The position numbers were made by a program, and so were the translations under genes. From Natrialba swarupiae (lineage in GTDB: Archaea; Halobacteriota; Halobacteria; Halobacteriales; Natrialbaceae), in contig NZ_VTAW01000002.1 in assembly GCF_008245225.1 (NCBI RefSeq), positions 62,001-126,000 on the forward strand: DNA of 64,000 nt, written 5' to 3'. The notes below the pieces were generated by a model that was not told the origin of the DNA, made no database searches, and was given only the letters and a program-made list of their open reading frames with translations. Shown piece after piece: positions 1-64,000 of the stretch. Each line of letters starts with the position of its first letter. Positions within the stretch are counted from its first letter, which is position 1.

Positions 1-1132
1 GATCGCGGGAATGGGTGGACGGGTCGGTCTGAAGGGGACCGACGACACTCTCGAGGAGGCCAAACACCGCGGCGCGGAGGCGCGCGCACCGGATCGGGCC
101 CGCGAGGCGCTCGAGTCGCTCTCCAGTCGCCTGCCGACGCTCAGCGTCTACACTGCCGCCGGCGTGATGGGTGAGTACGCTGCGGTGGACGCGGGATACG
201 AGCCCGAGGTGGTGTACGATCCGTCGGCCGACGGGAGCGGTGCCGACGTCGAAGGCGACCCGTCTAGCAGGGATCGACGCGAGGCCGACGGGCCACCGAG
301 CGAGATCGATCCGGCGGAGGCTGGTACGACCGCGGCGGATACCCACCAGGCCGTTCGAGCGTTCCTCGAGTGTGGGGTCGACCTGATCCTCTTCGTCGGC
401 GGCGACGGAACCGCCACCGATGTCGCCACGACGCTCGAGGAAGAGGGGGCGAACGTTCCGATCCTCGGGGTTCCTGCTGGCGTCAAGATCTACTCGTCAG
501 TGTTCGCCGTGACTCCCGGGAACGTCGGCAGGACTCTCGCCGAGTTCGATCGCGTCGAACCCAGGGAGGTCAACGACATCGACGAGGCCGCCTATCGGGA
601 AGGTGAGGTTAAATCCCGTCTCGAAGCCGTCGCAGATGTCCCGGTCGCGCCGACCGTTCAGTCGAGCAAACAGCTCGCCAGTGGCAGCGTCGACACCCTG
701 GCCGAGGGGGTCGCCCGCGATATCGATCCCGATCGGACGTACGTCTTCGGCCCGGGCGGGACGGTCGGCGCGATCGAGGCAGAACTCGAAATCGACGCGT
801 CACCTCTCGGCGTCGACGTCTGGCGGGACGGAGAACTGCTCGTCCGCGACGGTGCCGAAGCCGACGTTCTCGAGGTGCTCGAGGATCCAGTGACGATCGT
901 GGTCTCGCCGATCGGCGGCCAGGGGTTCGTCTTCGGCCGCGGGAACCACCAGATTTCGCCGGCGGTGATCGATCGAGCCGACGACATCGAAATCGTCGCG
1001 ACCGGCGCGAAACTCGACGGTCTCGAGATGTTGCGAACCGATACGGACGACGAATCGATCGACGAGGATCTCAGGGGCTGGACACACGTTCGGACGGGGC
1101 GGTTTACGACTCGGTTGATCCGACTCGTCTAA
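1..1132 (+). CDS. ATP-NAD kinase/AcoX-like protein, 5' end outside window
   Basis: The frame is already open at the left edge. The codons before the first ATG (position 11) read I-A-G, and I-A-G-M-G-G is the usual N-terminal glycine motif of archaeal ATP-NAD kinase/AcoX proteins, so roughly a dozen residues lie outside the window. A GGDGT nucleotide-binding motif sits at visible residues 130-134, followed by G-V-P-A-G-V-K, as in the family. An acidic low-complexity stretch (about 71-102) is inserted before it. Family membership suggests phosphorylation of NAD or a related metabolite in the cytoplasm; the true substrate cannot be read from sequence. It ends 168 nt before the AbrB-PhoU gene, which has its own promoter. 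Confidence 0.8.
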   Translation, partial: IAGMGGRVGLKGTDDTLEEAKHRGAEARAPDRAREALESLSSRLPTLSVYTAAGVMGEYAAVDAGYEPEVVYDPSADGSGADVEGDPSSRDRREADGPPSEIDPAEAGTTAADTHQAVRAFLECGVDLILFVGGDGTATDVATTLEEEGANVPILGVPAGVKIYSSVFAVTPGNVGRTLAEFDRVEPREVNDIDEAAYREGEVKSRLEAVADVPVAPTVQSSKQLASGSVDTLAEGVARDIDPDRTYVFGPGGTVGAIEAELEIDASPLGVDVWRDGELLVRDGAEADVLEVLEDPVTIVVSPIGGQGFVFGRGNHQISPAVIDRADDIEIVATGAKLDGLEMLRTDTDDESIDEDLRGWTHVRTGRFTTRLIRLV

Positions 1133-1265
1133 TCTCGATCACAGAGCGATCGGAGCGACCACGTGTGATATTCACCTAGGTCGATAGATTTTGTATAAGG
1201 GATAGGTCGAAACTCGGTTGTAAGATAACTATATAACGATTATCCCGTTCAGTAATGCCAATATA

Positions 1266-1278
1266 GTCAATATTAAGG
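1266..1278 (+). promoter_or_regulatory. TATA-like promoter of the AbrB-PhoU gene
   Basis: An A/T stretch containing AATATTAAG lies 24-32 nt before the ATG at 1301, the position expected for a leaderless haloarchaeal transcript. The whole 1180-1280 stretch is much more A/T-rich than its surroundings and also carries GGGATA (1199-1204) and TATCCC (1241-1246) as a widely spaced inverted pair of unknown meaning. Confidence 0.5.
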
Positions 1279-1300
1279 TACGGCCTTCCATAGGGGGTGT

Positions 1301-2332
1301 ATGGAAACGCGGAAAGTGCAGCGACTCGGGCCATCGACACTCGCGATGACCCTCCCTGCGGAGTGGGCGTCGGAACACGACGTCGAGAAAGGCGACGAAG
1401 TGTCGCTTCGAACCAGTGGGAAAGGAACACTGACGGTGATGCCGGAATCGGCGAGTTCCGAGGAAACGGAGGCGATTATCCACGCTGACGATCTCGATGC
1501 GAGTGCCGTCGAACGGGCGATCGTCGCCCAGTACGTCCTCGGCCGCCGCGTCATCCGCATCGAGCGCGAGGACGGCGCCCTCGAGTCGGAACACATCAAC
1601 GCGGTCTATCAGGCCGAAACCCAGCTGATGGGTCTCGGCGTCATCGAGGAGACCCCAGAGAGCATCTCGATCCGGTGTTCGGTCGATCCCGAAGACTTCA
1701 CGCTCGACAACCTCTTAGAGCGTCTCGAGCGAACCGGACAGACCATGCGAGGGGAGGGGATCAAGGCGTTGGCCCACGGAAATCCGGATCTCGCTCAGCG
1801 CGCGCTCAACCGGGAGCGACAGGCGAACAAAATCTTCGTCTTGCTGTTGCGACTGATCTTTACCGCCTACCAGAATCCGAACCTCGCTCGAGCGGTCGGC
1901 CTCGATACCGGGTTCCCGCTGATCGGCTACCGCTCTATCGCGAAGAATCTCGAACTGACAGCCGACAACGGTGAGGACATCGCCGACATCGTCCTCGAGA
2001 CCGACGGCCACACGCTCGACGTCGATAGCTCGGTGATGCGTGAGATTCGTGAACTCAACGAACTCGTCGACGAGATCACGTCGGTGGCAGTCGAATCGGC
2101 CGTCGAACGTGACTACGACAAATCAAACGAGGTGAGGATGTTGTTCCACGAGATCGCCGACCGGGAACAGGAGATCCTCTCGGGACTCCCGGAGATGCCA
2201 AACGAGGAGTTGCTCCGGGTACGTGAGGTACTCGTCAGCCTCCAACAGACTGCCCAGTACGCGATGCGAAACGCAGAAATCGCCGCGAACCTCGCTCTGA
2301 ACGAGGAGTCCGATCACACCACGATCAACTGA
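1301..2332 (+). CDS. AbrB domain-PhoU domain phosphate regulator
   Basis: 343 residues. Residues 1-47 (starting M-E-T-R-K-V-Q-R-L-G) form a SpoVT/AbrB-type swapped-hairpin DNA-binding domain; the region from about 120 onward is an all-helical PhoU module. In bacteria PhoU inhibits phosphate signalling by contacting PstB or a sensor kinase. Archaeal AbrB-PhoU fusions are thought to couple phosphate sensing directly to DNA binding, which is inference here. No pst transporter genes are in the window, so it may act in trans. ATG 1301 is favoured because it opens the AbrB domain and matches the TATA spacing. Confidence 0.85.
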   Translation: METRKVQRLGPSTLAMTLPAEWASEHDVEKGDEVSLRTSGKGTLTVMPESASSEETEAIIHADDLDASAVERAIVAQYVLGRRVIRIEREDGALESEHINAVYQAETQLMGLGVIEETPESISIRCSVDPEDFTLDNLLERLERTGQTMRGEGIKALAHGNPDLAQRALNRERQANKIFVLLLRLIFTAYQNPNLARAVGLDTGFPLIGYRSIAKNLELTADNGEDIADIVLETDGHTLDVDSSVMREIRELNELVDEITSVAVESAVERDYDKSNEVRMLFHEIADREQEILSGLPEMPNEELLRVREVLVSLQQTAQYAMRNAEIAANLALNEESDHTTIN

Positions 2333-2352
2333 TCGACCCTCCCACCGGCGCG

Positions 2353-3753
2353 TCACTCCACCATCTCGGTCCCCGCCCCGCCCGCGCGTTGGACCCAGAT
2401 CGTCTTCGTGTTGACGAACTCCGTGATGCCATCCTCGGCGAGCTCTCGACCGTAACCCGAGTCTTTGATACCGCCGAAGGGCAACCGGGGATCGGATTTG
2501 ACGAGTTCGTTGACGAACGCGAGTCCCGATTCGAACCGTCGAGCGACGCGTTCGCCGCGTTCGAGATCCTCCGTCCAGACGCTCGCACCGAGGCCGAACC
2601 GGGTGTCGTTTGCCTTCTCGATCGCGGCCGCTTCGTCGGGAACGCGAAACACCGTCGCTACTGGGCCGAACAGTTCTTCCCGATCCGCGGGTGCGTCCTC
2701 GGGAACGTCCGTGAGCACCGTCGGCCGATAGAACGCCCCCTCTCGATCGATGGGCTCGCCGCCGAGACGGCACTCGCCGCCCGCCTCGAGCGTCTTCTCG
2801 ACTTGTTCGTGGAGTTCGTCCATCAAATCCGGACGCGCCTGCGGACCGACGTCCGTCCTCTCGTCGGTCGGATCACCGACGACCTGTTCGTCCATCGCCT
2901 CGACGAACCGATCGACGAACTCGTCGTAGACGTCGTCGACGACCACGAACCGCTTTGCCGCGATACACGACTGGCCCGAGTTGAGGAGTCGGGCCTGGAC
3001 GGCGGCCTGGACGGTTTCGTCCATCGGCGCGTCCTCGAGGACGACGAACGGGTCGCTGCCGCCGAGTTCGAGGACGCTCTTTTTGAGTTCGCGTCCTGCC
3101 GTCTCGCCGACCGCTCGGCCGGCCCCGTCGCTGCCGGTGAGCGTGACGCCAGCGATCCGGTCGTCGGCGACCACTGCGTCGATTTCGTCCGATCCGATGA
3201 GCAAGGTGGTGAACGCGCCCTCCGGAAAGCCGGCCTCTCGAAAGACGTCCTCGATTGCGCGCGCACAGCCCGGGACGTTCGACGCGTGTTTCAGGAGGCC
3301 GACATTCCCGGCCGCGAGGGTGGGTGCGGCGAAGCGAAAGACCTGCCAGAACGGGAAGTTCCACGGCATGATCGCGAGGACCGGCCCGAGGGGTTCGTGG
3401 ACGACGACCGTTCGAGCCTCGGGTGCACTGGCCACGACCTCGTCCTGGAGGTGGGACGCGGCGTGTTCGGCGTAGTACTCACAGAGCCAGGCACATTTCT
3501 CGACCTCCGCGCGTGACTGGACGATCGGCTTTCCCATCTCCTCGGTCATGAACGTCGCGTACTCCTCGACGTTCCCACGGAGCACGTCGGCAGCCTCGGA
3601 CAGTAGTCCCTGCCGGCGTTCGATCGGCGTCTCGCGCCACTCCGCGTACGTTTCGGTTGCTCGCTCGAGTCGATCCTCTCGTTGGGACTCCGACGTCTCG
3701 TCGTAGCTGTCGACTACCTCGCCGGTAGCCGGATTGACACTCTCGATACTCAC
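2353..3753 (-). CDS. NAD(P)-dependent aldehyde dehydrogenase, succinate-semialdehyde type
   Basis: 466 residues from a GTG at 3753, chosen because S-I-E-S-V-N-P-A-T-G-E is the family N-terminus; the upstream extension (to 3825) looks non-coding. Features of the ALDH superfamily: the cofactor-site motif P-W-N-F-P-F, K-H-A-S-N-V-P as in the Sad/GabD2 subgroup, general base Glu in E-L-G-G-S-D-P-F, nucleophile Cys in N-S-G-Q-S-C, and the closing F-G-P-V and F-G-G-I-K-D-S-G-Y-G motifs. It oxidises an aldehyde to the acid, most likely succinate semialdehyde. It converges on the PhoU gene (20 nt gap) and diverges from the CitE-like gene. Exact substrate is unproven. Confidence 0.88.
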   Translation of the reverse strand: MSIESVNPATGEVVDSYDETSESQREDRLERATETYAEWRETPIERRQGLLSEAADVLRGNVEEYATFMTEEMGKPIVQSRAEVEKCAWLCEYYAEHAASHLQDEVVASAPEARTVVVHEPLGPVLAIMPWNFPFWQVFRFAAPTLAAGNVGLLKHASNVPGCARAIEDVFREAGFPEGAFTTLLIGSDEIDAVVADDRIAGVTLTGSDGAGRAVGETAGRELKKSVLELGGSDPFVVLEDAPMDETVQAAVQARLLNSGQSCIAAKRFVVVDDVYDEFVDRFVEAMDEQVVGDPTDERTDVGPQARPDLMDELHEQVEKTLEAGGECRLGGEPIDREGAFYRPTVLTDVPEDAPADREELFGPVATVFRVPDEAAAIEKANDTRFGLGASVWTEDLERGERVARRFESGLAFVNELVKSDPRLPFGGIKDSGYGRELAEDGITEFVNTKTIWVQRAGGAGTEMVE

Positions 3754-3872
3754 GAGCACGTCGACCACGTCGAGTGGCTTAGAAGGACGGGCTCCCGATC
3801 GGTGTCGCCGACCACCGTCGTCCACCGGTGAGCAACCCGTACTTTCACGTCCGTACTGTCCGGAATGTGGAT

Positions 3873-4736
3873 ATGGTCCGCAGGAGCCTGCTGTTCACGC
3901 CGGGCGATCGGCCGGAGATGCTTCGAAAGGCACCTCAGTCGGGTGCCGACACGCTCGTCTTCGACCTCGAGGACGCGGTGTCGCCCGACCGGAAGGCGGA
4001 GGCTCGTGAGGCGGTTCGGAGCGTTCTCAGCGATCCGGCTTTCGACCCGTCCGCGGAGGTGTGCGTCCGGGTGAACCCGTCGCCGGACGAGTACGAAACG
4101 GACCTCGAAGCGATTCTCGGTACTGATGCGGACGATATTCGGTTAGACGGGGTCCTCCTTCCGAAAGCAGATTCACAGACGGACGTCCGAGACCTGGCGA
4201 ACGCCCTCGGGACGTACGGCGTCTCGGTCCCCGTACTCGCGTTGATCGAGAGCGCCCGGGGAGTCCTCGCCGCACCGAACATCGCGGCCGCGACGGCCAC
4301 CGAGGCGCTGGTCTTCGGTGCCGAGGATCTCGCGGCCGACCTCGGTGCAGAGCGAACTCGTGGGGGCGAAGAAGTGCTGTACGCACGACAACGCGTCGTC
4401 GTGGCTGCGGCCGCACACGGGTGTGACGCGATCGATACCCCGGTCACGGCGTTCGAAGACGAAACCCGCATCGTCGAGGAGACGGCGTTCGCGATCAAAC
4501 TTGGGTACGACGGCAAACTGGCAATCCATCCCGCACAGGTCGATCCGATCAACGAGGCGTTTACGCCCAGCGAGGAGGAACGTGAGTGGGCGAACGCCGT
4601 CCTCGAGGCCAAACGGGAGGCCGACGCGGACGATCGAGGCGTTTTCGAGGTCGACGGCGAGATGATCGACGCGCCGTTGATCGAACGAGCTCGACGGATT
4701 CGGGAGCGAACTGAGTCGGTACAGGGCGTCGAATAG
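3873..4736 (+). CDS. HpcH/HpaI aldolase, citrate lyase beta (CitE)-like
   Basis: 287 residues from ATG 3873 (M-V-R-R-S-L-L-F-T-P-G-D, the typical start of CitE-like lyases); a GTG at 3828 would add 15 atypical residues. Conserved pieces: D-L-E-D-A-V metal/substrate motif near residue 34, an L-I-E-S-A-R-G strand with a metal-binding Glu, and a C-terminal I-H-P-A-Q motif. The family cleaves or condenses CoA thioesters of malate, methylmalate or citramalate. In haloarchaea such proteins have been linked to malyl-CoA/methylmalyl-CoA chemistry of the methylaspartate cycle; this specific role is an inference. A short hairpin follows the stop codon. Confidence 0.82.
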   Translation: MVRRSLLFTPGDRPEMLRKAPQSGADTLVFDLEDAVSPDRKAEAREAVRSVLSDPAFDPSAEVCVRVNPSPDEYETDLEAILGTDADDIRLDGVLLPKADSQTDVRDLANALGTYGVSVPVLALIESARGVLAAPNIAAATATEALVFGAEDLAADLGAERTRGGEEVLYARQRVVVAAAAHGCDAIDTPVTAFEDETRIVEETAFAIKLGYDGKLAIHPAQVDPINEAFTPSEEEREWANAVLEAKREADADDRGVFEVDGEMIDAPLIERARRIRERTESVQGVE

Positions 4737-4741
4737 TTGAC

Positions 4742-4769
4742 GGGAGAAGCAAACGAACCGTTTTCTCCC
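4742..4769 (+). terminator. Hairpin after the CitE-like gene
   Basis: GGGAGAA (4742-4748) pairs with TTCTCCC (4763-4769) over a 14-nt loop, six bases after the stop codon. It could end or stabilise the transcript, but there is no clear U-tract after it. Confidence 0.3.
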
Positions 4770-4828
4770 ATCCGACGCTCTTGACGAACCGTCAGGTTGG
4801 AAGGCACATGGGCATTGATTCGTCACTA

Positions 4829-4853
4829 TATAATTGCATAAGTATACATTATA
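4829..4853. repeat. AT-rich imperfect palindrome upstream of glutamate dehydrogenase
   Basis: TATAAT (4829-4834) and ATTATA (4848-4853) flank a 13-nt centre in a strongly A/T-rich stretch, about 67 nt before the gdh ATG and upstream of its TATA box. It has the shape of a dimeric regulator site, but A/T-rich dyads also arise by chance. Confidence 0.35.
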
Positions 4854-4887
4854 TTGACTAAGATCCATCACGACCGACATTCGGCAT

Positions 4888-4898
4888 ACTTATTTTTG
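4888..4898 (+). promoter_or_regulatory. TATA box of glutamate dehydrogenase
   Basis: ACTTATTTTTG lies 22-32 nt before the ATG at 4920. The spacing fits a leaderless transcript starting at the ATG and decides that start over the in-frame ATG at 4854, which lies upstream of the box. Confidence 0.65.
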
Positions 4899-4919
4899 TT
4901 TCGCCGGAATCGGTCCACA

Positions 4920-6176
4920 ATGGCTGAAGACGCTAACCCGTTCGAAAGCCTGCAGTCACAGATCGACGAGGCTGCAGCCTATCTCGACATCGGCGACGAC
5001 GTCATCGAACGACTCAAATATCCCGAGCGAGTGCTCGAGACGAACCTCACGATCGAACTCGACGATGGGTCACTCGAGCGGTTCAAGGCGTTCCGGTCGC
5101 AGTTTAACGGCGACCGTGGTCCGTACAAGGGGGGCATCCGATATCACCCACAGGTGTCACAGGACGAAGTCATGGCACTCTCCGGGTGGATGGCGTACAA
5201 GACCGCGATCGTCGACATTCCCCTCGGCGGTGGAAAGGGTGGGATCATCGTCGATCCAGCCGACTACTCCGAGAGCGAACTCGAGCGTCTGACTCGCGCA
5301 TTTGCCGTCGAACTCACGCCGCTGATCGGCGAAGACAAGGATATCCCCGCACCCGACGTGAACACGGGTCAACGGGAGATGAACTGGATCAAAGATACCT
5401 ACGAGACGCTCGAGGGCACGACCGAACCCGGCGTCATCACGGGGAAGAACCTCGCCAGCGGCGGCAGTGAAGGCCGCGTCGAGGCCACCGGTCGATCGAC
5501 CGTCCTCGCCGCACGCGAGGCGTTCGAGTACCTCGATATGGATCTCGAGGGGGCGACCGTCGCCGTCCAGGGGTACGGAAACGCCGGCTGGATCGCCGCC
5601 AGACTGATCGACGAGATGGGTGCGACGGTCGTCGCCGTAAGCGACTCGAGCGGCGGTATCTACAACGCAGACGGACTCGATCCGGTCGCCGCGAAAGACC
5701 ACAAAAACGAGACCGGCAGTGTCGTCGGCTATCCGGAGGCCGACGATGAGGTTACGAACGAGGAGCTCCTGACGCTCGACGTCGACCTGTTGATTCCCGC
5801 GGCACTCGAGAACGCGATCGACGGGGAGCTCGCGGAAGACGTCCAGGCCGACGTCATCTCCGAGGCCGCAAACGGGCCGCTCACGCCCGAGGCCGACGCC
5901 GTCCTGGAGGATAAGGACGTTTTCGTGATCCCGGACATCCTCGCGAACGCTGGCGGCGTCACCGTCAGTTACTTCGAGTGGGTCCAGAACAGCCAGCGAT
6001 TCTCCTGGACCGAGGAGAAAGTCAACGCCGAACTCGAGGCTGTCATCGTCGAGGCGTTCGACGGACTCGTCGAAACCATCGAGGAGTTCGACCTCGACAA
6101 TCCACGAACTGCGGCGTACGTCGTCGCCGTTCAGCGCGTCGCCGACGCCTTCGAGGAAGCCGGCAGCTTCCCGTGA
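4920..6176 (+). CDS. gdhB: Glutamate dehydrogenase (Glu/Leu/Phe/Val family)
   Basis: 418 residues, the normal hexameric GDH length. The N-terminal domain holds K-G-G-I-R-Y-H-P, the M-A-Y-K substrate lysine and P-L-G-G-G-K-G-G with the catalytic lysine (about residue 106); the Rossmann domain has G-Y-G-N-A-G. It interconverts glutamate with 2-oxoglutarate and ammonia using NAD(P)H in the cytosol. The cofactor preference cannot be read reliably. The gene has its own TATA box and an upstream A/T-rich palindrome, so nitrogen-responsive control is plausible. It is followed by a T-run (6206-6210) that may be a terminator or the next gene's TATA region. Confidence 0.93.
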
Positions 6177-6239
6177 CGAGTTCGGCGACAGTTCGTCTCG
6201 ACACCTTTTTGCGTTCTGCATCTGTGGGATCGCCAGGGG

Positions 6240-6683
6240 ATGTTGTGGGAACGATTCGCCCGATACCGCGACCGAGTTCGGCGTGAGCTCACCGACGCAT
6301 TTCGAGAAGAGCATACGCCACATCAGGTCGCCTCGAGCTTTGCGATCGGGATCTTCGTCACGGCGCTTCCCACGGGTGGTCTCGGCGTCGGGTTGTTTTT
6401 CGTCTTCGTCTCGATCTGGTCGTGGATCAGTAAGCCCGCCATCTTCGCGTCGGTCGCGGTGCTCAACCCGTTCGTCAAACCGGCGGTGTACGTCGCGAGT
6501 CTGCAGACGGGGGCGACGGTACTCGGCACGGACCCGATCCCACTAGAGGAGACGGCGACCGAATCGGCGTGGGCCGTCGCCCGCCAGCTCGTGATCGGCA
6601 ATCTGGTGATCGCGGTCGGTCTCTCGATCGTCGGTTACACGATCGTCTTGCATCTCACCCGAGCACACAGAAGCCGAAGGTAA
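6240..6683 (+). CDS. DUF2062 membrane protein
   Basis: 147 residues. A basic N-terminal helix is followed by a hydrophobic segment containing the glycine/proline-rich A-L-P-T-G-G-L-G-V-G, a second segment around F-V-S-I-W-S-W, P-A-I-F-A-S-V-A-V-L-N-P and a C-terminal transmembrane helix. The N-P pair and the first glycine motif are typical of DUF2062, a small membrane family of unknown function sometimes linked to glycosyltransferase and polysaccharide genes. It starts 63 nt after gdh on the same strand; whether it is co-transcribed is unclear. Confidence 0.75.
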   Translation: MLWERFARYRDRVRRELTDAFREEHTPHQVASSFAIGIFVTALPTGGLGVGLFFVFVSIWSWISKPAIFASVAVLNPFVKPAVYVASLQTGATVLGTDPIPLEETATESAWAVARQLVIGNLVIAVGLSIVGYTIVLHLTRAHRSRR

Positions 6684-6689
6684 CGTCTT

Positions 6690-6911
6690 TCAGAAAACAC
6701 CGACACTGTACGCCACAACGAAGAGTCCACCGAGGACGGCGACGACGCCGACACCCCGAGTTACCGAAACGCGGTCGTCGTCCTCGAGTGACTCCTCGCC
6801 CGCGTAGGGGGTCATTCCCTGCCGGTGCTGGGCCTCGACGATGGCCGGCGCGTACCGTACTCCCGCGAGGCCGAGTCCGATCAGGACCACACCGACGACG
6901 AGCCACAGCAT
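6690..6911 (-). CDS. Small two-helix membrane protein, unknown function
   Basis: 73 residues: an N-terminal transmembrane helix (about 3-20), a 35-residue polar loop rich in Glu/Asp, and a C-terminal helix (about 53-72). No motif is recognised. The start lies 2 nt beyond the stop of the acyl-CoA dehydrogenase gene on the same strand, so it is probably the second gene of that transcript. It converges on the DUF2062 gene with a 6-nt gap. Confidence 0.6.
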   Translation of the reverse strand: MLWLVVGVVLIGLGLAGVRYAPAIVEAQHRQGMTPYAGEESLEDDDRVSVTRGVGVVAVLGGLFVVAYSVGVF

Positions 6912-6913
6912 CG

Positions 6914-8107
6914 TTAGAGGCCGAGTTCGCGCCCGATCACGAGATGCTGGATCTCGCTCGTTCCCTCGCCGATCTCCATGAGTTTCGCATCGCGGTAGAA
7001 CCGCTGTGGTGCGAACTCCGTCGTGTAGCCGTAGCCGCCGAGTACCTGGACGGCGTCTTCGGCCACCTCGCGTGCGGCCTCGCTGGCGTCGAGTTTCGCG
7101 AGCGCCGACTCCCTGGTCACTGGATCGCCGGCGTCGGCCGTCCGCGCCGCACGATAGGTGAGCAATCGTGCGCGTTCGGTCTTCCGGTGCATGTCGACGA
7201 TCGTGTCCCGGATCGCGTCGAACTCGGAGATTGGCTGTCCGAACTGCTCGCGTTCCTGACTGTAGGTGCTCGCGTGCTCGTAGGCACCCTGGGCCAGCCC
7301 CGTCGAGAGCGCAGCGATCGAGATCCGGCCCCCGTCGAGGGTGTGTTTCGTCTGGTCCCAGCCGTCGCCGACTTCGCCGAGGAGCCGATCCGGCGGCAGG
7401 CGAACGTCGTCGAATCGAATTTCACAGGTCGGCGAGGCGTTCAATCCCAGTTTCTCCCAGACCGTCGTCACCTCGAAGCCGTCGTCTTCGTCGGGATCGA
7501 CGATGAACGTCGAGATACCGTCGTACCCCGCCTCGGGATCGGTGACGGCCTTGACGAGAATCGACCCCGCGACGTTGGCGTTCGTGATGAACTGCTTGGT
7601 CCCGTTTAGCACCCACTCGTCGCCGTCCGCGGCGGCCGAGACCGCCGACGCGTCGTCCGAACTGTGCTCGGAGGGGTCGCGTTCGGCCGTCGTGTTCATA
7701 CTCGAGGCGTCGGAGCCGCTCTCCGGTTCGGTCAGCGCCCAGGCACCGAGGTGCTCGCCCTCCGCGAGTGGACGGAGCCATCGGCGCTTCTGTTCGTCCG
7801 TTCCGAAGTACTCGAGGGGTTTCGAGGCGAGTGAGATGTGGGCGACGTACGAGAGACCGATCGCGCCGGAGACGCGGCCGAGTTCCTCGGCGACCAGTGC
7901 GTACATGAGCGTATCGCCGCCGAGCCCGCCGTACTCCTCGGCGATCGGCACGCCCATCACGTCGAGGTCGGCGAGCTGGTCGAAGATCTCCGCCGGAAAC
8001 CGATGTTCGTCTTCGATCTCCTGGGCGATCGGCTCGATCTCCGTCTCACAGAAGTCCCTGACAGTCTCCCGGATCATCCGGTGTTCGTCAGGCAGCTCGA
8101 ACTCCAT
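6914..8107 (-). CDS. Acyl-CoA dehydrogenase
   Basis: 397 residues from ATG 8107 (M-E-F-E-L-P-D-E-H); a TTG at 8113 would add two residues, but the TATA box at 8130-8137 is spaced for 8107. Family signatures: W-A-L-T-E-P-E-S-G-S-D substrate/FAD motif, the Q-x-x-G-G-Y-G-Y motif, and G-E-G-T-S-E-I-Q near the C-terminus with the catalytic Glu. FAD-dependent alpha,beta-dehydrogenation of acyl-CoA thioesters. A 25-residue Asp/Ser/Ala-rich stretch (around residues 145-170) interrupts the first beta-domain. Chain length specificity is unknown. Confidence 0.9.
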   Translation of the reverse strand: MEFELPDEHRMIRETVRDFCETEIEPIAQEIEDEHRFPAEIFDQLADLDVMGVPIAEEYGGLGGDTLMYALVAEELGRVSGAIGLSYVAHISLASKPLEYFGTDEQKRRWLRPLAEGEHLGAWALTEPESGSDASSMNTTAERDPSEHSSDDASAVSAAADGDEWVLNGTKQFITNANVAGSILVKAVTDPEAGYDGISTFIVDPDEDDGFEVTTVWEKLGLNASPTCEIRFDDVRLPPDRLLGEVGDGWDQTKHTLDGGRISIAALSTGLAQGAYEHASTYSQEREQFGQPISEFDAIRDTIVDMHRKTERARLLTYRAARTADAGDPVTRESALAKLDASEAAREVAEDAVQVLGGYGYTTEFAPQRFYRDAKLMEIGEGTSEIQHLVIGRELGL

Positions 8108-8129
8108 ACGCAATACGTGCCGGCGTGTG

Positions 8130-8137
8130 AAATAAAC
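8130..8137 (-). promoter_or_regulatory. TATA-like box of the acyl-CoA dehydrogenase gene
   Basis: On the minus strand GTTTATTT lies 23-30 nt before the ATG at 8107, supporting that start and a leaderless transcript. Confidence 0.5.
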
Positions 8138-8188
8138 GCACCGACGAACAGAACGGGACTCCAGCCGACTCCGTGGAGAGGGGGATCG

Positions 8189-9376
8189 TTACCAGCCGCG
8201 GTCGTCCCGATCGTCCTCACCGTCGTCGGGTTCGTCCCAGTCGCTCGAGTCGTCGTCCCACGGGGTGGAGTCGTCCCAGTCGCTCGAGTCCTCTCGCGTG
8301 TCAGTATCCGCGTCCCAGTCGTCGTTCCGATCGTCGGTATCCGCGTCCCAGTCGTCGTCATCCGTTCCGTCGCGGAGTTCACGGCCGGCCGGAGAGCCGG
8401 GCTCGTCCCGGCCACCGTCGCTGCGGATCTCGGCTCGCTGGTCGGGGATGAGATCGAGTTCGTCGTTCGTATCGCCGAGTAACAACAGCGCGTAGTACTG
8501 GAAGTACGTCCGAATCGGCATGGAGATGAACGCGCTGATCACGAAAAACAGGAGCACGCCGATGATTCCGGCGATGATCGCGAGCCAGACACCGATATCC
8601 CCGAGGGCGAGCAACGCGACGACGAGGATGACGAACGGAATCGCGACGATGATCGTGACGAAAAGCATCAGGAACCCGACCGCGATGCCGATCACGAGCT
8701 GGAGAATCCAGACGAGAAGCAGGTAGACGACGTACTCACTCGGCTTCGCGGTGAGCGTCCCCCAGAACCGTTTCCAGCCGGAGAGGACGCCGCGAGACTC
8801 GAGGAGCATGATCGGGGCGACGAACTCGGAGGTAAACCGCATCACGATGGCGAAGACGAGATACGAGAGTGCACCAACTCCGAGCAACAACAGGATGGTC
8901 CCCACGTCGAACGCTGCCTCGACGTCCCACCCTGCACTGTAGAGGAGCAAACCGGCTGGGACGAGAACGATCGCCCACACGAGCAGACCGAGTCCCACTC
9001 GGAAGACGAAGAGACGAACCGCGCGACCGATGTTGTCGAGGGCGTAGCTGATGATCGAGACCTCTTTCGAACGAAGTCCCTCGATGAAGACGAACTCGGC
9101 GATCGCGCCGAGGGCTTCGAAGAGTAACCAGATGACGAGTACGACCGCGGCGACGATGGCGAACCCGATCAGTATCTCCTCGGTCACCGTATCCTGGACC
9201 ATCGAGATCATCTCGTCGTCGGTAGCGATGGTTGGATCCCCGGTCGAAAATCCACCGCCGGTTCCGCCGAGGAAGAAGACGACGATCGCGAGCTTGAGCC
9301 ACAGCCACGCTCGAATCGGTAACAGGAGGTTCCGCGTCGCATCGATCGCGTCGCTTAAGTTGTCGACAGCGTCCAT
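8189..9376 (-). CDS. Polytopic membrane protein with Asp/Trp-rich tail (DUF7544-like)
   Basis: 395 residues from ATG 9376 (M-D-A-V-D-N-L-S-D-A-I). After an amphipathic start there are about six to seven hydrophobic segments spread over residues 20-310, then a cytosolic-type tail of about 75 residues that is almost entirely Asp, Glu, Ser, Trp and Arg with repeated D-D-W-D and W-D-A-D-T-D units. This layout matches a haloarchaea-specific membrane family of unknown function. The tail is coded by internal DNA repeats. A TATA-like box at 9402-9410 fits leaderless expression from 9376 and rules against the longer frame to 9550. Confidence 0.6.
   Translation of the reverse strand: MDAVDNLSDAIDATRNLLLPIRAWLWLKLAIVVFFLGGTGGGFSTGDPTIATDDEMISMVQDTVTEEILIGFAIVAAVVLVIWLLFEALGAIAEFVFIEGLRSKEVSIISYALDNIGRAVRLFVFRVGLGLLVWAIVLVPAGLLLYSAGWDVEAAFDVGTILLLLGVGALSYLVFAIVMRFTSEFVAPIMLLESRGVLSGWKRFWGTLTAKPSEYVVYLLLVWILQLVIGIAVGFLMLFVTIIVAIPFVILVVALLALGDIGVWLAIIAGIIGVLLFFVISAFISMPIRTYFQYYALLLLGDTNDELDLIPDQRAEIRSDGGRDEPGSPAGRELRDGTDDDDWDADTDDRNDDWDADTDTREDSSDWDDSTPWDDDSSDWDEPDDGEDDRDDRGW
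8232..8358. repeat. Short direct repeats coding the Asp/Trp tail
   Basis: A 20-bp unit occurs at 8232-8251 and 8271-8290 (39-bp offset), and a 22-bp unit at 8304-8325 and 8337-8358 (33-bp offset). Both offsets are multiples of three, so expansion or contraction would keep the frame. Confidence 0.7.
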
Positions 9377-9401
9377 ACCGACCGATATGGTCGCACGGAT
9401 G

Positions 9402-9410
9402 AAAATAATT
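9402..9410 (-). promoter_or_regulatory. TATA-like box of the DUF7544-like gene
   Basis: Minus-strand AATTATTTT ends 26 nt before the ATG at 9376. Confidence 0.5.
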
Positions 9411-9549
9411 CTGATCTGATGCTCGTCTGGAGAGTCAAAGAGGGGGGCCGCCTTCGACGTGCAATACTGGGCGAGCGACGTGTGGCAGGCTGCTCCAGGA
9501 TCGGACGGACTCCACCTGACAGGTCGAGGCGACGATACTTCGGGACGCA

Positions 9550-9557
9550 TTTAACCC
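9550..9557 (+). promoter_or_regulatory. TTTAACCC promoter element of the RIO-like kinase gene
   Basis: A TTTAACCC box lies 22-29 nt before the ATG at 9579, a variant of the TAAC-core box seen at several promoters in this window. Confidence 0.4.
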
Positions 9558-9578
9558 CATGTCGCGTTCTCCCAACGT

Positions 9579-10388
9579 ATGGATATCCGCCAGATCGCTC
9601 GAGGAACTGTCGAGTGGGACCGAATCGAGCGGGTGGTCCGGTCGCTGGCGGACCGACACGACCGCGAGGTCGTCCGGGTCGAGTTTCTCGAGGCCGACAA
9701 CTGGCTGTCGACCCCGTGTGTCATCGACGACGAGTGGTTCGTCAAGATCGTCTCCCGCCAGAACGCACTCGTTCACACTCTCCTGACGGCTGGACGGAAC
9801 GTCGGGGCGGTCTCGGCCGGCACCGGGGGTTTTTTCGATCGGTTCGACACGCCACGTGAGATGGTCGAACACGAGTACGAGGCGACCCAGCGGATGCGTG
9901 AAATCGGCATCAACGCACCCCAGCCGATCGAAGCGTTCGAAGTCAACGGACTCGGTGTGCTCGTCCTCGAGTATCTCCCCGAGTTCGAGTCACTCGATAC
10001 CGTCTCCGACGAGGTCGTCGACCGGCAGGCATCCGAACTGTTCGAGATGCTCGCGACGCTTCACGAGCACGGTCTCGCACACGGCGACCTGCGAGCCGAA
10101 AACATCCTGCTCTGTGAGCGCGAACTGTACTTCATCGACGCGACGAGCGTCCACGAAGACCGCGTCGACGAGACGACCGCCTACGACCTCGCCTGCGCGC
10201 TCGCCGTCCTCGAGCCGCGGATCGGTCCCCGCCGAGCCGTCAGGGCGGCGACGTCGGCGTACGGCCCCGACGAGTTGCTCTCGGCCCGCCGGTTCCTCGA
10301 TTTCGTCCGCCTTCGCCCGGATCACGAGTTCGACTCGACGCGTCTGCGCAGCGAACTCGAGAAGGCCGCCGACCTGGAACAGCGGTGA
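9579..10388 (+). CDS. RIO/Bud32-like protein kinase
   Basis: 269 residues. Kinase landmarks: W-F-V-K-I-V with a likely ATP-binding Lys (K56), E-H-E-Y-E-A as an alphaC-like Glu, the hinge V-L-E-Y-L, the catalytic loop H-G-D-L-R-A-E-N (H168, D170, N175), and I-D-A-T (D187) in place of DFG, which is typical of RIO and Bud32 kinases. The usual glycine-rich loop is weak. Expected to be an atypical Ser/Thr kinase or ATPase in the cytosol; the substrate is unknown. It stands alone, with no KEOPS or ribosome-biogenesis gene beside it. Confidence 0.78.
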   Translation: MDIRQIARGTVEWDRIERVVRSLADRHDREVVRVEFLEADNWLSTPCVIDDEWFVKIVSRQNALVHTLLTAGRNVGAVSAGTGGFFDRFDTPREMVEHEYEATQRMREIGINAPQPIEAFEVNGLGVLVLEYLPEFESLDTVSDEVVDRQASELFEMLATLHEHGLAHGDLRAENILLCERELYFIDATSVHEDRVDETTAYDLACALAVLEPRIGPRRAVRAATSAYGPDELLSARRFLDFVRLRPDHEFDSTRLRSELEKAADLEQR

Positions 10389-10499
10389 TCGAGACGGTGA
10401 GACGGCCGTCTCGCGTTGCGTACCGCCGGGCCACCGCTGTGGTTCGGCACGTGTGAACGACCAGCAGGGCTTTTCACCAGGTTCGTCGTAGCCTCGAGT

Positions 10500-12086
10500 A
10501 TGAGCCAGCAGGCCACGGAACAGGTGTACGGTCACTACGTCGACGGCGAGTGGATCGAGGGCTCCGGTGGCGACAGCTTCGAGAGCGAGAACCCGGCGAC
10601 CGGCGAGACGCTGGCGACGTTCCAACGCGGGACGGACGACGACGTCGACGCCGCCCTCGAGGCTGCCCACGAGGCGTTCGACGAGTGGCGCTCGCTCTCC
10701 TATATCGACCGGGCGGAGTATCTCTGGGACATCTACCACGAGTTACGCGAACGCCACGAGGAACTGGGCGAGATCGTCACGAAAGAGTGTGGGAAAGAGA
10801 TCAGCGAAGGAAAGGCCGACGTCACCGAAGCCTGGCACATGGTCGAGTGGGCCGCCGGCAACGCCCGCCACCCCCACGGCGACGTGGTTCCATCGGAAGT
10901 CCCAGAGAAAGACGCCTACATGCGCCGGAAACCTCGAGGCGTCGTCGGCTGTATCACGCCCTGGAACTTCCCCGTCGCGATCCCGTTCTGGCACATGGCG
11001 ATCGCACTCGTCGAGGGGAACGTGGTGGTCTGGAAACCCGCCGAGCAGACGCCGAGGTGTGGCCAGATCATCGCCGAGATGATGGACGAGGCCGGCGTTC
11101 CCGAGGGCGTGTTCAACATGGTACAGGGATTTGGCGACGCCGGTGCGGCGATCGTCGAGGACGATCGAGTCGACACCGTCCTCTTTACCGGCTCCGCCGA
11201 GGTCGGCCACGAGATCGGTGGAAAGGTCGGCGGTGAACCCGGTAAGCTCGCGGCCTGCGAGATGGGTGGGAAAAACGGGATCGTCATCACCGAACACGCG
11301 GACATGGAGATCGCCGTCCACGCCGCCGTCATGTCGAGTTTCAAGACGACCGGCCAACGCTGTGTCTCTTCCGAGCGACTGATCGTCCACGAGGACGTCT
11401 ACGACGAGTTCAAAACGGAGTTCGTCGAACTCGCCGAACGCATCACAGTCGGTGACCCCCTCGAGGCGGAGACGTTCATGGGGCCGGTGATCGAAGCCGA
11501 CCACGTCGAGAAGATCCGAAAACACAACGAGTTGGCCCGACAGGAGGGTGCGAAGGTGCTCGTCGATCGGTTCGAACTCGAGGACAGCGAGATTCCCGAC
11601 GAACACGCGGACGGGACGGCCACTGCCGACGACGGTGAACGCAATGCCAGCGACGCGAACGGTCACTGGGTCGGCCCGTTCGTCTACGAGATCGAGTACG
11701 ATCCCGATCTCAGGTGTCTCAAAGAGGAGTGTTTCGGTCCCCACGTCGCCCTGATCGAGTACTCCGGCGACATCGAGCGCGCGGTCGAGATCCACAACGA
11801 TACGCCGTACGGACTCGCCGGGGCGATCATCTCCGAGGAGTACCGCCAGATCAACTACTTCCGCGACCGGGCGGATCTGGGGCTCGCGTACGCGAACTTG
11901 CCGTGTATCGGCGCGGAAGTCCAGCTCCCGTTCGGCGGCGTCAAGAAGTCCGGCAACGGCTATCCGAGCGCTCGCGAAGCGATCGAGGCCGTCACCGAGC
12001 GAACCGCCTGGACGATGAACAACTCGAGAGAGATCGAGATGGCACAGGGGCTCTCGGCCGACATCGTCACTCGAGACGACTCGTAG
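10500..12086 (+). CDS. Aldehyde dehydrogenase family protein
   Basis: 528 residues from ATG 10500; the frame to 10416 is upstream sequence. ALDH motifs in order: T-P-W-N-F-P-V-A, V-W-K-P-A-E-Q-T-P (cofactor Lys), F-T-G-S-A-E-V-G, C-E-M-G-G-K-N with the general-base Glu, T-G-Q-R-C with the nucleophile Cys, and P-F-G-G-V-K-K-S-G-N-G. A 25-residue acidic insertion sits near residues 365-390, making it longer than the usual 480-500. The F-K-T-T-G-Q-R-C version is reminiscent of lysine- and proline-pathway semialdehyde dehydrogenases, but the substrate is open. A TTTTCACC element lies about 28 nt upstream. Confidence 0.88.
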   Translation: MSQQATEQVYGHYVDGEWIEGSGGDSFESENPATGETLATFQRGTDDDVDAALEAAHEAFDEWRSLSYIDRAEYLWDIYHELRERHEELGEIVTKECGKEISEGKADVTEAWHMVEWAAGNARHPHGDVVPSEVPEKDAYMRRKPRGVVGCITPWNFPVAIPFWHMAIALVEGNVVVWKPAEQTPRCGQIIAEMMDEAGVPEGVFNMVQGFGDAGAAIVEDDRVDTVLFTGSAEVGHEIGGKVGGEPGKLAACEMGGKNGIVITEHADMEIAVHAAVMSSFKTTGQRCVSSERLIVHEDVYDEFKTEFVELAERITVGDPLEAETFMGPVIEADHVEKIRKHNELARQEGAKVLVDRFELEDSEIPDEHADGTATADDGERNASDANGHWVGPFVYEIEYDPDLRCLKEECFGPHVALIEYSGDIERAVEIHNDTPYGLAGAIISEEYRQINYFRDRADLGLAYANLPCIGAEVQLPFGGVKKSGNGYPSAREAIEAVTERTAWTMNNSREIEMAQGLSADIVTRDDS

Positions 12087-12449
12087 TCGGTAAGCGGCTA
12101 CGCTCGTACGCACCCGAACCGAACGAATCGATCCGAGAACTCTGTTCGTGTGGCCATCTCCGCATCAGTTCGGATCGGTGTGCTGACTCTCACGGTCCGA
12201 GAACGAACGGGATGAACGAGGCGAGGAGACGGGAGTGGGGTGGCTCGTTCCCGGGAAACGAGCCGCGACGGGCCGGAGCGACGCGTAATGCCGGCATCGA
12301 CGTGAAAAGCGCCTTCTACCGGCACTCGACCTGACGAGGCCCCCAAACAAAAAGTCAGCGGTCGGTTGCCGCTGGTGACGACGGAGAGTCAGGACGTAAT
12401 CGAGACACCGTCCCGTCGGAAATCGTCCATCTCCCGCCGGTCGCAGCCG
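12087..12449. other. Intergenic region, no gene recognised
   Basis: This 363-nt stretch lies between two convergent genes. Short frames exist on both strands but are rich in Arg/Ser/Pro and lack the acidic composition of the neighbours. A minus-strand T-rich run near 12345-12352 could serve termination. Nothing else is seen. Confidence 0.5.
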
Positions 12450-13286
12450 TCACGACAGACGCCGGTCGCCTAGCGCGGGGAACTCCGATCGAACGCCCTC
12501 GACCGCCTCGAGATCGATCTCCGCGGTGACGAGGGTCGGTTCGTCGCCGCTCGAGGCGCGGACGACCCCCCACGGATCGTAGACCGTCGATCGACCCAGT
12601 AGCGTGGCGTCGTCGAACGCTCCGGAGCCGTTGATCGTCGCGACGTAACACTGGTTTTCGATCGCACGCGCTCTCGAGAGCGTCTCCCAGTGTTCGATTC
12701 GCGGGTAGGGCCACGCGCTCGGGACAAGGACGAGTTCGGCCCCGTCGTCGACCAGCCGGCGGTAGAGCGCCGGAAACCGGAGATCGTAGCACGTCGAGAC
12801 GCCGACCGTCACGCCCTCTATCGTCGCGGTCTCGATGCGCTCGCCGGGGACGAGCAGATCCGACTCCGCGGACTCGTAGCCGAACAGGTGGTGTTTGCGG
12901 TAGACGAGTTGCCGATCGCCGGCCGCGTCGAACAGTACGGCCGTGTTCGCGAGTCCCTCGTCGGCCGGCGTCTCGACGCCGTCGGTCGCGGCGAGGTTCT
13001 CGACGATGCTCCCTGCGAGGACCGCGACGTCGTGTTCCGCTGCCGCTGCCGAGAGACGAGTCATGGTCTCGCCGTCGAGGGGTTCGGCGCATCGTTCGTA
13101 GCGATCGAACGCGAAGTAGCCGACGGTGAATATCTCGGGGAGGGCGACCAGGTCGACCCCGCGATCGGCGGCATCCCCGATCACCCGACAGGCTCGATCG
13201 ACGTTCCGGTCGACCTCACCGGCGTCGATTCGAATCTGGGCGAGCCCGACCGAAAGCGTCCCGTCTGAACCGGATCGGTCGGTCAA
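12450..13286 (-). CDS. Carbon-nitrogen hydrolase (nitrilase superfamily)
   Basis: 278 residues with the full Glu-Lys-Cys triad: L-P-E-I-F (E51), Y-R-K-H-H-L-F (K131) and S-T-C-Y-D-L-R-F-P (C166). This pattern and length match cytosolic omega-amidase/N-carbamoyl amidase-type members that hydrolyse small amides. Start and stop overlap the SRPBCC gene by 4 nt (ATGA), so the two are translationally coupled, with the SRPBCC gene first. The substrate is not predictable from these residues. Confidence 0.87.
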   Translation of the reverse strand: MTDRSGSDGTLSVGLAQIRIDAGEVDRNVDRACRVIGDAADRGVDLVALPEIFTVGYFAFDRYERCAEPLDGETMTRLSAAAAEHDVAVLAGSIVENLAATDGVETPADEGLANTAVLFDAAGDRQLVYRKHHLFGYESAESDLLVPGERIETATIEGVTVGVSTCYDLRFPALYRRLVDDGAELVLVPSAWPYPRIEHWETLSRARAIENQCYVATINGSGAFDDATLLGRSTVYDPWGVVRASSGDEPTLVTAEIDLEAVEGVRSEFPALGDRRLS

Positions 13287-13729
13287 CGCTCGTCACCTCG
13301 CGTCGTCCGAAGCGCTCGCTCGAGTTCGCGACGCAGGTTCTCGAGTTCGCCGTCGAGGTTTCGCTTGAAAAAGCGTTCGACGCCGGGCAGTTTACCGTCG
13401 ACGACGAACCGATTCTCGAGGCGACTTCCGGTGTCCGTTTCGACGATTTCGTGTTCGCCGGTGACGTTCATCCCTTTCGACCGGCCGACGAATTTTACGT
13501 ACTCCGGCGGTCTGCGAGTGACGTCTCTGGTCTCGACGGCGATCGTCCGGCGAACGAGAGGGATCGGTAACTCGACGTGCCAGGTGACCTCCCGCCCGTC
13601 GGCATCGGTAGTCGTGTACCGGTCGACGACGCTGATCGACCGGGCGCGGTTTTCCGGATCGGCAATAAACTCCCAGACGCGCTCGGGCGACGCCGAGAGT
13701 TCGAACGACCGGTCGACCCGTACAGTCAT
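13283..13729 (-). CDS. SRPBCC-fold (CoxG/polyketide cyclase-like) protein
   Basis: 148 residues with the START/Bet v1-like pattern: F-E-L-S-A-S-P-E-R-V-W-E-F-I-A-D-P at the N-terminus, alternating beta strands through the middle, and a long amphipathic C-terminal helix (about 115-145). SRPBCC proteins bind hydrophobic ligands or help assemble membrane-associated complexes; this one has no clear catalytic signature. First gene of the two-gene unit with the amidohydrolase. Confidence 0.75.
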   Translation of the reverse strand: MTVRVDRSFELSASPERVWEFIADPENRARSISVVDRYTTTDADGREVTWHVELPIPLVRRTIAVETRDVTRRPPEYVKFVGRSKGMNVTGEHEIVETDTGSRLENRFVVDGKLPGVERFFKRNLDGELENLRRELERALRTTRGDER

Positions 13730-13794
13730 GGCTCTATCTGGGGGACTGGAGAGTAAAAAGAACGTGGACCGAGGCGGGGGCTCCGGAGTAGTGG

Positions 13795-14019
13795 CTAGCT
13801 AATCGTCACTTTCCAGGTCGTCGAACGGGCGCGGCCCCACTTTTCGATGTCGACCTCGTCGGACTTTTCGGCGAGGTGGGGGAGTCGTACGCCTACCTGT
13901 TTCGACGAGAGTCCGATCGCCTGTGCGATGTTCTTCGCTCGAAAGTACCGTTCACCGCGGGCGGCGTTCTCGCGGAGATACGAGAGAATCCGCTGCTCTT
14001 CGTCGGAGTAGTCGGTCAT
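13795..14019 (-). CDS. Small winged-helix-like protein (DUF7123-like)
   Basis: 74 residues from ATG 14019 (M-T-D-Y-S-D-E-E-Q-R-I-L). The pattern I-L-x-Y-L-R-E, A-K-N-I-A-Q-A-I-G-L-S-S-K-Q-V-G, L-P-H-L-A and a C-terminal beta hairpin ending S-T-T-W-K-V fits a single winged helix-turn-helix. It is a haloarchaeal family of presumed DNA-binding proteins with no assigned target. A GTTAAG element about 33-37 nt upstream could be the TATA box. The longer frame to 14109 is not supported by it. Confidence 0.65.
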   Translation of the reverse strand: MTDYSDEEQRILSYLRENAARGERYFRAKNIAQAIGLSSKQVGVRLPHLAEKSDEVDIEKWGRARSTTWKVTIS

Positions 14020-14160
14020 CGTCCGTGGGGGATAGTAGGGGACAATCGCTCTTAACTGTTTTTCAGATTTTACCCCGATGTCGGCGGGCAGGTCACCCTC
14101 GAGATCCACCCCGCGCTGAAGCGCGAGGATTCCCGAACGTTGGGATAAGAATAGGGTGAA

Positions 14161-14343
14161 TCAGTAGTACAGGTGAATGCCGACGACTGCGAGGGCGCTA
14201 AAGACCATTGCAGCACCGAATCCCCACGCCGCTTCGATCTCCGGGGCACTGACGAGCATCACGAGTGCGCCGATCGTCGCGAGCGCACCGAGTGCGAGCG
14301 CTACTCCGAGGCCCTTGTCCGTCGACTCCGTCTGGGTAGCCAT
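14161..14343 (-). CDS. Small two-helix membrane protein (DUF7525-like)
   Basis: 60 residues from ATG 14343 (M-A-T-Q-T-E-S-T-D-K), with two transmembrane helices (about 12-32 and 38-58) and almost no loop. The TATA-like box at 14371-14378 fixes this start against the upstream ATG at 14379. Function unknown; similar tiny membrane proteins are common in haloarchaea. Confidence 0.55.
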   Translation of the reverse strand: MATQTESTDKGLGVALALGALATIGALVMLVSAPEIEAAWGFGAAMVFSALAVVGIHLYY

Positions 14344-14370
14344 ACGCGAGAGTATGCCAGCGAGGTCTCT

Positions 14371-14378
14371 TAATAGCA
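14371..14378 (-). promoter_or_regulatory. TATA-like box of the small membrane protein gene
   Basis: Minus-strand GCTATTAA lies 28-35 nt before the ATG at 14343. Confidence 0.45.
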
Positions 14379-14525
14379 CTCATTCAGGACGGTGACGGCG
14401 AGGTAGGACCGACCAGGCGAGCGACGAGCGCAGGCCGTGTGCGCCCTCGGCGACCCACCCTCGGCGACCGTCCTCGTGTAGTCGATACAATACGTTTTTG
14501 ACGCCGGTCGTCCACCCCTAATCGT

Positions 14526-14990
14526 ATGAGCGGGCGCTACTACGAGGAGTTCGACATCGGCGAGACGATCGAGCATCGCCGTCGACGGACCGTCACCGAG
14601 AGCGACAACCAGCGCTTTTGCGATCTGACGATGAACCAACAGCCGTTGCACGTAGATCGGGAGTTCGCCGCCGGCACCGAATTCGGCCAACGCCTGGTCA
14701 ACGGGTTGTACACGATGTCCCTCGCCGTCGGCATCTCCATCCCCGAGACGACCGACGGAACGATCGTCGCGAACCTCTCGTACGACGACGTCGAACATCC
14801 GACGCCGGTCTTTCACGACGATACGATCCGGGCCCGTTCGACCGTCACGGAAAAACGCGAGACCTCGGACGGCGAACGCGGCGTCGTCACCATGCACGTC
14901 GAGGCGTTCAATCAGGACGACGATCTCGTCTGTTCGTTCGACCGGACAGTCCTCTCGCTGAAACGCGAGCACGCGGAGGGGGGCCGATGA
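14526..14990 (+). CDS. MaoC-like (R)-enoyl-CoA hydratase family protein
   Basis: 154 residues forming one hot-dog domain. The catalytic pair is in D-L-T-M-N-Q-Q-P-L-H (D33, H42; N37 between), followed by G-Q-R-L-V-N-G-L. MaoC proteins hydrate trans-2-enoyl-CoA thioesters; haloarchaeal members also serve in mesaconyl-CoA hydration, which cannot be decided here. It is translationally coupled (ATGA) to a PH-domain membrane protein with no obvious metabolic link, so the coupling may be only positional. Confidence 0.82.
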   Translation: MSGRYYEEFDIGETIEHRRRRTVTESDNQRFCDLTMNQQPLHVDREFAAGTEFGQRLVNGLYTMSLAVGISIPETTDGTIVANLSYDDVEHPTPVFHDDTIRARSTVTEKRETSDGERGVVTMHVEAFNQDDDLVCSFDRTVLSLKREHAEGGR

Positions 14991-15748
14991 CCGACTCGAG
15001 TCCGAATCCGGCCGGCAACGCCGACGGGCCGAACACTACGTCGATCGACGACCTCGAGTGGCTTTCACTCGAGGCGGGCGAGGAGATCGTCTGGGCGGAT
15101 GGCCCCGACAAGCGAACGCTTCTCCCGTCGTTTCTCGTCGGCATCCCGCTTGCGATCGTACTCGTCGGGATCCTCATCATCGTCAGCGAGTACCTTCGGG
15201 TGACGAACACCGCCTACGTCGTGACGAACCGTGCGCTCTACCGGAAGACCGGCGTGCTCTCGCGGGACGTCAAGCGGATCGAACACGAGAAGGTCCAGGA
15301 CATCTCCTACTCCCAGTCGGCACTCGGAACGCAGTTCGGGTACGGGACCGTCGAGGTGAGCACGGCGGGTGGATCCGGCGTCGAGATGTCGTTCAAGTCG
15401 GTCCCCGAACCGAGAAGCGTCCAGCAGTTGATCAGCGAACTCATCGAACGCGAACACCGAGAGGAGGCAAGCGATCGGACGAAAACGGACGTCCTCACGG
15501 AGATCCGCGACGAGCTTCGAGCGATCAGGACGACGCTCGAGGAATCCGACGCGGCGGGATCGAACGCCGGCCTCGAGGGAGTCGAGTCCGCGAAAGCGGT
15601 CGATCGAGATTCGTTCGAGTGGTCGAACGGCGACGACTCGGCCAGCGATGACGACTCGGCGAACCACGGCGATTCGCCCAGTCGCGATGGGGCGACGAGT
15701 CGCGACGACTCGACCGGCCGCGACGAACCCCAATCTTCGCCACGATGA
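14987..15748 (+). CDS. PH-domain (DUF304/YdbS-like) membrane protein
   Basis: 253 residues from the ATG that overlaps the MaoC stop. A transmembrane pair around L-L-P-S-F-L-V-G-I-P-L-A-I-V-L-V-G precedes a bacterial-type PH domain: T-N-T-A-Y-V-V-T-N-R-A-L-Y-R-K-T-G-V-L-S, I-E-H-E-K-V-Q-D-I, F-G-Y-G-T-V-E-V-S-T-A-G. The last 90 residues are an acidic Ser/Asp-rich tail, probably disordered. Family function is unclear; such proteins usually occur in pairs. Confidence 0.78.
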   Translation: MTDSSPNPAGNADGPNTTSIDDLEWLSLEAGEEIVWADGPDKRTLLPSFLVGIPLAIVLVGILIIVSEYLRVTNTAYVVTNRALYRKTGVLSRDVKRIEHEKVQDISYSQSALGTQFGYGTVEVSTAGGSGVEMSFKSVPEPRSVQQLISELIEREHREEASDRTKTDVLTEIRDELRAIRTTLEESDAAGSNAGLEGVESAKAVDRDSFEWSNGDDSASDDDSANHGDSPSRDGATSRDDSTGRDEPQSSPR

Positions 15749-16347
15749 GCCCGGACGACCGACTCGAGTCGGCAACAGACGCCAACGACGAGACGCTCGA
15801 GTGGCTCTCGCTCGCAGGCGACGGCACGGACGCCGGCGAGACGATCCGGTGGCGTGGCGGGCCCAGGATTCAGACGGCGTATCCGTGGGTCGGCCTCGCG
15901 GCCGCAGGGGTGGTCGCGGCCCTCGCCGCGGTGGTCCTCGAACTCCTGCCGGTGGTTGCACTCGCGGGCGTCCCCCTCCCCGCACTCGTCGCGTTCTGGG
16001 CGCTCGCCAGCGTCAGCCGTACCGAGTACGTCGTGACGGACCGGCGGATCGCGATCAGACGCGGCGTCCTCGGCGTCGACGTCGACACCGTCGGCCTCGA
16101 ACGCGTCCAGAACACGGCCGTGAGCCAGCACGCGATCGCACGCGTCGTCGGCTACGGCACCGTCACGATCGAGGCCGCAAGCGGCGCGACGTTTGCGTTC
16201 CGGAACGTCGAGGAGTTCGACGCCGTTCACGACCGACTCGAGGATCAGCGCCACGGCGGCCGGACGGCGGACCTGCCGGGTTCGGTCGAGGAGTGGGAGG
16301 CGATTCTCGCCGAGGTTCGTGGGTGGCGACGGGCGCTCGAGCGATAA
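15745..16347 (+). CDS. PH-domain (DUF304-like) membrane protein, second of a pair
   Basis: 200 residues, coupled by ATGA to the preceding PH-domain gene and clearly its paralogue: two transmembrane helices (about 50-90), then S-R-T-E-Y-V-V-T-D-R-R-I-A-I-R-R-G-V-L, L-E-R-V-Q-N-T and V-G-Y-G-T-V-T-I-E-A-A. It lacks the long acidic tail. Tandem YdbS/YdbT-like pairs suggest a membrane heteromer; function unknown. Confidence 0.78.
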   Translation: MSPDDRLESATDANDETLEWLSLAGDGTDAGETIRWRGGPRIQTAYPWVGLAAAGVVAALAAVVLELLPVVALAGVPLPALVAFWALASVSRTEYVVTDRRIAIRRGVLGVDVDTVGLERVQNTAVSQHAIARVVGYGTVTIEAASGATFAFRNVEEFDAVHDRLEDQRHGGRTADLPGSVEEWEAILAEVRGWRRALER

Positions 16348-16413
16348 ACCCCAAACGGTACTACCTGACACACCACCGGTGAGACTTTGTCGGACCGAGT
16401 CGACGCCCCAGCC

Positions 16414-17034
16414 ATGGGATCGCTCGTTCCGGGGACGATCGAGACGGACCGGCTGCGATTCGAGGCGATTCGCCCCGAGACGGTCGACGTACTCGAGTTG
16501 TACGAGATCTGTTCGTCGGATCCGGAGATCGACGAGATCACCGAGTATCTGACGTGGGACCCCCACGAGACGCCGAACGAAACTCTCGAGTTCGTCGACC
16601 ACGTCGCAAAACGGTACGAATCCGACGACGGCGCCGCCTACCTGATCAGGCCGAAAGCGGGAGAGGACGGTGCGGGCGAGATCGCCGGCGAGTCCGGGTT
16701 CGCCATCGACTGGAAGAAACGGACAATGACTCTCGGCGTGTGGCTGCGAACGCGGTTCTGGGGGCGCGGATACTCCGGCGAACGCGCGGCTGCGTTTCTC
16801 GAGGTCGCGTTCGACCGTCTCGACCTCGAACTCGTCGCCGTCTGCGTGGACGTCGAGAACGATCGTTCACATCGTGCGATCCGGAAGTACGTGAACGCCC
16901 ACGGAGGCCAGCGAGACGGTCTCGTTCGAAACTGGGTCGTGATCGGCGACGATCCCACGGACTGCTACCGGTACACCGTCTCACAGTCAGAGTGGCGGGA
17001 GAATCGGTCGGACGTAGTCGTGTCCATCGAGTAG
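16414..17034 (+). CDS. GNAT-family N-acetyltransferase (RimJ/RimL-like)
   Basis: 206 residues from ATG 16414; a TTG at 16387 would add nine residues. The fold order is visible: T-I-E-T-D-R-L-R-F-E-A-I, the central G-E-S-G-F-A-I-D-W, L-G-V-W-L-R-T-R-F-W-G-R-G-Y (acetyl-CoA pyrophosphate loop R-x-x-G-x-G/Y form) and V-C-V-D-V-E-N-D-R-S-H-R-A-I-R-K-Y, as in RimJ/RimL enzymes that acetylate protein N-termini or small amines. Substrate unknown. Single gene, convergent with the DUF5658-like gene. Confidence 0.8.
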   Translation: MGSLVPGTIETDRLRFEAIRPETVDVLELYEICSSDPEIDEITEYLTWDPHETPNETLEFVDHVAKRYESDDGAAYLIRPKAGEDGAGEIAGESGFAIDWKKRTMTLGVWLRTRFWGRGYSGERAAAFLEVAFDRLDLELVAVCVDVENDRSHRAIRKYVNAHGGQRDGLVRNWVVIGDDPTDCYRYTVSQSEWRENRSDVVVSIE

Positions 17035-17064
17035 CCCTGGTCTCGAGGCGTCCGTCTTTCGTCG

Positions 17065-17415
17065 TCAGACCACGAGCGAGATCATGTAGAGGTTGATGCA
17101 GACGGCCCCCAGCCACGGAATCGCGAGGCCAGCGGGGATAATCGGCCGGTACTCCTCGGGGAGCAGCGGGCGACAGAGGAGTCCAACGCCGACGGCGAAC
17201 CCTTTGAGCGCGAGCATGCCGAGGAGACCGTACCCCTCGATCGCACGGAGTGCGATCGGGTTCGACTCGGCCAATCCGAGGTGGAGACCGACGAACGTCG
17301 TCACGACGTCGCCGACCAGGGAGACGACGACGAGCGCCCAACAGAGGTGCTCGAGGCGGGCGGGCGTTACGGAGACGGGAACGCGAAGGCGCGTGTACGC
17401 GCCGTCGGAACTCAT
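17065..17415 (-). CDS. DUF5658-like integral membrane protein
   Basis: 116 residues from ATG 17415 (M-S-S-D-G-A-Y). Four hydrophobic helices; the first contains D-V-V-T-T-F-V-G-L and is followed by L-A-E-S-N-P, the D..TT / E.NP signature of DUF5658. Function unknown. The longer frame to 17514 adds Arg-rich residues atypical for this proteome. Confidence 0.65.
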   Translation of the reverse strand: MSSDGAYTRLRVPVSVTPARLEHLCWALVVVSLVGDVVTTFVGLHLGLAESNPIALRAIEGYGLLGMLALKGFAVGVGLLCRPLLPEEYRPIIPAGLAIPWLGAVCINLYMISLVV

Positions 17416-17741
17416 AGGCTCCCCGCCGGAATCGAACCGGGCGCGTGCGGTGGGCGGTTCTCGGCTGGATACGACCCACGGAAATCGGTGTTCCGCTGGT
17501 CGCGGACACACCAACGGCGAATCGTGTCGACCAGGGTCGAGTCGGTAGGGCCACCGGGAGCGTGCGGACGTTGCACGCGCCGGTTCCAGCGAATGAGATA
17601 TTGTTATGTCAGCAGTATCACGACGCTAGCGCTGGTAGGTAGTGGTTCACCGTTCGGTTGGCCGTCGTTACCAAGGTCGAGTCGGTTTATCGCACCGATC
17701 GTCCCGTCGCCGCTGGCGTACAATCAGTCTACCAGTCCCGA
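17416..17741. other. Intergenic region, no gene recognised
   Basis: 326 nt between the DUF5658-like gene and the end of the trp operon. It holds one tRNA T-loop-like stretch (see rejected items) but no complete RNA gene and no convincing frame. Confidence 0.45.
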
Positions 17742-18539
17742 TCAGGCCTCGAGCGCCAGTCCCGCCTTCTCGAGGGCCTCCTCCGCTGCGAGGTCGTCGT
17801 GAACGACGCCTGAGACGGCGGCCGCGATGGCTTCGGGGTTCTCGTGTTGGAAGATCGATCGTCCCATCGAGATGCCCGCGCCGCCGGCGTCTACCGCGCC
17901 GCGGACCATCTCGATCGTCTCTCGGTCGGTACCTTTCGAGCCGCCCGCGATGACGACCGGGAGTCGGGTAGATTCGACGACGTGCTGGAAGCTGTCGGCG
18001 TCGCCGCTGTAGCCGGTCTTGACGAGGTCCGCGCCGAGTTCCTCGGCGAGTCGGACCGCGTGGCCGAGCGCCTCGGGGTCCTCGGGGTCGACGCCGGGGC
18101 CGCGCGCGTAGGCCATCGCGAGGACGGGGATGCCGAACCGGTCGGCGTCCGCGGTGATCTCCGAGAGCTGGGTAATCTGGTCCGGTTCGTGATCCGAGCC
18201 GACGTTGATGTGAAAGGAGACGGCGTCCGCGCCGGCGCGGATCGCTTCCTCGACGGTGCCAGTTAGCCGCTTGTCGTTTTCGTCCGGGCCGATCGTCGTC
18301 GAACCGTTGAGGTGGACGATGTAGCCTTTCCCGTTTTTGTTGTCGTGGACGCGCGGGGCGATCCCTTTCTGGGTGAGGACGGCGTCTGCGCCGCCGCTCG
18401 TTACGCCGTCGATCGTCGATTCGATCGCTTTCAGCCCCTGGACGGCCCCCATCGTGATACCGTGGTCCATCGGGACGATGACGTACGATCCATCTGTGCC
18501 GATTCGCTCGAGTCGTGCCTGAGTACCTGTCGCGGTCAT
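17742..18539 (-). CDS. 2-amino-3,7-dideoxy-D-threo-hept-6-ulosonate (ADTH) synthase
   Basis: 265 residues, class I aldolase TIM barrel. P-M-D-H-G near the N-terminus, H-L-N-G-S-T, the Y-A-R-G-P-G loop and the Schiff-base lysine in D-L-V-K-T-G-Y-S-G match archaeal ADTH synthase (the MJ0400 type) rather than plain fructose-bisphosphate aldolase. It makes the first committed intermediate of the archaeal route to 3-dehydroquinate and so to chorismate. It is the last gene behind trpA (24-nt gap), consistent with joint control of aromatic precursor and tryptophan synthesis. Confidence 0.88.
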   Translation of the reverse strand: MTATGTQARLERIGTDGSYVIVPMDHGITMGAVQGLKAIESTIDGVTSGGADAVLTQKGIAPRVHDNKNGKGYIVHLNGSTTIGPDENDKRLTGTVEEAIRAGADAVSFHINVGSDHEPDQITQLSEITADADRFGIPVLAMAYARGPGVDPEDPEALGHAVRLAEELGADLVKTGYSGDADSFQHVVESTRLPVVIAGGSKGTDRETIEMVRGAVDAGGAGISMGRSIFQHENPEAIAAAVSGVVHDDLAAEEALEKAGLALEA

Positions 18540-18563
18540 TGCGGGTGTGTAGCAAGCTTGCGG

Positions 18564-19484
18564 TTATGGCTGTTCTGGTTCCGGTGTGTCTTTCGGGGGG
18601 GTGGTTTCGTCCGCACCACGGATCGCGCCCGCTTTGAGTTCGTGGGCTTTCGCTTCCAGGGCGTCTGCGGCCGGCGCGTCGCCGTCGGAGCCGTGTTCGG
18701 CGACGATATCGACGAGCGCGCTGCCGACGATGACGCCGTCGGCGCCCGCTTCGACGATCTCCGCGGCGTGATCGCCCTCGCTGACGCCGAAACCGACCGC
18801 TTTCGGAACACCGTCGTACTCCGCGAGGCGCGCGAGGCTGTCGTGGGTCGCGTTCGAGACGTCCCCACGAGCCCCCGTGGTTCCGAGTCGAGCCTGGACG
18901 TACGCGAAGCCCGACACCTGGGACATGATCCGCTCGAGGCGCTCGCCCTCGGTCGTCGGCGCGACGATGAAGACGAGATCGAGGCCGTGTTCGTCGCAGG
19001 CGTCGCGAAGCGGATCGGCCTCCTCTGCCGGGAGGTCGGGGACGATGATCCCCGACAGTCCCGCGTCCGCGGCGCGTTCGACGAACGGTCCGACGCCAGG
19101 TCCGCCCCGCAGGGAAGCGCCGTCGGTTCCCGGCGCATCTGCCGTCTCGGCCGCCTCGTACTGGAGGATCATGTTGTAGTAGGTCATCACCAGCAACGGC
19201 GCGTCGGTCTCGAGTTCGTCGACGAGTTCGAAAAAGCCCTGGGGGGAGGTGCCAGCCCCGAGCGCGCGATCGATCGAGGCCTGAATCGTCGGCCCCTCCG
19301 CGATCGGCTCCGAGAACGGGAGGCCGAGTTCGATCAGATCCGCGCCGCCGCGGTCGAGTGCCTCGACGTACGCCGCCGTCGCCTCGAGGGAGGGATCGCC
19401 CGCACAGACGTAGGTGATGAGCGCGGGATGGTTGTCGCGGATGGCCGTCTCGATCTCGCTTTCGATTGTGTCGTCGTCGCTCAT
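18564..19484 (-). CDS. trpA: Tryptophan synthase alpha subunit
   Basis: 306 residues, TIM barrel. It cleaves indole-3-glycerol phosphate and passes indole to TrpB. The catalytic Glu is in [11 protein letters not shown] (E52). The position of the second catalytic acid of enteric TrpA (Asp60) is Glu here (I-A-E-G-P-T-I-Q). Other landmarks: [13 protein letters not shown], and the phosphate loops G-F-G-V-S and V-G-S-A-L-V. An insertion of about 20 Gly/Asp-rich residues follows the M-T-Y-Y-N strand, and the C-terminus has a 25-residue tail rich in Pro and Glu. Overlaps trpB by 4 nt. Confidence 0.95.
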
Positions 19485-20878
19485 CGATCGAACACCTCCA
19501 CGTCCGGCGCGGCCGCGAGATCACGCGTTTCGGTCTCCTCGAGTACCGTTTCGAGGTCCTTGTCGCCGCGCCCGGAGAGGTTGACGACGACCACGTCGCC
19601 CAGATCCGCCGATCCGTCGGCGTCGGGGCCCGCCACCTCTTCGAGATAGCCGAGCGCGTGACTCGACTCGAGTGCGGGAATGATCCCCTCGAGCCTGGAG
19701 AGTCGGTGGAACGCCTCGAGTGCGGCCTCGTCGCCGACGCTTTCCGGCATCACGCGGCCGGTCTCGACGAGGTGGGAGAGTTCGGGGCCGACGCCGGCGT
19801 AGTCCAGTCCCGCGCTGACGCTGTGTGATTCGACGATCTGGCCGTCCCCGCGCTGGAGGAGTTTGGTCATCGCGCCGTGAAGCACGCCGTCGGTCCCGGT
19901 CGAAAGCGTCGCGGAGTTGGGCGCGAGACCCATCTCCTCGTCGATCTCGAGACTCGAGCCGCCGGCCTCGACGGCGACGAGGTCGACGTGCTCTCGCGGT
20001 TCGGTTTGCTCGCCGTCGTCTCGCGGCTGCGCCGCTTGACTGTCCGCGGAACTTCGTTCCGCGCTACTCGAGTCAGCCCCGGACCGTGGCTCCGCGCTGT
20101 CCGGCACGAAGGCGTAGAACGCCCCCATCGTGTTCGACCCGCCGCCGGCACAGGCGACGACGCTGTCGGGAAGTTGCCCCGCTTGCTCGCGGATCTGTTC
20201 GCGGGCCTCCTGTCCGATAACGGCCTGGAAGTCCCGAACCATCTTCGGGAACGGATGGGGGCCGACGACGCTCCCGATGACGTAATGAGTCGTCTCGACG
20301 GTGGTCGCCCAGTCGCGCATCGTCTCGTTGATCGCCTCCTTCAGGGTTCCGCTGCCGGCCGTGACGGGGTTGACCTCCGCGCCGTTCATCCGCATCCGGT
20401 AGACGTTCGGCCGCTGGCGGTTGACGTCGGTCCGCCCCATGTAGATCTCACAGGGCACATCCAGGTGAGCCGCCGCCATCGCCGTCGCCGTCCCGTGCTG
20501 GCCGGCACCGGTCTCGGCGATGATCCGCTCTTTGCCCATGTACTTCGCGAGCAGCACCTGGCCGAGCGCGTTGTTCAGTTTGTGCGCGCCGCCGTGGACG
20601 AGGTCCTCGCGTTTGAGGTAGATCTCTCGGTCGTACCGATCGCTTAGTCGACCTGCGCGCTGGAGCGGTGTCGGCCGGCCACCGAACTCGCACATTCGCT
20701 CGCGGAACTCGTCCATAAAGCCGTCCTCGTTTGCGAGGACGTACCGTTCGTAGGCGTCCTCGAGTTCGAGGATCGCTGGCATCAACGCCTCGGGGACGTA
20801 CCGTCCGCCGTACTCGCCGAACGTGGTCGTGCTATCTCGTCTGTCCTCGCCGTCGCGGTCTCGATCGCTCGTGGTCAT
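19481..20878 (-). CDS. trpB: Tryptophan synthase beta subunit
   Basis: 465 residues, longer than the usual 390-420. PLP lysine in G-G-A-H-K-L-N-N (K100), catalytic Glu in A-E-T-G-A-G-Q-H-G (E122), and the phosphate cup G-G-G-S-N (245-249). It is a TrpB1-type subunit, matching its place beside trpA. A low-complexity Ser/Asp/Glu-rich insertion occupies about residues 261-296, between the G-G-G-S-N region and the next core strand. Overlaps trpC by 4 nt (ATGA) and trpA by 4 nt, so the three are translationally coupled. Confidence 0.96.
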
Positions 20879-21681
20879 GTCTGGTGTTCTGAATCGGTCG
20901 CGTCCTCGGCTCGGGTCAGCCGCCGCGTGTTCTCGCGGACGTCCGTTTCGCCCGCGCCGTGGTCCATGATCGCGCTCCCGACGAGCAGGGCGTCAGCGCC
21001 GGCCGCGCGCATCCGGCGGACGTCCGCCGGCGTCGACACCCCGCTCTCGGCGATCAGCGTGACGTCCGCGGGCGCTTGCGGTGCGACCGTCTCGAACGTC
21101 TCGAGGTCGACCTCGAGACGCGTCAGGTCCCGATTATTTATGCCGACGATCTCCGCACCCGCCGCGAGCGCCGCTTCCAGTTCGTCGCCGTCGTGAACTT
21201 CGACGAGCGGCTGGAACCCGCGTTTCCGTGCGGCCGTGACGAGCCCCTCGAGGTCGTCGACGAACCGGGCGATCAACAAGAAGAGATCGGCGTCGACGAT
21301 GTCCATCCCCGACTCCGCGAGGACGAAATCCTTGCGGAGGACGGGGACGTCGACCGCGTCGCGGATTCGAGTCAACGCCTCCGGTGAACCGCCGAACTGC
21401 GTCGGCTCGGTGAGCACCGAGATCGCCGCCGCCCCGCCGTCGACCATCGCCTCGGCCAGTTCGACCGGATCGTCGGGCCGCGTCCCGTCGGCGGTCGGAC
21501 TCGTCGGTTTCACCTCCGCGATCACTGGAACCCGACCGTCAGCTTCTGCCTGTGCGATCGCGTCCGGGAACGAGCGTGCGTCGACGGAGACGTTGTCGCG
21601 GTCACGGCTGTCTTCGGCCCGCTCCCGTGCGGCCTCGAGAATCGACTCCACCGCGGGGGCGAGTGCCGTTTCGGAGTTCAT
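20875..21681 (-). CDS. trpC: Indole-3-glycerol phosphate synthase
   Basis: 268 residues from ATG 21681. Landmarks of Trp[11 protein letters not shown] (catalytic Lys, K58), [20 protein letters not shown] and I-A-E-S-G-V. It closes the indole ring from carboxyphenylamino-deoxyribulose phosphate. It heads the trpC-trpB-trpA-ADTHS operon; trpD, trpE, trpF and trpG are absent here and presumably elsewhere, the usual haloarchaeal split. The frame continues to 21756, but the promoter/operator palindrome lies at 21684-21711, so 21681 is the start. Confidence 0.95.
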
Positions 21682-21683
21682 TG

Positions 21684-21711
21684 TTGTACATCGACGTACT
21701 AATATGTACAA
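21684..21711 (-). promoter_or_regulatory. Palindromic TGTACA operator overlapping the trpC promoter
   Basis: TTGTACAT (21684-21691) and ATGTACAA (21704-21711) are perfect inverted repeats separated by 12 nt. A third GTAC sits exactly on the dyad axis (21696-21699), giving GTAC cores spaced every 10 bp, one helical turn. The element ends 3 nt before the trpC ATG and includes the A/T-rich stretch where a leaderless gene needs its TATA box, so a bound protein should block TBP. The methanogen trp repressor TrpY recognises TGTACA boxes; a similar regulator here is inference. Confidence 0.65.
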
Positions 21712-21773
21712 AAGGCTTGCGCCATCGATCCGGACCGGCGAATATTCAAGTCCCATCCGGCTAGGTACTACGC

Positions 21774-22244
21774 ATGGACGACGCCGACGCCGGAATCTAC
21801 GCGCGGGAATCGTCGTACTTAGACCGGTACGTGCAGGTCGGTGCGGCGAGCGGGCGCGTCATCAGCGTCTCGTTTCCCGACCTCCCGGACGAGGAGGCCG
21901 TAGACGACGACCACCCGGTTCTCGAGCGCATCTTCGAGTATCTCGACGGGCTCGAGCCCGTCACGTTCGAGGACGTACAGGTCGGACTCACGATCCCGAC
22001 CGACCAGCGTGCAGTCTTAGAGCAGGTACAGGGAATCCCGTACGGCGACCAGGTCACCGTCGAGAGCCTCGTCCGCATGACTCCGGACCTCGATCCCGAC
22101 GACGAGGACGACGTCATTCTCGTCAGAACGGCACTGGCGGAGAATCCGACGCCGCTGTTGATCCCGGACCACCGCATCCGCGACGGGCCGAGTGCCGCAC
22201 CGCCCCAGGTCGAGCAGAAGTTCCGGTCGCTCGAGGAACTGTAG
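21774..22244 (+). CDS. MGMT-like protein with Asp in place of the alkyl-acceptor Cys
   Basis: 156 residues. The second half follows the O6-alkylguanine-DNA alkyltransferase fold: [12 protein letters not shown], an Arg-containing helix ([11 protein letters not shown]) and the active-site segment L-L-I-P-D-H-R-I (130-135), where normal enzymes have P-C-H-R. D132 therefore replaces the acceptor cysteine and suicide transfer is not expected. It may be an alkyltransferase-like (ATL) damage-recognition protein; in known ATLs the Cys is usually Trp. Divergent from trpC with 92 nt between starts. Confidence 0.7.
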
Positions 22245-22341
22245 TCGACTCTCGGGAGCGTCGAGACGCGGCTCGAGGTGTCCGCCACCGTTTACAGCGA
22301 GGGAATCGCCGCCGTTTACGGCGGCTGTGGGTGACCCGGAG

Positions 22342-23250
22342 CTACTCTCTATTGTGTGCGCTGTGGCTCCCGGAGCGATCACTCGAGTGAGCCTCCTGCG
22401 GGGCGTTGTCGTCTCCCGTGTCGGAGACGGCCGGAACACGCCCGTTCAGACGCTCCGAGAGCGACCACCGTCCGACGAACTGACCGGCGAGCGCGACGCT
22501 CGCGTGGGCGAGTGCGATTCCAGCGAGAACGTCGATCAACCAGTGAATGCCCAGATACATCGTCGAGACGGCGACGGAGACGGCGAGGACGGTCGCGACG
22601 ACGAACCACTTCGGATACACCGTTCGCGTCCGGTAGGCGAGAAACGCAACCGTCGCCGCGAGCGAGGTGTGCAACGAGGGGAAGACGTTCGTGTTCCGGT
22701 TGACCTGTCGAGTCAGGTGTTGATACTGTGGATACGTATCGTACAACAGTGCGTCGACGAGTTCGGGCATCAGGTTTCGCGGTCCGTACGCGATCACGAA
22801 GACGTAAAGCACCAGTCCGAGCGTGTAGTTCAACGTGTACGCCGTCAGGAGCTCGCGCAGCGGCCGCGTATTCGAGAGTGCGAAGTACGCCAGTACCGGA
22901 AAGACGAGCAAGAAGACGTAGCCGTAGATGTAGACGAACGAGAAGTACGCCGTCAGCGTCGGCGTCGCCTGGGACTGGAGCCAGATGATAAACTGCCCCT
23001 CGAGGTCGTAGATCGGCCACGTCAGGTTCCAGCCGATCATCCACGACAGCTCCGGGACGAGGTGTCTCGCGACGCTGTTTCCAAGCAAGACGACCGCGAG
23101 AACGACGGCGATCGGGGCGGCCGCTCGAACGCGGCTTCGCCACTCCGTGCGTGTATCGCGAAGGCGATATCGGCCGACGAAGGCCGCGAGCGAGACGAGC
23201 GTCAACAGGGCGACGACCGCGACCAGCTGCGTGAGCACGCGCATCAACAT
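22342..23250 (-). CDS. PAP2 superfamily membrane phosphatase/phosphotransferase
   Basis: 302 residues, about six to eight transmembrane helices. Active-site motifs: Y-G-P-R-N, F-P-S-L-H-T-S (191-197) and Y-L-G-I-H-W-L-I-D (H236, D240). The PSLH plus IHWLID form resembles the Aur1/inositol-phosphotransferase branch, so a lipid phosphotransferase is as likely as a phosphatase. A 40-residue hydrophilic tail follows the last helix. Its ATG shares one base with the stop of the upstream lipoprotein gene (TGATG), so translation is coupled. Confidence 0.8.
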   Translation of the reverse strand: MLMRVLTQLVAVVALLTLVSLAAFVGRYRLRDTRTEWRSRVRAAAPIAVVLAVVLLGNSVARHLVPELSWMIGWNLTWPIYDLEGQFIIWLQSQATPTLTAYFSFVYIYGYVFLLVFPVLAYFALSNTRPLRELLTAYTLNYTLGLVLYVFVIAYGPRNLMPELVDALLYDTYPQYQHLTRQVNRNTNVFPSLHTSLAATVAFLAYRTRTVYPKWFVVATVLAVSVAVSTMYLGIHWLIDVLAGIALAHASVALAGQFVGRWSLSERLNGRVPAVSDTGDDNAPQEAHSSDRSGSHSAHNRE

Positions 23251-25028
23251 CAGCGTCTCACCCGGAGATGGTCGCCGTCGTGTTGGAAGCCGGCCTCCTC
23301 GAACGCCGCCGCAGCAGCCGAGACGTCCACCTCGCCGTCGGTTCCCAAAAACGGCGTTTCGGGGTCCGCGCCGTCCCACGCGAGCGATTCGGGAGTCCAC
23401 TCTGCCGTGACCGGCACCGCGGTCGGTCGCGCGTAGCCGTCGAAGACGTCCTCGACCAGCCACGCCTTGTCGATCAGCCCCGCAACGACTCGTCGAAACC
23501 GCGGGTTACTGAACGGCGCTTTGCGTGCGTTGAACCCGAGGTGGTAGAACCGCCGCGACGGGGACTCGAGCACGCCGACGTCTTCGGGAGTCGTCTCGAG
23601 TACGTCGTCGACGACGTAGCTCTCGAGTGGGCGGTTCGTGACGTCCGCGTCGTTTCCGTTGATTACTTCGATCGCTGACGCGCTGCGCGGATCGATCGCG
23701 ACCCGAAGACGTTCGACGGTCGGTTCGGGCAGCGAGACGCTCGTCCGACGCGTGAAGTGCTCGTCGAAGCGCTCGAACGAGACGTGATCGCGTTCCTCGA
23801 CGTCGACGAACGCGAACGGACCGCTGCCGATCGGTGGGACGTTGCCCGTCACGAGCGCCTCCGTCGTTCCGGCCGCGACACGAACCCCGCTGGCAGTAGC
23901 CGGTTCCGACCGGGGCCGCCAGACGTGCTCCGGGAGGATCGGGACGGACAGTGCGCGTTCGGCCGCGGGTTCGCCAACCCCGAACGAGAACTCGAGACGA
24001 CCGTCGTCGACCACGTCGATCTCGTCGACCGCCGCGACGCGACCGCGAAACAGGGGGGCGGGAGCCGGAACGTCCGTCTCGCCGAGGGTCGTATCCGCGA
24101 GGAACCGATAGGTGAACGCGACGTCCTCGGCGGTGAGCCGTTCACCGTCGTGAAAGGTCACGTCCTCGCGGAGTTCGACGGACATCGTTCCGTCGGTCCA
24201 CGTCCAGTCGTCGGCCAGCCAGCCCGTGATTCTCTCCTCGTGTGGCACCGCAACGGCGAGAGAGTCGTAGAGCAGTTCGGTAATCGTCCCAGCGTCCCGG
24301 TACTCCACGGATAGCGGGTTGAGATTCTCCGAGAGTCGGGCGTCGGTGTGGACGAGTCGAAGGCTCTCGATCCCCTCCTCTGTCGGCTCGAGTCCGAGGT
24401 AGGCAAGCGCCGTCGGCGCGAGGTCGGCGTCCCAGCCGTCGAACCGGTCCGTCCGTGCGAGCCGATACTCCTGGGGCACACAGATCGGAACGAACGGCTG
24501 TTCGGCGGCGAACGCCTCGAGCGTCGTCGCCACGGCCGCTTCGCGGTCCTCGTCGTCGGCGGACCGTTGGCCCTCGAGGAGGTCGTCGAACGCGAGGTTC
24601 GCGAATCCGAACGGATTCTGCCACCCGGCTTCGTCGACGTACTGGGAGTGGAGACTCTCGTAGAGGGAGTCCGGATCGCCGCCAGGGTGGTTGGCAACGT
24701 AGACGTCGAAATCGTGATTGACCAGGACCGTCCGCAGGAACTCCTCTTGGGCTTTCATCTCGATCGAGACGTCCATCCCGGCGGCCTCGAGCGATTCGCG
24801 GATGGCGCGTGTAAGCTGGATACTCTCTCTGTCGCTGTCGGCCGGGACGGTCGTGATCGAGATCGAGAGCTGATCGATACCGTCGCGGTTGACGGTGGTG
24901 CGAAACTGGCGAATGCAACCGCTGGCCGCGACGGTCGCGCTAGCCGTCCCCGCGAGCATCGCGCGACGGCTGAAGTCGCTATTCGAACCGCTGGGGGCGG
25001 TACCGCTATGTCGAGGGGTTCCGGTCAT
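23250..25028 (-). CDS. ABC transporter substrate-binding lipoprotein (family 5, peptide/nickel type)
   Basis: 592 residues. A Tat lipoprotein signal is clear: S-R-R-A-M-L-A-G (R21-R22) and lipobox A-A-S-G-C (C38). The body has family-5 solute-binding features (Y-D-S-L, W-T-D-G-T, V-T-F-H-D-G-E-R-L-T-A-E-D-V-A-F-T-Y, G-S-G-P-F-A-F). It should be anchored outside and bind oligopeptides or another ligand. There are no permease or ATPase genes nearby; the only partner is the coupled PAP2 gene. A TATA-like GTAATAC lies 30-36 nt upstream. Confidence 0.85.
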   Translation of the reverse strand: MTGTPRHSGTAPSGSNSDFSRRAMLAGTASATVAASGCIRQFRTTVNRDGIDQLSISITTVPADSDRESIQLTRAIRESLEAAGMDVSIEMKAQEEFLRTVLVNHDFDVYVANHPGGDPDSLYESLHSQYVDEAGWQNPFGFANLAFDDLLEGQRSADDEDREAAVATTLEAFAAEQPFVPICVPQEYRLARTDRFDGWDADLAPTALAYLGLEPTEEGIESLRLVHTDARLSENLNPLSVEYRDAGTITELLYDSLAVAVPHEERITGWLADDWTWTDGTMSVELREDVTFHDGERLTAEDVAFTYRFLADTTLGETDVPAPAPLFRGRVAAVDEIDVVDDGRLEFSFGVGEPAAERALSVPILPEHVWRPRSEPATASGVRVAAGTTEALVTGNVPPIGSGPFAFVDVEERDHVSFERFDEHFTRRTSVSLPEPTVERLRVAIDPRSASAIEVINGNDADVTNRPLESYVVDDVLETTPEDVGVLESPSRRFYHLGFNARKAPFSNPRFRRVVAGLIDKAWLVEDVFDGYARPTAVPVTAEWTPESLAWDGADPETPFLGTDGEVDVSAAAAAFEEAGFQHDGDHLRVRR

Positions 25029-25057
25029 CCGGTGTCGGTGAACCTTCGCGAGTGGTC

Positions 25058-25064
25058 GTATTAC
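25058..25064 (-). promoter_or_regulatory. TATA-like box of the lipoprotein-PAP2 unit
   Basis: Minus-strand GTAATAC is 30-36 nt before the ATG at 25028. Confidence 0.35.
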
Positions 25065-25237
25065 AGTATTTCGCCGACGGGCTACCGTCGTCCACTGGAG
25101 GATGACGAGTCACGGTCGTATACAACTGACCCGTCTATAACAGTATTTCCGTACCACGGACGTCCGAGGTCTCGTGATTCCTGGCACGGTGTGGGCTGAC
25201 CCTCGCTGCAATTCGACCGGAGTCGACTACGCGAGCG

Positions 25238-25243
25238 TAACAC
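25238..25243 (+). promoter_or_regulatory. TAACAC promoter element of the rnp4 operon
   Basis: TAACAC begins 34 nt before the ATG at 25272, one of the recurring TAAC-core boxes in this window. Confidence 0.4.
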
Positions 25244-25271
25244 CAATACGTCGACCGACGAAAGGGACCGC

Positions 25272-25550
25272 ATGGACGTCGCGGCCGAACGGATCGACCG
25301 GCTCCACGACCTCGCTCGAGCGGCGGCTGCGGACGGCGAGGACGATCGGGCCCGGTACTACGTTCGGCTTGCACGCCGCGTCGCCGAGCGAAATCGGCTC
25401 GAACTCCCTCGGACGTTTCGACGGTTCACCTGTGACTCGTGTGATGCCTACCTGCGACCGGGAACGAACGCTCGCGTCAGGCTTCAGGACGGACACGTCG
25501 TCGTCACCTGCGACTGTGGTTCCCACGCCCGGTATCCGTACGATGGTTGA
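25272..25550 (+). CDS. rnp4: Ribonuclease P protein component 4 (Rpp21/Rpr2)
   Basis: 92 residues. Two N-terminal helices (about 3-45) are followed by a zinc ribbon with C54-x2-C57 and C80-x-C82. Sequence F-T-C-D-S-C-D-A-Y-L-R-P-G and length match archaeal Rnp4, which binds the RNase P RNA together with Rnp1 and supports tRNA 5' maturation. First of three same-strand genes with yhbY and mscS (84-nt gap to yhbY). Confidence 0.92.
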   Translation: MDVAAERIDRLHDLARAAAADGEDDRARYYVRLARRVAERNRLELPRTFRRFTCDSCDAYLRPGTNARVRLQDGHVVVTCDCGSHARYPYDG

Positions 25551-25634
25551 GGAGGATCGTCGCGACGGTGGACGACAGCCCGCGAGATACCGATTCGAGA
25601 AGATTCAAATCATTCGGTACCCTCAACCGGTGGT

Positions 25635-25883
25635 ATGGACCGAGAAGAACGCAAGCGACGCGCACACGACCTCGACGTAACGGTCTGGGTGGGGAAAAGC
25701 GGGATCGAATCGGTCGTCGACGAACTCGACGATCAGCTTTCGGATCGCGATCTCGTGAAGGTAAAACTCCTTCGCGCGGCCAGAGCCGGCGACTCTACGG
25801 AGGAGAAAGCGACCGATCTGGCCAACCGGGTCGACGCGGAACTGGTCGAAACGAGAGGACATACGGCAGTGTTCTACCGATGA
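25635..25883 (+). CDS. YhbY/CRS1-type RNA-binding protein
   Basis: 82 residues, the complete CRM/YhbY domain: V-W-V-G-K-S-G-I-E with the G-K-x-G loop, V-K-V-K-L-L and the C-terminal R-G-H-T-A-V-F-Y-R. YhbY proteins associate with pre-ribosomal particles. Position between rnp4 and mscS is widely kept in haloarchaea as far as I recall. Its stop overlaps the mscS start by 4 nt (ATGA). Confidence 0.9.
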   Translation: MDREERKRRAHDLDVTVWVGKSGIESVVDELDDQLSDRDLVKVKLLRAARAGDSTEEKATDLANRVDAELVETRGHTAVFYR

Positions 25884-26800
25884 CCGGCGGCGTGTTCCCG
25901 GGACAGGCCGATCCACCGTCGGACATCGGGGTCGTGGGCGAACTCCTCGAGCGCGTACTCGGTGACGCGACCGTCGCAGCGGCGCTCGAGCGCGTTCTCC
26001 TGTTCGTCCTGGCGTTTCTCGTCGTCTACCTTCTCGGTCGGCTCGTCGTGCTTCCGGTGCTCGGGCGAGCGTTCGACAGGCGCGACCTCGATCGCCACGC
26101 ACGCAGGCCGCTGATAAAGATCGCGAAGTTCGGAATCGTCTTCGTGGCGCTCGCCGCGGCGTTCGGTGCGGCGGATTTCGGGAACTTCCTCGTCTCGCTC
26201 GCCGGTATCGCCGCTGCGGGTGCGCTCGCGATCGGTCTGGCGATGCAAAACGTCATCAGGAACTTCGTCGCGGGCGTGTTCATCTACACGGATCGGCCGT
26301 TCCAGCTCGGTGACTGGATCGAGTGGGAGGATCACGAGGGCGTCGTCGAAGATATCAGCCTCCGCGTAACACGGGTTCGAACGTTCGATAACGAACTACT
26401 GACAGTCCCCAACTCGGCGCTCACCGAAACCGTCCTGAAGAACCCGGTCGACGCCGAGAAACTCCGCCTCAAGTTCGTCTTCGGGATCGGCTACGACGAC
26501 GACATCGAGCAGGCAACCGATATCATCGTCGAAGAAGCCAACGCCCACCCGGAGATCCTCGAGGATCCGGAGCCGTCCGTGCGACTGACCGAACTCGGCG
26601 ACTCCGACGTCGGACTCCAGTCTCGGTTCTGGATCGGAAACCCCTCGCGTGGGGAGTTCGTCCGAATCAAAGGCGAGTACGTCACCGCAGTGAAAGAGCG
26701 CTTCGACGAGGAGGGTATCGACATTCCCTACCCGGTCCGCACGCTCGAGGGCGGAGTCGCACTCGAGGATCGAGTCGCCCCGCCGTCGATATCGGAGTAG
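25880..26800 (+). CDS. MscS-family mechanosensitive channel
   Basis: 306 residues from the ATG overlapping the yhbY stop. Transmembrane helices near 36-63, 80-100 and the pore-lining Gly/Ala-rich helix 104-134 (L-A-G-I-A-A-A-G-A-L-A-I-G-L-A-M-Q), then the MscS beta domain with Y-T-D-R-P-F-Q-L-G-D-W-I, V-P-N-S-A-L-T-E-T and a mixed alpha/beta C-terminal domain. It should open under membrane tension to release solutes on hypo-osmotic shock, important for a halophile that depends on high internal salt. Confidence 0.92.
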   Translation: MTGGVFPGQADPPSDIGVVGELLERVLGDATVAAALERVLLFVLAFLVVYLLGRLVVLPVLGRAFDRRDLDRHARRPLIKIAKFGIVFVALAAAFGAADFGNFLVSLAGIAAAGALAIGLAMQNVIRNFVAGVFIYTDRPFQLGDWIEWEDHEGVVEDISLRVTRVRTFDNELLTVPNSALTETVLKNPVDAEKLRLKFVFGIGYDDDIEQATDIIVEEANAHPEILEDPEPSVRLTELGDSDVGLQSRFWIGNPSRGEFVRIKGEYVTAVKERFDEEGIDIPYPVRTLEGGVALEDRVAPPSISE

Positions 26801-26833
26801 CTACCCGATCCGACCGTCTTCTCTAGCGAACTG

Positions 26834-26840
26834 TTAACAC
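26834..26840 (+). promoter_or_regulatory. TTAACAC promoter element
   Basis: TTAACAC starts 28 nt before the ATG at 26862, ideal for a leaderless transcript. Confidence 0.5.
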
Positions 26841-26861
26841 ACTATCTGGCGTACTCGAGGT

Positions 26862-27092
26862 ATGGCCTGTCCGTATCTCGCGTATCGAACGCAGGCTGGC
26901 GACGCACAGTTCGACGAGCCTCGAGCGTACTGTACGGTGGCCGATCGGTTCGTCCAGGCGATGCGCGCCGACATCTGTAACGATCGGTACGGACTCGCAC
27001 ACGACGAACACTGCGAGATATATCTCGGGTGCGCGGACGACGGCGGTGGCGGAACCGACCAACGACGTGATCGGTCTGGAGGGAACCCGTGA
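26862..27092 (+). CDS. Small Cys-containing protein, unknown function
   Basis: 76 residues with five Cys: A-C-P-Y-L near the start (C3), Y-C-T-V-A (C24), I-C-N-D-R (C39), H-C-E-I-Y (C50) and G-C-A-D (C57). Such density is unusual in haloarchaea and suggests metal binding. Related short proteins with M-A-C-P-Y-L and R-A-D-I-C-N-D are, as far as I recall, found across haloarchaea without a known role. The last 18 residues are Gly/Asp/Arg-rich. Coupled by a GTGA overlap to the BKACE gene. Confidence 0.65.
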   Translation: MACPYLAYRTQAGDAQFDEPRAYCTVADRFVQAMRADICNDRYGLAHDEHCEIYLGCADDGGGGTDQRRDRSGGNP

Positions 27093-27937
27093 GCTACGAG
27101 GCGTTCCTCGCGGACGAGCCGGTGATCGTCACCGCGGCGTTGACCGGCGGCGTCCACGGCAAGGAGGCGAACCCGAACCTGCCCGAGACGCCCGAAGAGA
27201 TCGGCCAGGCGGCGGCCGCGGTCGAGGACGCCGGCGCGTCGGTCGTCCACCTTCACGCTCGGCGACCGAACGGCGAGCGGTCGTTCGAAACCGACCGATT
27301 TCAGGAGATCGACGACGCCGTGCGTCGCCACGCCGACGACGTGATCGTCCAGCATTCGACGGGCGGGACTGGAGCGCCGGCGGACGTCCGACACCTTCCG
27401 TTACGAACGGATCCACCGCCGGAGATGGCCTCACTCGACATGGGGCCGCTCAACCGCTACGACCACCTGACCAGTGAGAACAGCCGCGCGCTGATCGACT
27501 CGCTGCATGCGGAGATGGTCGACCGAGGGATCAAACCCGAACTCGAGGTGTTCAACGACGGTCACCTGAACGAACTCTACGGGCTGTGCGAGCGTCGTGA
27601 CCTGGCCGACCCCGTCTACGCGACGCTCATCTTCGGCCCCGGAACGCTGAGCAGACCGAGACCGCGAAACCTCCTGAATGCGATCGATTCGCTGCCGGAC
27701 GATGCGGCGTTCAACACGATCGGGTTCGGTCGCCACCAGCTTCCGTTCGCGACGATGGGGATCCTCTTCGGCGGGCACGTCCGCGTCGGCCTCGAGGACA
27801 ACGTCTACTATCGCCGCGGGGAACTCGCCGAGAGCAACGCACAGCTCGTCGAGCGAGTGGTTCGAGTCGCCCGCGAACTCGGACGGGAGGTCGCGTCGCC
27901 GTCGCAGGCTCGAGACCTCCTCGGACTCCGAGAATGA
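27089..27937 (+). CDS. BKACE-family (DUF849) beta-keto acid cleavage enzyme
   Basis: 282 residues from a GTG overlapping the preceding stop. TIM-barrel family that uses Zn and acetyl-CoA to cleave beta-keto acids (type enzyme: 3-keto-5-aminohexanoate cleavage enzyme of lysine fermentation). Zn-binding pair in V-V-H-L-H-A-R (H54, H56); also T-G-G-V-H-G-K-E-A-N-P-N-L-P, H-S-T-G-G, E-V-F-N-D-G-H and G-F-G-R-H-Q-L-P. The natural substrate differs between subgroups and is not predictable here. No other lysine-degradation gene is adjacent. Confidence 0.85.
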   Translation: MSYEAFLADEPVIVTAALTGGVHGKEANPNLPETPEEIGQAAAAVEDAGASVVHLHARRPNGERSFETDRFQEIDDAVRRHADDVIVQHSTGGTGAPADVRHLPLRTDPPPEMASLDMGPLNRYDHLTSENSRALIDSLHAEMVDRGIKPELEVFNDGHLNELYGLCERRDLADPVYATLIFGPGTLSRPRPRNLLNAIDSLPDDAAFNTIGFGRHQLPFATMGILFGGHVRVGLEDNVYYRRGELAESNAQLVERVVRVARELGREVASPSQARDLLGLRE

Positions 27938-28043
27938 CTCGACCCACACTGCACTGCTCGACTCCTAGCTCGTCGCGTGCCTCGATCGACAGACAAAAAA
28001 CTTCGATGTCCGTGATCTCGAAGGGGTGAGGCCTTCGATGCGA

Positions 28044-28064
28044 CGCAAACGCTTCGCATTTGCG
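28044..28064. repeat. Small inverted repeat in the BKACE-kinase spacer
   Basis: CGCAAA (28044-28049) and TTTGCG (28059-28064) with a 9-nt loop. It is within the 267-nt spacer after the BKACE gene and might be a terminator hairpin, but no U-tract follows. Confidence 0.25.
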
Positions 28065-28175
28065 AGCGAGCGGCGAAGCTGCGTCGGTACGTCGTCGCGA
28101 AACGGAGTTCCGCGAGATGACGAGACGGCGGAGGCGTCTCGAACCACTCGATCCCGAGGTGGTTCACGAACAGTT

Positions 28176-28197
28176 ATTGTCCAGTACCACTGACAAT
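28176..28197 (+). promoter_or_regulatory. Palindrome at the histidine kinase promoter
   Basis: ATTGTC (28176-28181) and GACAAT (28192-28197) are inverted repeats; the inner AGT/ACT also pair, giving nine base pairs with one unpaired base. It lies 8-29 nt before the ATG at 28205, where the leaderless promoter must be (T-T-A-T-T is the only TATA-like run). Confidence 0.4.
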
Positions 28198-28204
28198 CCG
28201 ATCG

Positions 28205-29965
28205 ATGAGCCTGGGTCTCAGTGGGATTGGACTCGCCTATCTCGGGACTGGGCTCGGAATTCTCGCGTTCGCGTACAAACCGTTCGTCCGGCCGGATACG
28301 CCGGGGAGCAAGGCGTTCGCGGTCACCGTCTTTGGCTGTGCGCTGTGGCCGATCAGCCTCGGTTTCGGCATCCTCGTCGGCGGCGAGACGGTTTCCGCAC
28401 TCGCCTGGAGCGGACGACTCGTCGCGCCGACCGTGCTCTCGGTCGGCTGGTTCGTGCTCGCGTTGCGAATCGGCAACGGGCGGACGCCGCCGCGGTGGCT
28501 GGTCGGCGCGCTCGCGGGATACGTCGCCGTCGAACTGCTCTTGGTCGCGACGAACCCCGTTCACTCGATCGCGTTCGATCCCGGGGCGGTCACCGCAAGC
28601 GGGGGGATGGGATCGGATCGAAACGGCTGGTTCTGGACCCAGGCGACGGCGAACTACGCCCTCATGACCACCGCAACGTCGCTTCTCGCGGTCGAAGCCA
28701 TTCGATCCGTCGGCCTCCGTCGCCGACAGAGCGCGCTCCTGGCGAGTGCCGTCGTTCCGGCTGCGATCGCCAACGTGGCCACGATCGGCGACATTATTAC
28801 CATCGGTCACGATCTGACGCCGTTCGGCCTCGTCGGGAGCGCGGCGATCATGTCAATCGCGCTCTACCGGGCCGAGTTTCTCGACGTCGTCCCGATCGCC
28901 CGACAGACCGCCCTCGAGGAGCTCCCCCACGCGGTCGTCATCCTCGACGGAGACGGTCGCGTCGCCGACTACAACGGTGTCGCCAGCCGGTACTTCGACG
29001 CCGGAGACGGTGCCGGCGCGACCGCACGGGAGTTCTTCGCGAACGTCCCAGAGGAAGCGGTGACGGCCCTCGAGACCGGCACGGCTGGCCACGTTCAGTT
29101 CGCCCTGCAGACCGGCGACGGTGAGCGTCACTTCGAGTGTACCTCATCGAGCGTCGATCGTCGTGACGAACACACCGGCCGAGTGATCGTCCTCCGGGAC
29201 GTCACCGAGAGGATCCGACGCGAACGACAGCTGCTCGAGCAAAACGAGACGCTGTCGGAGTTCGCCGACGTCGTCTCCCACGATATCCAGGGACCGCTCA
29301 TGGAGATCCGTGGCTCCGCGGGCAGGGCCGTCCGAACGGGCGAGACCGCTTACGCCGAGGACGTTCTCGATGCAGCCGATAGAATGGACAACCTCGTCGA
29401 GGGGCTTCTCGACCTCGCCCGAACGGGGCGGCGAATCGACGATCCGTCGGCGGTTTCGCTCGAGGCGGTCGCCGAGCGCGCCTGGCGGAGCGTCTGGGCA
29501 CCCGACGTCGACCTCCGCCTTGAGGGAGCGTCGACGGTCGAAGCTGACCCCGACCGCCTCCAGCAACTGCTCGAGAACTGCATCCGAAACGCGGCCGAAC
29601 ACGGGCGAGCGGACGACGGCCGGACGAACCGGGGGCCGGAACTGGCGACCGATCGCGCGGCCACGTCCATCTCGAGCGGAGAGGTGCTCGTCGGTCGACC
29701 CGACGAACCGACGTCGGTGACGATCCGGACGATTCCGGGCGGGTTCGCCGTCGACGACGACGGGCCGGGCGTTCCGGCCGACCGACGGGACCGGGTGTTC
29801 GATCGGGGATACACGTCTGCGGAAAACGGAACCGGTCTCGGCCTCGCGATCGTCGATCAGATCGCGACCGCCCACGGCTGGTCAGCCCACGTCGAGGAGT
29901 CCCCGGAGGGCGGCGCTCGGTTCGCGTTTACGGGTGTTACCGTCCTCGAGGAGTTCGAGGAGTGA
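28205..29965 (+). CDS. Sensor histidine kinase, 7TM-PAS-HisKA-HATPase
   Basis: 586 residues. About seven transmembrane helices in 1-225 (histidine kinase N-terminal 7TM type), a PAS domain (about 232-340) with V-V-I-L-D-G-D-G-R-V-A-D-Y-N, the H-box V-S-H-D-I-Q-G-P-L (phosphoacceptor H359), N-box N-C-I-R-N-A-A-E-H (N462), G1 D-D-D-G-P-G-V-P and G2 G-T-G-L-G-L-A-I. A 35-residue low-complexity insert lies between the N and G1 boxes. No response regulator is adjacent. It probably senses a membrane or small-molecule signal and transfers phosphate to an unlinked receiver. Confidence 0.9.
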   Translation: MSLGLSGIGLAYLGTGLGILAFAYKPFVRPDTPGSKAFAVTVFGCALWPISLGFGILVGGETVSALAWSGRLVAPTVLSVGWFVLALRIGNGRTPPRWLVGALAGYVAVELLLVATNPVHSIAFDPGAVTASGGMGSDRNGWFWTQATANYALMTTATSLLAVEAIRSVGLRRRQSALLASAVVPAAIANVATIGDIITIGHDLTPFGLVGSAAIMSIALYRAEFLDVVPIARQTALEELPHAVVILDGDGRVADYNGVASRYFDAGDGAGATAREFFANVPEEAVTALETGTAGHVQFALQTGDGERHFECTSSSVDRRDEHTGRVIVLRDVTERIRRERQLLEQNETLSEFADVVSHDIQGPLMEIRGSAGRAVRTGETAYAEDVLDAADRMDNLVEGLLDLARTGRRIDDPSAVSLEAVAERAWRSVWAPDVDLRLEGASTVEADPDRLQQLLENCIRNAAEHGRADDGRTNRGPELATDRAATSISSGEVLVGRPDEPTSVTIRTIPGGFAVDDDGPGVPADRRDRVFDRGYTSAENGTGLGLAIVDQIATAHGWSAHVEESPEGGARFAFTGVTVLEEFEE

Positions 29966-30101
29966 GATATACTCGCCCGTCTGGGGAGTGAGACGGACTC
30001 TCGCATCTGCGGAGTGGGACGGATCCACCCGCAAGCGGTATGAGACCCACCCTCACCCGCTGTGACGACCAACTCGAGGATGGGGCGCGGTTAGCCGGGC
30101 G

Positions 30102-30108
30102 GTAACAA
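30102..30108 (+). promoter_or_regulatory. GTAACAA promoter element
   Basis: TAACAA (30103-30108) begins 31 nt before the ATG at 30134. Confidence 0.45.
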
Positions 30109-30133
30109 AGTCAGCATTCCCGAAGGTACAGGT

Positions 30134-31507
30134 ATGTCGAACAGTCCGGACGTTCTGTTTCTGGTACTGGATTCGCTCCGCAAAGATCGCGTCTCGACGT
30201 ACGACCACGACAGGGAGACGACGCCCACCCTCTCAACGCTGGCGACGTACGCGACGACCTACGAAAACGCGTTCACGCCAGCGCCGTGGACGCTTCCCTC
30301 CCACGCCTCGATGTTCACGGGATCGTTTCCCTCCGAACACGGGGTGACTAACGGCTTCTCCGATAGGATGAGCCGGCTCGAGCCCTCGCGGTCGACGCTC
30401 GCCGAGGAACTCGCAGCGGCCGGGTATCGAACCGCCGGCTTCTCGAACAACCCGTGGGTCGGCCAACTGTCGGGGCTCGACCGCGGGTTCGAGGAGTTCG
30501 TCGAGTGGGACCTCGAGATTTCCTCGTCAGCCGACGACGGGATTCACACGCGACGCGACGAGCGCCACTCGCGGTTTCACTCGGTGCTCGGGAAGGCGGC
30601 CCGACAGCCGGCGTTCCTGTTGAAACGACGCTTCTTCACGGACAGCCTGGTCGACCGGACGAAACGCTGGCTCGCCCGACGTGCCGACGACGACGAACCG
30701 ACGTTTACGTTTCTCAACCTGATGGAGGCCCACAGCCCCTACTTCCCGCCGAAGCAGGCGTTTGCGGATCTCGGACTCGAGGTACCGAACCCGATCGAAC
30801 CGCGCGTTCTCAACACGAAACTGCTCGCGTACGTGATGGGGAAGGCGGATCTCGATCCGGAGACTCGAGAGCGAATCATGGAGTACTACGACGCGAGCGC
30901 GCGCTACCAGGATTCGAAGGTCGAGGAACTGTTTGGATTGCTCCAGACGGAGGGGCTGTTCGACGAGACGCTCGTGATCGTCTGTGCCGACCACGGCAAG
31001 ACGCTCGGGGACTACCCGCGGGACGAACACCCGCCTCACTACCTCCGGGATATCAACCTCAACGTGCCGCTGTGGATCAAACGGCCCGGACAGCGCGAGG
31101 GTGAGCGGATCGGGGAGCCGTTCGAACTCGTCTCGCTGTTCGACGTCGTTCGCGACGGCGATCCGCCGGCGGGGACCCACACCTGCGAGACGGCGATCGC
31201 CGAGGACTTCGTCCCACACGCCGGCCGAACGACGCCCGACGAGATCACCCGGTGGCGCGTCGCCGCCGACCGCGAGTACAAGTACGCCCGAAACGACGCG
31301 GGGGAGGAACACCTGTACGACCGGTCGGCCGACGCCAGGCAGTCGAGCCCCGATCCCGATCGACTCGAGTCGTATGGGGAGTCACTCTCCAAGCGGGTCC
31401 GACGGTTCGGCTCCGAGCGGTCCGACGCGGCCGACGACGGGTCGGCGACCGATCGCGAGATCGACGCGGACGTCGAAGCCCAGTTGAAGGATCTCGGCTA
31501 CATGTAA
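30134..31507 (+). CDS. Sulfatase-like AlkP-superfamily enzyme with Thr nucleophile
   Basis: 457 residues, soluble, no signal peptide. Metal ligands in F-L-V-L-D-S-L-R (D13) and V-C-A-D-H-G-K. The active-site loop reads P-W-T-L-P-S-H-A-S-M-F-T-G (51-63): T53 stands where sulfatases carry the Cys/Ser that becomes formylglycine, and the following Arg is His. The enzyme is therefore more likely a phosphate ester hydrolase or phospho-transferase than a true sulfatase. First gene of the surface-glycan locus, with its own promoter. Confidence 0.8.
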   Translation: MSNSPDVLFLVLDSLRKDRVSTYDHDRETTPTLSTLATYATTYENAFTPAPWTLPSHASMFTGSFPSEHGVTNGFSDRMSRLEPSRSTLAEELAAAGYRTAGFSNNPWVGQLSGLDRGFEEFVEWDLEISSSADDGIHTRRDERHSRFHSVLGKAARQPAFLLKRRFFTDSLVDRTKRWLARRADDDEPTFTFLNLMEAHSPYFPPKQAFADLGLEVPNPIEPRVLNTKLLAYVMGKADLDPETRERIMEYYDASARYQDSKVEELFGLLQTEGLFDETLVIVCADHGKTLGDYPRDEHPPHYLRDINLNVPLWIKRPGQREGERIGEPFELVSLFDVVRDGDPPAGTHTCETAIAEDFVPHAGRTTPDEITRWRVAADREYKYARNDAGEEHLYDRSADARQSSPDPDRLESYGESLSKRVRRFGSERSDAADDGSATDREIDADVEAQLKDLGYM

Positions 31508-31630
31508 CGAGTGAATCGCGGATCTCGGGTACGTGTGATGGCGGCACGATCGAACGGTAGGCCCGTCGATCGATCGGCATCGTCGGCGGACGATCTCGAT
31601 CAGGTGACTATTTTCCCGCCTACACAGGTA

Positions 31631-31637
31631 TTAACAA
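31631..31637 (+). promoter_or_regulatory. TTAACAA promoter element
   Basis: TAACAA (31632-31637) begins 33 nt before the ATG at 31665. Confidence 0.45.
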
Positions 31638-31664
31638 TGGATCGAGCGACGCGATCATCGATCG

Positions 31665-32597
31665 ATGTACTCGCCCGCACAACTCAAACGCGGTCTCCGA
31701 CGTGGGCTCTCCGATCCATCGGTTTTTGCTCGAGAACTCAATCGGCTCTACCACCGACGGCTGTACCGTCGGGAGTACAACACGGGTGGGATCGATCTCC
31801 TCGCGGAGGACTGGGACACCGTGCTCGTCCTCGACGCCTGTCGGTTCGACATGTTCGAGCAACAGCACGACCTTCCGGGCCGCCTCGAGCCCCGGCGGTC
31901 GCGGTCCTCTCATACGACCGAGTTTCTCCGGGCGAACTTCGACGGCCGGACGGCGACGGACACGGTCTACGTCACCGCGAGTCCCCAGTTGTACCGGTGG
32001 AGCGACGAGATCGACGTCGAGTTTCACGACGTGATCAACGTCTGGTTCGAGGCGGGGTGGGACGAGACCCACGGCACGGTGATGCCGGAGACGATGGGGA
32101 ACTACGTTCGCGATGCGGCCGAGGAGTATCCCAAAAAGCGGATCATCGGCCACTTTCTCCAACCTCACTACCCCTTCGTCGGGGCGGACGACCTGAACAC
32201 GACGGCGTTCGGAAACGACGGGAACGCTCCGGACGTCTGGAACGCGCTCCGAACCGGTAATCTCGACGCGTCGCCCGAAGAGGTGTGGGCAGCCTACCGA
32301 GAGAATCTCGAGCTCGTTTTGCCGGTCGTTCGGTCGCTGCTCGAGGAGATAGAGGGTCGAACCGTCGTCACCTCGGATCACGGAAACATGATCGGCGAAC
32401 ACGGCTTTCCGATCCCGATGCGCGAGTGGGGCCACCCGCCGGGCATCTACACGGACGAACTGGTCGAGGTGCCGTGGCTCGTCTCCGAGAACGGTCCGCG
32501 CCGGGACGTCGTCAGTGGAACGATCGAGTCGGCCGACGACCGGATCGCCGACGAGGTCGTCGAGGATCGGCTTCGCCAGCTGGGGTACGCCGACTGA
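31665..32597 (+). CDS. AlkP-superfamily enzyme, haloarchaeal glycan-locus type
   Basis: 310 residues. V-L-V-L-D-A-C-R-F-D (D57) supplies the first metal ligand, R-S-S-H-T-T-E-F-L (80-88) is the likely nucleophile loop with Ser/Thr and no Cys, and V-V-T-S-D-H-G-N-M-I-G-E-H-G gives the second metal site. The N-terminal 45 residues are basic and helical (R-R-L-Y-R-R-E-Y), unlike the acidic norm, and could contact membrane or a polyanion. Predicted cytosolic. Shorter than true sulfatases; its substrate is unknown. Confidence 0.72.
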   Translation: MYSPAQLKRGLRRGLSDPSVFARELNRLYHRRLYRREYNTGGIDLLAEDWDTVLVLDACRFDMFEQQHDLPGRLEPRRSRSSHTTEFLRANFDGRTATDTVYVTASPQLYRWSDEIDVEFHDVINVWFEAGWDETHGTVMPETMGNYVRDAAEEYPKKRIIGHFLQPHYPFVGADDLNTTAFGNDGNAPDVWNALRTGNLDASPEEVWAAYRENLELVLPVVRSLLEEIEGRTVVTSDHGNMIGEHGFPIPMREWGHPPGIYTDELVEVPWLVSENGPRRDVVSGTIESADDRIADEVVEDRLRQLGYAD

Positions 32598-32674
32598 CCG
32601 GGTCGCTCGGGACTTCCGGACGGTCGTTTCTCCGTTCGTCCGCGTTCGCGCTCGGCGAAACGGGTAAGCGGGGG

Positions 32675-32681
32675 ATAACAA
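32675..32681 (+). promoter_or_regulatory. ATAACAA promoter element
   Basis: TAACAA (32676-32681) overlaps an in-frame ATG at 32681, so that ATG cannot be the start of a leaderless message. This favours ATG 32735 with a short 5' leader. Confidence 0.35.
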
Positions 32682-32734
32682 TGGCTGTCATCGGGGAGGA
32701 ATCGCTAGGACTGTCGGTTTCAGGTGACTGTTCA

Positions 32735-34420
32735 ATGGATACGGATACCTCCCACACCGTTATTATCGGACTCGACGCACTGTCGTTCGACTATCTCGAC
32801 CGGTTCGACACCCCCCACATGCAGTCGATCCGTAAGGAGGGCGTCGAGACCGAACTCGAGTCGACGTTTCCGCCCTGGACGGGAAGCGCGTGGCCCTCCA
32901 TCTACACCGGCGTCGATCCGGCACACCACGGCGTCTACTCCTTTTTCGACTTCCGTGAGACGTATCCGGACGACGCGACGGTGATCTCACGAGAAAACGT
33001 TCGCACGCCGGCGATCTGGAACTACCTCACCGCCAGAGACGTTCCCGCGGCCGTCCTCAACGTGCCGGTTACACACCCCGCCGACTCGATTCGGGGATCG
33101 CTCATCCCCGGCTACCTCGCCCCGGAACCCGTCGAGGGATCGCCCCCTGGGATCAGAGACGACCTCGCGGACGAACTCGGCGAACCCTACCGGATCTACG
33201 GCGAGAACGAGGCCGACGGCTCGCCGTCGGTCGACGACCTGGTCTCGCTGATCGACCACCGTCGCCGCGCCGCTCGAGCGCTCCTCGAACTCACCGACTG
33301 GGAGTTCGCGTTCCTCCAGGTCCAGAAGACCGACACCGTCTTCCACACGTTCGACGACGAGGATGCGTTTCGCCGAGCCTACGAGGCTGCCGACGAGTTC
33401 GTCGGAACGGTTCTCGAGACGGTTCCCGACGGGACGAACGTGATCGTCTGCTCAGACCACGGAATCGGGCGAACTGACGGCTACAACGTCTACGTCAACG
33501 AGGTGCTCCGCCGCGAGGGGTTCGTCGAAACCTGTTCGGACGGACGAACGCCGACGCTCGGCGAGAGCAAGGGCGAACTCGGCGGCGACGAGACGGACGC
33601 CGGAGACGGCGGAAACGACGGAGGTGGAGAGAGCGTTCCGGTGCGGATGGTCTCGACGGCCGAGTCCGCCCTTCGGGCCGTCGGAATGTCGGCAGGCGAC
33701 GCCTACCGGTTGGTCCAGCGCGTCGGGGCCGACGCCGTCGTCGAACGACTCCTGCCGAAGGGAACCCAGGCCGCACTCGGCGAGAACGTCGACTGGCGGC
33801 GGTCGATGGCCTACTGTCGAAGTGGCCCGGAACTCGGCGTCAGGATCAATCTCGAGGGACGCGACGAGGAGGGCGTCGTTCCCCCCGAGGGGTACGAGCA
33901 TGTCCGCAACGAGATCGTCCGGGTCCTCGAGGGGCTCCGGACGCCCGACGGCGAGCCGGCGTTCGAGTGGGTCGAGCCGCGGGAGGCGGTCTACGACGGC
34001 CCGTACGCCGAGGAAGCCTGTGACGTGCTGTTCATGCCGACGGCGATGAACAGCCTCGTGGCGACGAGCCTCCTCGGATCCGCGTTCGTTCCGATCGACA
34101 AACACAACCACAAGCGGACGGGGGTCTTCCTCGGTGCTGGCCCCGGCTTCGCCGACGTCGACGCCGCCGAACTCGGCTCGCTCTCGCTTCCGGACGTCGC
34201 ACCGATCGCGATGACGTTGCTCGACCAGCCCGTTCCGGAACGGATGGGTGGCCGCGTCCCCTCCGGCCTCCTCGTGGACGAGCCGGTTTTCGTGGAGTAC
34301 GGCCCGCTCGAGGACGACGGCACGTACGGCGGAGAACGCGACGGCGGTCGCGGTGTGGGAGACGAGCCGTCCGAGGACGGGGACGTCGTCGACCGACTCG
34401 AGAACCTCGGTTATCTGTGA
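32735..34420 (+). CDS. Type I phosphodiesterase/nucleotide pyrophosphatase-like AlkP enzyme
   Basis: 561 residues from ATG 32735. I-I-G-L-D-A-L (D14), nucleophile loop P-P-W-T-G-S-A-W-P-S-I-Y-T-G (T49), G-V-D-P-A-H-H-G, and C-S-D-H-G-I-G match the NPP-like branch of AlkP. A flexible Gly/Asp-rich segment lies around residues 270-300, and the C-terminus ends D-R-L-E-N-L-G-Y-L, an ending shared with other members of this locus. It is a paralogue of the gene at 47816. The final TGA shares a base with the flippase ATG, so the two are coupled, pointing to a role in glycan handling at the membrane. Confidence 0.8.
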   Translation: MDTDTSHTVIIGLDALSFDYLDRFDTPHMQSIRKEGVETELESTFPPWTGSAWPSIYTGVDPAHHGVYSFFDFRETYPDDATVISRENVRTPAIWNYLTARDVPAAVLNVPVTHPADSIRGSLIPGYLAPEPVEGSPPGIRDDLADELGEPYRIYGENEADGSPSVDDLVSLIDHRRRAARALLELTDWEFAFLQVQKTDTVFHTFDDEDAFRRAYEAADEFVGTVLETVPDGTNVIVCSDHGIGRTDGYNVYVNEVLRREGFVETCSDGRTPTLGESKGELGGDETDAGDGGNDGGGESVPVRMVSTAESALRAVGMSAGDAYRLVQRVGADAVVERLLPKGTQAALGENVDWRRSMAYCRSGPELGVRINLEGRDEEGVVPPEGYEHVRNEIVRVLEGLRTPDGEPAFEWVEPREAVYDGPYAEEACDVLFMPTAMNSLVATSLLGSAFVPIDKHNHKRTGVFLGAGPGFADVDAAELGSLSLPDVAPIAMTLLDQPVPERMGGRVPSGLLVDEPVFVEYGPLEDDGTYGGERDGGRGVGDEPSEDGDVVDRLENLGYL

Positions 34421-35940
34421 TGGTGGACGAAGGCGACGTCTCGAAGCTCCTCTCGAGTGCAGTGCTCATCGGCGCCGGACAGGTGTTTTACTCGGCGTCG
34501 CAGCTGATCGAGCGCGTCGTCGTCGCCAGGTTGCTGACGACCGACGCCTACGGCGAGGTGAGCATCGGGCTGGCGATACTGACGTTCGTGACGACGATCG
34601 GGCTGGTCGGGTTGAGAGACGGCGTTCCGCGCTTCATGTCCCGATACGACGACGACGCGAACGAACGCGGCGCCCTGGTCGCGGGACTCGTTATCGCGAG
34701 CGTCGTGACGATTGCCCTCACGATCGTCCTGCTGTTCGCCTCCGGCCTGGTTTCGAACCTTCTGTTCGATCGACCCGACTCGGAGCTGCTAGTGGCCCTG
34801 TTCGTGCTCTGTATCCCCTTTACCGTCGGACTCGAACTCGCCGTCGCGGGCATTCGGGGGCGCGAGAACACGCTGTATCGAACCTACACGCGGGACCTGC
34901 TCTACCCGACCGCCAGATTGCTCTTTCTCGCCGGTTTCCTCCTCGCGGGCTTTGGCATCCACGCCGCGGCGATGGCCTACCTCGTCGGTGCGGTCCTCTC
35001 CTGTCTCCTCGCCTGTCTCCTCCTGAATCGACTCCTGCCATTGGTCGGCACGTACCGTCTTCACGTCCGCGAGCTGCTCGTCTTCTCCGCGCCGCTCGTG
35101 TTCGCGACGGTGCTCTCGAACATGCTCACCCGAACCGACACGCTGATGCTCGGCTACTTTCGCTCCTCACACGAGGTTGGCCTCTACAGCTCGGCGTACC
35201 CGCTCGCCAGCGGCATGTTGCTCGTCCTCTCCTCGTTCGGCTTTCTGTATCTGCCGCTTGCGTCTCGGCTCGACGCCGACGACGAGCGCGCCGAGGTCGA
35301 ATCGATCTACGAGCTGACGACGAAATGGATCTTCATCATCACGTTCCCGCTGTTTCTCACGTTCGTCGTCTTCCCCGGCGACGTCCTCACCATCGTCTTC
35401 GGAGCGGATTACCGCGAGGCTGGACTAGCGCTTTCGATCCTCGCGATCGGCTTCTTCACGAGCGCGACGTTCGGACGCAACCGTGAGACGCTCTCGGCGC
35501 TCGGCTTTACGACCGCGATCATGGCCGCGAACGGAGTGGCGTTTCTGATCAACATCGCGTTGAACCTGCTCCTCATTCCCCGCTACGGCTTCATGGGCGC
35601 TGCCGTCACCTCTATGCTCTCGTTCGTGGCGCTCAACCTGACCGTCTACGCGATCCTGAAGCTAAAATACGGCATCACTCCCTTCTCCCGGTGGTCCGGG
35701 CGGACGTTCGTCGTCCTTCCTGCCGTGTTGTTCCCGATCGCGTTCGCCCTGCGCGGCGTGATCTCGTTGAGCGTGTTTACCTTCCCAGTCTTCCTCGTCA
35801 TCGTCGGCCTCTGTTCGGTCGCCGTCGTCTCCGTCACCGGCTGTCTCCAGCCCGAGGATCGCATCCCCATCTCGCTGCTCGAGCAGCGACTCGACGTCAC
35901 GATTCCGTTCGTTCGGCGTTACCTACCCGACGTGAGCTGA
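34420..35940 (+). CDS. Wzx-type polysaccharide flippase (MATE/MVF superfamily)
   Basis: 506 residues, about 14 transmembrane helices, start ATG sharing one base with the preceding stop (a GTG at 34417 is the alternative). N-terminus L-S-S-A-V-L-I-G-A-G-Q-V-F-Y-S-A-S-Q with R-V-V-V-A-R-L-L-T-T-D-A-Y-G is typical of archaeal lipid-linked oligosaccharide exporters (RfbX/Wzx). It should move the lipid-linked repeat unit across the membrane. It is the only such exporter in the locus and anchors its assignment to surface-glycan assembly. Confidence 0.88.
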   Translation: MVDEGDVSKLLSSAVLIGAGQVFYSASQLIERVVVARLLTTDAYGEVSIGLAILTFVTTIGLVGLRDGVPRFMSRYDDDANERGALVAGLVIASVVTIALTIVLLFASGLVSNLLFDRPDSELLVALFVLCIPFTVGLELAVAGIRGRENTLYRTYTRDLLYPTARLLFLAGFLLAGFGIHAAAMAYLVGAVLSCLLACLLLNRLLPLVGTYRLHVRELLVFSAPLVFATVLSNMLTRTDTLMLGYFRSSHEVGLYSSAYPLASGMLLVLSSFGFLYLPLASRLDADDERAEVESIYELTTKWIFIITFPLFLTFVVFPGDVLTIVFGADYREAGLALSILAIGFFTSATFGRNRETLSALGFTTAIMAANGVAFLINIALNLLLIPRYGFMGAAVTSMLSFVALNLTVYAILKLKYGITPFSRWSGRTFVVLPAVLFPIAFALRGVISLSVFTFPVFLVIVGLCSVAVVSVTGCLQPEDRIPISLLEQRLDVTIPFVRRYLPDVS

Positions 35941-36048
35941 CGTTTCACCGGCCCAACGAACGAGCTACCGATCCGTTCGGCGGTCCGTTCTCGTGGCGAA
36001 CGACCCGCTCTCGGCGACAGCCGACGGATAGAATTCGTTACCAGACTC

Positions 36049-36055
36049 ATAACAA
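36049..36055 (+). promoter_or_regulatory. ATAACAA promoter element
   Basis: TAACAA (36050-36055) begins 37 nt before the ATG at 36087; the base before it is A in CATAACAATGG. Confidence 0.4.
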
Positions 36056-36086
36056 TGGCTGAACGAGGGGGCAGTTCGAACAGGGT

Positions 36087-37055
36087 ATGAAAGCAATCGT
36101 CCTCGCTGGCGGCTACGCGACGCGGCTGTGGCCGATCACGAGACATCGGCCGAAGATGTTCCTTCCGATCGGCGATGCGACGGTCATCGATCGAATCTTC
36201 ACCGAACTCGAGGCGGACGACCGCATCTCCGAGGTCTTCGTGAGCACGAATCGACGCTTCGCCGATCACTTCCGCGAACACCTCTCCGGGAGTCGATACG
36301 AGAAGCCGACGCTCACCGTCGAAGAGACGACCGCGGAGACGGAGAAACTCGGCGTCGTCGGCGCGCTGGCCCAACTCGTCGAGCGCGAGGGGATCGACGA
36401 GGATACCGTCGTGATCGCCGGCGACAACCTGCTGAGCTTCGACGTCTCGGAGTTCGTCGACGCCTTCCGGAGCGCAGCGAGTCCGATGATCGCGACCTAC
36501 GACGTCGGCTCCGTCGATCGTGCGAGTTCCTACGGCGTCGTCGACGTGGCCGACGGCGAGGTGGTCGACTTCGCGGAGAAGCCCACGAATCCGACGAGTT
36601 CGCTCGTCTCGATCGCCTGCTACGGCTTTCCCGCCGAGACGCTCCCGTCGCTCTCGACGTACCTCGAGGAGGGGAACAACCCCGACGAGCCGGGCTGGTT
36701 CGTCCAGTGGCTCTTAGAGCGCGAGTCGATCCGGGCGTTTCCGTTCGAGGAGGCCTGGTTCGACATCGGTACGCCGGAGTGTTACCTCGACGCGGTCGCC
36801 TGGCACCTACAGGGGGAGACCCGGGTCGCCGAGAGTGCGACCGTCGAGCGGACGACGCTCGGAGAGAACGTCCACGTGATGGCCGGCGCGGAGGTGACGG
36901 ATTCGCACCTCTCGAGATCGGTCATCTTCCCGGACGCCACGATCCAGGATTGTGAGGTGCGTTCGTCGATCATCGACCGGAAGACCGCCCTCGACGGACT
37001 CGAGTTCAACGGTGCCCTCGTCGGCGCTCACACGCGGATCGTCAACGGAGAATGA
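36087..37055 (+). CDS. Sugar-phosphate nucleotidyltransferase
   Basis: 322 residues. The N-terminal domain has the signature L-A-G-G-Y-A-T-R-L-W-P-I-T (6-18) with K23, V-V-I-A-G-D-N-L as the metal-binding loop and F-A-E-K-P. The last 75 residues show left-handed beta-helix hexapeptide character (A-T-V-E-R-T-T-L-G-E-N-V-H-V-M-A-G). It activates a sugar 1-phosphate to UDP- or dTDP-sugar for the glycan; similarity in layout to haloarchaeal AglF suggests glucose 1-phosphate, not proven. Coupled by ATGA to the epimerase. Confidence 0.88.
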   Translation: MKAIVLAGGYATRLWPITRHRPKMFLPIGDATVIDRIFTELEADDRISEVFVSTNRRFADHFREHLSGSRYEKPTLTVEETTAETEKLGVVGALAQLVEREGIDEDTVVIAGDNLLSFDVSEFVDAFRSAASPMIATYDVGSVDRASSYGVVDVADGEVVDFAEKPTNPTSSLVSIACYGFPAETLPSLSTYLEEGNNPDEPGWFVQWLLERESIRAFPFEEAWFDIGTPECYLDAVAWHLQGETRVAESATVERTTLGENVHVMAGAEVTDSHLSRSVIFPDATIQDCEVRSSIIDRKTALDGLEFNGALVGAHTRIVNGE

Positions 37056-38014
37056 ACGGGTTAGCGCACCTCTCCGGGAAGCGGATCGTGGTGACCGGTG
37101 GCGCCGGATTCGTCGGCTCGCACCTCACAGAGCGGCTGGTCGAACGCACCGAGGTCGTCGTCGCAGACGACCTCTCGAACGGCCGCCGGGAGTGGGTTCC
37201 TGACGGGGCAACGTTCGTCCACACGGACCTCACCGACCCAGAGGACGCCGCGGACGTGATTACGGCCGACACCGACGTCGTCTGCCACCTCGCGGCGAGC
37301 AAGTCCGTCGACACCGACCGGCCACGCGAGCAGTTCGAATCGAACGCCGCGATGACACACAACGTCCTCGAGCGAATGCGCGCGGTCGACGTCCCCGAGA
37401 TCCTCTTTACGTCGTCGTCGACCGTCTACGGCGAGGCTCCTCGGCCGACGCCGGAAGATTACGCGCCGCTCGAGCCGATCAGCGCCTACGGCGCGAGCAA
37501 GCTCGCCGACGAGGCCCTGCTCTCGGTGTACGCGAACTCCCACGATCTGACCGCACGCATCGTCCGGTTCGCGAACGTGGTGGGCCCACGGCTTCGGGGG
37601 GCCGTGATCCCCGATTTCATCGAGAAGCTGCAGGCGGATCCCGACTCGCTTCGCATCCTCGGCGACGGCCGCCAGGAGAAGTCCTACCTCCACGTCGACG
37701 ACTGCGTCGACGCCATGATTCACGTTCTCGCAGCGGCCGACGGCCCGGTGGCGACGTTCAACCTCGGTACGCGGACGACGACCTCCGTCACGCGGATCGC
37801 CGACGTCGTCAGCGAGACGATGGGTCTCGAGCCGGAGTACGAGTACACCGGCGGCGACCGCGGCTGGACGGGTGACGTCCCGAAGATGCGCCTCTCGATC
37901 GAGAAGCTCGCGGCGCTCGGCTGGGAGCCCGAACGCTCGAGCGAGGCCGCGGTCGAGGCGGCGACCGAACAGTTGCTCGCGGAGATGCCGGTACGGACGA
38001 AACCATCCCACTAG
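37052..38014 (+). CDS. NAD-dependent sugar epimerase/dehydratase (SDR family)
   Basis: 320 residues, extended SDR. NAD-binding G-G-A-G-F-V-G-S-H (16-24), catalytic S-S-S-T-V-Y-G (S123), Y146-x3-K150 in A-Y-G-A-S-K, and a conserved Q-E-K-S-Y-L-H-V-D-D substrate-domain motif. It is likely a UDP-glucose/galactose-type 4-epimerase or related dehydratase supplying the locus with a nucleotide sugar made by the coupled upstream enzyme. Confidence 0.88.
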   Translation: MNGLAHLSGKRIVVTGGAGFVGSHLTERLVERTEVVVADDLSNGRREWVPDGATFVHTDLTDPEDAADVITADTDVVCHLAASKSVDTDRPREQFESNAAMTHNVLERMRAVDVPEILFTSSSTVYGEAPRPTPEDYAPLEPISAYGASKLADEALLSVYANSHDLTARIVRFANVVGPRLRGAVIPDFIEKLQADPDSLRILGDGRQEKSYLHVDDCVDAMIHVLAAADGPVATFNLGTRTTTSVTRIADVVSETMGLEPEYEYTGGDRGWTGDVPKMRLSIEKLAALGWEPERSSEAAVEAATEQLLAEMPVRTKPSH

Positions 38015-38165
38015 TCGGACGGGACGGGCGACTGCCACCTCGAGCGCCGGTAACGACCGCCTGTCGTCCGCTCGGACCGGTGACTGCGCTACGGCGGCGG
38101 TGAGAGGTGTACGACCGCGCCGTGACGACCAGTCAACCACGGCGTGAGCGCGGGACAGTCGTGGC

Positions 38166-38172
38166 ATAACAA
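38166..38172 (+). promoter_or_regulatory. ATAACAA promoter element
   Basis: TAACAA (38167-38172) begins 32 nt before the ATG at 38199. Confidence 0.45.
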
Positions 38173-38198
38173 ACACGCCGAACCGCGTCGAGTCGGCT

Positions 38199-39308
38199 AT
38201 GACAGCAGAGTCTCCACGGGTTCTCATCGTGGGAACCTACGGCGGCGGGGGCGTCCACCAGTACGTCGAGGAACAACACCGGCGGCTGAGCGATCGGCTG
38301 TCGGTCTCGAGTTACGACATGCGGATGCCGCCGGCGGGAAGCGGTGCGACCTGGTTCGTCTACTCGGTGTTACTCGGTCTGTGGGCGGCGATCCTGTTTC
38401 CGTTCAGGCGGCGGCCGGATATCGTCCACGTGCACACCTCCCACCGCTTCTCGTTCTACCGGTCGTCGTTGTACGTGCTGTTCGCCGCGTACGTCTGGAA
38501 CCGGCCCGTCGTGGTCCACGTCCACGGCTCGTCGTTCGACGAGTTCGTCGCGACCGACTCGAGAGCCCTCGCGTGGTACCAGTCGGTCGTCTTCGACGCG
38601 AGCGATCGGGTGGTCGTCCTCTCGCCGCACTGGCGAGACGTCGTCGCCACCCGCACGGACGAGGAGTCGATTCACGTCCTCCCGAACGCCGTCGAACCGT
38701 CGTCGTACGATCCGGAGTTCGGCGCCGATCCGCCGCGGCTGGTGTTCGTCTCGAACATGATCGACCGGAAGGGCGTCGCGGAACTCGTCGAGGCGGTCGA
38801 CCGCCTCGCCACGAGTACCGACCGCCCATTCGAGGCGGAGTTCGCCGGCAAGGGGCCGCTCTCGTCTTCGGTCGAGGAACTCGCCGCGGAACACGAGAAC
38901 GTCACCTACCACGGCTACGTCTCCGAGCAGCGAAAGCGCGAGCTGTTGAGCGAGGGCTCGATCTACGTCCTCCCGACGTACGCGGAGGGGCTTCCGATCG
39001 CGATGCTCGAGGGGATGGCCGGCGGAAACGCCGTCGTCTCGACGACCGTCGGGAGCATTCCGGAGGTTATCGGCGACGAGAACGGAATCCTGATCGAGCC
39101 GGGCGACGTCGACGAACTTCACGACGCCCTCGAGACGCTAGTCACCTCCCCGGAACGGGTCGAAGGGATGGGACGCCAGAACAGACGGCAAATCGAGCAG
39201 CGGTACTCCTGGGAGGAGATCACCGACGAACTCCTCGAGATCTACGGTCGAGAGGTGCCGGCACTCGAGGGCCGTGGAGCCGGCAGTTCCTCGGATGTCG
39301 TCGTCTGA
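38199..39308 (+). CDS. Glycosyltransferase family 4 (GT-B)
   Basis: 369 residues. Two Rossmann-like halves: the N-terminal G-T-Y-G-G-G-G-V-H (12-20) acceptor loop, D-I-V-H-V-H-T, V-V-H-V-H-G-S, and the C-terminal nucleotide-sugar domain with S-N-M-I-D-R-K-G (K191) and the retaining-GT E-x7-E motif E-G-L-P-I-A-M-L-E (E263, E271). A hydrophobic stretch at 52-68 may associate with membrane. It is the only recognisable glycosyltransferase in the locus, so others must be encoded elsewhere or be unrecognised. Confidence 0.9.
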   Translation: MTAESPRVLIVGTYGGGGVHQYVEEQHRRLSDRLSVSSYDMRMPPAGSGATWFVYSVLLGLWAAILFPFRRRPDIVHVHTSHRFSFYRSSLYVLFAAYVWNRPVVVHVHGSSFDEFVATDSRALAWYQSVVFDASDRVVVLSPHWRDVVATRTDEESIHVLPNAVEPSSYDPEFGADPPRLVFVSNMIDRKGVAELVEAVDRLATSTDRPFEAEFAGKGPLSSSVEELAAEHENVTYHGYVSEQRKRELLSEGSIYVLPTYAEGLPIAMLEGMAGGNAVVSTTVGSIPEVIGDENGILIEPGDVDELHDALETLVTSPERVEGMGRQNRRQIEQRYSWEEITDELLEIYGREVPALEGRGAGSSSDVVV

Positions 39309-39449
39309 CGCCTCGAACACCGTCCGCGCTGCGGTTGACTCTTCGGATGCTGTCGTCGTCTGGCCCTCGACGCTGTCGTCCGACTCCCCGGATACCGTCG
39401 ACTCGAGGGAGGCTCGAAGCCTCGCCCGAATCAGTCGATCGAGTCGGTC

Positions 39450-41387
39450 TTAGCCGAGTAACCGGTCGGGATCGACCTCGATACCGTTGACGCGGACGGT
39501 CGGGCCGTCTTCGACCTCGAGGTCGACGAGTTCGCCCTCGAAGCGGAAGCCGTCGGCGCCGCCGCGGACGAAACCGGCGACGGAGCCGCCGTCGATCTCG
39601 CCGCCGGTGCCGTACTCGGAGTGGTACTCGCTGTGGTCGACCTCGCCATCGACTTCGAACTGGTAGTCGGAGCGTTCGGAACTCCCCTCGCCGTCGATGA
39701 CGAGGGTGTTAGATAACTCCTGGTCGTCTTCGTCGTCTTCGTCGCCGTAGTCCGCCGGATCGACCTCGATGCCGTTGACGCGGACGGTCGGGCCGTCTTC
39801 GACCTCGAGGTCGACGAGTTCGCCCTCGAAGCGGAAGCCGTCGGCGCCGCCGCGGACGAAACCGGCGACGGAGCCGCCGTCGATCTCGCCGCCGGTGCCG
39901 TACTCGGAGTGGTACTCGCTGTGGTCGACCTCGCCGTCGACTTCGAACTGGTAGTCGGAGCGTTCGGAACTCCCTTCGCCGTCGATCACGAGCGTGTTTC
40001 CGAGTTCGGGCTCCTCACTCCCGTTTCCCGAATCGTCCTCCTCGCGGTCCTCGAACTCGGGGTTCGGGTAGTCGTGGGCTTTCTCCCAGTCGAAGCTGCA
40101 GTTTCGGGAACTCGCGTTGATCTGTCCCGTGAGGAGGTCGGAACTGACGCAGACGTTCTCGACGGTCGAGTACGATCCGCCGGAAGACGCGACGGTCGCT
40201 CCCGATCCGTTCTCGGTATCGAACGTCAGGTTCCGGAGTCTCACGGAGCCGCTGTTGTTCCAGCCGACGCCCGGGACGTTCCCCTGGTCCAGCAGGAACT
40301 GGCAGTCCTCGACGTCGATCCAGTTGTTGTCGAGGAACCGGATCGCACCGGTCGACTGTGGGATCTCGCGAACGATGAACGAACAGTTCTGGACGTAGCC
40401 ACCGTTGGACGCGTTGCCACGGTTGTCGGCGGTGATCCCACCAGCGTTCGCGTTGCCACGACTCGAGGACGTCGAGTCGTCGAGCGAGAGGTCGAGGTAG
40501 AACGTGCTGTTTTTGACGACCTCGTTGCTCCCGCCGAGGCGGATGCTCCCGACGTTGTTGTTTGCGAACACACAGTTGTCGATCTCCATTTCACCGGGCA
40601 TCCGCGTGTAGATTCCGTTGTTGGGAAAGCCGGAGATCACGGAGTTTCGAACGGTCAGCTTGCCCGAACGCGAACACCAGATCCCGATCCGAGACTGGCC
40701 GCCGTTGTACTGCGAGATGTTTCCGTTGTTGTACGCGACCAACCCGTCGAACAGCACCTCGCCGCTCGAGGACTCGGCGCCGACGTTGAACATGTTCGTC
40801 TGAGACTGGTCCCACGTGCGCGGGCCGTCGCTCGCGACCGTGATGTCCCGAAACTCCGCGCGCTCGTTGACGATACAGCGAAACCCGGTCGCCGGACGTC
40901 CGTCCGAATCGAACGTCAGATTCGCGACGAAGACGTTGTTCCCGGAGGCGTTCAGGACGTAGTCGTTTTTCGTCCCGTGGCCCCGGTTTCCGGGGACCAT
41001 GATCGTGACGTCGCCGTCTCCGACGATCCCCCAGTTCCGCCGGGAGAACGACAGCGTTCGGTTCCACTCGTACGTTCCCTCGGGAACGATCAGCAGTTCA
41101 CCGTTGCTCGCGTTCGCCACGTACCTCGAGAGGTCCTCGCCCTCGGCGATCGAGAGCTCGCGTTCGGACATTCGATTCAGGTTCGCAACCTCGGCGGCCG
41201 CTGCGACGTCCGCGCCGCTCGAGGCGGCAGCCGGTGCACTCGTCGCGAGGGCCGCGCCGGCGGCCGTCCCCGCCCACTTCAGATAGGATCGTCTGCGCAG
41301 TATGGTCGGACTATCGTCTCGTTCTGTCTGCTCGGGGTCTGTAGCGGCTGGATTATCGTCATCCAGTACCGATGGATCGCGTGCCAT
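39450..41387 (-). CDS. Tat-exported right-handed beta-helix protein with tandem C-terminal domains
   Basis: 645 residues from ATG 41387 (M-A-R-D-P-S-V-L-D-D-D), decided by a TATA box 27-33 nt upstream; the ATG at 41408 is too close to it. A Tat signal R-R-R-S-Y-L-K-W lies near residues 31-38, then an Ala-rich h-region and no lipobox. Residues about 80-440 are a parallel beta-helix (pectate-lyase/NosD-like, many N-G-x-I and N-N-x-F rungs). Two copies of a domain of about 80 residues follow (each beginning T-L-V-I-D-G-E-G-S-S-E-R), joined by an acidic linker. Probably an extracellular polysaccharide-binding or -cleaving protein. Confidence 0.85.
   Translation of the reverse strand: MARDPSVLDDDNPAATDPEQTERDDSPTILRRRSYLKWAGTAAGAALATSAPAAASSGADVAAAAEVANLNRMSERELSIAEGEDLSRYVANASNGELLIVPEGTYEWNRTLSFSRRNWGIVGDGDVTIMVPGNRGHGTKNDYVLNASGNNVFVANLTFDSDGRPATGFRCIVNERAEFRDITVASDGPRTWDQSQTNMFNVGAESSSGEVLFDGLVAYNNGNISQYNGGQSRIGIWCSRSGKLTVRNSVISGFPNNGIYTRMPGEMEIDNCVFANNNVGSIRLGGSNEVVKNSTFYLDLSLDDSTSSSRGNANAGGITADNRGNASNGGYVQNCSFIVREIPQSTGAIRFLDNNWIDVEDCQFLLDQGNVPGVGWNNSGSVRLRNLTFDTENGSGATVASSGGSYSTVENVCVSSDLLTGQINASSRNCSFDWEKAHDYPNPEFEDREEDDSGNGSEEPELGNTLVIDGEGSSERSDYQFEVDGEVDHSEYHSEYGTGGEIDGGSVAGFVRGGADGFRFEGELVDLEVEDGPTVRVNGIEVDPADYGDEDDEDDQELSNTLVIDGEGSSERSDYQFEVDGEVDHSEYHSEYGTGGEIDGGSVAGFVRGGADGFRFEGELVDLEVEDGPTVRVNGIEVDPDRLLG
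39470..39998. repeat. Two near-identical 240-bp direct repeats
   Basis: Copy one is at about 39470-39710 and copy two at about 39758-39998, a 288-bp offset (96 codons). I see only about five base differences between them, fewer than expected for old domains in third positions, which points to recent duplication or gene conversion. Confidence 0.85.
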
Positions 41388-41413
41388 GCTTTCGAGTAAT
41401 TCAAGCATACCGG

Positions 41414-41420
41414 TATAAAC
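41414..41420 (-). promoter_or_regulatory. TATA box of the beta-helix gene
   Basis: Minus-strand GTTTATA is 27-33 nt before the ATG at 41387, the cleanest TATA box in this part of the window. Confidence 0.6.
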
Positions 41421-41469
41421 TTTCTGTTAAAACTCGTTCAATCATTCCAGAATGTAATGTTTTCATGCC

Positions 41470-41508
41470 AATTTACCTCAGCTATTTTGTTTCATTGGAA
41501 GGTAAATT
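41470..41508. repeat. 9-bp inverted repeat with 21-nt spacer
   Basis: AATTTACCT (41470-41478) and AGGTAAATT (41500-41508) are perfect inverted copies, 30 bp from start to start, about three helical turns. Confidence 0.6.
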
Positions 41509-41621
41509 ATAACTTCACGAAAAAGTTAATGTCGATTACGGCGTCGCAGTCTGCCGGTTTTCGGCCGTCGAAGCGATCGTCTGTTTCGTTGATATCGAAC
41601 TCCTGTACGTCTGGTTATGTT

Positions 41622-41653
41622 ATCTATCGGAAAATCGTATTCAGGAGATAGAT
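41622..41653. repeat. 7-bp inverted repeat with 18-nt spacer
   Basis: ATCTATC (41622-41628) and GATAGAT (41647-41653) are perfect inverted copies in the same AT-rich island. Confidence 0.45.
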
Positions 41654-41781
41654 TACAATGATCGCCCTATACGTCAGGTAGAACAGACACTCTGTCCCGG
41701 TAGAGATTCAGTGGGTGGATTACAAAACCCACGTCGACCGTCTCGAGGAGACGAACCGAACGAACCGGTTCGACTGCTCTC

Positions 41782-42936
41782 ATGAAACTCCAGACGATCC
41801 ACGACGGACGGATCCTCGCGACGGTCGGACGCACGATCTACCTCGAGGGCGGAGACGGGGCGGCGACGATCGGCCGTCTCCCGGCCCCGCCGGGAGGGGG
41901 TGTGGGATTCGCACTGAAGACGACGAGGCCGTTTCGATCGCTCGTCACGACTGTTACCGGTCGGTTCCCGGCTGTCAACGTCTGGTCGATCGACGACGAC
42001 CTCCTGCTCGCGAGCGCCGATCGGTGGCTGTATCGCTCGACCGACGACGGGCAAACCTGGGAGGTCGTCCGAACGTTGCCGGCGTCGTCGGCGCCGATGG
42101 GAATCCTGCCGAGCGCCGTCTGTGTGAGCGACGGAACGATCTACCTCGGCGAGTACCCGCTCGACGGCGAGACGACGCCCAGGATTCTGTCCTCCCAGGA
42201 CGGTCGAACGTGGTCGACGGCCGCAGCGCTCGCGGACGTCCGCCACGTCCACGCGGTACAGGAAGATCCCTACACGGGCGAGGTGTGGGTGACGACCGGT
42301 GACGCGGACCCCGAGTGTCGAATCGGCCGCCTTCGCGACGGCCGCCTCGAGCCCGTCGGCAGCGGTGATCAAACCTGGCGAGCGGTCGAACTCGCGTTTA
42401 CGCCGTCGGCCGTCCTCTGGGGCGTCGATAGCGTCTACAGCGAACGAAAGCCGATCCGGAAGCTATCGCGTGACCGTTTCGACGCCGACGATCCACGACC
42501 GGAGACGGTCCACGAACTCTCGAGTTCGGTCTACTACGCGGAGACGCTCCGTGTCGGCGACGAGCTGTGGGCCCTGTTCTCGACGTCGATGGAGGCGGGA
42601 ACGGACAGTACGGGGCCGAAGTCCCAGTCGGTCCACTCGGATCGCGCCGCCGTGGTCGCCGCCTCCTCGGCGTCCGAGTTCACCGACTGGCACGAACTCG
42701 TCGCCTACCGAAAACGAACGACGCCGGCCGACCACGTGAATCCGGGCCACGTCGTTCCGATTGCCAACGCATACGTCTTCCTCGCGCGCGACCCGGCTCG
42801 AGGCGTGTTCGTAAACCCCTACAACACCGATCGAGACGACGGACGAGTACGCGTGATCTCGAACCGGATGCTCACCGGGTTGTCCGCGGAACGCGAGGGA
42901 CCCCTCGAGCGAAAAGACGCCCAGAAACCGGCGTGA
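41782..42936 (+). CDS. BNR/Asp-box beta-propeller protein
   Basis: 384 residues, no signal peptide. Two clear Asp-boxes, S-T-D-D-G-Q-T-W and S-S-Q-D-G-R-T-W, and a run of short beta-strand repeats indicate a sialidase-like or YVTN-type propeller. The catalytic residues of sialidases are not evident. A cytosolic carbohydrate-recognition or scaffold role is possible. Neighbour of the AT-rich regulatory island; convergent with the 604-residue membrane protein. Confidence 0.65.
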   Translation: MKLQTIHDGRILATVGRTIYLEGGDGAATIGRLPAPPGGGVGFALKTTRPFRSLVTTVTGRFPAVNVWSIDDDLLLASADRWLYRSTDDGQTWEVVRTLPASSAPMGILPSAVCVSDGTIYLGEYPLDGETTPRILSSQDGRTWSTAAALADVRHVHAVQEDPYTGEVWVTTGDADPECRIGRLRDGRLEPVGSGDQTWRAVELAFTPSAVLWGVDSVYSERKPIRKLSRDRFDADDPRPETVHELSSSVYYAETLRVGDELWALFSTSMEAGTDSTGPKSQSVHSDRAAVVAASSASEFTDWHELVAYRKRTTPADHVNPGHVVPIANAYVFLARDPARGVFVNPYNTDRDDGRVRVISNRMLTGLSAEREGPLERKDAQKPA

Positions 42937-43014
42937 GGGACCCACTCGAGCGGACGTCACTGAACGATTCTCGGACCGACCGTTCCTCTCGAGATTTGGA
43001 CCGACGCGACTGCG

Positions 43015-44829
43015 TTAGGCGTCCGGATTCACGCGGTAGGTGGTGACCTCGCCGTTGGCGTGGACGCGGTCGAGGTCGCGACGGTCGTCCAGTGAGTCGA
43101 AGTCGTATTCGGAGTAGAGCAGTCCCTGATACGATATCAACTCGCGTTCCTGATCGAGCTGTGAGACGACCAGATACTGTTCGATACCGTAGTACTCGCC
43201 TGGTCCCTGTTCGAACGTTTCTGGCGAGACGCTCGCGTGTTCGTTCGTCCGCGTCTCGGCGGCGAAGATGGCGTCGGCGAAGCGGTTCGGCGACCCCCTG
43301 AACCCGGCTAGTTCGACCTCCTCACCCGCGTTCGCGAACGACGTCTCGTAGCCGTGCATCTGCGCCTGGGAGACGTGGTGGGTCTGGCCGTACGTGTACG
43401 GAGACGCGTAGACGGCAGCCAGCGAGGAGATCAACAGGATCGCGAAGATTCCGACGGCGACCGTCCGAATCGTGGGCGGCGAGATCCGAGCGGAGAGCGA
43501 ACGAACCGTCGTGTGGAACGCAATCGACGCGAGGATCACGGCGAACACCATCATCAACCCGAACACCCGGAAGTACATCTCGCTCGTGACGCTCACGAAG
43601 TAGACGACGAACAGGGCGGAGAGCCCCGCCAGCCCGGTCGCCAGATAGACGGTCGTCGCCGGGACGTCCGGAAACCGGGCCGGTCGGCCGACGAGGAAGA
43701 CGGTCGCGATTAGCGCCGTCGCCAGTACCGTCACGACCAGGTGGGCGAAGAAGAGTTTGAGAAAGACCTCCGTCAGACTGCCGCCGATCGAGAGAACTGA
43801 GCCACCCTGTGCGACGATCGACGCACCCGCCTGGCCGGAGCCCGTGAGGATGTACTCGAGTGCGGACGTGATCGCTCGACCGGCGAACCCGGAGAAGAAG
43901 CCGTGGTTCGCCGACCAGAGCAGGAAGGCACCGAGCACGAACAGCGTCAGTCCGTAGAGGCGCTGATGTCCGGCGACCCGCCGGGCGATTGCCGTCCGCG
44001 AAACCAGCGGGAGCCGCGGAAAGAGAAACTGAATAGCACAGATGCCGACCATGACGACGAGCATGTGTGCGACGTACTGTGGGTGGTAGACGACCGCGGC
44101 GATCGCAACGACTGCAACGAGCATCGGGAGTCCCGCCGACCGACGCTCGTCCGCGGTCACGTACTTCAGGAGAACGAAGACGAACAGGGCGAACAGCAAG
44201 ATCGTCTGTGTCATCGCGTGTGGGTGCATGAACGTCGAAATCGTCGTCACCGGCAAGAGCAAGAACGCACCGAACGTCGCGATCGCCACCGCCAGCGAGT
44301 CGGGAACGATCGTTCCGACGCTCAACGGGACGAAGGCGGCGAACGCGATCGTCGAGAACACTCCGACCAGCAACAGCGCCCTGGTGATCGGAATACCGAC
44401 GACCGCGTTGATGAACACCGAGACGGTGTGAATGCCGGGATAGAGGAGGTCGAACGGCGAGATCGAACCCTCGGCGATTCCTCGCGCCCAGCCGAGATGC
44501 GTCAACGCGTCGTGGTGTCCGTAGAAGTGATACCCCCGGACGATCGGTAACCCCGCGAAGACGGCCATCACCAGCCCGCCGAGGACGAGCGCGATCGAAC
44601 GCGTTCTCGAGCCGTCGGTCGCGGGGGCGAACGCGACGGCGAGCGAGACGAGCATCGCCGCTGCCAGCCCGAACCAGACCGCGGTGGGCGTACTCGCGTA
44701 GATCGACAGTTCGTATCCGGCCGCCGGTGACGTGTGCGCGAGGAACGCACCGACCGTAACGGCCAGAAAGCCACCCGTGAGGATCAGTTTGTGAACCGGT
44801 TCGTCGGAACCCGCAGCGTGTGAAGACAT
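43015..44829 (-). CDS. Large polytopic membrane protein, possible GT-C-like enzyme
   Basis: 604 residues with about 12-13 transmembrane helices and a soluble C-terminal domain of about 110 residues. The first large loop carries F-Y-G-H-H-D-A-L-T-H-L-G-W, whose acidic residue after the first helices resembles the D/E-x-D/H placement in GT-C glycosyltransferases and oligosaccharyltransferases, but no WWDYG-type motif is present. It could be a glycosyl- or other polymer transferase using a lipid-linked donor. A TATAACAA box lies about 40 nt upstream. Confidence 0.55.
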   Translation of the reverse strand: MSSHAAGSDEPVHKLILTGGFLAVTVGAFLAHTSPAAGYELSIYASTPTAVWFGLAAAMLVSLAVAFAPATDGSRTRSIALVLGGLVMAVFAGLPIVRGYHFYGHHDALTHLGWARGIAEGSISPFDLLYPGIHTVSVFINAVVGIPITRALLLVGVFSTIAFAAFVPLSVGTIVPDSLAVAIATFGAFLLLPVTTISTFMHPHAMTQTILLFALFVFVLLKYVTADERRSAGLPMLVAVVAIAAVVYHPQYVAHMLVVMVGICAIQFLFPRLPLVSRTAIARRVAGHQRLYGLTLFVLGAFLLWSANHGFFSGFAGRAITSALEYILTGSGQAGASIVAQGGSVLSIGGSLTEVFLKLFFAHLVVTVLATALIATVFLVGRPARFPDVPATTVYLATGLAGLSALFVVYFVSVTSEMYFRVFGLMMVFAVILASIAFHTTVRSLSARISPPTIRTVAVGIFAILLISSLAAVYASPYTYGQTHHVSQAQMHGYETSFANAGEEVELAGFRGSPNRFADAIFAAETRTNEHASVSPETFEQGPGEYYGIEQYLVVSQLDQERELISYQGLLYSEYDFDSLDDRRDLDRVHANGEVTTYRVNPDA

Positions 44830-44863
44830 TCGAGGCTATCCGTCCCTTGTCCGATCCCCGCCC

Positions 44864-44871
44864 TTGTTATA
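44864..44871 (-). promoter_or_regulatory. TATAACAA promoter element
   Basis: Minus-strand TAACAA begins 40 nt before the ATG at 44829 and is preceded by TA, giving the best TATA-like version of this box. Confidence 0.45.
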
Positions 44872-45084
44872 CACCAGTTGCCGACAGGAAGCATCCTAAT
44901 ACCAATCGACTGAGTTAGCCCGAGAGAACTCGAGTCGGGTGTTTTTCCCACCGGGTGGGCGATAGTAGCCACTGACCGTCACTGTACACCCGATCGACAG
45001 ACTGATCGGTGATGGGTGTGTGAATCGGTTCAGTTGTTACTATCCAACTGGCGTGGATCGAGTTGTGACCGAACCGAAGGCCGA

Positions 45085-46113
45085 TTAGGCGTCGTCGACG
45101 ATCTCCGTCCAGAAGTAGCCGTACCGGTAGGCGTTGTCGGTAGTCGGGTTCGACGGGGCGTCGTCTTCGTACAGCAACACGGCGATTCTGACGTCGCCGC
45201 CAGTTGCCTCGGTCGTGATCTCACGGTCGCCGTAGGCAGTTTCGCCGTCGCTTACCTGAGCTTCGATCCGATCGTGTTCGTGGCGGTCGATGACCCCGTC
45301 GTCTGACACCCACTGTTCTTGCACCACCACCGTGTACTCCATCTCCTCACCCTCTCGGTTTTCGATGCCGACCACGAACGAGAGTTCCTCGCCGGAATCG
45401 ACTTCCGAGGGTGGATCGGCGACGAGTTCGCCGTCGTCGTCCTCTGTGAGTATCTCGAGGCTCGTGTAGCGCTCACCGTCCTGGGGAGCGACGAGCGCGT
45501 AGCCGACCGTCGTCAGGGCGACCAGCATGGCGACGACGAGTGCGACGTTGACGGCGGTGTGAACCGGTGATTTCGTCTCGAAAACGGCCGCGTGAAGTGC
45601 GCTCGCCCGCCGCATCAGATTCAGTCGATACCGCTGCTCGGTCGGAACACGCAGTCGCCTGATCGCGCCGATACAGGCCACAGAAAGCGCGTATACGCAG
45701 ACCACGCCCACGGCGACGGATGTCGAGTACTCCCAGGAGGCCGCTGCGATCACCAGTCCGAGCAACGGGAGTATCGCGAGGCTCAGCCCGAACGCGAGTG
45801 CGACGCGTTCTCCGTCGGTTACGCTCCGTCGATCGATCAACGGGCGTGAGTTCGTCTCGCGTCTGCCGTCCGCCGCCGTACGCGGGAACAGCGCGGCGAC
45901 AGTCGCGTACCCCGGCACGAAAAGCAAAAGCGGGAATCCGACCACGATCCGCAGAACCGCGGAGCCGGTGTCGACGATCGCGAGGAGGAGGGCCGCGACG
46001 ACGACGAATCCGGCGACGCCGATCAGGTCCATCGGGAGACGCGCGGCGAGCTGTTTACTATCCTGTCTGACGGCGGTGGACGACTGGTACTGTTGTGTCG
46101 AGCGGTCTTTCAT
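45085..46113 (-). CDS. DUF1616 membrane protein
   Basis: 342 residues. Four transmembrane helices (about 28-75 and 105-150), a fifth near 190-210, then an extracellular-type domain of about 130 residues rich in beta strands (Y-T-S-L-E-I-L-T, E-L-S-F-V-V-G-I-E-N-R-E-G, Y-T-V-V-V-Q). V-G-F-P-L-L-L-F-V-P-G-Y is the diagnostic DUF1616 motif. The family is archaeal, common in S-layer/glycan loci, with unknown function. On the same strand as the 604-residue protein and about 255 nt upstream of it. Confidence 0.8.
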   Translation of the reverse strand: MKDRSTQQYQSSTAVRQDSKQLAARLPMDLIGVAGFVVVAALLLAIVDTGSAVLRIVVGFPLLLFVPGYATVAALFPRTAADGRRETNSRPLIDRRSVTDGERVALAFGLSLAILPLLGLVIAAASWEYSTSVAVGVVCVYALSVACIGAIRRLRVPTEQRYRLNLMRRASALHAAVFETKSPVHTAVNVALVVAMLVALTTVGYALVAPQDGERYTSLEILTEDDDGELVADPPSEVDSGEELSFVVGIENREGEEMEYTVVVQEQWVSDDGVIDRHEHDRIEAQVSDGETAYGDREITTEATGGDVRIAVLLYEDDAPSNPTTDNAYRYGYFWTEIVDDA

Positions 46114-46486
46114 CTATCCGGTCAGTATCGGTTGCTCGAGCGATCCGGGCATAGTTACTCGTCGCATAACCCAGCTGACCGGTTCGAACTCGAGACAATG
46201 AGCCCACCATCGGCCGTGCGTCCGATCAACACCGGCCGTTCGTTCGACGAGACGCCGATTCGGACGAATCGGAAGCCGGTTCGGGACGCCCGTGATGACC
46301 CTGGGTGTGTGACGTCGGGGCCGGCTCGAGCTCGCGACGGTCGGGCCCGTGATCCGTCGGTCGAGCCGGTAGAAACTGGACGCTTACAAAGTGGTCGTGG
46401 AGCGATCAACCGGGTATGAGACGTCGAGCGACCGATATCTTCGACTGCCGGGACGACCGAAGCTGGAACACCGCCGCGAGGAAACC
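46114..46486. other. Intergenic region, no gene recognised
   Basis: 373 nt between the divergent DUF1616 and FemAB-like genes. Frames here are Arg/Pro/Ser-rich and unlike real genes of this genome. TTACAAA near 46384-46390 could belong to a promoter with a long leader for the FemAB-like gene. Confidence 0.4.
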
Positions 46487-47497
46487 ATGAGCGTCGACGT
46501 TCGACGTGCGACCGACGACGACGTAGAGGAGTGGAACGAGTACGTCCGACGGTCGCCACAGGGGACGATGTGTCACGAACTCGAGTCGCTGCGAGTACAG
46601 GCCGACCACGCGGGGGCGACGTTGCACCCGTTGATCGGGTTCAAGGGACAAGAGCCGGTTGGCGTCTTTCCGGTCTTCGAGATCAGAAAGCGGTTCGTGA
46701 CGACGGTGTTTTCGCCGCCGCCACACCTCCGCGTCCCGTATCTCGGTCCGGCGTTACTCGAGTGTGCGTCGCCGAAACGTCGAAAACGCGAACGGCGGCG
46801 ACAGCGCTTCATGGACGGCTGTTTCGAGTGGATCGACGAACACGTGAATCCGAGCTACGGCCACGTCAGGACGACGACGGGATTCGACGACGTGCGTCCG
46901 TTCACGTGGCGGGGGTACGACGCGAACCCCGAATACACGTACGCGGTCGACCTCACGCGGTCGAAAGACGATCTCCTGATGACGTTCAGTAGCGACGCTC
47001 GGAGCAACGTTCGAAACACCGACGACGACGCCTACACGGTCGAGGTCGGCGACACCGAGGAGATCCGGCTCATCTACGACCAGGTCAGACGCCGGTACGA
47101 GTCACAGGGTATCAGTTTCGGCGTTCCACTCGAGTTCGTCACGGACCTCGCCGAGCGCGCAGAGAACGGCCACGTCCGCCCGTACACGCTGCGGGTCGAC
47201 GGCGAGTTCGTCGGCGGCATTCTGGCACTCGAGTACGGCCCGCGGACGGGACGGTGGATGGGCGGCGTCAGAACCGACGCCGACGTGGACGTCCCGACGA
47301 ACGACCTGCTCGACTGGGCGATCATGGAAGACGGGATCGACTCCGGACTCGAGCGATACGACCTCGTCGGCGCAGACACTCGCCGGATCAACCGGTACAA
47401 GTCCAAGTTCAACCCCGGCCTCGAGACGTACTACAGCCTCGAGTACGGCTCCTGGGGAATGCGGACGGCGGCGTCGGTGTACGACAGCGTCAAGTGA
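46487..47497 (+). CDS. FemAB/GNAT-like acyltransferase
   Basis: 336 residues from ATG 46487 (M-S-V-D-V-R-R-A-T-D-D-D). Two GNAT-like halves, as in FemAB and the PF13480-type acetyltransferases of exopolysaccharide loci: H-E-L-E-S-L-R-V-Q, V-G-V-F-P-V-F-E, P-P-P-H-L-R-V-P-Y-L-G-P, S-D-A-R-S-N-V-R-N and the second-half G-E-F-V-G-G-I-L-A-L and N-R-Y-K-S-K-F-N. It probably transfers an acyl or aminoacyl group to a glycan intermediate in the cytosol. Archaea with S-layers lack murein, so the acceptor differs from that of Fem proteins. Confidence 0.75.
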   Translation: MSVDVRRATDDDVEEWNEYVRRSPQGTMCHELESLRVQADHAGATLHPLIGFKGQEPVGVFPVFEIRKRFVTTVFSPPPHLRVPYLGPALLECASPKRRKRERRRQRFMDGCFEWIDEHVNPSYGHVRTTTGFDDVRPFTWRGYDANPEYTYAVDLTRSKDDLLMTFSSDARSNVRNTDDDAYTVEVGDTEEIRLIYDQVRRRYESQGISFGVPLEFVTDLAERAENGHVRPYTLRVDGEFVGGILALEYGPRTGRWMGGVRTDADVDVPTNDLLDWAIMEDGIDSGLERYDLVGADTRRINRYKSKFNPGLETYYSLEYGSWGMRTAASVYDSVK

Positions 47498-47815
47498 GAT
47501 CCGGTCAGCGCTCGTGGGGTGGAACTGCGTCGAGGTACGGCTTTACCTCCTCGAGTCTGTCCGTCGGTTCGATCAGATTCCGTTCCTCGTCGCCCGGCTG
47601 GCTGGGTGAACCGTCCCGAAAACCGTGGCCGATACGGCGGTATGGACGGATTTATCGGCGTTTCGACGTTCGTGACGGTGTCTCGAGCGTGACAGCCATC
47701 GAATCCGAATAGATAGCGGCTAGTCGTGACGCTGGCTGAGTCGAGCGTAACTAACCGGGCCGGTCGGCGATAACCGCGACCATAACCAAGGGACGAGGCC
47801 GCGGAGTCGTCGACG
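47498..47815. other. Intergenic region with a possible gene remnant
   Basis: 318 nt before the last AlkP gene. On the minus strand, codons 47505-47651 stay open for 48 codons, end in TGA and read like the acidic C-terminus of a haloarchaeal protein (E-E-V-K-P-Y-L-D-A-V-P-P-H-E-R at the end), but there is no start codon after the upstream stop. It may be the tail of a decayed gene or chance. Confidence 0.25.
47782..47788 (+). promoter_or_regulatory. ATAACCA promoter element
   Basis: TAACCA (47783-47788) begins 33 nt before the ATG at 47816. Confidence 0.4.
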
Positions 47816-49429
47816 ATGGACGACGGATCTTCCCTCCGAACGCTGCTCGTCGGGATCGACGCGGCCTGCGACCGGGTGCTCGCCCCGCTGTTCGAGGACG
47901 ACGAGGTACCGACGCTCGAATCGATCTATCGCGACGGGACGAGTGGCTCGCTCGAGTCCCAGATACCGCCGTGGACGGCCTCGGCGTGGCCCTCGCTGTA
48001 CACTGGGATGAACCCCGGAAAACACGGCGTCTTCGGCTTTCTCGAGTTCGACGGCTACGAGTGGGACGTCGTCAACGCGACCGACGTCCGCGAGCGGACG
48101 GTCTGGGAACACCTCGACCGGCACGACTTCTCGAGTGTCGTCGTCAACGTTCCGGTCACTCACCCGCCACGGGCGTTCGACGGGGCGGTGATCCCCGGCT
48201 ACACCGCTCCGGAGAATCCGGACTGTCACCCCGAGGGCCTGCTCGCGGACGTCCGGGACGCGGTCGGCGAGTACCGCGTCTATCCCGACGAGAACGCCGA
48301 GGACCTCGGCGACGCCTACAGCGATTGCGTACGCATGCGTGGGGAGGCCTTTCGGTACCTCGCAGACCGGTTCGATCCGGATTTCGGCTTCCTCGAGTTC
48401 CAGGCGACCGACTCGATCTTCCACGAGGCGCCGGACGACGAGGCGGCGATCCGGGCGATCTACCGCGAACTCGACAGACAGCTCGGCGCGACCCTCGAGG
48501 CAACCGATCCTGCGAACGTCGTCGTCGTCAGCGACCACGGGATGGGTCCGTACGACGGCGTGGAGTTCCGCGTCAACGAGTTCCTCCGCGAGGAGGGCCA
48601 CGTCGAAACCAGACGCGGCGGCGAGGGGATGCCAACGTGGGCGACGGTCCGGGACGACAGCCTCAAACGCGGTGCGGACGCCGACGAGTACGAACCGGGA
48701 CTCGCGAAACGCGCGATGGCGTCCGCCGCCGGGCTCGGTCTCACGAGCCAGCGGATCGGGACCGTCCTCGGATGGGTGGGACTCGCCGACGCGGTCGCGG
48801 CCCGCGCGCCGACGAGCCTCGTCAACGCCGGGGCGGATCAGGTCGACTTCCCGGCGTCGTCGGCGTACGTCCGATCCCGGATCGAACTCGGCGTCCGGAT
48901 CAACCTCGAGGGTCGGGATCCGGAGGGTGTCGTTCCGCCCGAGGAGTACGAAGCCGTCCGAATGCAACTCATCGACGCGCTCAGGTCGGTCACGACGGCC
49001 GACGGCGAGCCGATATTCGAGGAGGTTCGCCCGCGCGAGGAGTACTTTCACGGACCGGAGAGCGAACGCGCCGTCGACGTCGTGACGGTCCCTGCCGACT
49101 TCGATCACTTCCTGTCGGCGACGCTTCACGGCGAGCAGTTCGGTCCGCCGTCGGAGCCCTGGAACCACAAGCTTCAGGGGACGGTCGCCGCCCGTGGTGC
49201 GGATATCGATCACGCGGGCGGCCTCGGCGACGCTCACATCTTCGACGTCGCACCGACCGTCCTCGCGACGTTCGACGTCCCGGCCGACGAGCGAATGGAC
49301 GGATCGGCGCTCCCGTGTGTCGACTCCCCCGGCGTCGACTCCTATCCACGATTCGAGCGCGACGCCTCGGTCGAAACGGCGAACGAAGGCGTCGAGCGCC
49401 GACTCGCGGATCTCGGCTACCTCGAGTGA
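47816..49429 (+). CDS. Type I phosphodiesterase/nucleotide pyrophosphatase-like AlkP enzyme, second copy
   Basis: 537 residues, a paralogue of the gene at 32735. L-V-G-I-D-A-A (D15), nucleophile loop P-P-W-T-A-S-A-W-P-S-L-Y-T-G (T54), G-M-N-P-G-K-H-G-V-F-G-F and V-S-D-H-G-M-G-P-Y-D-G. The C-terminus ends R-R-L-A-D-L-G-Y-L-E, like the other AlkP members here. Predicted cytosolic phosphodiesterase or phospho-transferase. It closes the glycan locus; together with 30134, 31665 and 32735 it makes four AlkP proteins in 19 kb. Confidence 0.8.
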   Translation: MDDGSSLRTLLVGIDAACDRVLAPLFEDDEVPTLESIYRDGTSGSLESQIPPWTASAWPSLYTGMNPGKHGVFGFLEFDGYEWDVVNATDVRERTVWEHLDRHDFSSVVVNVPVTHPPRAFDGAVIPGYTAPENPDCHPEGLLADVRDAVGEYRVYPDENAEDLGDAYSDCVRMRGEAFRYLADRFDPDFGFLEFQATDSIFHEAPDDEAAIRAIYRELDRQLGATLEATDPANVVVVSDHGMGPYDGVEFRVNEFLREEGHVETRRGGEGMPTWATVRDDSLKRGADADEYEPGLAKRAMASAAGLGLTSQRIGTVLGWVGLADAVAARAPTSLVNAGADQVDFPASSAYVRSRIELGVRINLEGRDPEGVVPPEEYEAVRMQLIDALRSVTTADGEPIFEEVRPREEYFHGPESERAVDVVTVPADFDHFLSATLHGEQFGPPSEPWNHKLQGTVAARGADIDHAGGLGDAHIFDVAPTVLATFDVPADERMDGSALPCVDSPGVDSYPRFERDASVETANEGVERRLADLGYLE

Positions 49430-49448
49430 CCGTCACAATCGGACGACA

Positions 49449-49527
49449 GTCACGGACCGGTGACCGTCCGATCGTCACGGACCAGTAACGGTCCATCCGC
49501 CCGTCACGGACTGGTGACCGTCCGACC
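49449..49527. repeat. Three tandem imperfect 25-29-bp repeats
   Basis: Units begin with GTCACGGAC at 49449, 49474 and 49503. Units one and three differ at only two positions and contain the dyad CGGAC-N8-GTCCG; unit two is longer and more degenerate. They lie between the last AlkP gene and the recombinase-like gene. Confidence 0.75.
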
Positions 49528-49531
49528 GTTG

Positions 49532-49545
49532 CACACCCGGGTGTG
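49532..49545. repeat. Perfect 14-bp palindrome
   Basis: CACACCCGGGTGTG, five bases after the triple repeat and just before an A/T-rich TATA-like stretch (AAATTTAGAT, 49559-49568). Confidence 0.6.
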
Positions 49546-49638
49546 AGACCGAAACACAAATTTAGATCCGCCCGTCAGTACCGGACGACCAATGGAATCG
49601 TCGAGCGATCGGTGGTCGTCCGACGGGGTGACGGTCGG

Positions 49639-50775
49639 GTGACCGACGTCACCGTCGACGACGCGGTCGACGCCTACCTCCAGCGGAAGGCCGTCGCCGA
49701 CCCCGACGGTCCGGGAGCCGGTGCGTACGCGGTCAACGCCGAGTCGATCCTCCGACGGTTCGCCGACTGGCTCGCACGGGACCACGACGTCGACTCGATC
49801 GTCGCACTCGAGACGGCCCACCTGCGGTCGTACGCTCGATCGCTCGAGGAACGCACGGATCGCGGCGATTTCACGGCCTCGAGTGCACGAACCTACTTCG
49901 CCGTCGTCCGGGCGTTTCTCTCGTGGTGTGTCGGTGGCGCCATCATTCCGGAGAACCCGGCGGCAACGGAGTCGGCCGCGTCGGCGTTACCCTCCGACGA
50001 CTCGGACGTCGCCGACGGCCGAGGTGACGACGGCCAGTCAGTCGATCACCGTCGCCGTCTCGAGCGGTTCGTTCGCGCTCGGGCGCTCGAGGCGACGGCG
50101 GACGCGTTCGATGTCGAGGAACGATTGACGCGACTGCGCGAGTACGCGCTCGTCGCCGTACTCGCTCACTCGGGTGCCCGCGGGGCGGAACTGTTTCGCG
50201 TCCCCGAGGACGACCGGCGGACCGGCGCGACCTGGGAGGATGTCGACTTCTACACCGGGACTATCCGGGTTCTCGGGCGAACACAGCGGGCAGAGGAGGT
50301 CACGATGCTCGCACAGGCCCGAACGCCACTTCGACGTTACCGGGTCGTTCTCGATCCGCCGACGAACGACTGGCCGCTGTTTCCGACTCGCCACGCGCCG
50401 TCGATCGCCCGCCACGTTCGCGAGCAACTCGACGAACGCGGGTACGACGCCGAGGAGATCGACGCGCTGTTTGCCGACCGCACAGCGATCGAACTCGCAC
50501 GTGAGCGAGCGATTGCGCCGCCAGCGATCACGACCGAGGGGGCCCGGTCGGTGCTGAAGCGTCTCTGTGCCGACGCAGGGGTCGACGCCGATGGCGTCCC
50601 CCTCACGCCGCGGCGCGTTCGAAGCGACCTCGATGACGATCGCTCTCGCAGGGAGGCGACCGGGTCGAAGCCAGCGTTACGTACTCCCACCGCAGACCGG
50701 ACGATCGCCGTTCCGGCCGATTGGCGGCCAGTCGTCGATGTCGAATCCGTTCTCGAGGACGAAGCCAGCGAGTAA
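49639..50775 (+). CDS. Tyrosine-recombinase-like protein, catalytic residues mostly lost
   Basis: 378 residues from GTG 49639 (V-T-D-V-T-V-D-D-A-V-D-A-Y-L, the usual haloarchaeal XerC-like start). The N-terminal SAM-like core-binding domain is intact (F-A-D-W-L, T-A-S-S-A-R-T-Y-F-A-V-V-R-A-F-L-S-W-C). The catalytic domain keeps the first Arg (H-S-G-A-R-G-A-E-L-F), but where integrases have P-H-G-x-R-R it reads P-R-R-V-R-S, the later H/W is Thr (A-L-R-T) and no Tyr is found in the last 100 residues. It is probably a non-cleaving DNA-binding derivative. Confidence 0.7.
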   Translation: MTDVTVDDAVDAYLQRKAVADPDGPGAGAYAVNAESILRRFADWLARDHDVDSIVALETAHLRSYARSLEERTDRGDFTASSARTYFAVVRAFLSWCVGGAIIPENPAATESAASALPSDDSDVADGRGDDGQSVDHRRRLERFVRARALEATADAFDVEERLTRLREYALVAVLAHSGARGAELFRVPEDDRRTGATWEDVDFYTGTIRVLGRTQRAEEVTMLAQARTPLRRYRVVLDPPTNDWPLFPTRHAPSIARHVREQLDERGYDAEEIDALFADRTAIELARERAIAPPAITTEGARSVLKRLCADAGVDADGVPLTPRRVRSDLDDDRSRREATGSKPALRTPTADRTIAVPADWRPVVDVESVLEDEASE

Positions 50776-50868
50776 CAGTTCGTTAGTTCTTCAGTTTGTC
50801 AGTACGATAGTTCGTTTCGGTCCAACCCGCACACCGGGATCCGTTCGGCTGTGAAAACGATTGAGCGG

Positions 50869-52701
50869 TCAGGTGACGAGCACCCAGAGGACTGCCGTCA
50901 AAACGATCGTCAACAGCAAGACGGTGGTTCCGATGCTCGTGCGCAGGTGGATCGTCGACGGCCGGCCGCCGTCGGCGGGCTGGCGCTTCTCGACCTCGAG
51001 TCCCGGCACGCGTCGAGCGGCTTCGTCGACCGCAAGCGCCGGGTTGTTTCCGAGCCAGTAACAGCGTTTGACGAATCCGACGACGGCGGCGTCGACGGCG
51101 GCGTAGAGGTCGGTGACACCGAGCATCGTGTAGCGTCCGGTGTAGTAGGTCGCCGGGTTGACGATCAACGCGGGATCGGAGTAATCGAGCTTCGAGAGCG
51201 GTTTACGGATGAGTTTGAAGCCGACGGCGGAGACGGCGATCAGGATCGCCGCATCGGTGAGGTGACCCGCGCTGTAGGGGTTGAGTGCGGTATCCAGTTG
51301 CGTCACCGTAACTCCGTCCACTAACGGCAACAGATCGGTGAACACCGGCCAGCCGACGACGGGAAGGCCGAGAATTACACAGGCGCCGCCGACGGAGAAC
51401 ATCGCGACCGTCTGGCCGGTTTTCGCATCCTTCACCGTCCGCTCGGCGGGTCCGTGGAGGAAGACGTAGTAGCCGAGTTTGATGAACGAGAGGAAGGTGC
51501 CGATTGCACCGATGAACAACAGCCAGTACAGCGCCTGGTACTCCGGTGCGCCGTAGTAGCCCGGATCGGCCGCGTCGAGCACCATCCCCTTGCTGATGAA
51601 GCCGCTGAAGCCGGGAACGGCGGTAATCGAGAGTGCGCCGATGGCGAACGCGATCGCGGTGATCGGCATCTCGCGCCAGAGTCCGCCGAGCTTGTAGAGA
51701 TCGTTCTCACCGGTGCGGTAGATGACGACCCCGACGGCCATGAACAACAGGCTCTTGTACAGCACGTTGTTGAACAGGTGCCCCATCGCGCCGGCGACGC
51801 CGATCGCCGTGCCGATCCCGATCCCGGCGACCATGTACCCCAACTGGGCCTGGATGTGATAGGACAGCAGCGCGCGCATGTCGTGTTGGAGCAACGCGAA
51901 GACGACGCCGTAGACGGCCATCGCGCCGCCCATGTACGCCAGGAGCAGGTGACCGTCCGGAATCGCCCGGAAGAGTACGTACGCGCTCGTCTTCGTCGTG
52001 AACGCGGCGAGGAACACCGACGCCGCGAAGTGCGGTCGCGGGTAGGTGTCGGGCAGCCACGTGTGGAAGCCGACGAAGGCGACGTTGACGCCGATTCCCA
52101 GCACGGCGAGCAACAGCGGGAGGCCGTCGGCCATCCCGACCGTCTCGCCAGCGGCGTCGACCATCGCGAACGAGCCCGTGATGGCGTACTGGGCGATCAC
52201 CGCGAACAGCACCAGACTCCCGCCGATGCCGTGGGCGATCGCATAGCGGTAGCCCGCACGAACCGCGTCACCACCGTGGTGCCAGACGAGCAGCGTACTC
52301 GTGATGGCCATGATCTCCCACATGAACACGAGGACGAGCCAGTCGCCGGCGAACGCCGCGCCGAGCGCCGACGCGACGTACGCCAGCGCGAACGCGGCCA
52401 TCACCCGTGGTGCGTCGCTCGAGTAGGCGTAGATCACGCCGAACGCGCCGAGGAACCCGAGGCCGCCGCCGACCATCCGGGTGAACTCGTCGATGTAGAA
52501 CGGCTGAATGTCGGCGAAGCCGAGAAACGTCGTCGTCAGGTGTGCACCCTCCGGCGCGAAGAAGGCGACGGCGACGGTGGCCGCGAGGCTGAGCGCGGCG
52601 ACGGCAAAGCCGAGCGCCCGCGGGAGGACGAGGACGAGCAACGCCGCCGCGAAGACGAGAAGCGGCGGGTAGGCCATCGTCAGCAGGTCGGATTCGATCA
52701 T
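50869..52701 (-). CDS. Mrp antiporter D-type (NuoL/M/N-like) subunit, third copy
   Basis: 610 residues, about 14 transmembrane helices of the proton-conducting antiporter family. Conserved features: M-W-E-I-M-A-I (the TM5 Glu), F-H-T-W-L-P-D-T-Y in the middle and the Lys/His-bearing helices S-Y-H-I-Q-A-Q-L-G-Y and G-H-L-F-N-N-V-L-Y-K-S. It also has W-L-P-D-T-Y-P-R-P-H-F, a variant of the common W-L-P-x-A. Last gene of the antiporter operon, overlapping the previous gene by 4 nt. Confidence 0.88.
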   Translation of the reverse strand: MIESDLLTMAYPPLLVFAAALLVLVLPRALGFAVAALSLAATVAVAFFAPEGAHLTTTFLGFADIQPFYIDEFTRMVGGGLGFLGAFGVIYAYSSDAPRVMAAFALAYVASALGAAFAGDWLVLVFMWEIMAITSTLLVWHHGGDAVRAGYRYAIAHGIGGSLVLFAVIAQYAITGSFAMVDAAGETVGMADGLPLLLAVLGIGVNVAFVGFHTWLPDTYPRPHFAASVFLAAFTTKTSAYVLFRAIPDGHLLLAYMGGAMAVYGVVFALLQHDMRALLSYHIQAQLGYMVAGIGIGTAIGVAGAMGHLFNNVLYKSLLFMAVGVVIYRTGENDLYKLGGLWREMPITAIAFAIGALSITAVPGFSGFISKGMVLDAADPGYYGAPEYQALYWLLFIGAIGTFLSFIKLGYYVFLHGPAERTVKDAKTGQTVAMFSVGGACVILGLPVVGWPVFTDLLPLVDGVTVTQLDTALNPYSAGHLTDAAILIAVSAVGFKLIRKPLSKLDYSDPALIVNPATYYTGRYTMLGVTDLYAAVDAAVVGFVKRCYWLGNNPALAVDEAARRVPGLEVEKRQPADGGRPSTIHLRTSIGTTVLLLTIVLTAVLWVLVT

Positions 52702-54764
52702 TCGCGGCTCACCTCCATCGCCTCAGCCAGCGAAAGACTCCCGAGCTCGTCGAAGCTTTCGACCCCGAAGACGCCCTCGACGATGTAGGTGGCCAACTCG
52801 AGGAAGACGGCGTAGTCGGGAACGATTCCGAGCGTGATCGCGCCGGCCGCGATGATGCTGATTGGGGCGATCATGAGCCAGGTGCTCTCGGTGAACGGCG
52901 AGTGTCGTTTCCAGCCGCCGGCCGGCGGCCCGCCGTGGTGGTGGTCGCCGTGGTCGTGGTGTTCGTCGGGGTGACCCTCGTGGGGTTCGCCGCTTGCACC
53001 GTGACCGCCCGGCACGTCGGCGTCGCTCGGATACCGGTCGACGGCGTGTTCGTACTCGTCATCGTCGTCTTCTGGCTCGTCGTGAGTATCGGAGTCATCT
53101 TCGTCCGACTCGAGGGGCGTCCCCGCACCCTTCGCCTCGGTATCGCCCTCGGCGTCGTCGACGGGACGGGGCTGGCCGCTGGGTGCGTGTTCGTCGTCAT
53201 CGTCACCGTCGCTGGCACTCTCGTCGTTACTGGCATCATCATCATCGTCGGTAGGGGTCCCGCCGTCCGTTGCGACCGCGTCGTCCGCGACGTACGACTC
53301 GCGTTTACCGCCCGGCGGGAACTCGAGCAGCGGCTTGGCGTCGTGGCGGTCCTCGCTCTCGAAAAAGGCCGTGTAGACGACAGGCCAGAGGTAGGCGATG
53401 TTCAAGACACCGGAGACGATCAGCGCGGTCGAAAAGATCCAGTAGCCGCCGCCGACGGTGCCGGAGCCGATCAGCATGTAGAACTTGCTGACGAAGCCGG
53501 CGATCAGCGGCATGCCGGCCATCCCCGCCGCGCCGATTGCGAACGCGGACATCGTCAGCGGCATCCGCTTGCCGATACCGGCCATCTCGCTGACGTAGTC
53601 GGTGTGGGTCTCGACGTGAACCGCGCCCGCACAGAAGAACAGCGTGAGCTTCCCGAACGCGTGGGCGGGGATGTGAAACAGCGCCCCGAGGATCGCGAAG
53701 GGATGGAGCATCGACAGCCCCAGCACGATGTAGGACAGCTGTGCGGTCGTCGAGAACGCGAGCCGCCGCTTGAGGTGGTCCTTCCGGAGTGCGATGATAC
53801 TCGCCGCCGTCAGCGTAAAGGCGGCGAGGATGGCGACCGGGACGTTCAGCCCGACCTCCCCCACGCCGGGCACCGACAGCGGGAGGTCGTGGACCAACCC
53901 CGGCCCGAAGACGTCTAAGATGACTCGAGCCACCCCGAACGCGCCGGATTTGACAACGGCCACGGCGTGAAGGAGCCCGGAGACGGGCGTCGGCGCGACC
54001 ATCGCGTCGGCGAGCCAGGAGTGAAGCGGCATTACGGCGGCCTTGACGCCGAAGCCGGCGATCAGGAGGAAGAAGGCGGCCTGTGCGAAGACGGGTTCGG
54101 CCGCCGCGGCGTCCGCGAGCAGTTCGATACCGCCGGTCTCGAACGCCAGGGTACCCTCACCGGCGGGATCGGCACTGGTGGTGAGCCAGTAGGTCAGGAC
54201 GGTCCCGGCGAGCAAGAAGACGCCGCCGCCGAAGAACGTGTACGCGAGGTACTTTCGGCCGGCGATGCGGGCCTCGTCGTCCTCGTTGTGAGCGACTAAC
54301 GGGTAGGTGACCAACGACAGGAGTTCGTAGAAGAGGAAGATCGTCACCAGGTTGCCGGCGAAGGCGATTCCTAACGCCGTCGAGAGGCTGGCAGCGAACG
54401 ACGCGAAGAATCGGGTCTGGGCTTGTTCGTCCAGCCCGCGCATGTAGCCCGCGGCGTAAAACGAGGTAAAGATCCAGAGGAAACTCGCGAGCAGGGCAAA
54501 GAGCATCCCGAGCGGGTCGGCACGCAGGACGAAGTCGATGCCGGCGAGGAACTCCACGCCGAGCGAGTTCGCGAGACTCCACTCGTAGACGGTGCCGTCC
54601 ATCACGCCGGGCAGCATGCTGACGACGATGCCGAACTTCACGAGCGCCGCGAGGACCGACCACCCCTCACGGACGTTCGGGTACCGATACGACGCGACGA
54701 TCAGGAACACCGCGAGAGCCGAGACGAGAACCGCGGCCAGCGGCAGGATTGATTCTTCAGCCAT
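52698..54764 (-). CDS. Mrp antiporter D-type subunit with Asp/His-rich insertion, second copy
   Basis: 688 residues. Core signatures are present: F-L-F-Y-E-L-L-S-L (TM5 Glu), P-L-H-S-W-L-A-D-A-M-V-A-P-T-P-V-S and R-R-L-A-F-S-T-T-A-Q-L-S-Y. Between the last two helices, residues about 498-617 form an inserted loop: first Asp/Glu/Ser-rich, then His-rich (H-E-G-H-P-D-E-H-H-D-H-G-D-H-H-H). This loop is absent from ordinary family members and could bind metal or sense pH. Coupled upstream (TGATG) and downstream (ATGA). Confidence 0.88.
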   Translation of the reverse strand: MAEESILPLAAVLVSALAVFLIVASYRYPNVREGWSVLAALVKFGIVVSMLPGVMDGTVYEWSLANSLGVEFLAGIDFVLRADPLGMLFALLASFLWIFTSFYAAGYMRGLDEQAQTRFFASFAASLSTALGIAFAGNLVTIFLFYELLSLVTYPLVAHNEDDEARIAGRKYLAYTFFGGGVFLLAGTVLTYWLTTSADPAGEGTLAFETGGIELLADAAAAEPVFAQAAFFLLIAGFGVKAAVMPLHSWLADAMVAPTPVSGLLHAVAVVKSGAFGVARVILDVFGPGLVHDLPLSVPGVGEVGLNVPVAILAAFTLTAASIIALRKDHLKRRLAFSTTAQLSYIVLGLSMLHPFAILGALFHIPAHAFGKLTLFFCAGAVHVETHTDYVSEMAGIGKRMPLTMSAFAIGAAGMAGMPLIAGFVSKFYMLIGSGTVGGGYWIFSTALIVSGVLNIAYLWPVVYTAFFESEDRHDAKPLLEFPPGGKRESYVADDAVATDGGTPTDDDDDASNDESASDGDDDDEHAPSGQPRPVDDAEGDTEAKGAGTPLESDEDDSDTHDEPEDDDDEYEHAVDRYPSDADVPGGHGASGEPHEGHPDEHHDHGDHHHGGPPAGGWKRHSPFTESTWLMIAPISIIAAGAITLGIVPDYAVFLELATYIVEGVFGVESFDELGSLSLAEAMEVSRE

Positions 54765-56374
54765 CAGTTAAACACCTCCGTGACGAACGGACCGAGCAGG
54801 TCCGCGAACGTCCCACCGGCGAAGCCGAGGACAACCGCGAGCACTGCCGTACTCACCAGCAACGCGAGCATACCGAACGAGACCGAGTCGGGCGATCCAC
54901 GGGAACTCGAGCCGACGAGTATTCCGCCGTCCGCGGCGATCGATTCGGCTCCGGCGTCGGCGGTGTTGTGGCCGTCCGTTCGTTCACCGCCGTCGGTCGC
55001 GACGGCTCCCGGGCCGTGTGGCGACTCGAGGGCCGACGCCGGCGTGAAGTACATCTTCTCGAGCAGTCGGGCGGCGTAGGCGAGCGTGAGCATGGTGCTC
55101 AGGAAGACGACGGCGGCGACGGGCCACATCTCCGCTTGAACGGAGCCGACGGCGATGTACCACTTGCCGATGAAGCCGACCGACGGCGGGATACCGATCA
55201 GCGCGATCAGGAGGACGGCCGTCGCGGCGGCGGGGATCGGCCGTCGATCCGCGAGGCCGGCGTACTCGTCGACGGTTCGTGCGCCGTAGCCGAGTGCGAT
55301 CACGCCCGCGGCGACGAAGAGTCCGGCTTTCATCAACCCGTGACCGATCAGGTGGACGATCGCGCCGAGCAACGCCGTCTCGGTGACGAGCCCGTAGGCG
55401 GCGACGACGAGCCCGAACTGCGAGACCGACGAGTACGCGAACATGCGTTTGACGTCGGTCTGAATCACGGCGAGCGTACTCCCCGCGAGGACGCTGATCG
55501 AGCCGACCGCGACGACGATTTCGGTGAGATACGGCGTGGCGACGAGGAAGTCGACGCCGAAGACGGTGAACATCACGCGTCCGAGCGCGTACGCAGAGAC
55601 CGTCGAGACCAGCGCCGCGATCACCGGCGTCACGCCGTCCGGGGCGTGCTGGTAGGCGTCGGGCTGCCAGGTGTGAAGCGGCCACTGGGCCACTTTGAGC
55701 GCGAAGCCGACGAAGATGAACGCAAACGCCGCATGAAGCAGCGTCAGGTCGCCCCCGCCGGCCTCGGCGATCTGCGGAATCGCCTCGCCGAGGACCTGCA
55801 TGTTCAACGCGCCGGTGGCCATAAAGAGGAAGCCGACGCCGATCAGGTACAGCGAGGCGCCGACGGTTCCCAAGATGAGGTACTTCAGGGCCGCGACGGC
55901 GGATTCGGGGCCGTCGCCGCTCGAGATCATGGCGTACGTCGCCAGCCCAACGATCTCGAGGAAGACGAACATGTTGAAGACGTCGCCGGTCATCGAGAGC
56001 CCGAGCAGGCCGCCGACGAGCAGGAGGTAGCCTGCGTAGAACGTGTTCCCGCGCGGGCCGCCGATGCGGGTGTACGCGAGGACGGCCGCGGCGGTGACGG
56101 TGACGAGTACGGCGATCAGCGTCGAGAACTCGTCGGCGACGAGTTCGATGCCGATCCCCTGCGGTTCGCCCCAGCCGCCCAGCACGTGGACGACCTGGCC
56201 GTCCGCGTAGACGGCGCTCGCGAGGGCGATCGTCGCGGCGGCCAGCCCGACCGTCGTCACGGCGGCGACCGACCAGCCGGTTCGGTCGTATCGCAGCCCG
56301 AGGACGATCGGGACGGCCGCGAGCAGGATCGGAATCGCGACCAGCAAGGCCGGTAACAGTTCGACGCTACTCAT
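54764..56374 (-). CDS. mnhD: Mrp antiporter subunit D
   Basis: 536 residues from ATG 56374 (a GTG at 56380 is in frame). The standard MnhD/MrpD pattern: M-F-V-F-L-E-I-V-G-L-A-T-Y (TM5 Glu), K-V-A-Q-W-P-L-H-T-W-Q-P-D-A-Y-Q-H-A-P and K-R-M-F-A-Y-S-S-V-S-Q-F-G. A 35-residue Gly/Asp-rich loop precedes the last helix. It overlaps mnhC by 8 nt. With C it forms part of the Na+/H+ antiport path across the membrane. Confidence 0.92.
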   Translation of the reverse strand: MSSVELLPALLVAIPILLAAVPIVLGLRYDRTGWSVAAVTTVGLAAATIALASAVYADGQVVHVLGGWGEPQGIGIELVADEFSTLIAVLVTVTAAAVLAYTRIGGPRGNTFYAGYLLLVGGLLGLSMTGDVFNMFVFLEIVGLATYAMISSGDGPESAVAALKYLILGTVGASLYLIGVGFLFMATGALNMQVLGEAIPQIAEAGGGDLTLLHAAFAFIFVGFALKVAQWPLHTWQPDAYQHAPDGVTPVIAALVSTVSAYALGRVMFTVFGVDFLVATPYLTEIVVAVGSISVLAGSTLAVIQTDVKRMFAYSSVSQFGLVVAAYGLVTETALLGAIVHLIGHGLMKAGLFVAAGVIALGYGARTVDEYAGLADRRPIPAAATAVLLIALIGIPPSVGFIGKWYIAVGSVQAEMWPVAAVVFLSTMLTLAYAARLLEKMYFTPASALESPHGPGAVATDGGERTDGHNTADAGAESIAADGGILVGSSSRGSPDSVSFGMLALLVSTAVLAVVLGFAGGTFADLLGPFVTEVFN

Positions 56375-56738
56375 CGGCACGCACCTCCCGGAGGGTGTCC
56401 TCGCGGAGCGTTCCGTACTCCGCGTGGATGCGGACGATGAGCGCGAGGCCGACGGCGGTCAGGGCGATGCCGACGACGATGGCGGTCAGCACGATCACGT
56501 GCGGAAGCGGACTGGCCATCGCCAACTCGCCGGGAGCCGGATCGTCCGGCACGATCGGAGCCTTCCCATCCTGGACGTAGGCCACCGAGACGAAGAACAG
56601 AAAGATCGCCGTCTGGAACAGGTTGACGCCGATCAGCTTCTTCACGAGGTTCTCGTTGGCGATCATCATGTACATGCCGATCCCGAGTAGGACGAACATC
56701 AACGCGTAGGCGTAGCGACTCGCGAGAATCTCAATCAT
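56367..56738 (-). CDS. mnhC: Mrp antiporter subunit C (NuoK-like)
   Basis: 123 residues, three transmembrane helices, with G-I-G-M-Y-M-M-I-A, N-L-V-K-K-L-I-G-V-N-L-F-Q-T-A-I-F-L-F and the C-terminal V-L-T-A-I-V-V-G-I-A-L-T-A-V-G-L-A-L-I motif, all standard for MnhC/NuoK. Overlaps mnhB by 8 nt at its start and mnhD by 8 nt at its end. Confidence 0.93.
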   Translation of the reverse strand: MIEILASRYAYALMFVLLGIGMYMMIANENLVKKLIGVNLFQTAIFLFFVSVAYVQDGKAPIVPDDPAPGELAMASPLPHVIVLTAIVVGIALTAVGLALIVRIHAEYGTLREDTLREVRADE

Positions 56739-57225
56739 CCTGGCTCACCTCCTCTATGCCCTCCTCGCGACGGGTGGGCGTAAAGCCCGCCGCCGTCGCG
56801 AAAAAGAGGGTGATGACGACGCCAGCGACGATCAGCGCGACGCCGCCGACCTCGATCGCCTCCATTCCCCAGTAATGGGCGATGCCGAACGTCTCGACGA
56901 ACGCGTCGTACTCGAGGAAGTTTCCCCCGAGTGCGATCGTCGCCAGACCGGTCGCGATGAAGATCGCGACGCCGCCGGTGACGAGGCCGACGACGACCGA
57001 GTTTTTGAGCCACCGCCGGGTCGGTTCGATGCCGAACGCGAACGCGAGCATGAGGACGGTGACGCCGATGATCGCACCCCCCTGGAAGCTCCCGCCGGGC
57101 GTATCGGCGCCGTGAAGGCTCAGGAACGCTCCGTACGTGAGCGTAAACGGTGCGATGATCTTGACAGTGGTCATGATCACCTGACTCTCCGTGTACGTAT
57201 CGCCGTGGGTATCACTACGGGACAT
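56731..57225 (-). CDS. mnhB: Mrp antiporter subunit B
   Basis: 164 residues from ATG 57225, which shares one base with the preceding stop. MnhB signature: I-I-A-P-F-T-L-T-Y-G-A-F-L-S-L-H-G-A-D-T-P-G-G-S is kept in pieces typical of the family, followed by G-G-A-I-I-G and three more helices. A long N-terminal frame extension to 57855 belongs to another frame and is not coding. Confidence 0.92.
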   Translation of the reverse strand: MSRSDTHGDTYTESQVIMTTVKIIAPFTLTYGAFLSLHGADTPGGSFQGGAIIGVTVLMLAFAFGIEPTRRWLKNSVVVGLVTGGVAIFIATGLATIALGGNFLEYDAFVETFGIAHYWGMEAIEVGGVALIVAGVVITLFFATAAGFTPTRREEGIEEVSQDD

Positions 57226-57773
57226 CACGTGAACACCTCCCGTTTCAGCACGAGGAGAACGGCGACACCGGCAGCGAAGACGACGACCGCCTCGCCGAAG
57301 GTGTCGAAGCCACGGTAGGAGGCAAGCACCGCGGACACCGCGTTCTGTGCGCCCGTGTCGGCGAACGTGTTCTGGACGTAGTAGACCGACGGCGTCTCCG
57401 CTAACACCCCGCCGCCCCATATCGGTGCGTCGGGATCGCCGACGGCGTACATGTCGGGCAACAAGGTGAACAACACGAGGACGAACGCACCGACGACGAC
57501 GACCGCGGGCAGGTGAACCCGCTCGAAGAGCCGGTCGGTCGACGGGCGAGTCGTACGCGCGATCGTCAACAACAGCAGGATCGTCGTCACGCCCGCGCCG
57601 ATCGCCGCCTCGGTCATCGCGACGTCCGGCGCGAGCAGGTACGTATAGAGGATCGCCATCCCCAGGCTGTACGCGCCGAAAACGACGATCGCCGAGAGGA
57701 CGTCTCGGAACAGGGCGGTCGCGACTGCCGCCAGCAGGATGAAGACGACGAGCGTGTAGGCGACGGCGCTCAC
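57225..57773 (-). CDS. DUF4040/MbhD-E-like antiporter subunit (detached MrpA C-terminal module)
   Basis: 182 residues, six transmembrane helices. A-L-F-R-D-V-L-S-A-I-V-V-F-G-A-Y-S-L and A-P-D-V-A-M-T-E-A-A-I-G-A-G are the conserved pieces of the MrpA C-terminal/DUF4040 module; the last 60 residues correspond to an MbhE-like part (Y-R-G-F-D-T-F-G-E). In bacteria these are fused to MrpA; here they form a separate gene. Coupled to mnhG (4-nt overlap) and mnhB (1-nt overlap). Confidence 0.85.
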   Translation of the reverse strand: MSAVAYTLVVFILLAAVATALFRDVLSAIVVFGAYSLGMAILYTYLLAPDVAMTEAAIGAGVTTILLLLTIARTTRPSTDRLFERVHLPAVVVVGAFVLVLFTLLPDMYAVGDPDAPIWGGGVLAETPSVYYVQNTFADTGAQNAVSAVLASYRGFDTFGEAVVVFAAGVAVLLVLKREVFT

Positions 57774-58198
57774 GCCGACCCACCTCCGCCCGTCGATCCG
57801 TCCTCTCCGTCGGTGTTCGGGCTCGAGTCGGCTGGGCCGTCGTCGGCCCGCTCACCGCCGTCGGTCGCAGTCGGCTCGCTCGTCACGGGTGTGATTCCCG
57901 ATTCGGCCGCGGAGCGGGCGATCGCGTGGGCCGCGGTCGGGTTCGTGATGAACACGAAGAACAACAGCAAGACGGTGTACACCGTCGCGTGTTGCCAGCC
58001 CAGCGCGAGCGCGACGGCCGCGAGCGCGAGTCCGGCGCCGAGCGTGTCCGCCTGGGATGCGGTGTGTGCCCGCGCGTAGATGTCGGGCAGACGGAGGACG
58101 CCGACGGCCGAGACGAACGTAAAGAACAGTCCGGCGACGACGAGGATCACGATCGCGGCGAAGCGAAGCTGTTCGCCCATCGGAATCGCGTCGATCAC
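57770..58198 (-). CDS. mnhG: Mrp antiporter subunit G
   Basis: 142 residues from a GTG at 58198 that overlaps the mnhF stop (GTGA); ATG 58180 is the alternative, six residues later. Core V-G-V-L-R-L-P-D-I-Y-A-R-A-H-T-A-S-Q-A-D is the MnhG signature, in three helices. The last 45 residues are a Gly/Asp/Ser-rich tail not found in short MnhG proteins. Confidence 0.9.
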   Translation of the reverse strand: MIDAIPMGEQLRFAAIVILVVAGLFFTFVSAVGVLRLPDIYARAHTASQADTLGAGLALAAVALALGWQHATVYTVLLLFFVFITNPTAAHAIARSAAESGITPVTSEPTATDGGERADDGPADSSPNTDGEDGSTGGGGSA

Positions 58199-58476
58199 AG
58201 CACGCCACCTCGTTCGACCGTGAACTTCGAGATGGCGACAGCCATCAGGAAGTTGAGCAACGCGTAGATCAACGCGATGTCGAGAAACCACGGCTCGTCG
58301 AGTCCCGCCGCGAGCAACGCCAGGATGACGACCGTGTTCGTCCCGAGGACGTTCACCGCGAGCAGCCGATCCTGGGTCGTCGGTCCGGCGACCGCACGGT
58401 AGAACATCATGATCGCGAGGAGGACGAACAGCGCCGCCGCGAGGAGGAATATCTCCTCGATCGACGTCGGTATCAC
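58195..58476 (-). CDS. mnhF: Mrp antiporter subunit F
   Basis: 93 residues, three helices, with R-A-V-A-G-P-T-T-Q-D-R-L-L-A-V-N-V-L-G-T, the MnhF signature. Coupled to mnhE (ATGA) and mnhG. Confidence 0.93.
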   Translation of the reverse strand: MIPTSIEEIFLLAAALFVLLAIMMFYRAVAGPTTQDRLLAVNVLGTNTVVILALLAAGLDEPWFLDIALIYALLNFLMAVAISKFTVERGGVL

Positions 58477-59510
58477 ACCTCGTCACCTCCGACGATCTCC
58501 GCGTCGCCGCGTTCACGCGGCGTCGGAATTCTGGCCGCCGCGCGGCCGTTGAAGACGAACCTGACCGCGCGCTCGAGTGATCCGTCGAAGAGGTCCTCGC
58601 GGGCTGGTGGGATCAGCGTGTGGACGATCAGTCGCTGATCGTTCGCCCGGACGACGAGCGTCCCCGGCGTAAGCGTGATACTGTTCGCGAGCGCGAGAAG
58701 CGGGAGCCCGCTTCTGACGCGGGCGTCGACGCGGGTCACCACCGGTTCGATCGGCATCGACGGCCGGAGGATGACATAAGAGATGGCGATGTTCGCCCTG
58801 ACGATCTCCCAGATGAGGTAAGGGACGTAGATCGCGAATCGAAGCGTCCGAAGCGGCGATTCGACCCGGTGGAGCGGAAAGGAAAACGTCACGTTCGCGA
58901 GCGAGAACGAGACGATCCCCGCCACCGCGACGCCGGTGACGAGATCGAACCAGTAGGTCGGATCGCCCAATACGAGATAGAAGCCAAAGGAGATCCAGAA
59001 CAGCGCGAAGTACCGGTCGAACCGTTCGGTCCCCGTCCCGACCAGCCGCTCGTGGCGAGCCGGACGCTCGACCGGTGCCTCGTCGTAGGGGAGACCAACG
59101 GCGTCGAGTTCGCGCTCGAGTGGCTGGAGGATCGACGACGTCACGCCCGGTTTGTACTCCGGATCGAGAACGATCCGTTCGACGTCGTGTTCGTCGGCGT
59201 ACGACCCGAAGACGTCGGCGTAGTCCCGCGGGCCGAACAGATACTCGTCGGTTCCGAGGACCTCGGTTTCGAGCGTTACGTCCGCGTTTCCGGCATCCTC
59301 CGCGGCCCAGCGTGTAGCCTTCGAGAGCAGCTGTTTCGCCTCCGAGATCTGTTGTTCGCCCTCGGGGACCTCCGCGTCGTACGGTAACGCAACGACGAGG
59401 TGGACCTCGAGTTCGTCTGCGTCCTCGAGTCCGGACTGGACGGCGTAGCCGACCGTCTGCCGAACGGTTGGTGTCTCCGACAGCGGTACGAGGAGTCGGT
59501 TATCCACCAC
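58473..59510 (-). CDS. mnhE: Universal-stress domain-MnhE fusion, Mrp antiporter subunit E
   Basis: 345 residues, about twice the normal MnhE length. Residues 1-150 read as a UspA-like domain (L-L-V-P-L-S-E-T-P-T-V-R-Q-T-V, E-R-I-V-L-D-P-E-Y-K-P-G near the end). Residues about 165-345 are MnhE: two helices, L-R-F-A-I-Y-V-P-Y-L-I-W-E-I-V-R-A-N, S-G-L-P-L-L-A-L-A-N-S-I-T-L-T-P-G-T-L. First gene of the nine-gene operon. The Usp part may regulate the antiporter, perhaps by nucleotide binding; this is inference. Confidence 0.9.
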   Translation of the reverse strand: MVDNRLLVPLSETPTVRQTVGYAVQSGLEDADELEVHLVVALPYDAEVPEGEQQISEAKQLLSKATRWAAEDAGNADVTLETEVLGTDEYLFGPRDYADVFGSYADEHDVERIVLDPEYKPGVTSSILQPLERELDAVGLPYDEAPVERPARHERLVGTGTERFDRYFALFWISFGFYLVLGDPTYWFDLVTGVAVAGIVSFSLANVTFSFPLHRVESPLRTLRFAIYVPYLIWEIVRANIAISYVILRPSMPIEPVVTRVDARVRSGLPLLALANSITLTPGTLVVRANDQRLIVHTLIPPAREDLFDGSLERAVRFVFNGRAAARIPTPRERGDAEIVGGDEV

Positions 59511-59859
59511 GGTACGTCCCTCCGGGTGGTCGTCGTCGATTACTCATGGCTCTGATTGTTAGTCGACTCAAGCGGTAGCCGTAGGAAAACGGTTTCGTTA
59601 TCCGACAGCGTTCGCCTTTCGGAGATCTACTCCGAACCAACCCTCGTATCATTCACTTCTATCGGAGATTTCGTTGACGAACGTCAAGAAATAGGGTGTC
59701 GATACGGCGTCCGACGGGGTATAGACCCACGACCCATCGGGCGTGGACCACGATACGAGGCCGCGAGACACGATCGAATCGTGTGACAGAGCGTCACAGG
59801 ACGGGCGGAACTGCAGTGAACCCCAAATCCCTTAGCCGTGCCACACATACCCCCGGTCA
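59511..59859. other. Divergent promoter region between the antiporter operon and the rhomboid gene
   Basis: 349 nt without a gene. On the minus strand TAACAA (59556-59561) lies 51 nt before mnhE; on the plus strand CTTAGC lies about 29 nt before the rhomboid start. The middle (59590-59700) is moderately A/T-rich and may hold regulatory sites. Confidence 0.45.
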
Positions 59860-60789
59860 ATGGCCAAGTGCGACGTGTGTGGGAAAGACGAAAGCATGCC
59901 CTACAACTGTCGGCACTGCGGCGGAACCTACTGTGCCGACCACAGGCTGCCGGAGAATCACTCTTGTAGCGGCCTCCAGGACTGGAACGATCCGAACGGC
60001 GTCTTCGACAGCGGATTCGACGATAGCGTGCAAAACGGGGGGTCCTCGGGCCGGTCGGGAATCAGCGGGAAACTCCCGATCGACACCGGTCCCGGCGGGC
60101 CGTTAAGTTACTTCCGCGGGAACATGACCTACACGTTCCTCGCACTGATGTGGCTCACGTTCGTCGCCCAGCAGTTGGTTGGGGTGATCTTCGGAGCCGG
60201 CGTCCACCGGATGGTGTTCGTGTTGACGCCACAGAATCCGGAGTTCGTCTGGACCTGGGTCACCTCCGTCTTCGCCCACGGCAGCCTGATGCACATCGTC
60301 TTCAACAGCATCGTGATATTCTTCTTCGGCCCGCTCGTGGAGCGCTACGTCGGTTCGAAGAAGTTCGCGATCCTGTTCGTCGTCAGCGGCGCACTCGCCG
60401 GCCTCAGTCAGGTTGCTATCACTGGATTCCAGGGTGGGATCGCCGGCGTCCTCGGTGCAAGCGGTGCCGCACTCGCGATTATGGGCGTTATCACGGTGTT
60501 GAATCCGAGTCTCAAGGTCTACCTCTACTTCATCCTCCCCGTCCCGATCTGGCTGTTGACTGCCGGTACGGCGGTCATCAGCGTCATCTTCATCGGAACG
60601 GGTGGCGGCGGTAACGTCGCCCACATGGCCCACCTCGTCGGTCTCGTCGTCGGCCTCGGCTACGGCGAGTACGTCAAACGAACGCAGAACGTTCGCGCGC
60701 CGAGCCAGTTCCAACTCGGCGGCGGCGGTCCCGGTGGACCCGGCGGTCCTGGCGGTCCCGGCGGTCCCGGCGGACGCCGACGGTTCTGA
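59860..60789 (+). CDS. AN1 zinc finger-rhomboid intramembrane protease
   Basis: 309 residues. Residues 1-40 form an AN1-type zinc finger (C4, C7, C17, C20, C25, H28, H34, C36). The rhomboid core has six helices: H-I-V-F-N-S (H145, N149), the catalytic Ser in L-G-A-S-G-A (S201) and the His in H-M-A-H-L-V-G-L-V-V-G (H258). A Gly/Pro repeat tail (P-G-G units) precedes a basic R-R-R-F end. It should cleave membrane-anchored substrates; the cytosolic zinc finger could recruit them. Confidence 0.92.
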   Translation: MAKCDVCGKDESMPYNCRHCGGTYCADHRLPENHSCSGLQDWNDPNGVFDSGFDDSVQNGGSSGRSGISGKLPIDTGPGGPLSYFRGNMTYTFLALMWLTFVAQQLVGVIFGAGVHRMVFVLTPQNPEFVWTWVTSVFAHGSLMHIVFNSIVIFFFGPLVERYVGSKKFAILFVVSGALAGLSQVAITGFQGGIAGVLGASGAALAIMGVITVLNPSLKVYLYFILPVPIWLLTAGTAVISVIFIGTGGGGNVAHMAHLVGLVVGLGYGEYVKRTQNVRAPSQFQLGGGGPGGPGGPGGPGGPGGRRRF

Positions 60790-60883
60790 TACGGTCTGCT
60801 GTGGGTCGGAACCGACGATCGGACTCGAGGCCACTTATCAACCCGGACACTGATTTTCGTCCCCTCCCTACGACCGCTAACCG

Positions 60884-61681
60884 ATGGTCACGTCTCACGA
60901 TCCACGCCCCGATCTCGCCCCACAGGCCGACCTCTCCCGCGAGGAGATGGAATCGCTCCAGCGGGAGATCGCCGAGGCCGCGATATTCGAAGACTCACTC
61001 GAGGTCGATCTGGAGGCACTCTCGAGCCCGCTCGAGGCGGCCGCGGCGGGTGCGGAGACGCCGATCGTCGCCGGCGTCGACCAGTCGTTTCTCCTCGATT
61101 CCGAGCCCGAACGCGCCCTGAGCGCGGTCGTCGCCATGCGCGGCGGCGAGGTGATCGAGCGCGTCCACGCCGTAACGTCCCTCGAGATCCCCTACGTACC
61201 GGGTCTGCTCGCGTTCCGGGAGGGCGGGCCGATCCTCGCAGCGCTCGAGGAACTCTCCGTCGACCCCGACTGCTACCTGTTCGACGGGAGCGGGCGCATC
61301 CACTTCCGTCAGGCTGGGATCGCGACCCACGTCGGCGTCGTCCTCGACGCACCGAGCGTCGGCGTCGCGAAGAGCTTGCTGTGTGGAACGCCTCGCGGGG
61401 ACCTCGAGAACCGCCAGCCCGGCGTACGCGTCCCGATCGAAGCGAACGAGCGAGTCGACGCTCTCGAGGGGACGGTGCTCGGCTACGCGGTCCAGACGAG
61501 ACAGTACGACTCGCCGAATCGGTCGATCAACCCGCTGTACGTCAGCCCTGGCCACCGGGTCAGCGCCGAGACGGCCGCAGACGTCGCTTTCGACCTCGCG
61601 ACGTCGTACAAACTCCCGGAGCCGATTCGGCTGGCCGACGCCTACGCTGACGAGGCCAAACGCGAACGTGGACGGACGTGA
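60884..61681 (+). CDS. nfi: Endonuclease V
   Basis: 265 residues. Metal-site and wedge motifs in order: A-G-V-D-Q-S-F (D66), I-P-Y-V-P-G-L-L-A-F-R-E-G-G-P (Y104, E113), F-D-G-S-G-R-I-H (D134) and P-S-V-G-V-A-K-S (K163). It cuts one base 3' of deoxyinosine and related lesions to start repair of deaminated adenine. An N-terminal 40-residue helical stretch precedes the core. Single gene, 94 nt after the rhomboid gene. Confidence 0.92.
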   Translation: MVTSHDPRPDLAPQADLSREEMESLQREIAEAAIFEDSLEVDLEALSSPLEAAAAGAETPIVAGVDQSFLLDSEPERALSAVVAMRGGEVIERVHAVTSLEIPYVPGLLAFREGGPILAALEELSVDPDCYLFDGSGRIHFRQAGIATHVGVVLDAPSVGVAKSLLCGTPRGDLENRQPGVRVPIEANERVDALEGTVLGYAVQTRQYDSPNRSINPLYVSPGHRVSAETAADVAFDLATSYKLPEPIRLADAYADEAKRERGRT

Positions 61682-61795
61682 GATCGACGATCACAACCCG
61701 AATGGATAACACGGGCGCGAGCAACGGCTCGTACGGTCTACTGTCGAGATGGGGTTCTTTCGTCGGTTCCACGGAACTGACGGAGAGCCAACCTC

Positions 61796-62725
61796 TCACC
61801 CATCGTCGAGTTGCTCGACGAGCTCTTGCGTTCGGAGTGCGTCGAGTTCCGTCCAGTAGAGTGCGCCCTCGTACTCGACGAGCCACTCCCCGGTGTACTC
61901 GTCCTCGTAGATCGGCTCCTCCTCGAGCAATCGCTCGCCAACGGAGACGAACGCTTCGTCGTCTCGGTCGACGACCGCACGGCCATCCTCGATGGCTTCC
62001 TCGACGAGTTCCCGTTCGTCGTCGGTCAGCGAGTCGAGTACGACGGTTCGTCGACGAAGCTGTGTGCCGTACTCGGCCACCGACGACGCTTGCTCCTCGA
62101 GTTCGTACCGATACGTGTGGACAGCGGTCTCCGTCTCGCGGCTCTCGACCTCGACCGATTCTCCGTCGACCTCGATCACCTGGTAGTCGGAATCGGGGAC
62201 GAGCGCCGACGCCTCGAGGTCGACGTCTCGATCGTACTCGAAGACGGCACCCGTCTCCGGGTCGTCACCGCCCTGGTGGGCATCGACGCGCTCTGGCAAC
62301 GCCTCAAGCGCCGACCGATCCACGGCGGGGAGATCCTCGAACGCGATTTCTGGATCGCCGACGTCTTCGGAACCGACCGTCGCGGTGACGACGTATCCCG
62401 TCTCCGTCCGCTCGTCGACGACCGCCAAGGAGGCCTCGAAGACGGCCCCGCGAAACTCGAGCGGACGATCAGGACGAAACGGTGGCCGTTCGCCGTCGAC
62501 CGTCGCCTCCCCGTCGGTGTGGGCAGCTTCGAGCAACGCAGTCGTCTCCGAATCGCGATCCGACTCGATCGAGAGCGTGGCCTCGGCTCCGATCTCCTCG
62601 TCGGTTTCGACGGGCGTCATCGTCAACGCACCACCGGGTTCGACACATCCCGCGAGAACGGCACCGAGGCCGATCGCACTCGAGGCGAGAAACGCCCGTC
62701 TGGAAGATAGTTGTGTGGAGGGCAT
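61796..62725 (-). CDS. Tat-exported lipoprotein, unknown function
   Basis: 309 residues from ATG 62725 (M-P-S-T-Q-L-S-S-R-R). Tat signal S-S-R-R-A-F-L-A (R9-R10) and lipobox V-L-A-G-C (C27). The mature part is acidic, with repeated beta/alpha stretches; no catalytic motif is recognised. It should be anchored on the outer face of the membrane. The longer frame to 62833 runs through the promoter region of the next gene and is rejected. Confidence 0.75.
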   Translation of the reverse strand: MPSTQLSSRRAFLASSAIGLGAVLAGCVEPGGALTMTPVETDEEIGAEATLSIESDRDSETTALLEAAHTDGEATVDGERPPFRPDRPLEFRGAVFEASLAVVDERTETGYVVTATVGSEDVGDPEIAFEDLPAVDRSALEALPERVDAHQGGDDPETGAVFEYDRDVDLEASALVPDSDYQVIEVDGESVEVESRETETAVHTYRYELEEQASSVAEYGTQLRRRTVVLDSLTDDERELVEEAIEDGRAVVDRDDEAFVSVGERLLEEEPIYEDEYTGEWLVEYEGALYWTELDALRTQELVEQLDDG

Positions 62726-62825
62726 CGTTCGTTTGTCAGACCTGTCGGTCAAATGAATTACGGTAGTGACCCGAGGATAGTGGTCTTCGACATCCGACGT
62801 CGCGTATCTCGCCGCCGTTCGCGCT

Positions 62826-62833
62826 TTTAACAC
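62826..62833 (+). promoter_or_regulatory. TTTAACAC promoter element of the alcohol dehydrogenase gene
   Basis: TTTAACAC lies 23-30 nt before the ATG at 62856, fitting a leaderless transcript. Confidence 0.55.
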
Positions 62834-62855
62834 CGCTCAACTCGTAGGCACGCCT

Positions 62856-64000
62856 ATGACTGCAACGCGGACGGACGATCGAGGGCGCGACCGGGCGTTT
62901 CGGTTCGAGTACGATCCCGCGACGATCAGGTTCGGCTCCGGCTGCGTCGACGACCTCGAGGACGAACTCGAGCGCCAGAGTCTCGAACGCGCGCTGGTCG
63001 TCTGTGGCTCGACGGTCGGTACCACGCCGGACGTCATCGATCCCGTCAGGAGCGGGCTCGGCGATCGGCTGGCTGGCGTCTTCGACGAGACGACCCCCGA
63101 AAAGCGCCTCGAGACGGCGGTCGACGGCCTCGAGCGAGCCGAGCGTGAGGACGTCGACGTCCTCGTGAGTCTCGGCGGCGGAAGTAGTCTCGACGTCGCG
63201 AAGGTGGTGAGCACGCTCGCGGCGCTCGATCGGCCGCGGGAGGCGGTAGCCGGAGCGTTCGCCGAGACGGGGACGATTCCGGTTCCCGACGAGGGACTGC
63301 TCCCGATCGTGGCCGTCCCGACGACGCTTGCGGGTGCAGACCTCTCACAAGTCGCTGGCGTGACGGCCGCGCCCGACTCCGGCCTCGTCGACGAGGAGGT
63401 CAGCGGCGGCATCTCCGGCCCGGCACTGATGCCCGCCGCGGCCGTCTGCGATCCGGAACTCGTCGCGACGACGCCCGAACCGATCCTCGCGGGCTCGGCG
63501 ATGAACGGCTTCGACAAGGGTCTCGAGACGTTGTACGCGAGCAACGCCACGCCCGTAACCGACGCGACCGCATCCCGCGGTTTGCGCTCGCTGGTCGACG
63601 GCCTCCGCGCGTTCGGCGAGGGTGAGCGCGATTTGTCGACGTTCGAGACGATCGTCGAAGGGACCGTCCTCGTCCAGTACGGCATCTCGAGACCCGGCGA
63701 GACGACGATCTCGATCGTCCACGCGTTCGGCCACGGCCTGACGCGGACGTACGACGTCCAGCAGGGAGCTGCCCACGCCGTCGTCGTTCCCCACGTCCTC
63801 GAGTACCTCCTCGAGGCGGAGGGCGTCGACGTTCGGCCGACCGTCCTGGCGGACGCGCTCGGCGTCGACGACCCGGCTGATCCGGACGACGCGATCCTCG
63901 AGGCCGTCGAGGACGTTCGCGACGCGCTGGCGCTCCCCGACCGACTCCGCGATGTCGACGGCCCCAACCCCGACGAGTTCCCCGCTGTCGCCGAGAGTAT
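62856..64000 (+). CDS. Iron-containing alcohol dehydrogenase family, 3' end outside window
   Basis: 381 codons are visible from ATG 62856 and the frame is still open at the right edge. Group III (iron-type) dehydrogenase features: L-G-G-G-S-S-L-D-V-A-K (107-117) for NAD(P), V-A-V-P-T-T-L-A-G-A-D, and the metal-ligand region I-V-H-A-F-G-H-G-L followed by A-A-H-A-V-V-V-P-H. It resembles the maleylacetate reductase/DhaT branch; the substrate is unknown. No minus-strand frame here is plausible, despite a long open one. Confidence 0.85.
   Translation, partial: MTATRTDDRGRDRAFRFEYDPATIRFGSGCVDDLEDELERQSLERALVVCGSTVGTTPDVIDPVRSGLGDRLAGVFDETTPEKRLETAVDGLERAEREDVDVLVSLGGGSSLDVAKVVSTLAALDRPREAVAGAFAETGTIPVPDEGLLPIVAVPTTLAGADLSQVAGVTAAPDSGLVDEEVSGGISGPALMPAAAVCDPELVATTPEPILAGSAMNGFDKGLETLYASNATPVTDATASRGLRSLVDGLRAFGEGERDLSTFETIVEGTVLVQYGISRPGETTISIVHAFGHGLTRTYDVQQGAAHAVVVPHVLEYLLEAEGVDVRPTVLADALGVDDPADPDDAILEAVEDVRDALALPDRLRDVDGPNPDEFPAVAES

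Follow-up and report, generated by a model that had tools for sequence, protein, structure and literature searches.

Helically phased cores at the trp promoters of Halobacteriales, a putative operator with a candidate TrpY-family regulator

Introduction

What controls the tryptophan genes of haloarchaea, and does the short symmetric element directly before trpC in Natrialba swarupiae belong to the answer? Both trp operons of Halobacterium salinarum are induced in the absence of aromatic amino acids (PMC4162585), those of Har. hispanica depend indirectly on TrmB (PMC10817205), and the direct regulator of haloarchaeal trp operons was left open in both studies. For Haloferax volcanii, PMC13147458, citing Large 2007, describes control of the native trpCBA promoter as not tight. 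We followed up a sequence-only reading of a 64 kb window (by which we mean the whole stretch of DNA analysed), which had noticed a palindrome with three GTAC cores at the trpC promoter and had raised the idea of a TrpY-like or other aromatic-amino-acid repressor. TGTACA is the core of the TRP box bound by TrpY in Methanothermobacter thermautotrophicus, where trpY is autoregulated, lies next to the trp operon and shares a promoter region with it.

Results

The element stands at the head of an operon encoded on the minus strand. This operon begins with trpC for indole-3-glycerol phosphate synthase (20875-21681; PF00218, 231 bits; NF041303 haloarchaeal TrpC, 412 bits), followed by trpB for the beta subunit of tryptophan synthase (19481-20878, minus strand; TIGR00263, 574 bits) and trpA for the alpha subunit (18564-19484, minus strand), an open frame overlapping trpB. 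The gene order trpC-trpB-trpA given by the sequence-only reading was borne out, by family matches for trpC and trpB and by position and sequence for trpA. At the operon end lies an open frame for an aldolase-like protein (17742-18539, minus strand), the apparent counterpart of OE1472F, which acts first in the haloarchaeal aromatic pathway and is part of the trpCBA-OE1472F operon of H. salinarum (PMC4162585). The arrangement here is that of H. salinarum, with the last two genes named from sequence, gene order and this analogy alone. Upstream, a divergent gene (21774-22244, plus strand) weakly matched a methylated-DNA methyltransferase DNA-binding domain (PF01035, 25.4 bits, below the cut-off of 27) and is, as far as seen, outside the trp regulon. 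Upstream of the box (window 21740-21770), several Natrialbaceae (L012, L030, L035, L056, L062) have in common a CTTGAATATTCGCCGG-like stretch that probably belongs to this methyltransferase-like gene.

Direct reading of the window at 21684-21711 gave TTGTACATCGACGTACTAATATGTACAA, so that the sequence, coordinates and three 10-bp-spaced GTAC cores reported earlier were correct. The 28 positions are laid out as TTGTACAT-CGAC-GTAC-TAAT-ATGTACAA, and from this reading and from its conservation we regard the element as the putative operator of the trpCBA promoter, with the general form TTGTACAT-N4-GTAC-N4-ATGTACAA. Both arms are perfect inverted copies, the middle GTAC sits on the dyad and 20 of the 28 positions are self-complementary. 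The cores start at 21686, 21696 and 21706, in steps of exactly 10 bp. Only 2 nt (21682-21683) separate the element from the trpC ATG (21681-21679, minus strand), relative to which the cores occupy -8 to -5 (21686-21689), -18 to -15 (21696-21699, on the dyad) and -28 to -25 (21706-21709, overlapping the TATA box). The element overlaps a BRE/TATA-like sequence, CGCAAGCCTTTTG, whose distance by position suits a leaderless transcript; this putative promoter element (CGCAAG-CCTTTTG, -40 to -28, 21709-21721, minus strand), assigned by position and consensus, lies partly within the operator.

TGTACA was found 8 times in the 64 kb window (2.3 expected), and six of these copies lie outside the element. 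The spaced pair TGTACA-N14-TGTACA occurred once in the window and had a single perfect match in the 4.2 Mb genome. Neither this pair nor GTAC-N6-GTAC-N6-GTAC appeared in 300 simulated 64 kb sequences (Markov, with the window's nearest-neighbour statistics), and the analytic expectations per window are about 0.001 and about 0.006, respectively.

The alignment of trpC upstream regions from many haloarchaea, which the sequence-only reading had proposed as a check, showed conservation concentrated on the box. Among 44 distinct Natrialbaceae the information content was 1.80 bits per column at -42 to -1 versus 0.17 at -120 to -46, and 1.60 in the first 30 coding bases of trpC. The frame of the box was preserved at 1.31 bits in 16 more distant haloarchaea (Halogeometricum, Halorubrum, Halorussus, Natronomonas, Halosimplex, Halovenus and others). 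It was also present in 40 further trpC loci from nine families (f1, f4, f5, f6, f7, f10, f12, f13, f17), where the ATG directly followed the 40-column block in all 40 and homology to trpC started there in nearly all. The G and C of each core (-28, -18, -8) were invariant in all 37 distinct boxes from the nine families, with every other position at 30% or less; CGCAAG and CTT[A/T]TG are near-invariant across Halobacteriales. The inner core bases vary outside Natrialbaceae (GTAC, GTCC, GTGC, GTTC), the variable base of the central core being the third (GTnC), and the rule is therefore G-n-n-C every 10 bp, not a perfect palindrome. Thus the symmetric palindrome with three GTAC cores holds here and in Natrialbaceae, but the order-wide form is looser, TGnnCA / GTnC / TGnnCA at 10-bp steps. 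The most divergent trpC boxes were those of loci L211 and L213 (genomes G261 and G300); by eye, G261 has cores GTAC, GACC, GTAC and GAAC at 0, 10, 20 and 30, a four-core form resembling the layout at trpD described below.

A profile built from sequence only, using 22 diverse trpC upstream regions (R1), gave one strong match in the Natrialba genome (E 2.6e-11). Absence of the box upstream of trpC in relatives, which the sequence-only reading had named as evidence against itself, was looked for with this profile: the box proved near-universal and fixed in position, with 207 of 214 Halobacteriales genomes carrying it, nearly always once, and 175 of 176 high-quality genomes. Among the seven without a match, G152, G204, G223 and G246 were incomplete and also had no trpC match, and in G300 trpC was present with a weak box. 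These genomes thus offer no natural loss of trp to compare with the presence of TrpY.

One family, f9, differed in the placement of the box, as R1 matched there in two places, between trpC and trpB (the trpBA promoter) and before trpD. The box between trpC and trpB (L204, L205, L208, L201 in G147, G158, G132, G168) implies that trpBA has its own promoter and that trpC lies outside the boxed unit. Upstream of trpD, three f9 genomes bear a trpC-type box (0, 10, 20), and since the box stands before trpB and trpD in this family, it tracks trp operons. The boxed trpD of locus L215 is adjoined by P-II-like and ammonium-transporter-like genes (named by eye).

Because of the match before trpD in f9, we examined trpD upstream regions in the rest of the order. 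Of 70 such regions, 66 share TTAAG..aTGtAC-N4-tTGnnCATtaCAAg.C.A...GTACATtGGtG. The G..C cores of this element stand at phase 0, 10 and 30 in 97, 98 and 89% of 64 distinct copies, with an invariant C where a fourth core would stand (phase 20, a half core), and lie just downstream of a TATA-like box. A second profile built from the trpD element (R2) located the Natrialba copy at G000:C60:11847-11903 (E 6.2e-12), followed by trpD, trpF, trpE and trpG; a weak second match of R1 in this genome falls on the same site. At E < 0.1 the two independent profiles together matched only the two trp promoters of the genome.

We also carried out the search for a co-occurring regulator that had been suggested with the sequence-only reading. 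An ACT-domain search of the genome combined with reading of open frames led to a 167-residue protein (G000:C49:49231-49719) that scores 233 bits with NCBIfam NF053754 (TrpY family transcription regulator), above its curated cut-off of 180. Members of this family were detected in 206-208 of 214 Halobacteriales genomes and in every one of the 176 of high quality; TrpY-family proteins were likewise present in 190 of 197 Halobacteriota genomes. The predicted structure of the candidate (pLDDT 92.7) consists of an N-terminal helical domain and a C-terminal ACT domain. Helices 13-25, 44-50 and 55-67 are modelled at high confidence and are compatible with an HTH, the domain being read within the whole model. 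Residues 83-167 are predicted to fold as an ACT domain, matching regulatory ACT domains at Z about 10 and that of TyrR at 9.2, and the Pfam ACT match was below the gathering score (E 1.6e-4). A sequence search of solved structures returned only spurious ankyrin matches and one ACT match. Kinship of the model with Lrp/AsnC was dropped, as Foldseek matches to HTH+RAM chains at TM about 0.3 were too weak.

The trp loci of the genome are unlinked to trpY (trpY on contig C49, trpC on C37, trpD on C60), and no trp gene was found within about 3.5 kb of the TrpY-family gene in 37 loci (L374-L410) from Halobacteriota outside Halobacteriales. With the family in 190 of 197 Halobacteriota and none of these 37 loci trp-linked, its presence alone says little. 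Autoregulation of haloarchaeal trpY through the box was rejected because the box was absent upstream of all 31 trpY genes inspected. The promoters of the 37 loci contained at most a lone TGTACA (L375, L381, L408). At L381 and L408 it lies shortly upstream of the TrpY-family gene in the common context CCTTTGTACAGGGACT, and it is possible that this is an autoregulatory site outside haloarchaea.

Co-variation was assessed in 29 genomes. The N-terminal part of TrpY differs by 10% on average between them and the ACT part by 31%. Box distances correlated with TrpY N-terminal distances at rho 0.59 and with TrpC distances at 0.21; given TrpC, the partial correlation was 0.57 for the N-terminal part (permutation 0.0005) and 0.28 for the ACT part, in a set that leans to high-scoring TrpY proteins, with TrpC serving as an imperfect proxy for a species tree and no control regulators. 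This co-variation weakly favours TrpY as the protein reading the box.

Discussion

On the comparisons made here, the element is real, extends over the whole order and most probably serves as a trp operator of a known kind; the design of its phased cores is unusual, and its candidate regulator is plausible. We hold with high confidence that it is a trp operator, and the palindrome before trpC is very probably an on/off switch of tryptophan synthesis. If it is an operator, TrpY is its probable reader. The joint reading, a trp operator placed over the TATA box and start site and bound by an ACT-domain repressor, most likely of the TrpY family, we rate somewhat above an even chance. The sequence comparisons establish the site and its conservation, its tie to both trp operons, its place over the promoter and the occurrence of a TrpY-family protein, whereas we infer repression as the mode of control, tryptophan as the signal and the identity of the protein.

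The site would act as duplex DNA, presenting three GnnC cores on the same side of the helix, each a full turn from the next. At trpC, whose transcript would be leaderless, the cores would run from the TATA box as far as about -4; as they reach -5 with the ATG next to them, transcription probably begins at the ATG or close to it, and the site would be read as DNA and not as RNA. With tryptophan (or aromatic amino acids) plentiful, an ACT-domain protein, most likely the TrpY-family regulator with its predicted HTH-like and ACT domains, would occupy the phased cores. It would then block TBP/TFB at trpC, or RNA polymerase at trpD, where the cores lie downstream of the TATA-like box. When tryptophan is scarce the protein would leave and both operons would be transcribed. 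The ten-bp phasing suggests that neighbouring protein subunits line up along a single face of the DNA. That H. salinarum induces both trp operons when aromatic amino acids are missing (PMC4162585) fits such tryptophan-dependent repression.

Other accounts have to be weighed against this one. The same operator could be read by a different protein responsive to aromatic amino acids, either of the Lrp/AsnC type (e.g. LrpA2/Trh1 of H. salinarum) or TrmB-like. Omitting aromatic amino acids induces LrpA2 14.9-fold, and LrpA2 has been put forward as a pathway regulator (PMC4162585); in Har. hispanica, deletion of trmB lowers both trp operons though neither TrmB binding nor its motif was found there, and the TrmB homologue HAH_0923 was suggested (PMC10817205). 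Lrp proteins likewise combine an HTH with an ACT-like domain, and Foldseek lists Lrp for the TrpY model. However, R1 and R2 gave no third clear site in the Natrialba genome, so that no regulator gene here carries the box, and TGTACA is the core known for TrpY and, to our knowledge, not for Lrp or TrmB. We therefore consider another reader unlikely. Instead of repressing, the protein could be an activator or have a dual role, bending promoter DNA and assisting TBP/TFB; this seems improbable to us, even though Tar, the trp regulator of Thermococcus kodakarensis, is an activator (PMC6737238). Cores phased so strictly at 10 bp and set at a constant distance from TATA could also serve a protein that works together with the basal machinery, but the trpC cores lie on and downstream of TATA as far as -4, where a protein would block assembly, and the trpD cores lie downstream of TATA. 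Archaeal activators usually bind upstream of the BRE.

Could it be that no specific regulator is involved and that the conservation only reflects a leaderless gene with an unusually strong core promoter? The left arm does overlap TATA and BRE, and the ATG comes immediately after; yet no basal promoter element accounts for the invariant G..C at -18 and -8, the same 10-bp-phased cores recur at trpD in a different position relative to TATA, and R1 matches no other (non-trp) promoter in the genome. This explanation is very improbable. A chance palindrome is refuted, both by the expectation of about one in a thousand windows and by conservation over an entire order.

For the repressor reading, the TrpY-like protein of the sequence-only proposal is supported indirectly, in that the family occurs in all 176 high-quality genomes and the core equals that of the TRP box. 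Against it, trpY does not lie beside trp and has no box in its promoter, and the TrpY homologue of T. kodakarensis does not regulate trp (PMC6737238). The less than tight control described for the native H. volcanii trpCBA promoter also counts against the scheme. The broadest version of our scheme, an order-wide regulon of two trp operons under a single unlinked and non-autoregulated TrpY-family repressor that reads phased GnnC arrays (0/10/20 at trpC, 0/10/30 at trpD), probably through side-by-side subunits, might be right with about an even chance.

As in M. thermautotrophicus, several copies of a TGTACA core lie over a trp promoter and a regulator of the same family (NF053754) is encoded in the genome; unlike there, haloarchaeal trpY is unlinked to trp and without a box of its own, and the trp genes form two separate operons with one element each. 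In the haloarchaea, core spacing keeps strictly to 10-bp steps (0/10/20 or 0/10/30), and the distance to the ATG is fixed. Tar (TK0271) is likewise one regulator for several aromatic amino acid operons but differs in being an activator encoded in an aro operon. The Lrp/AsnC proteins of Halobacterium (Trh proteins, LrpA1, LrpA2) share the combination of an HTH with a ligand-binding ACT-like domain and a role in amino acid metabolism, and LrpA2 responds to aromatic amino acid starvation. For LrpA1, the proposed binding site is an inverted repeat in its own promoter, at -31 to -25 and -12 to -6 (PMC2894021), and no Lrp site at trp is reported in the literature surveyed. If the best explanation holds, the likeness to bacterial TrpR and its operator would consist in a tryptophan-dependent repressor over a trp promoter, the bacterial protein and site being unrelated to the haloarchaeal ones.

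Conclusions

We found no description of the element in the open-access literature searched; the older subscription literature on Haloferax trp genes may mention a shared promoter sequence. With a conserved element at both operons and a named candidate, the regulator question can be put directly to the test in Haloferax volcanii or Halobacterium salinarum, and the answer bears on the tryptophan-inducible expression tools used in Haloferax. If true, the proposed control would answer what regulates the haloarchaeal trp operons and would indicate that TrpY-family proteins can control trp without gene linkage. It would thereby assign a function to a family that is present in nearly all Halobacteriota and has been characterised for trp in one methanogen only.
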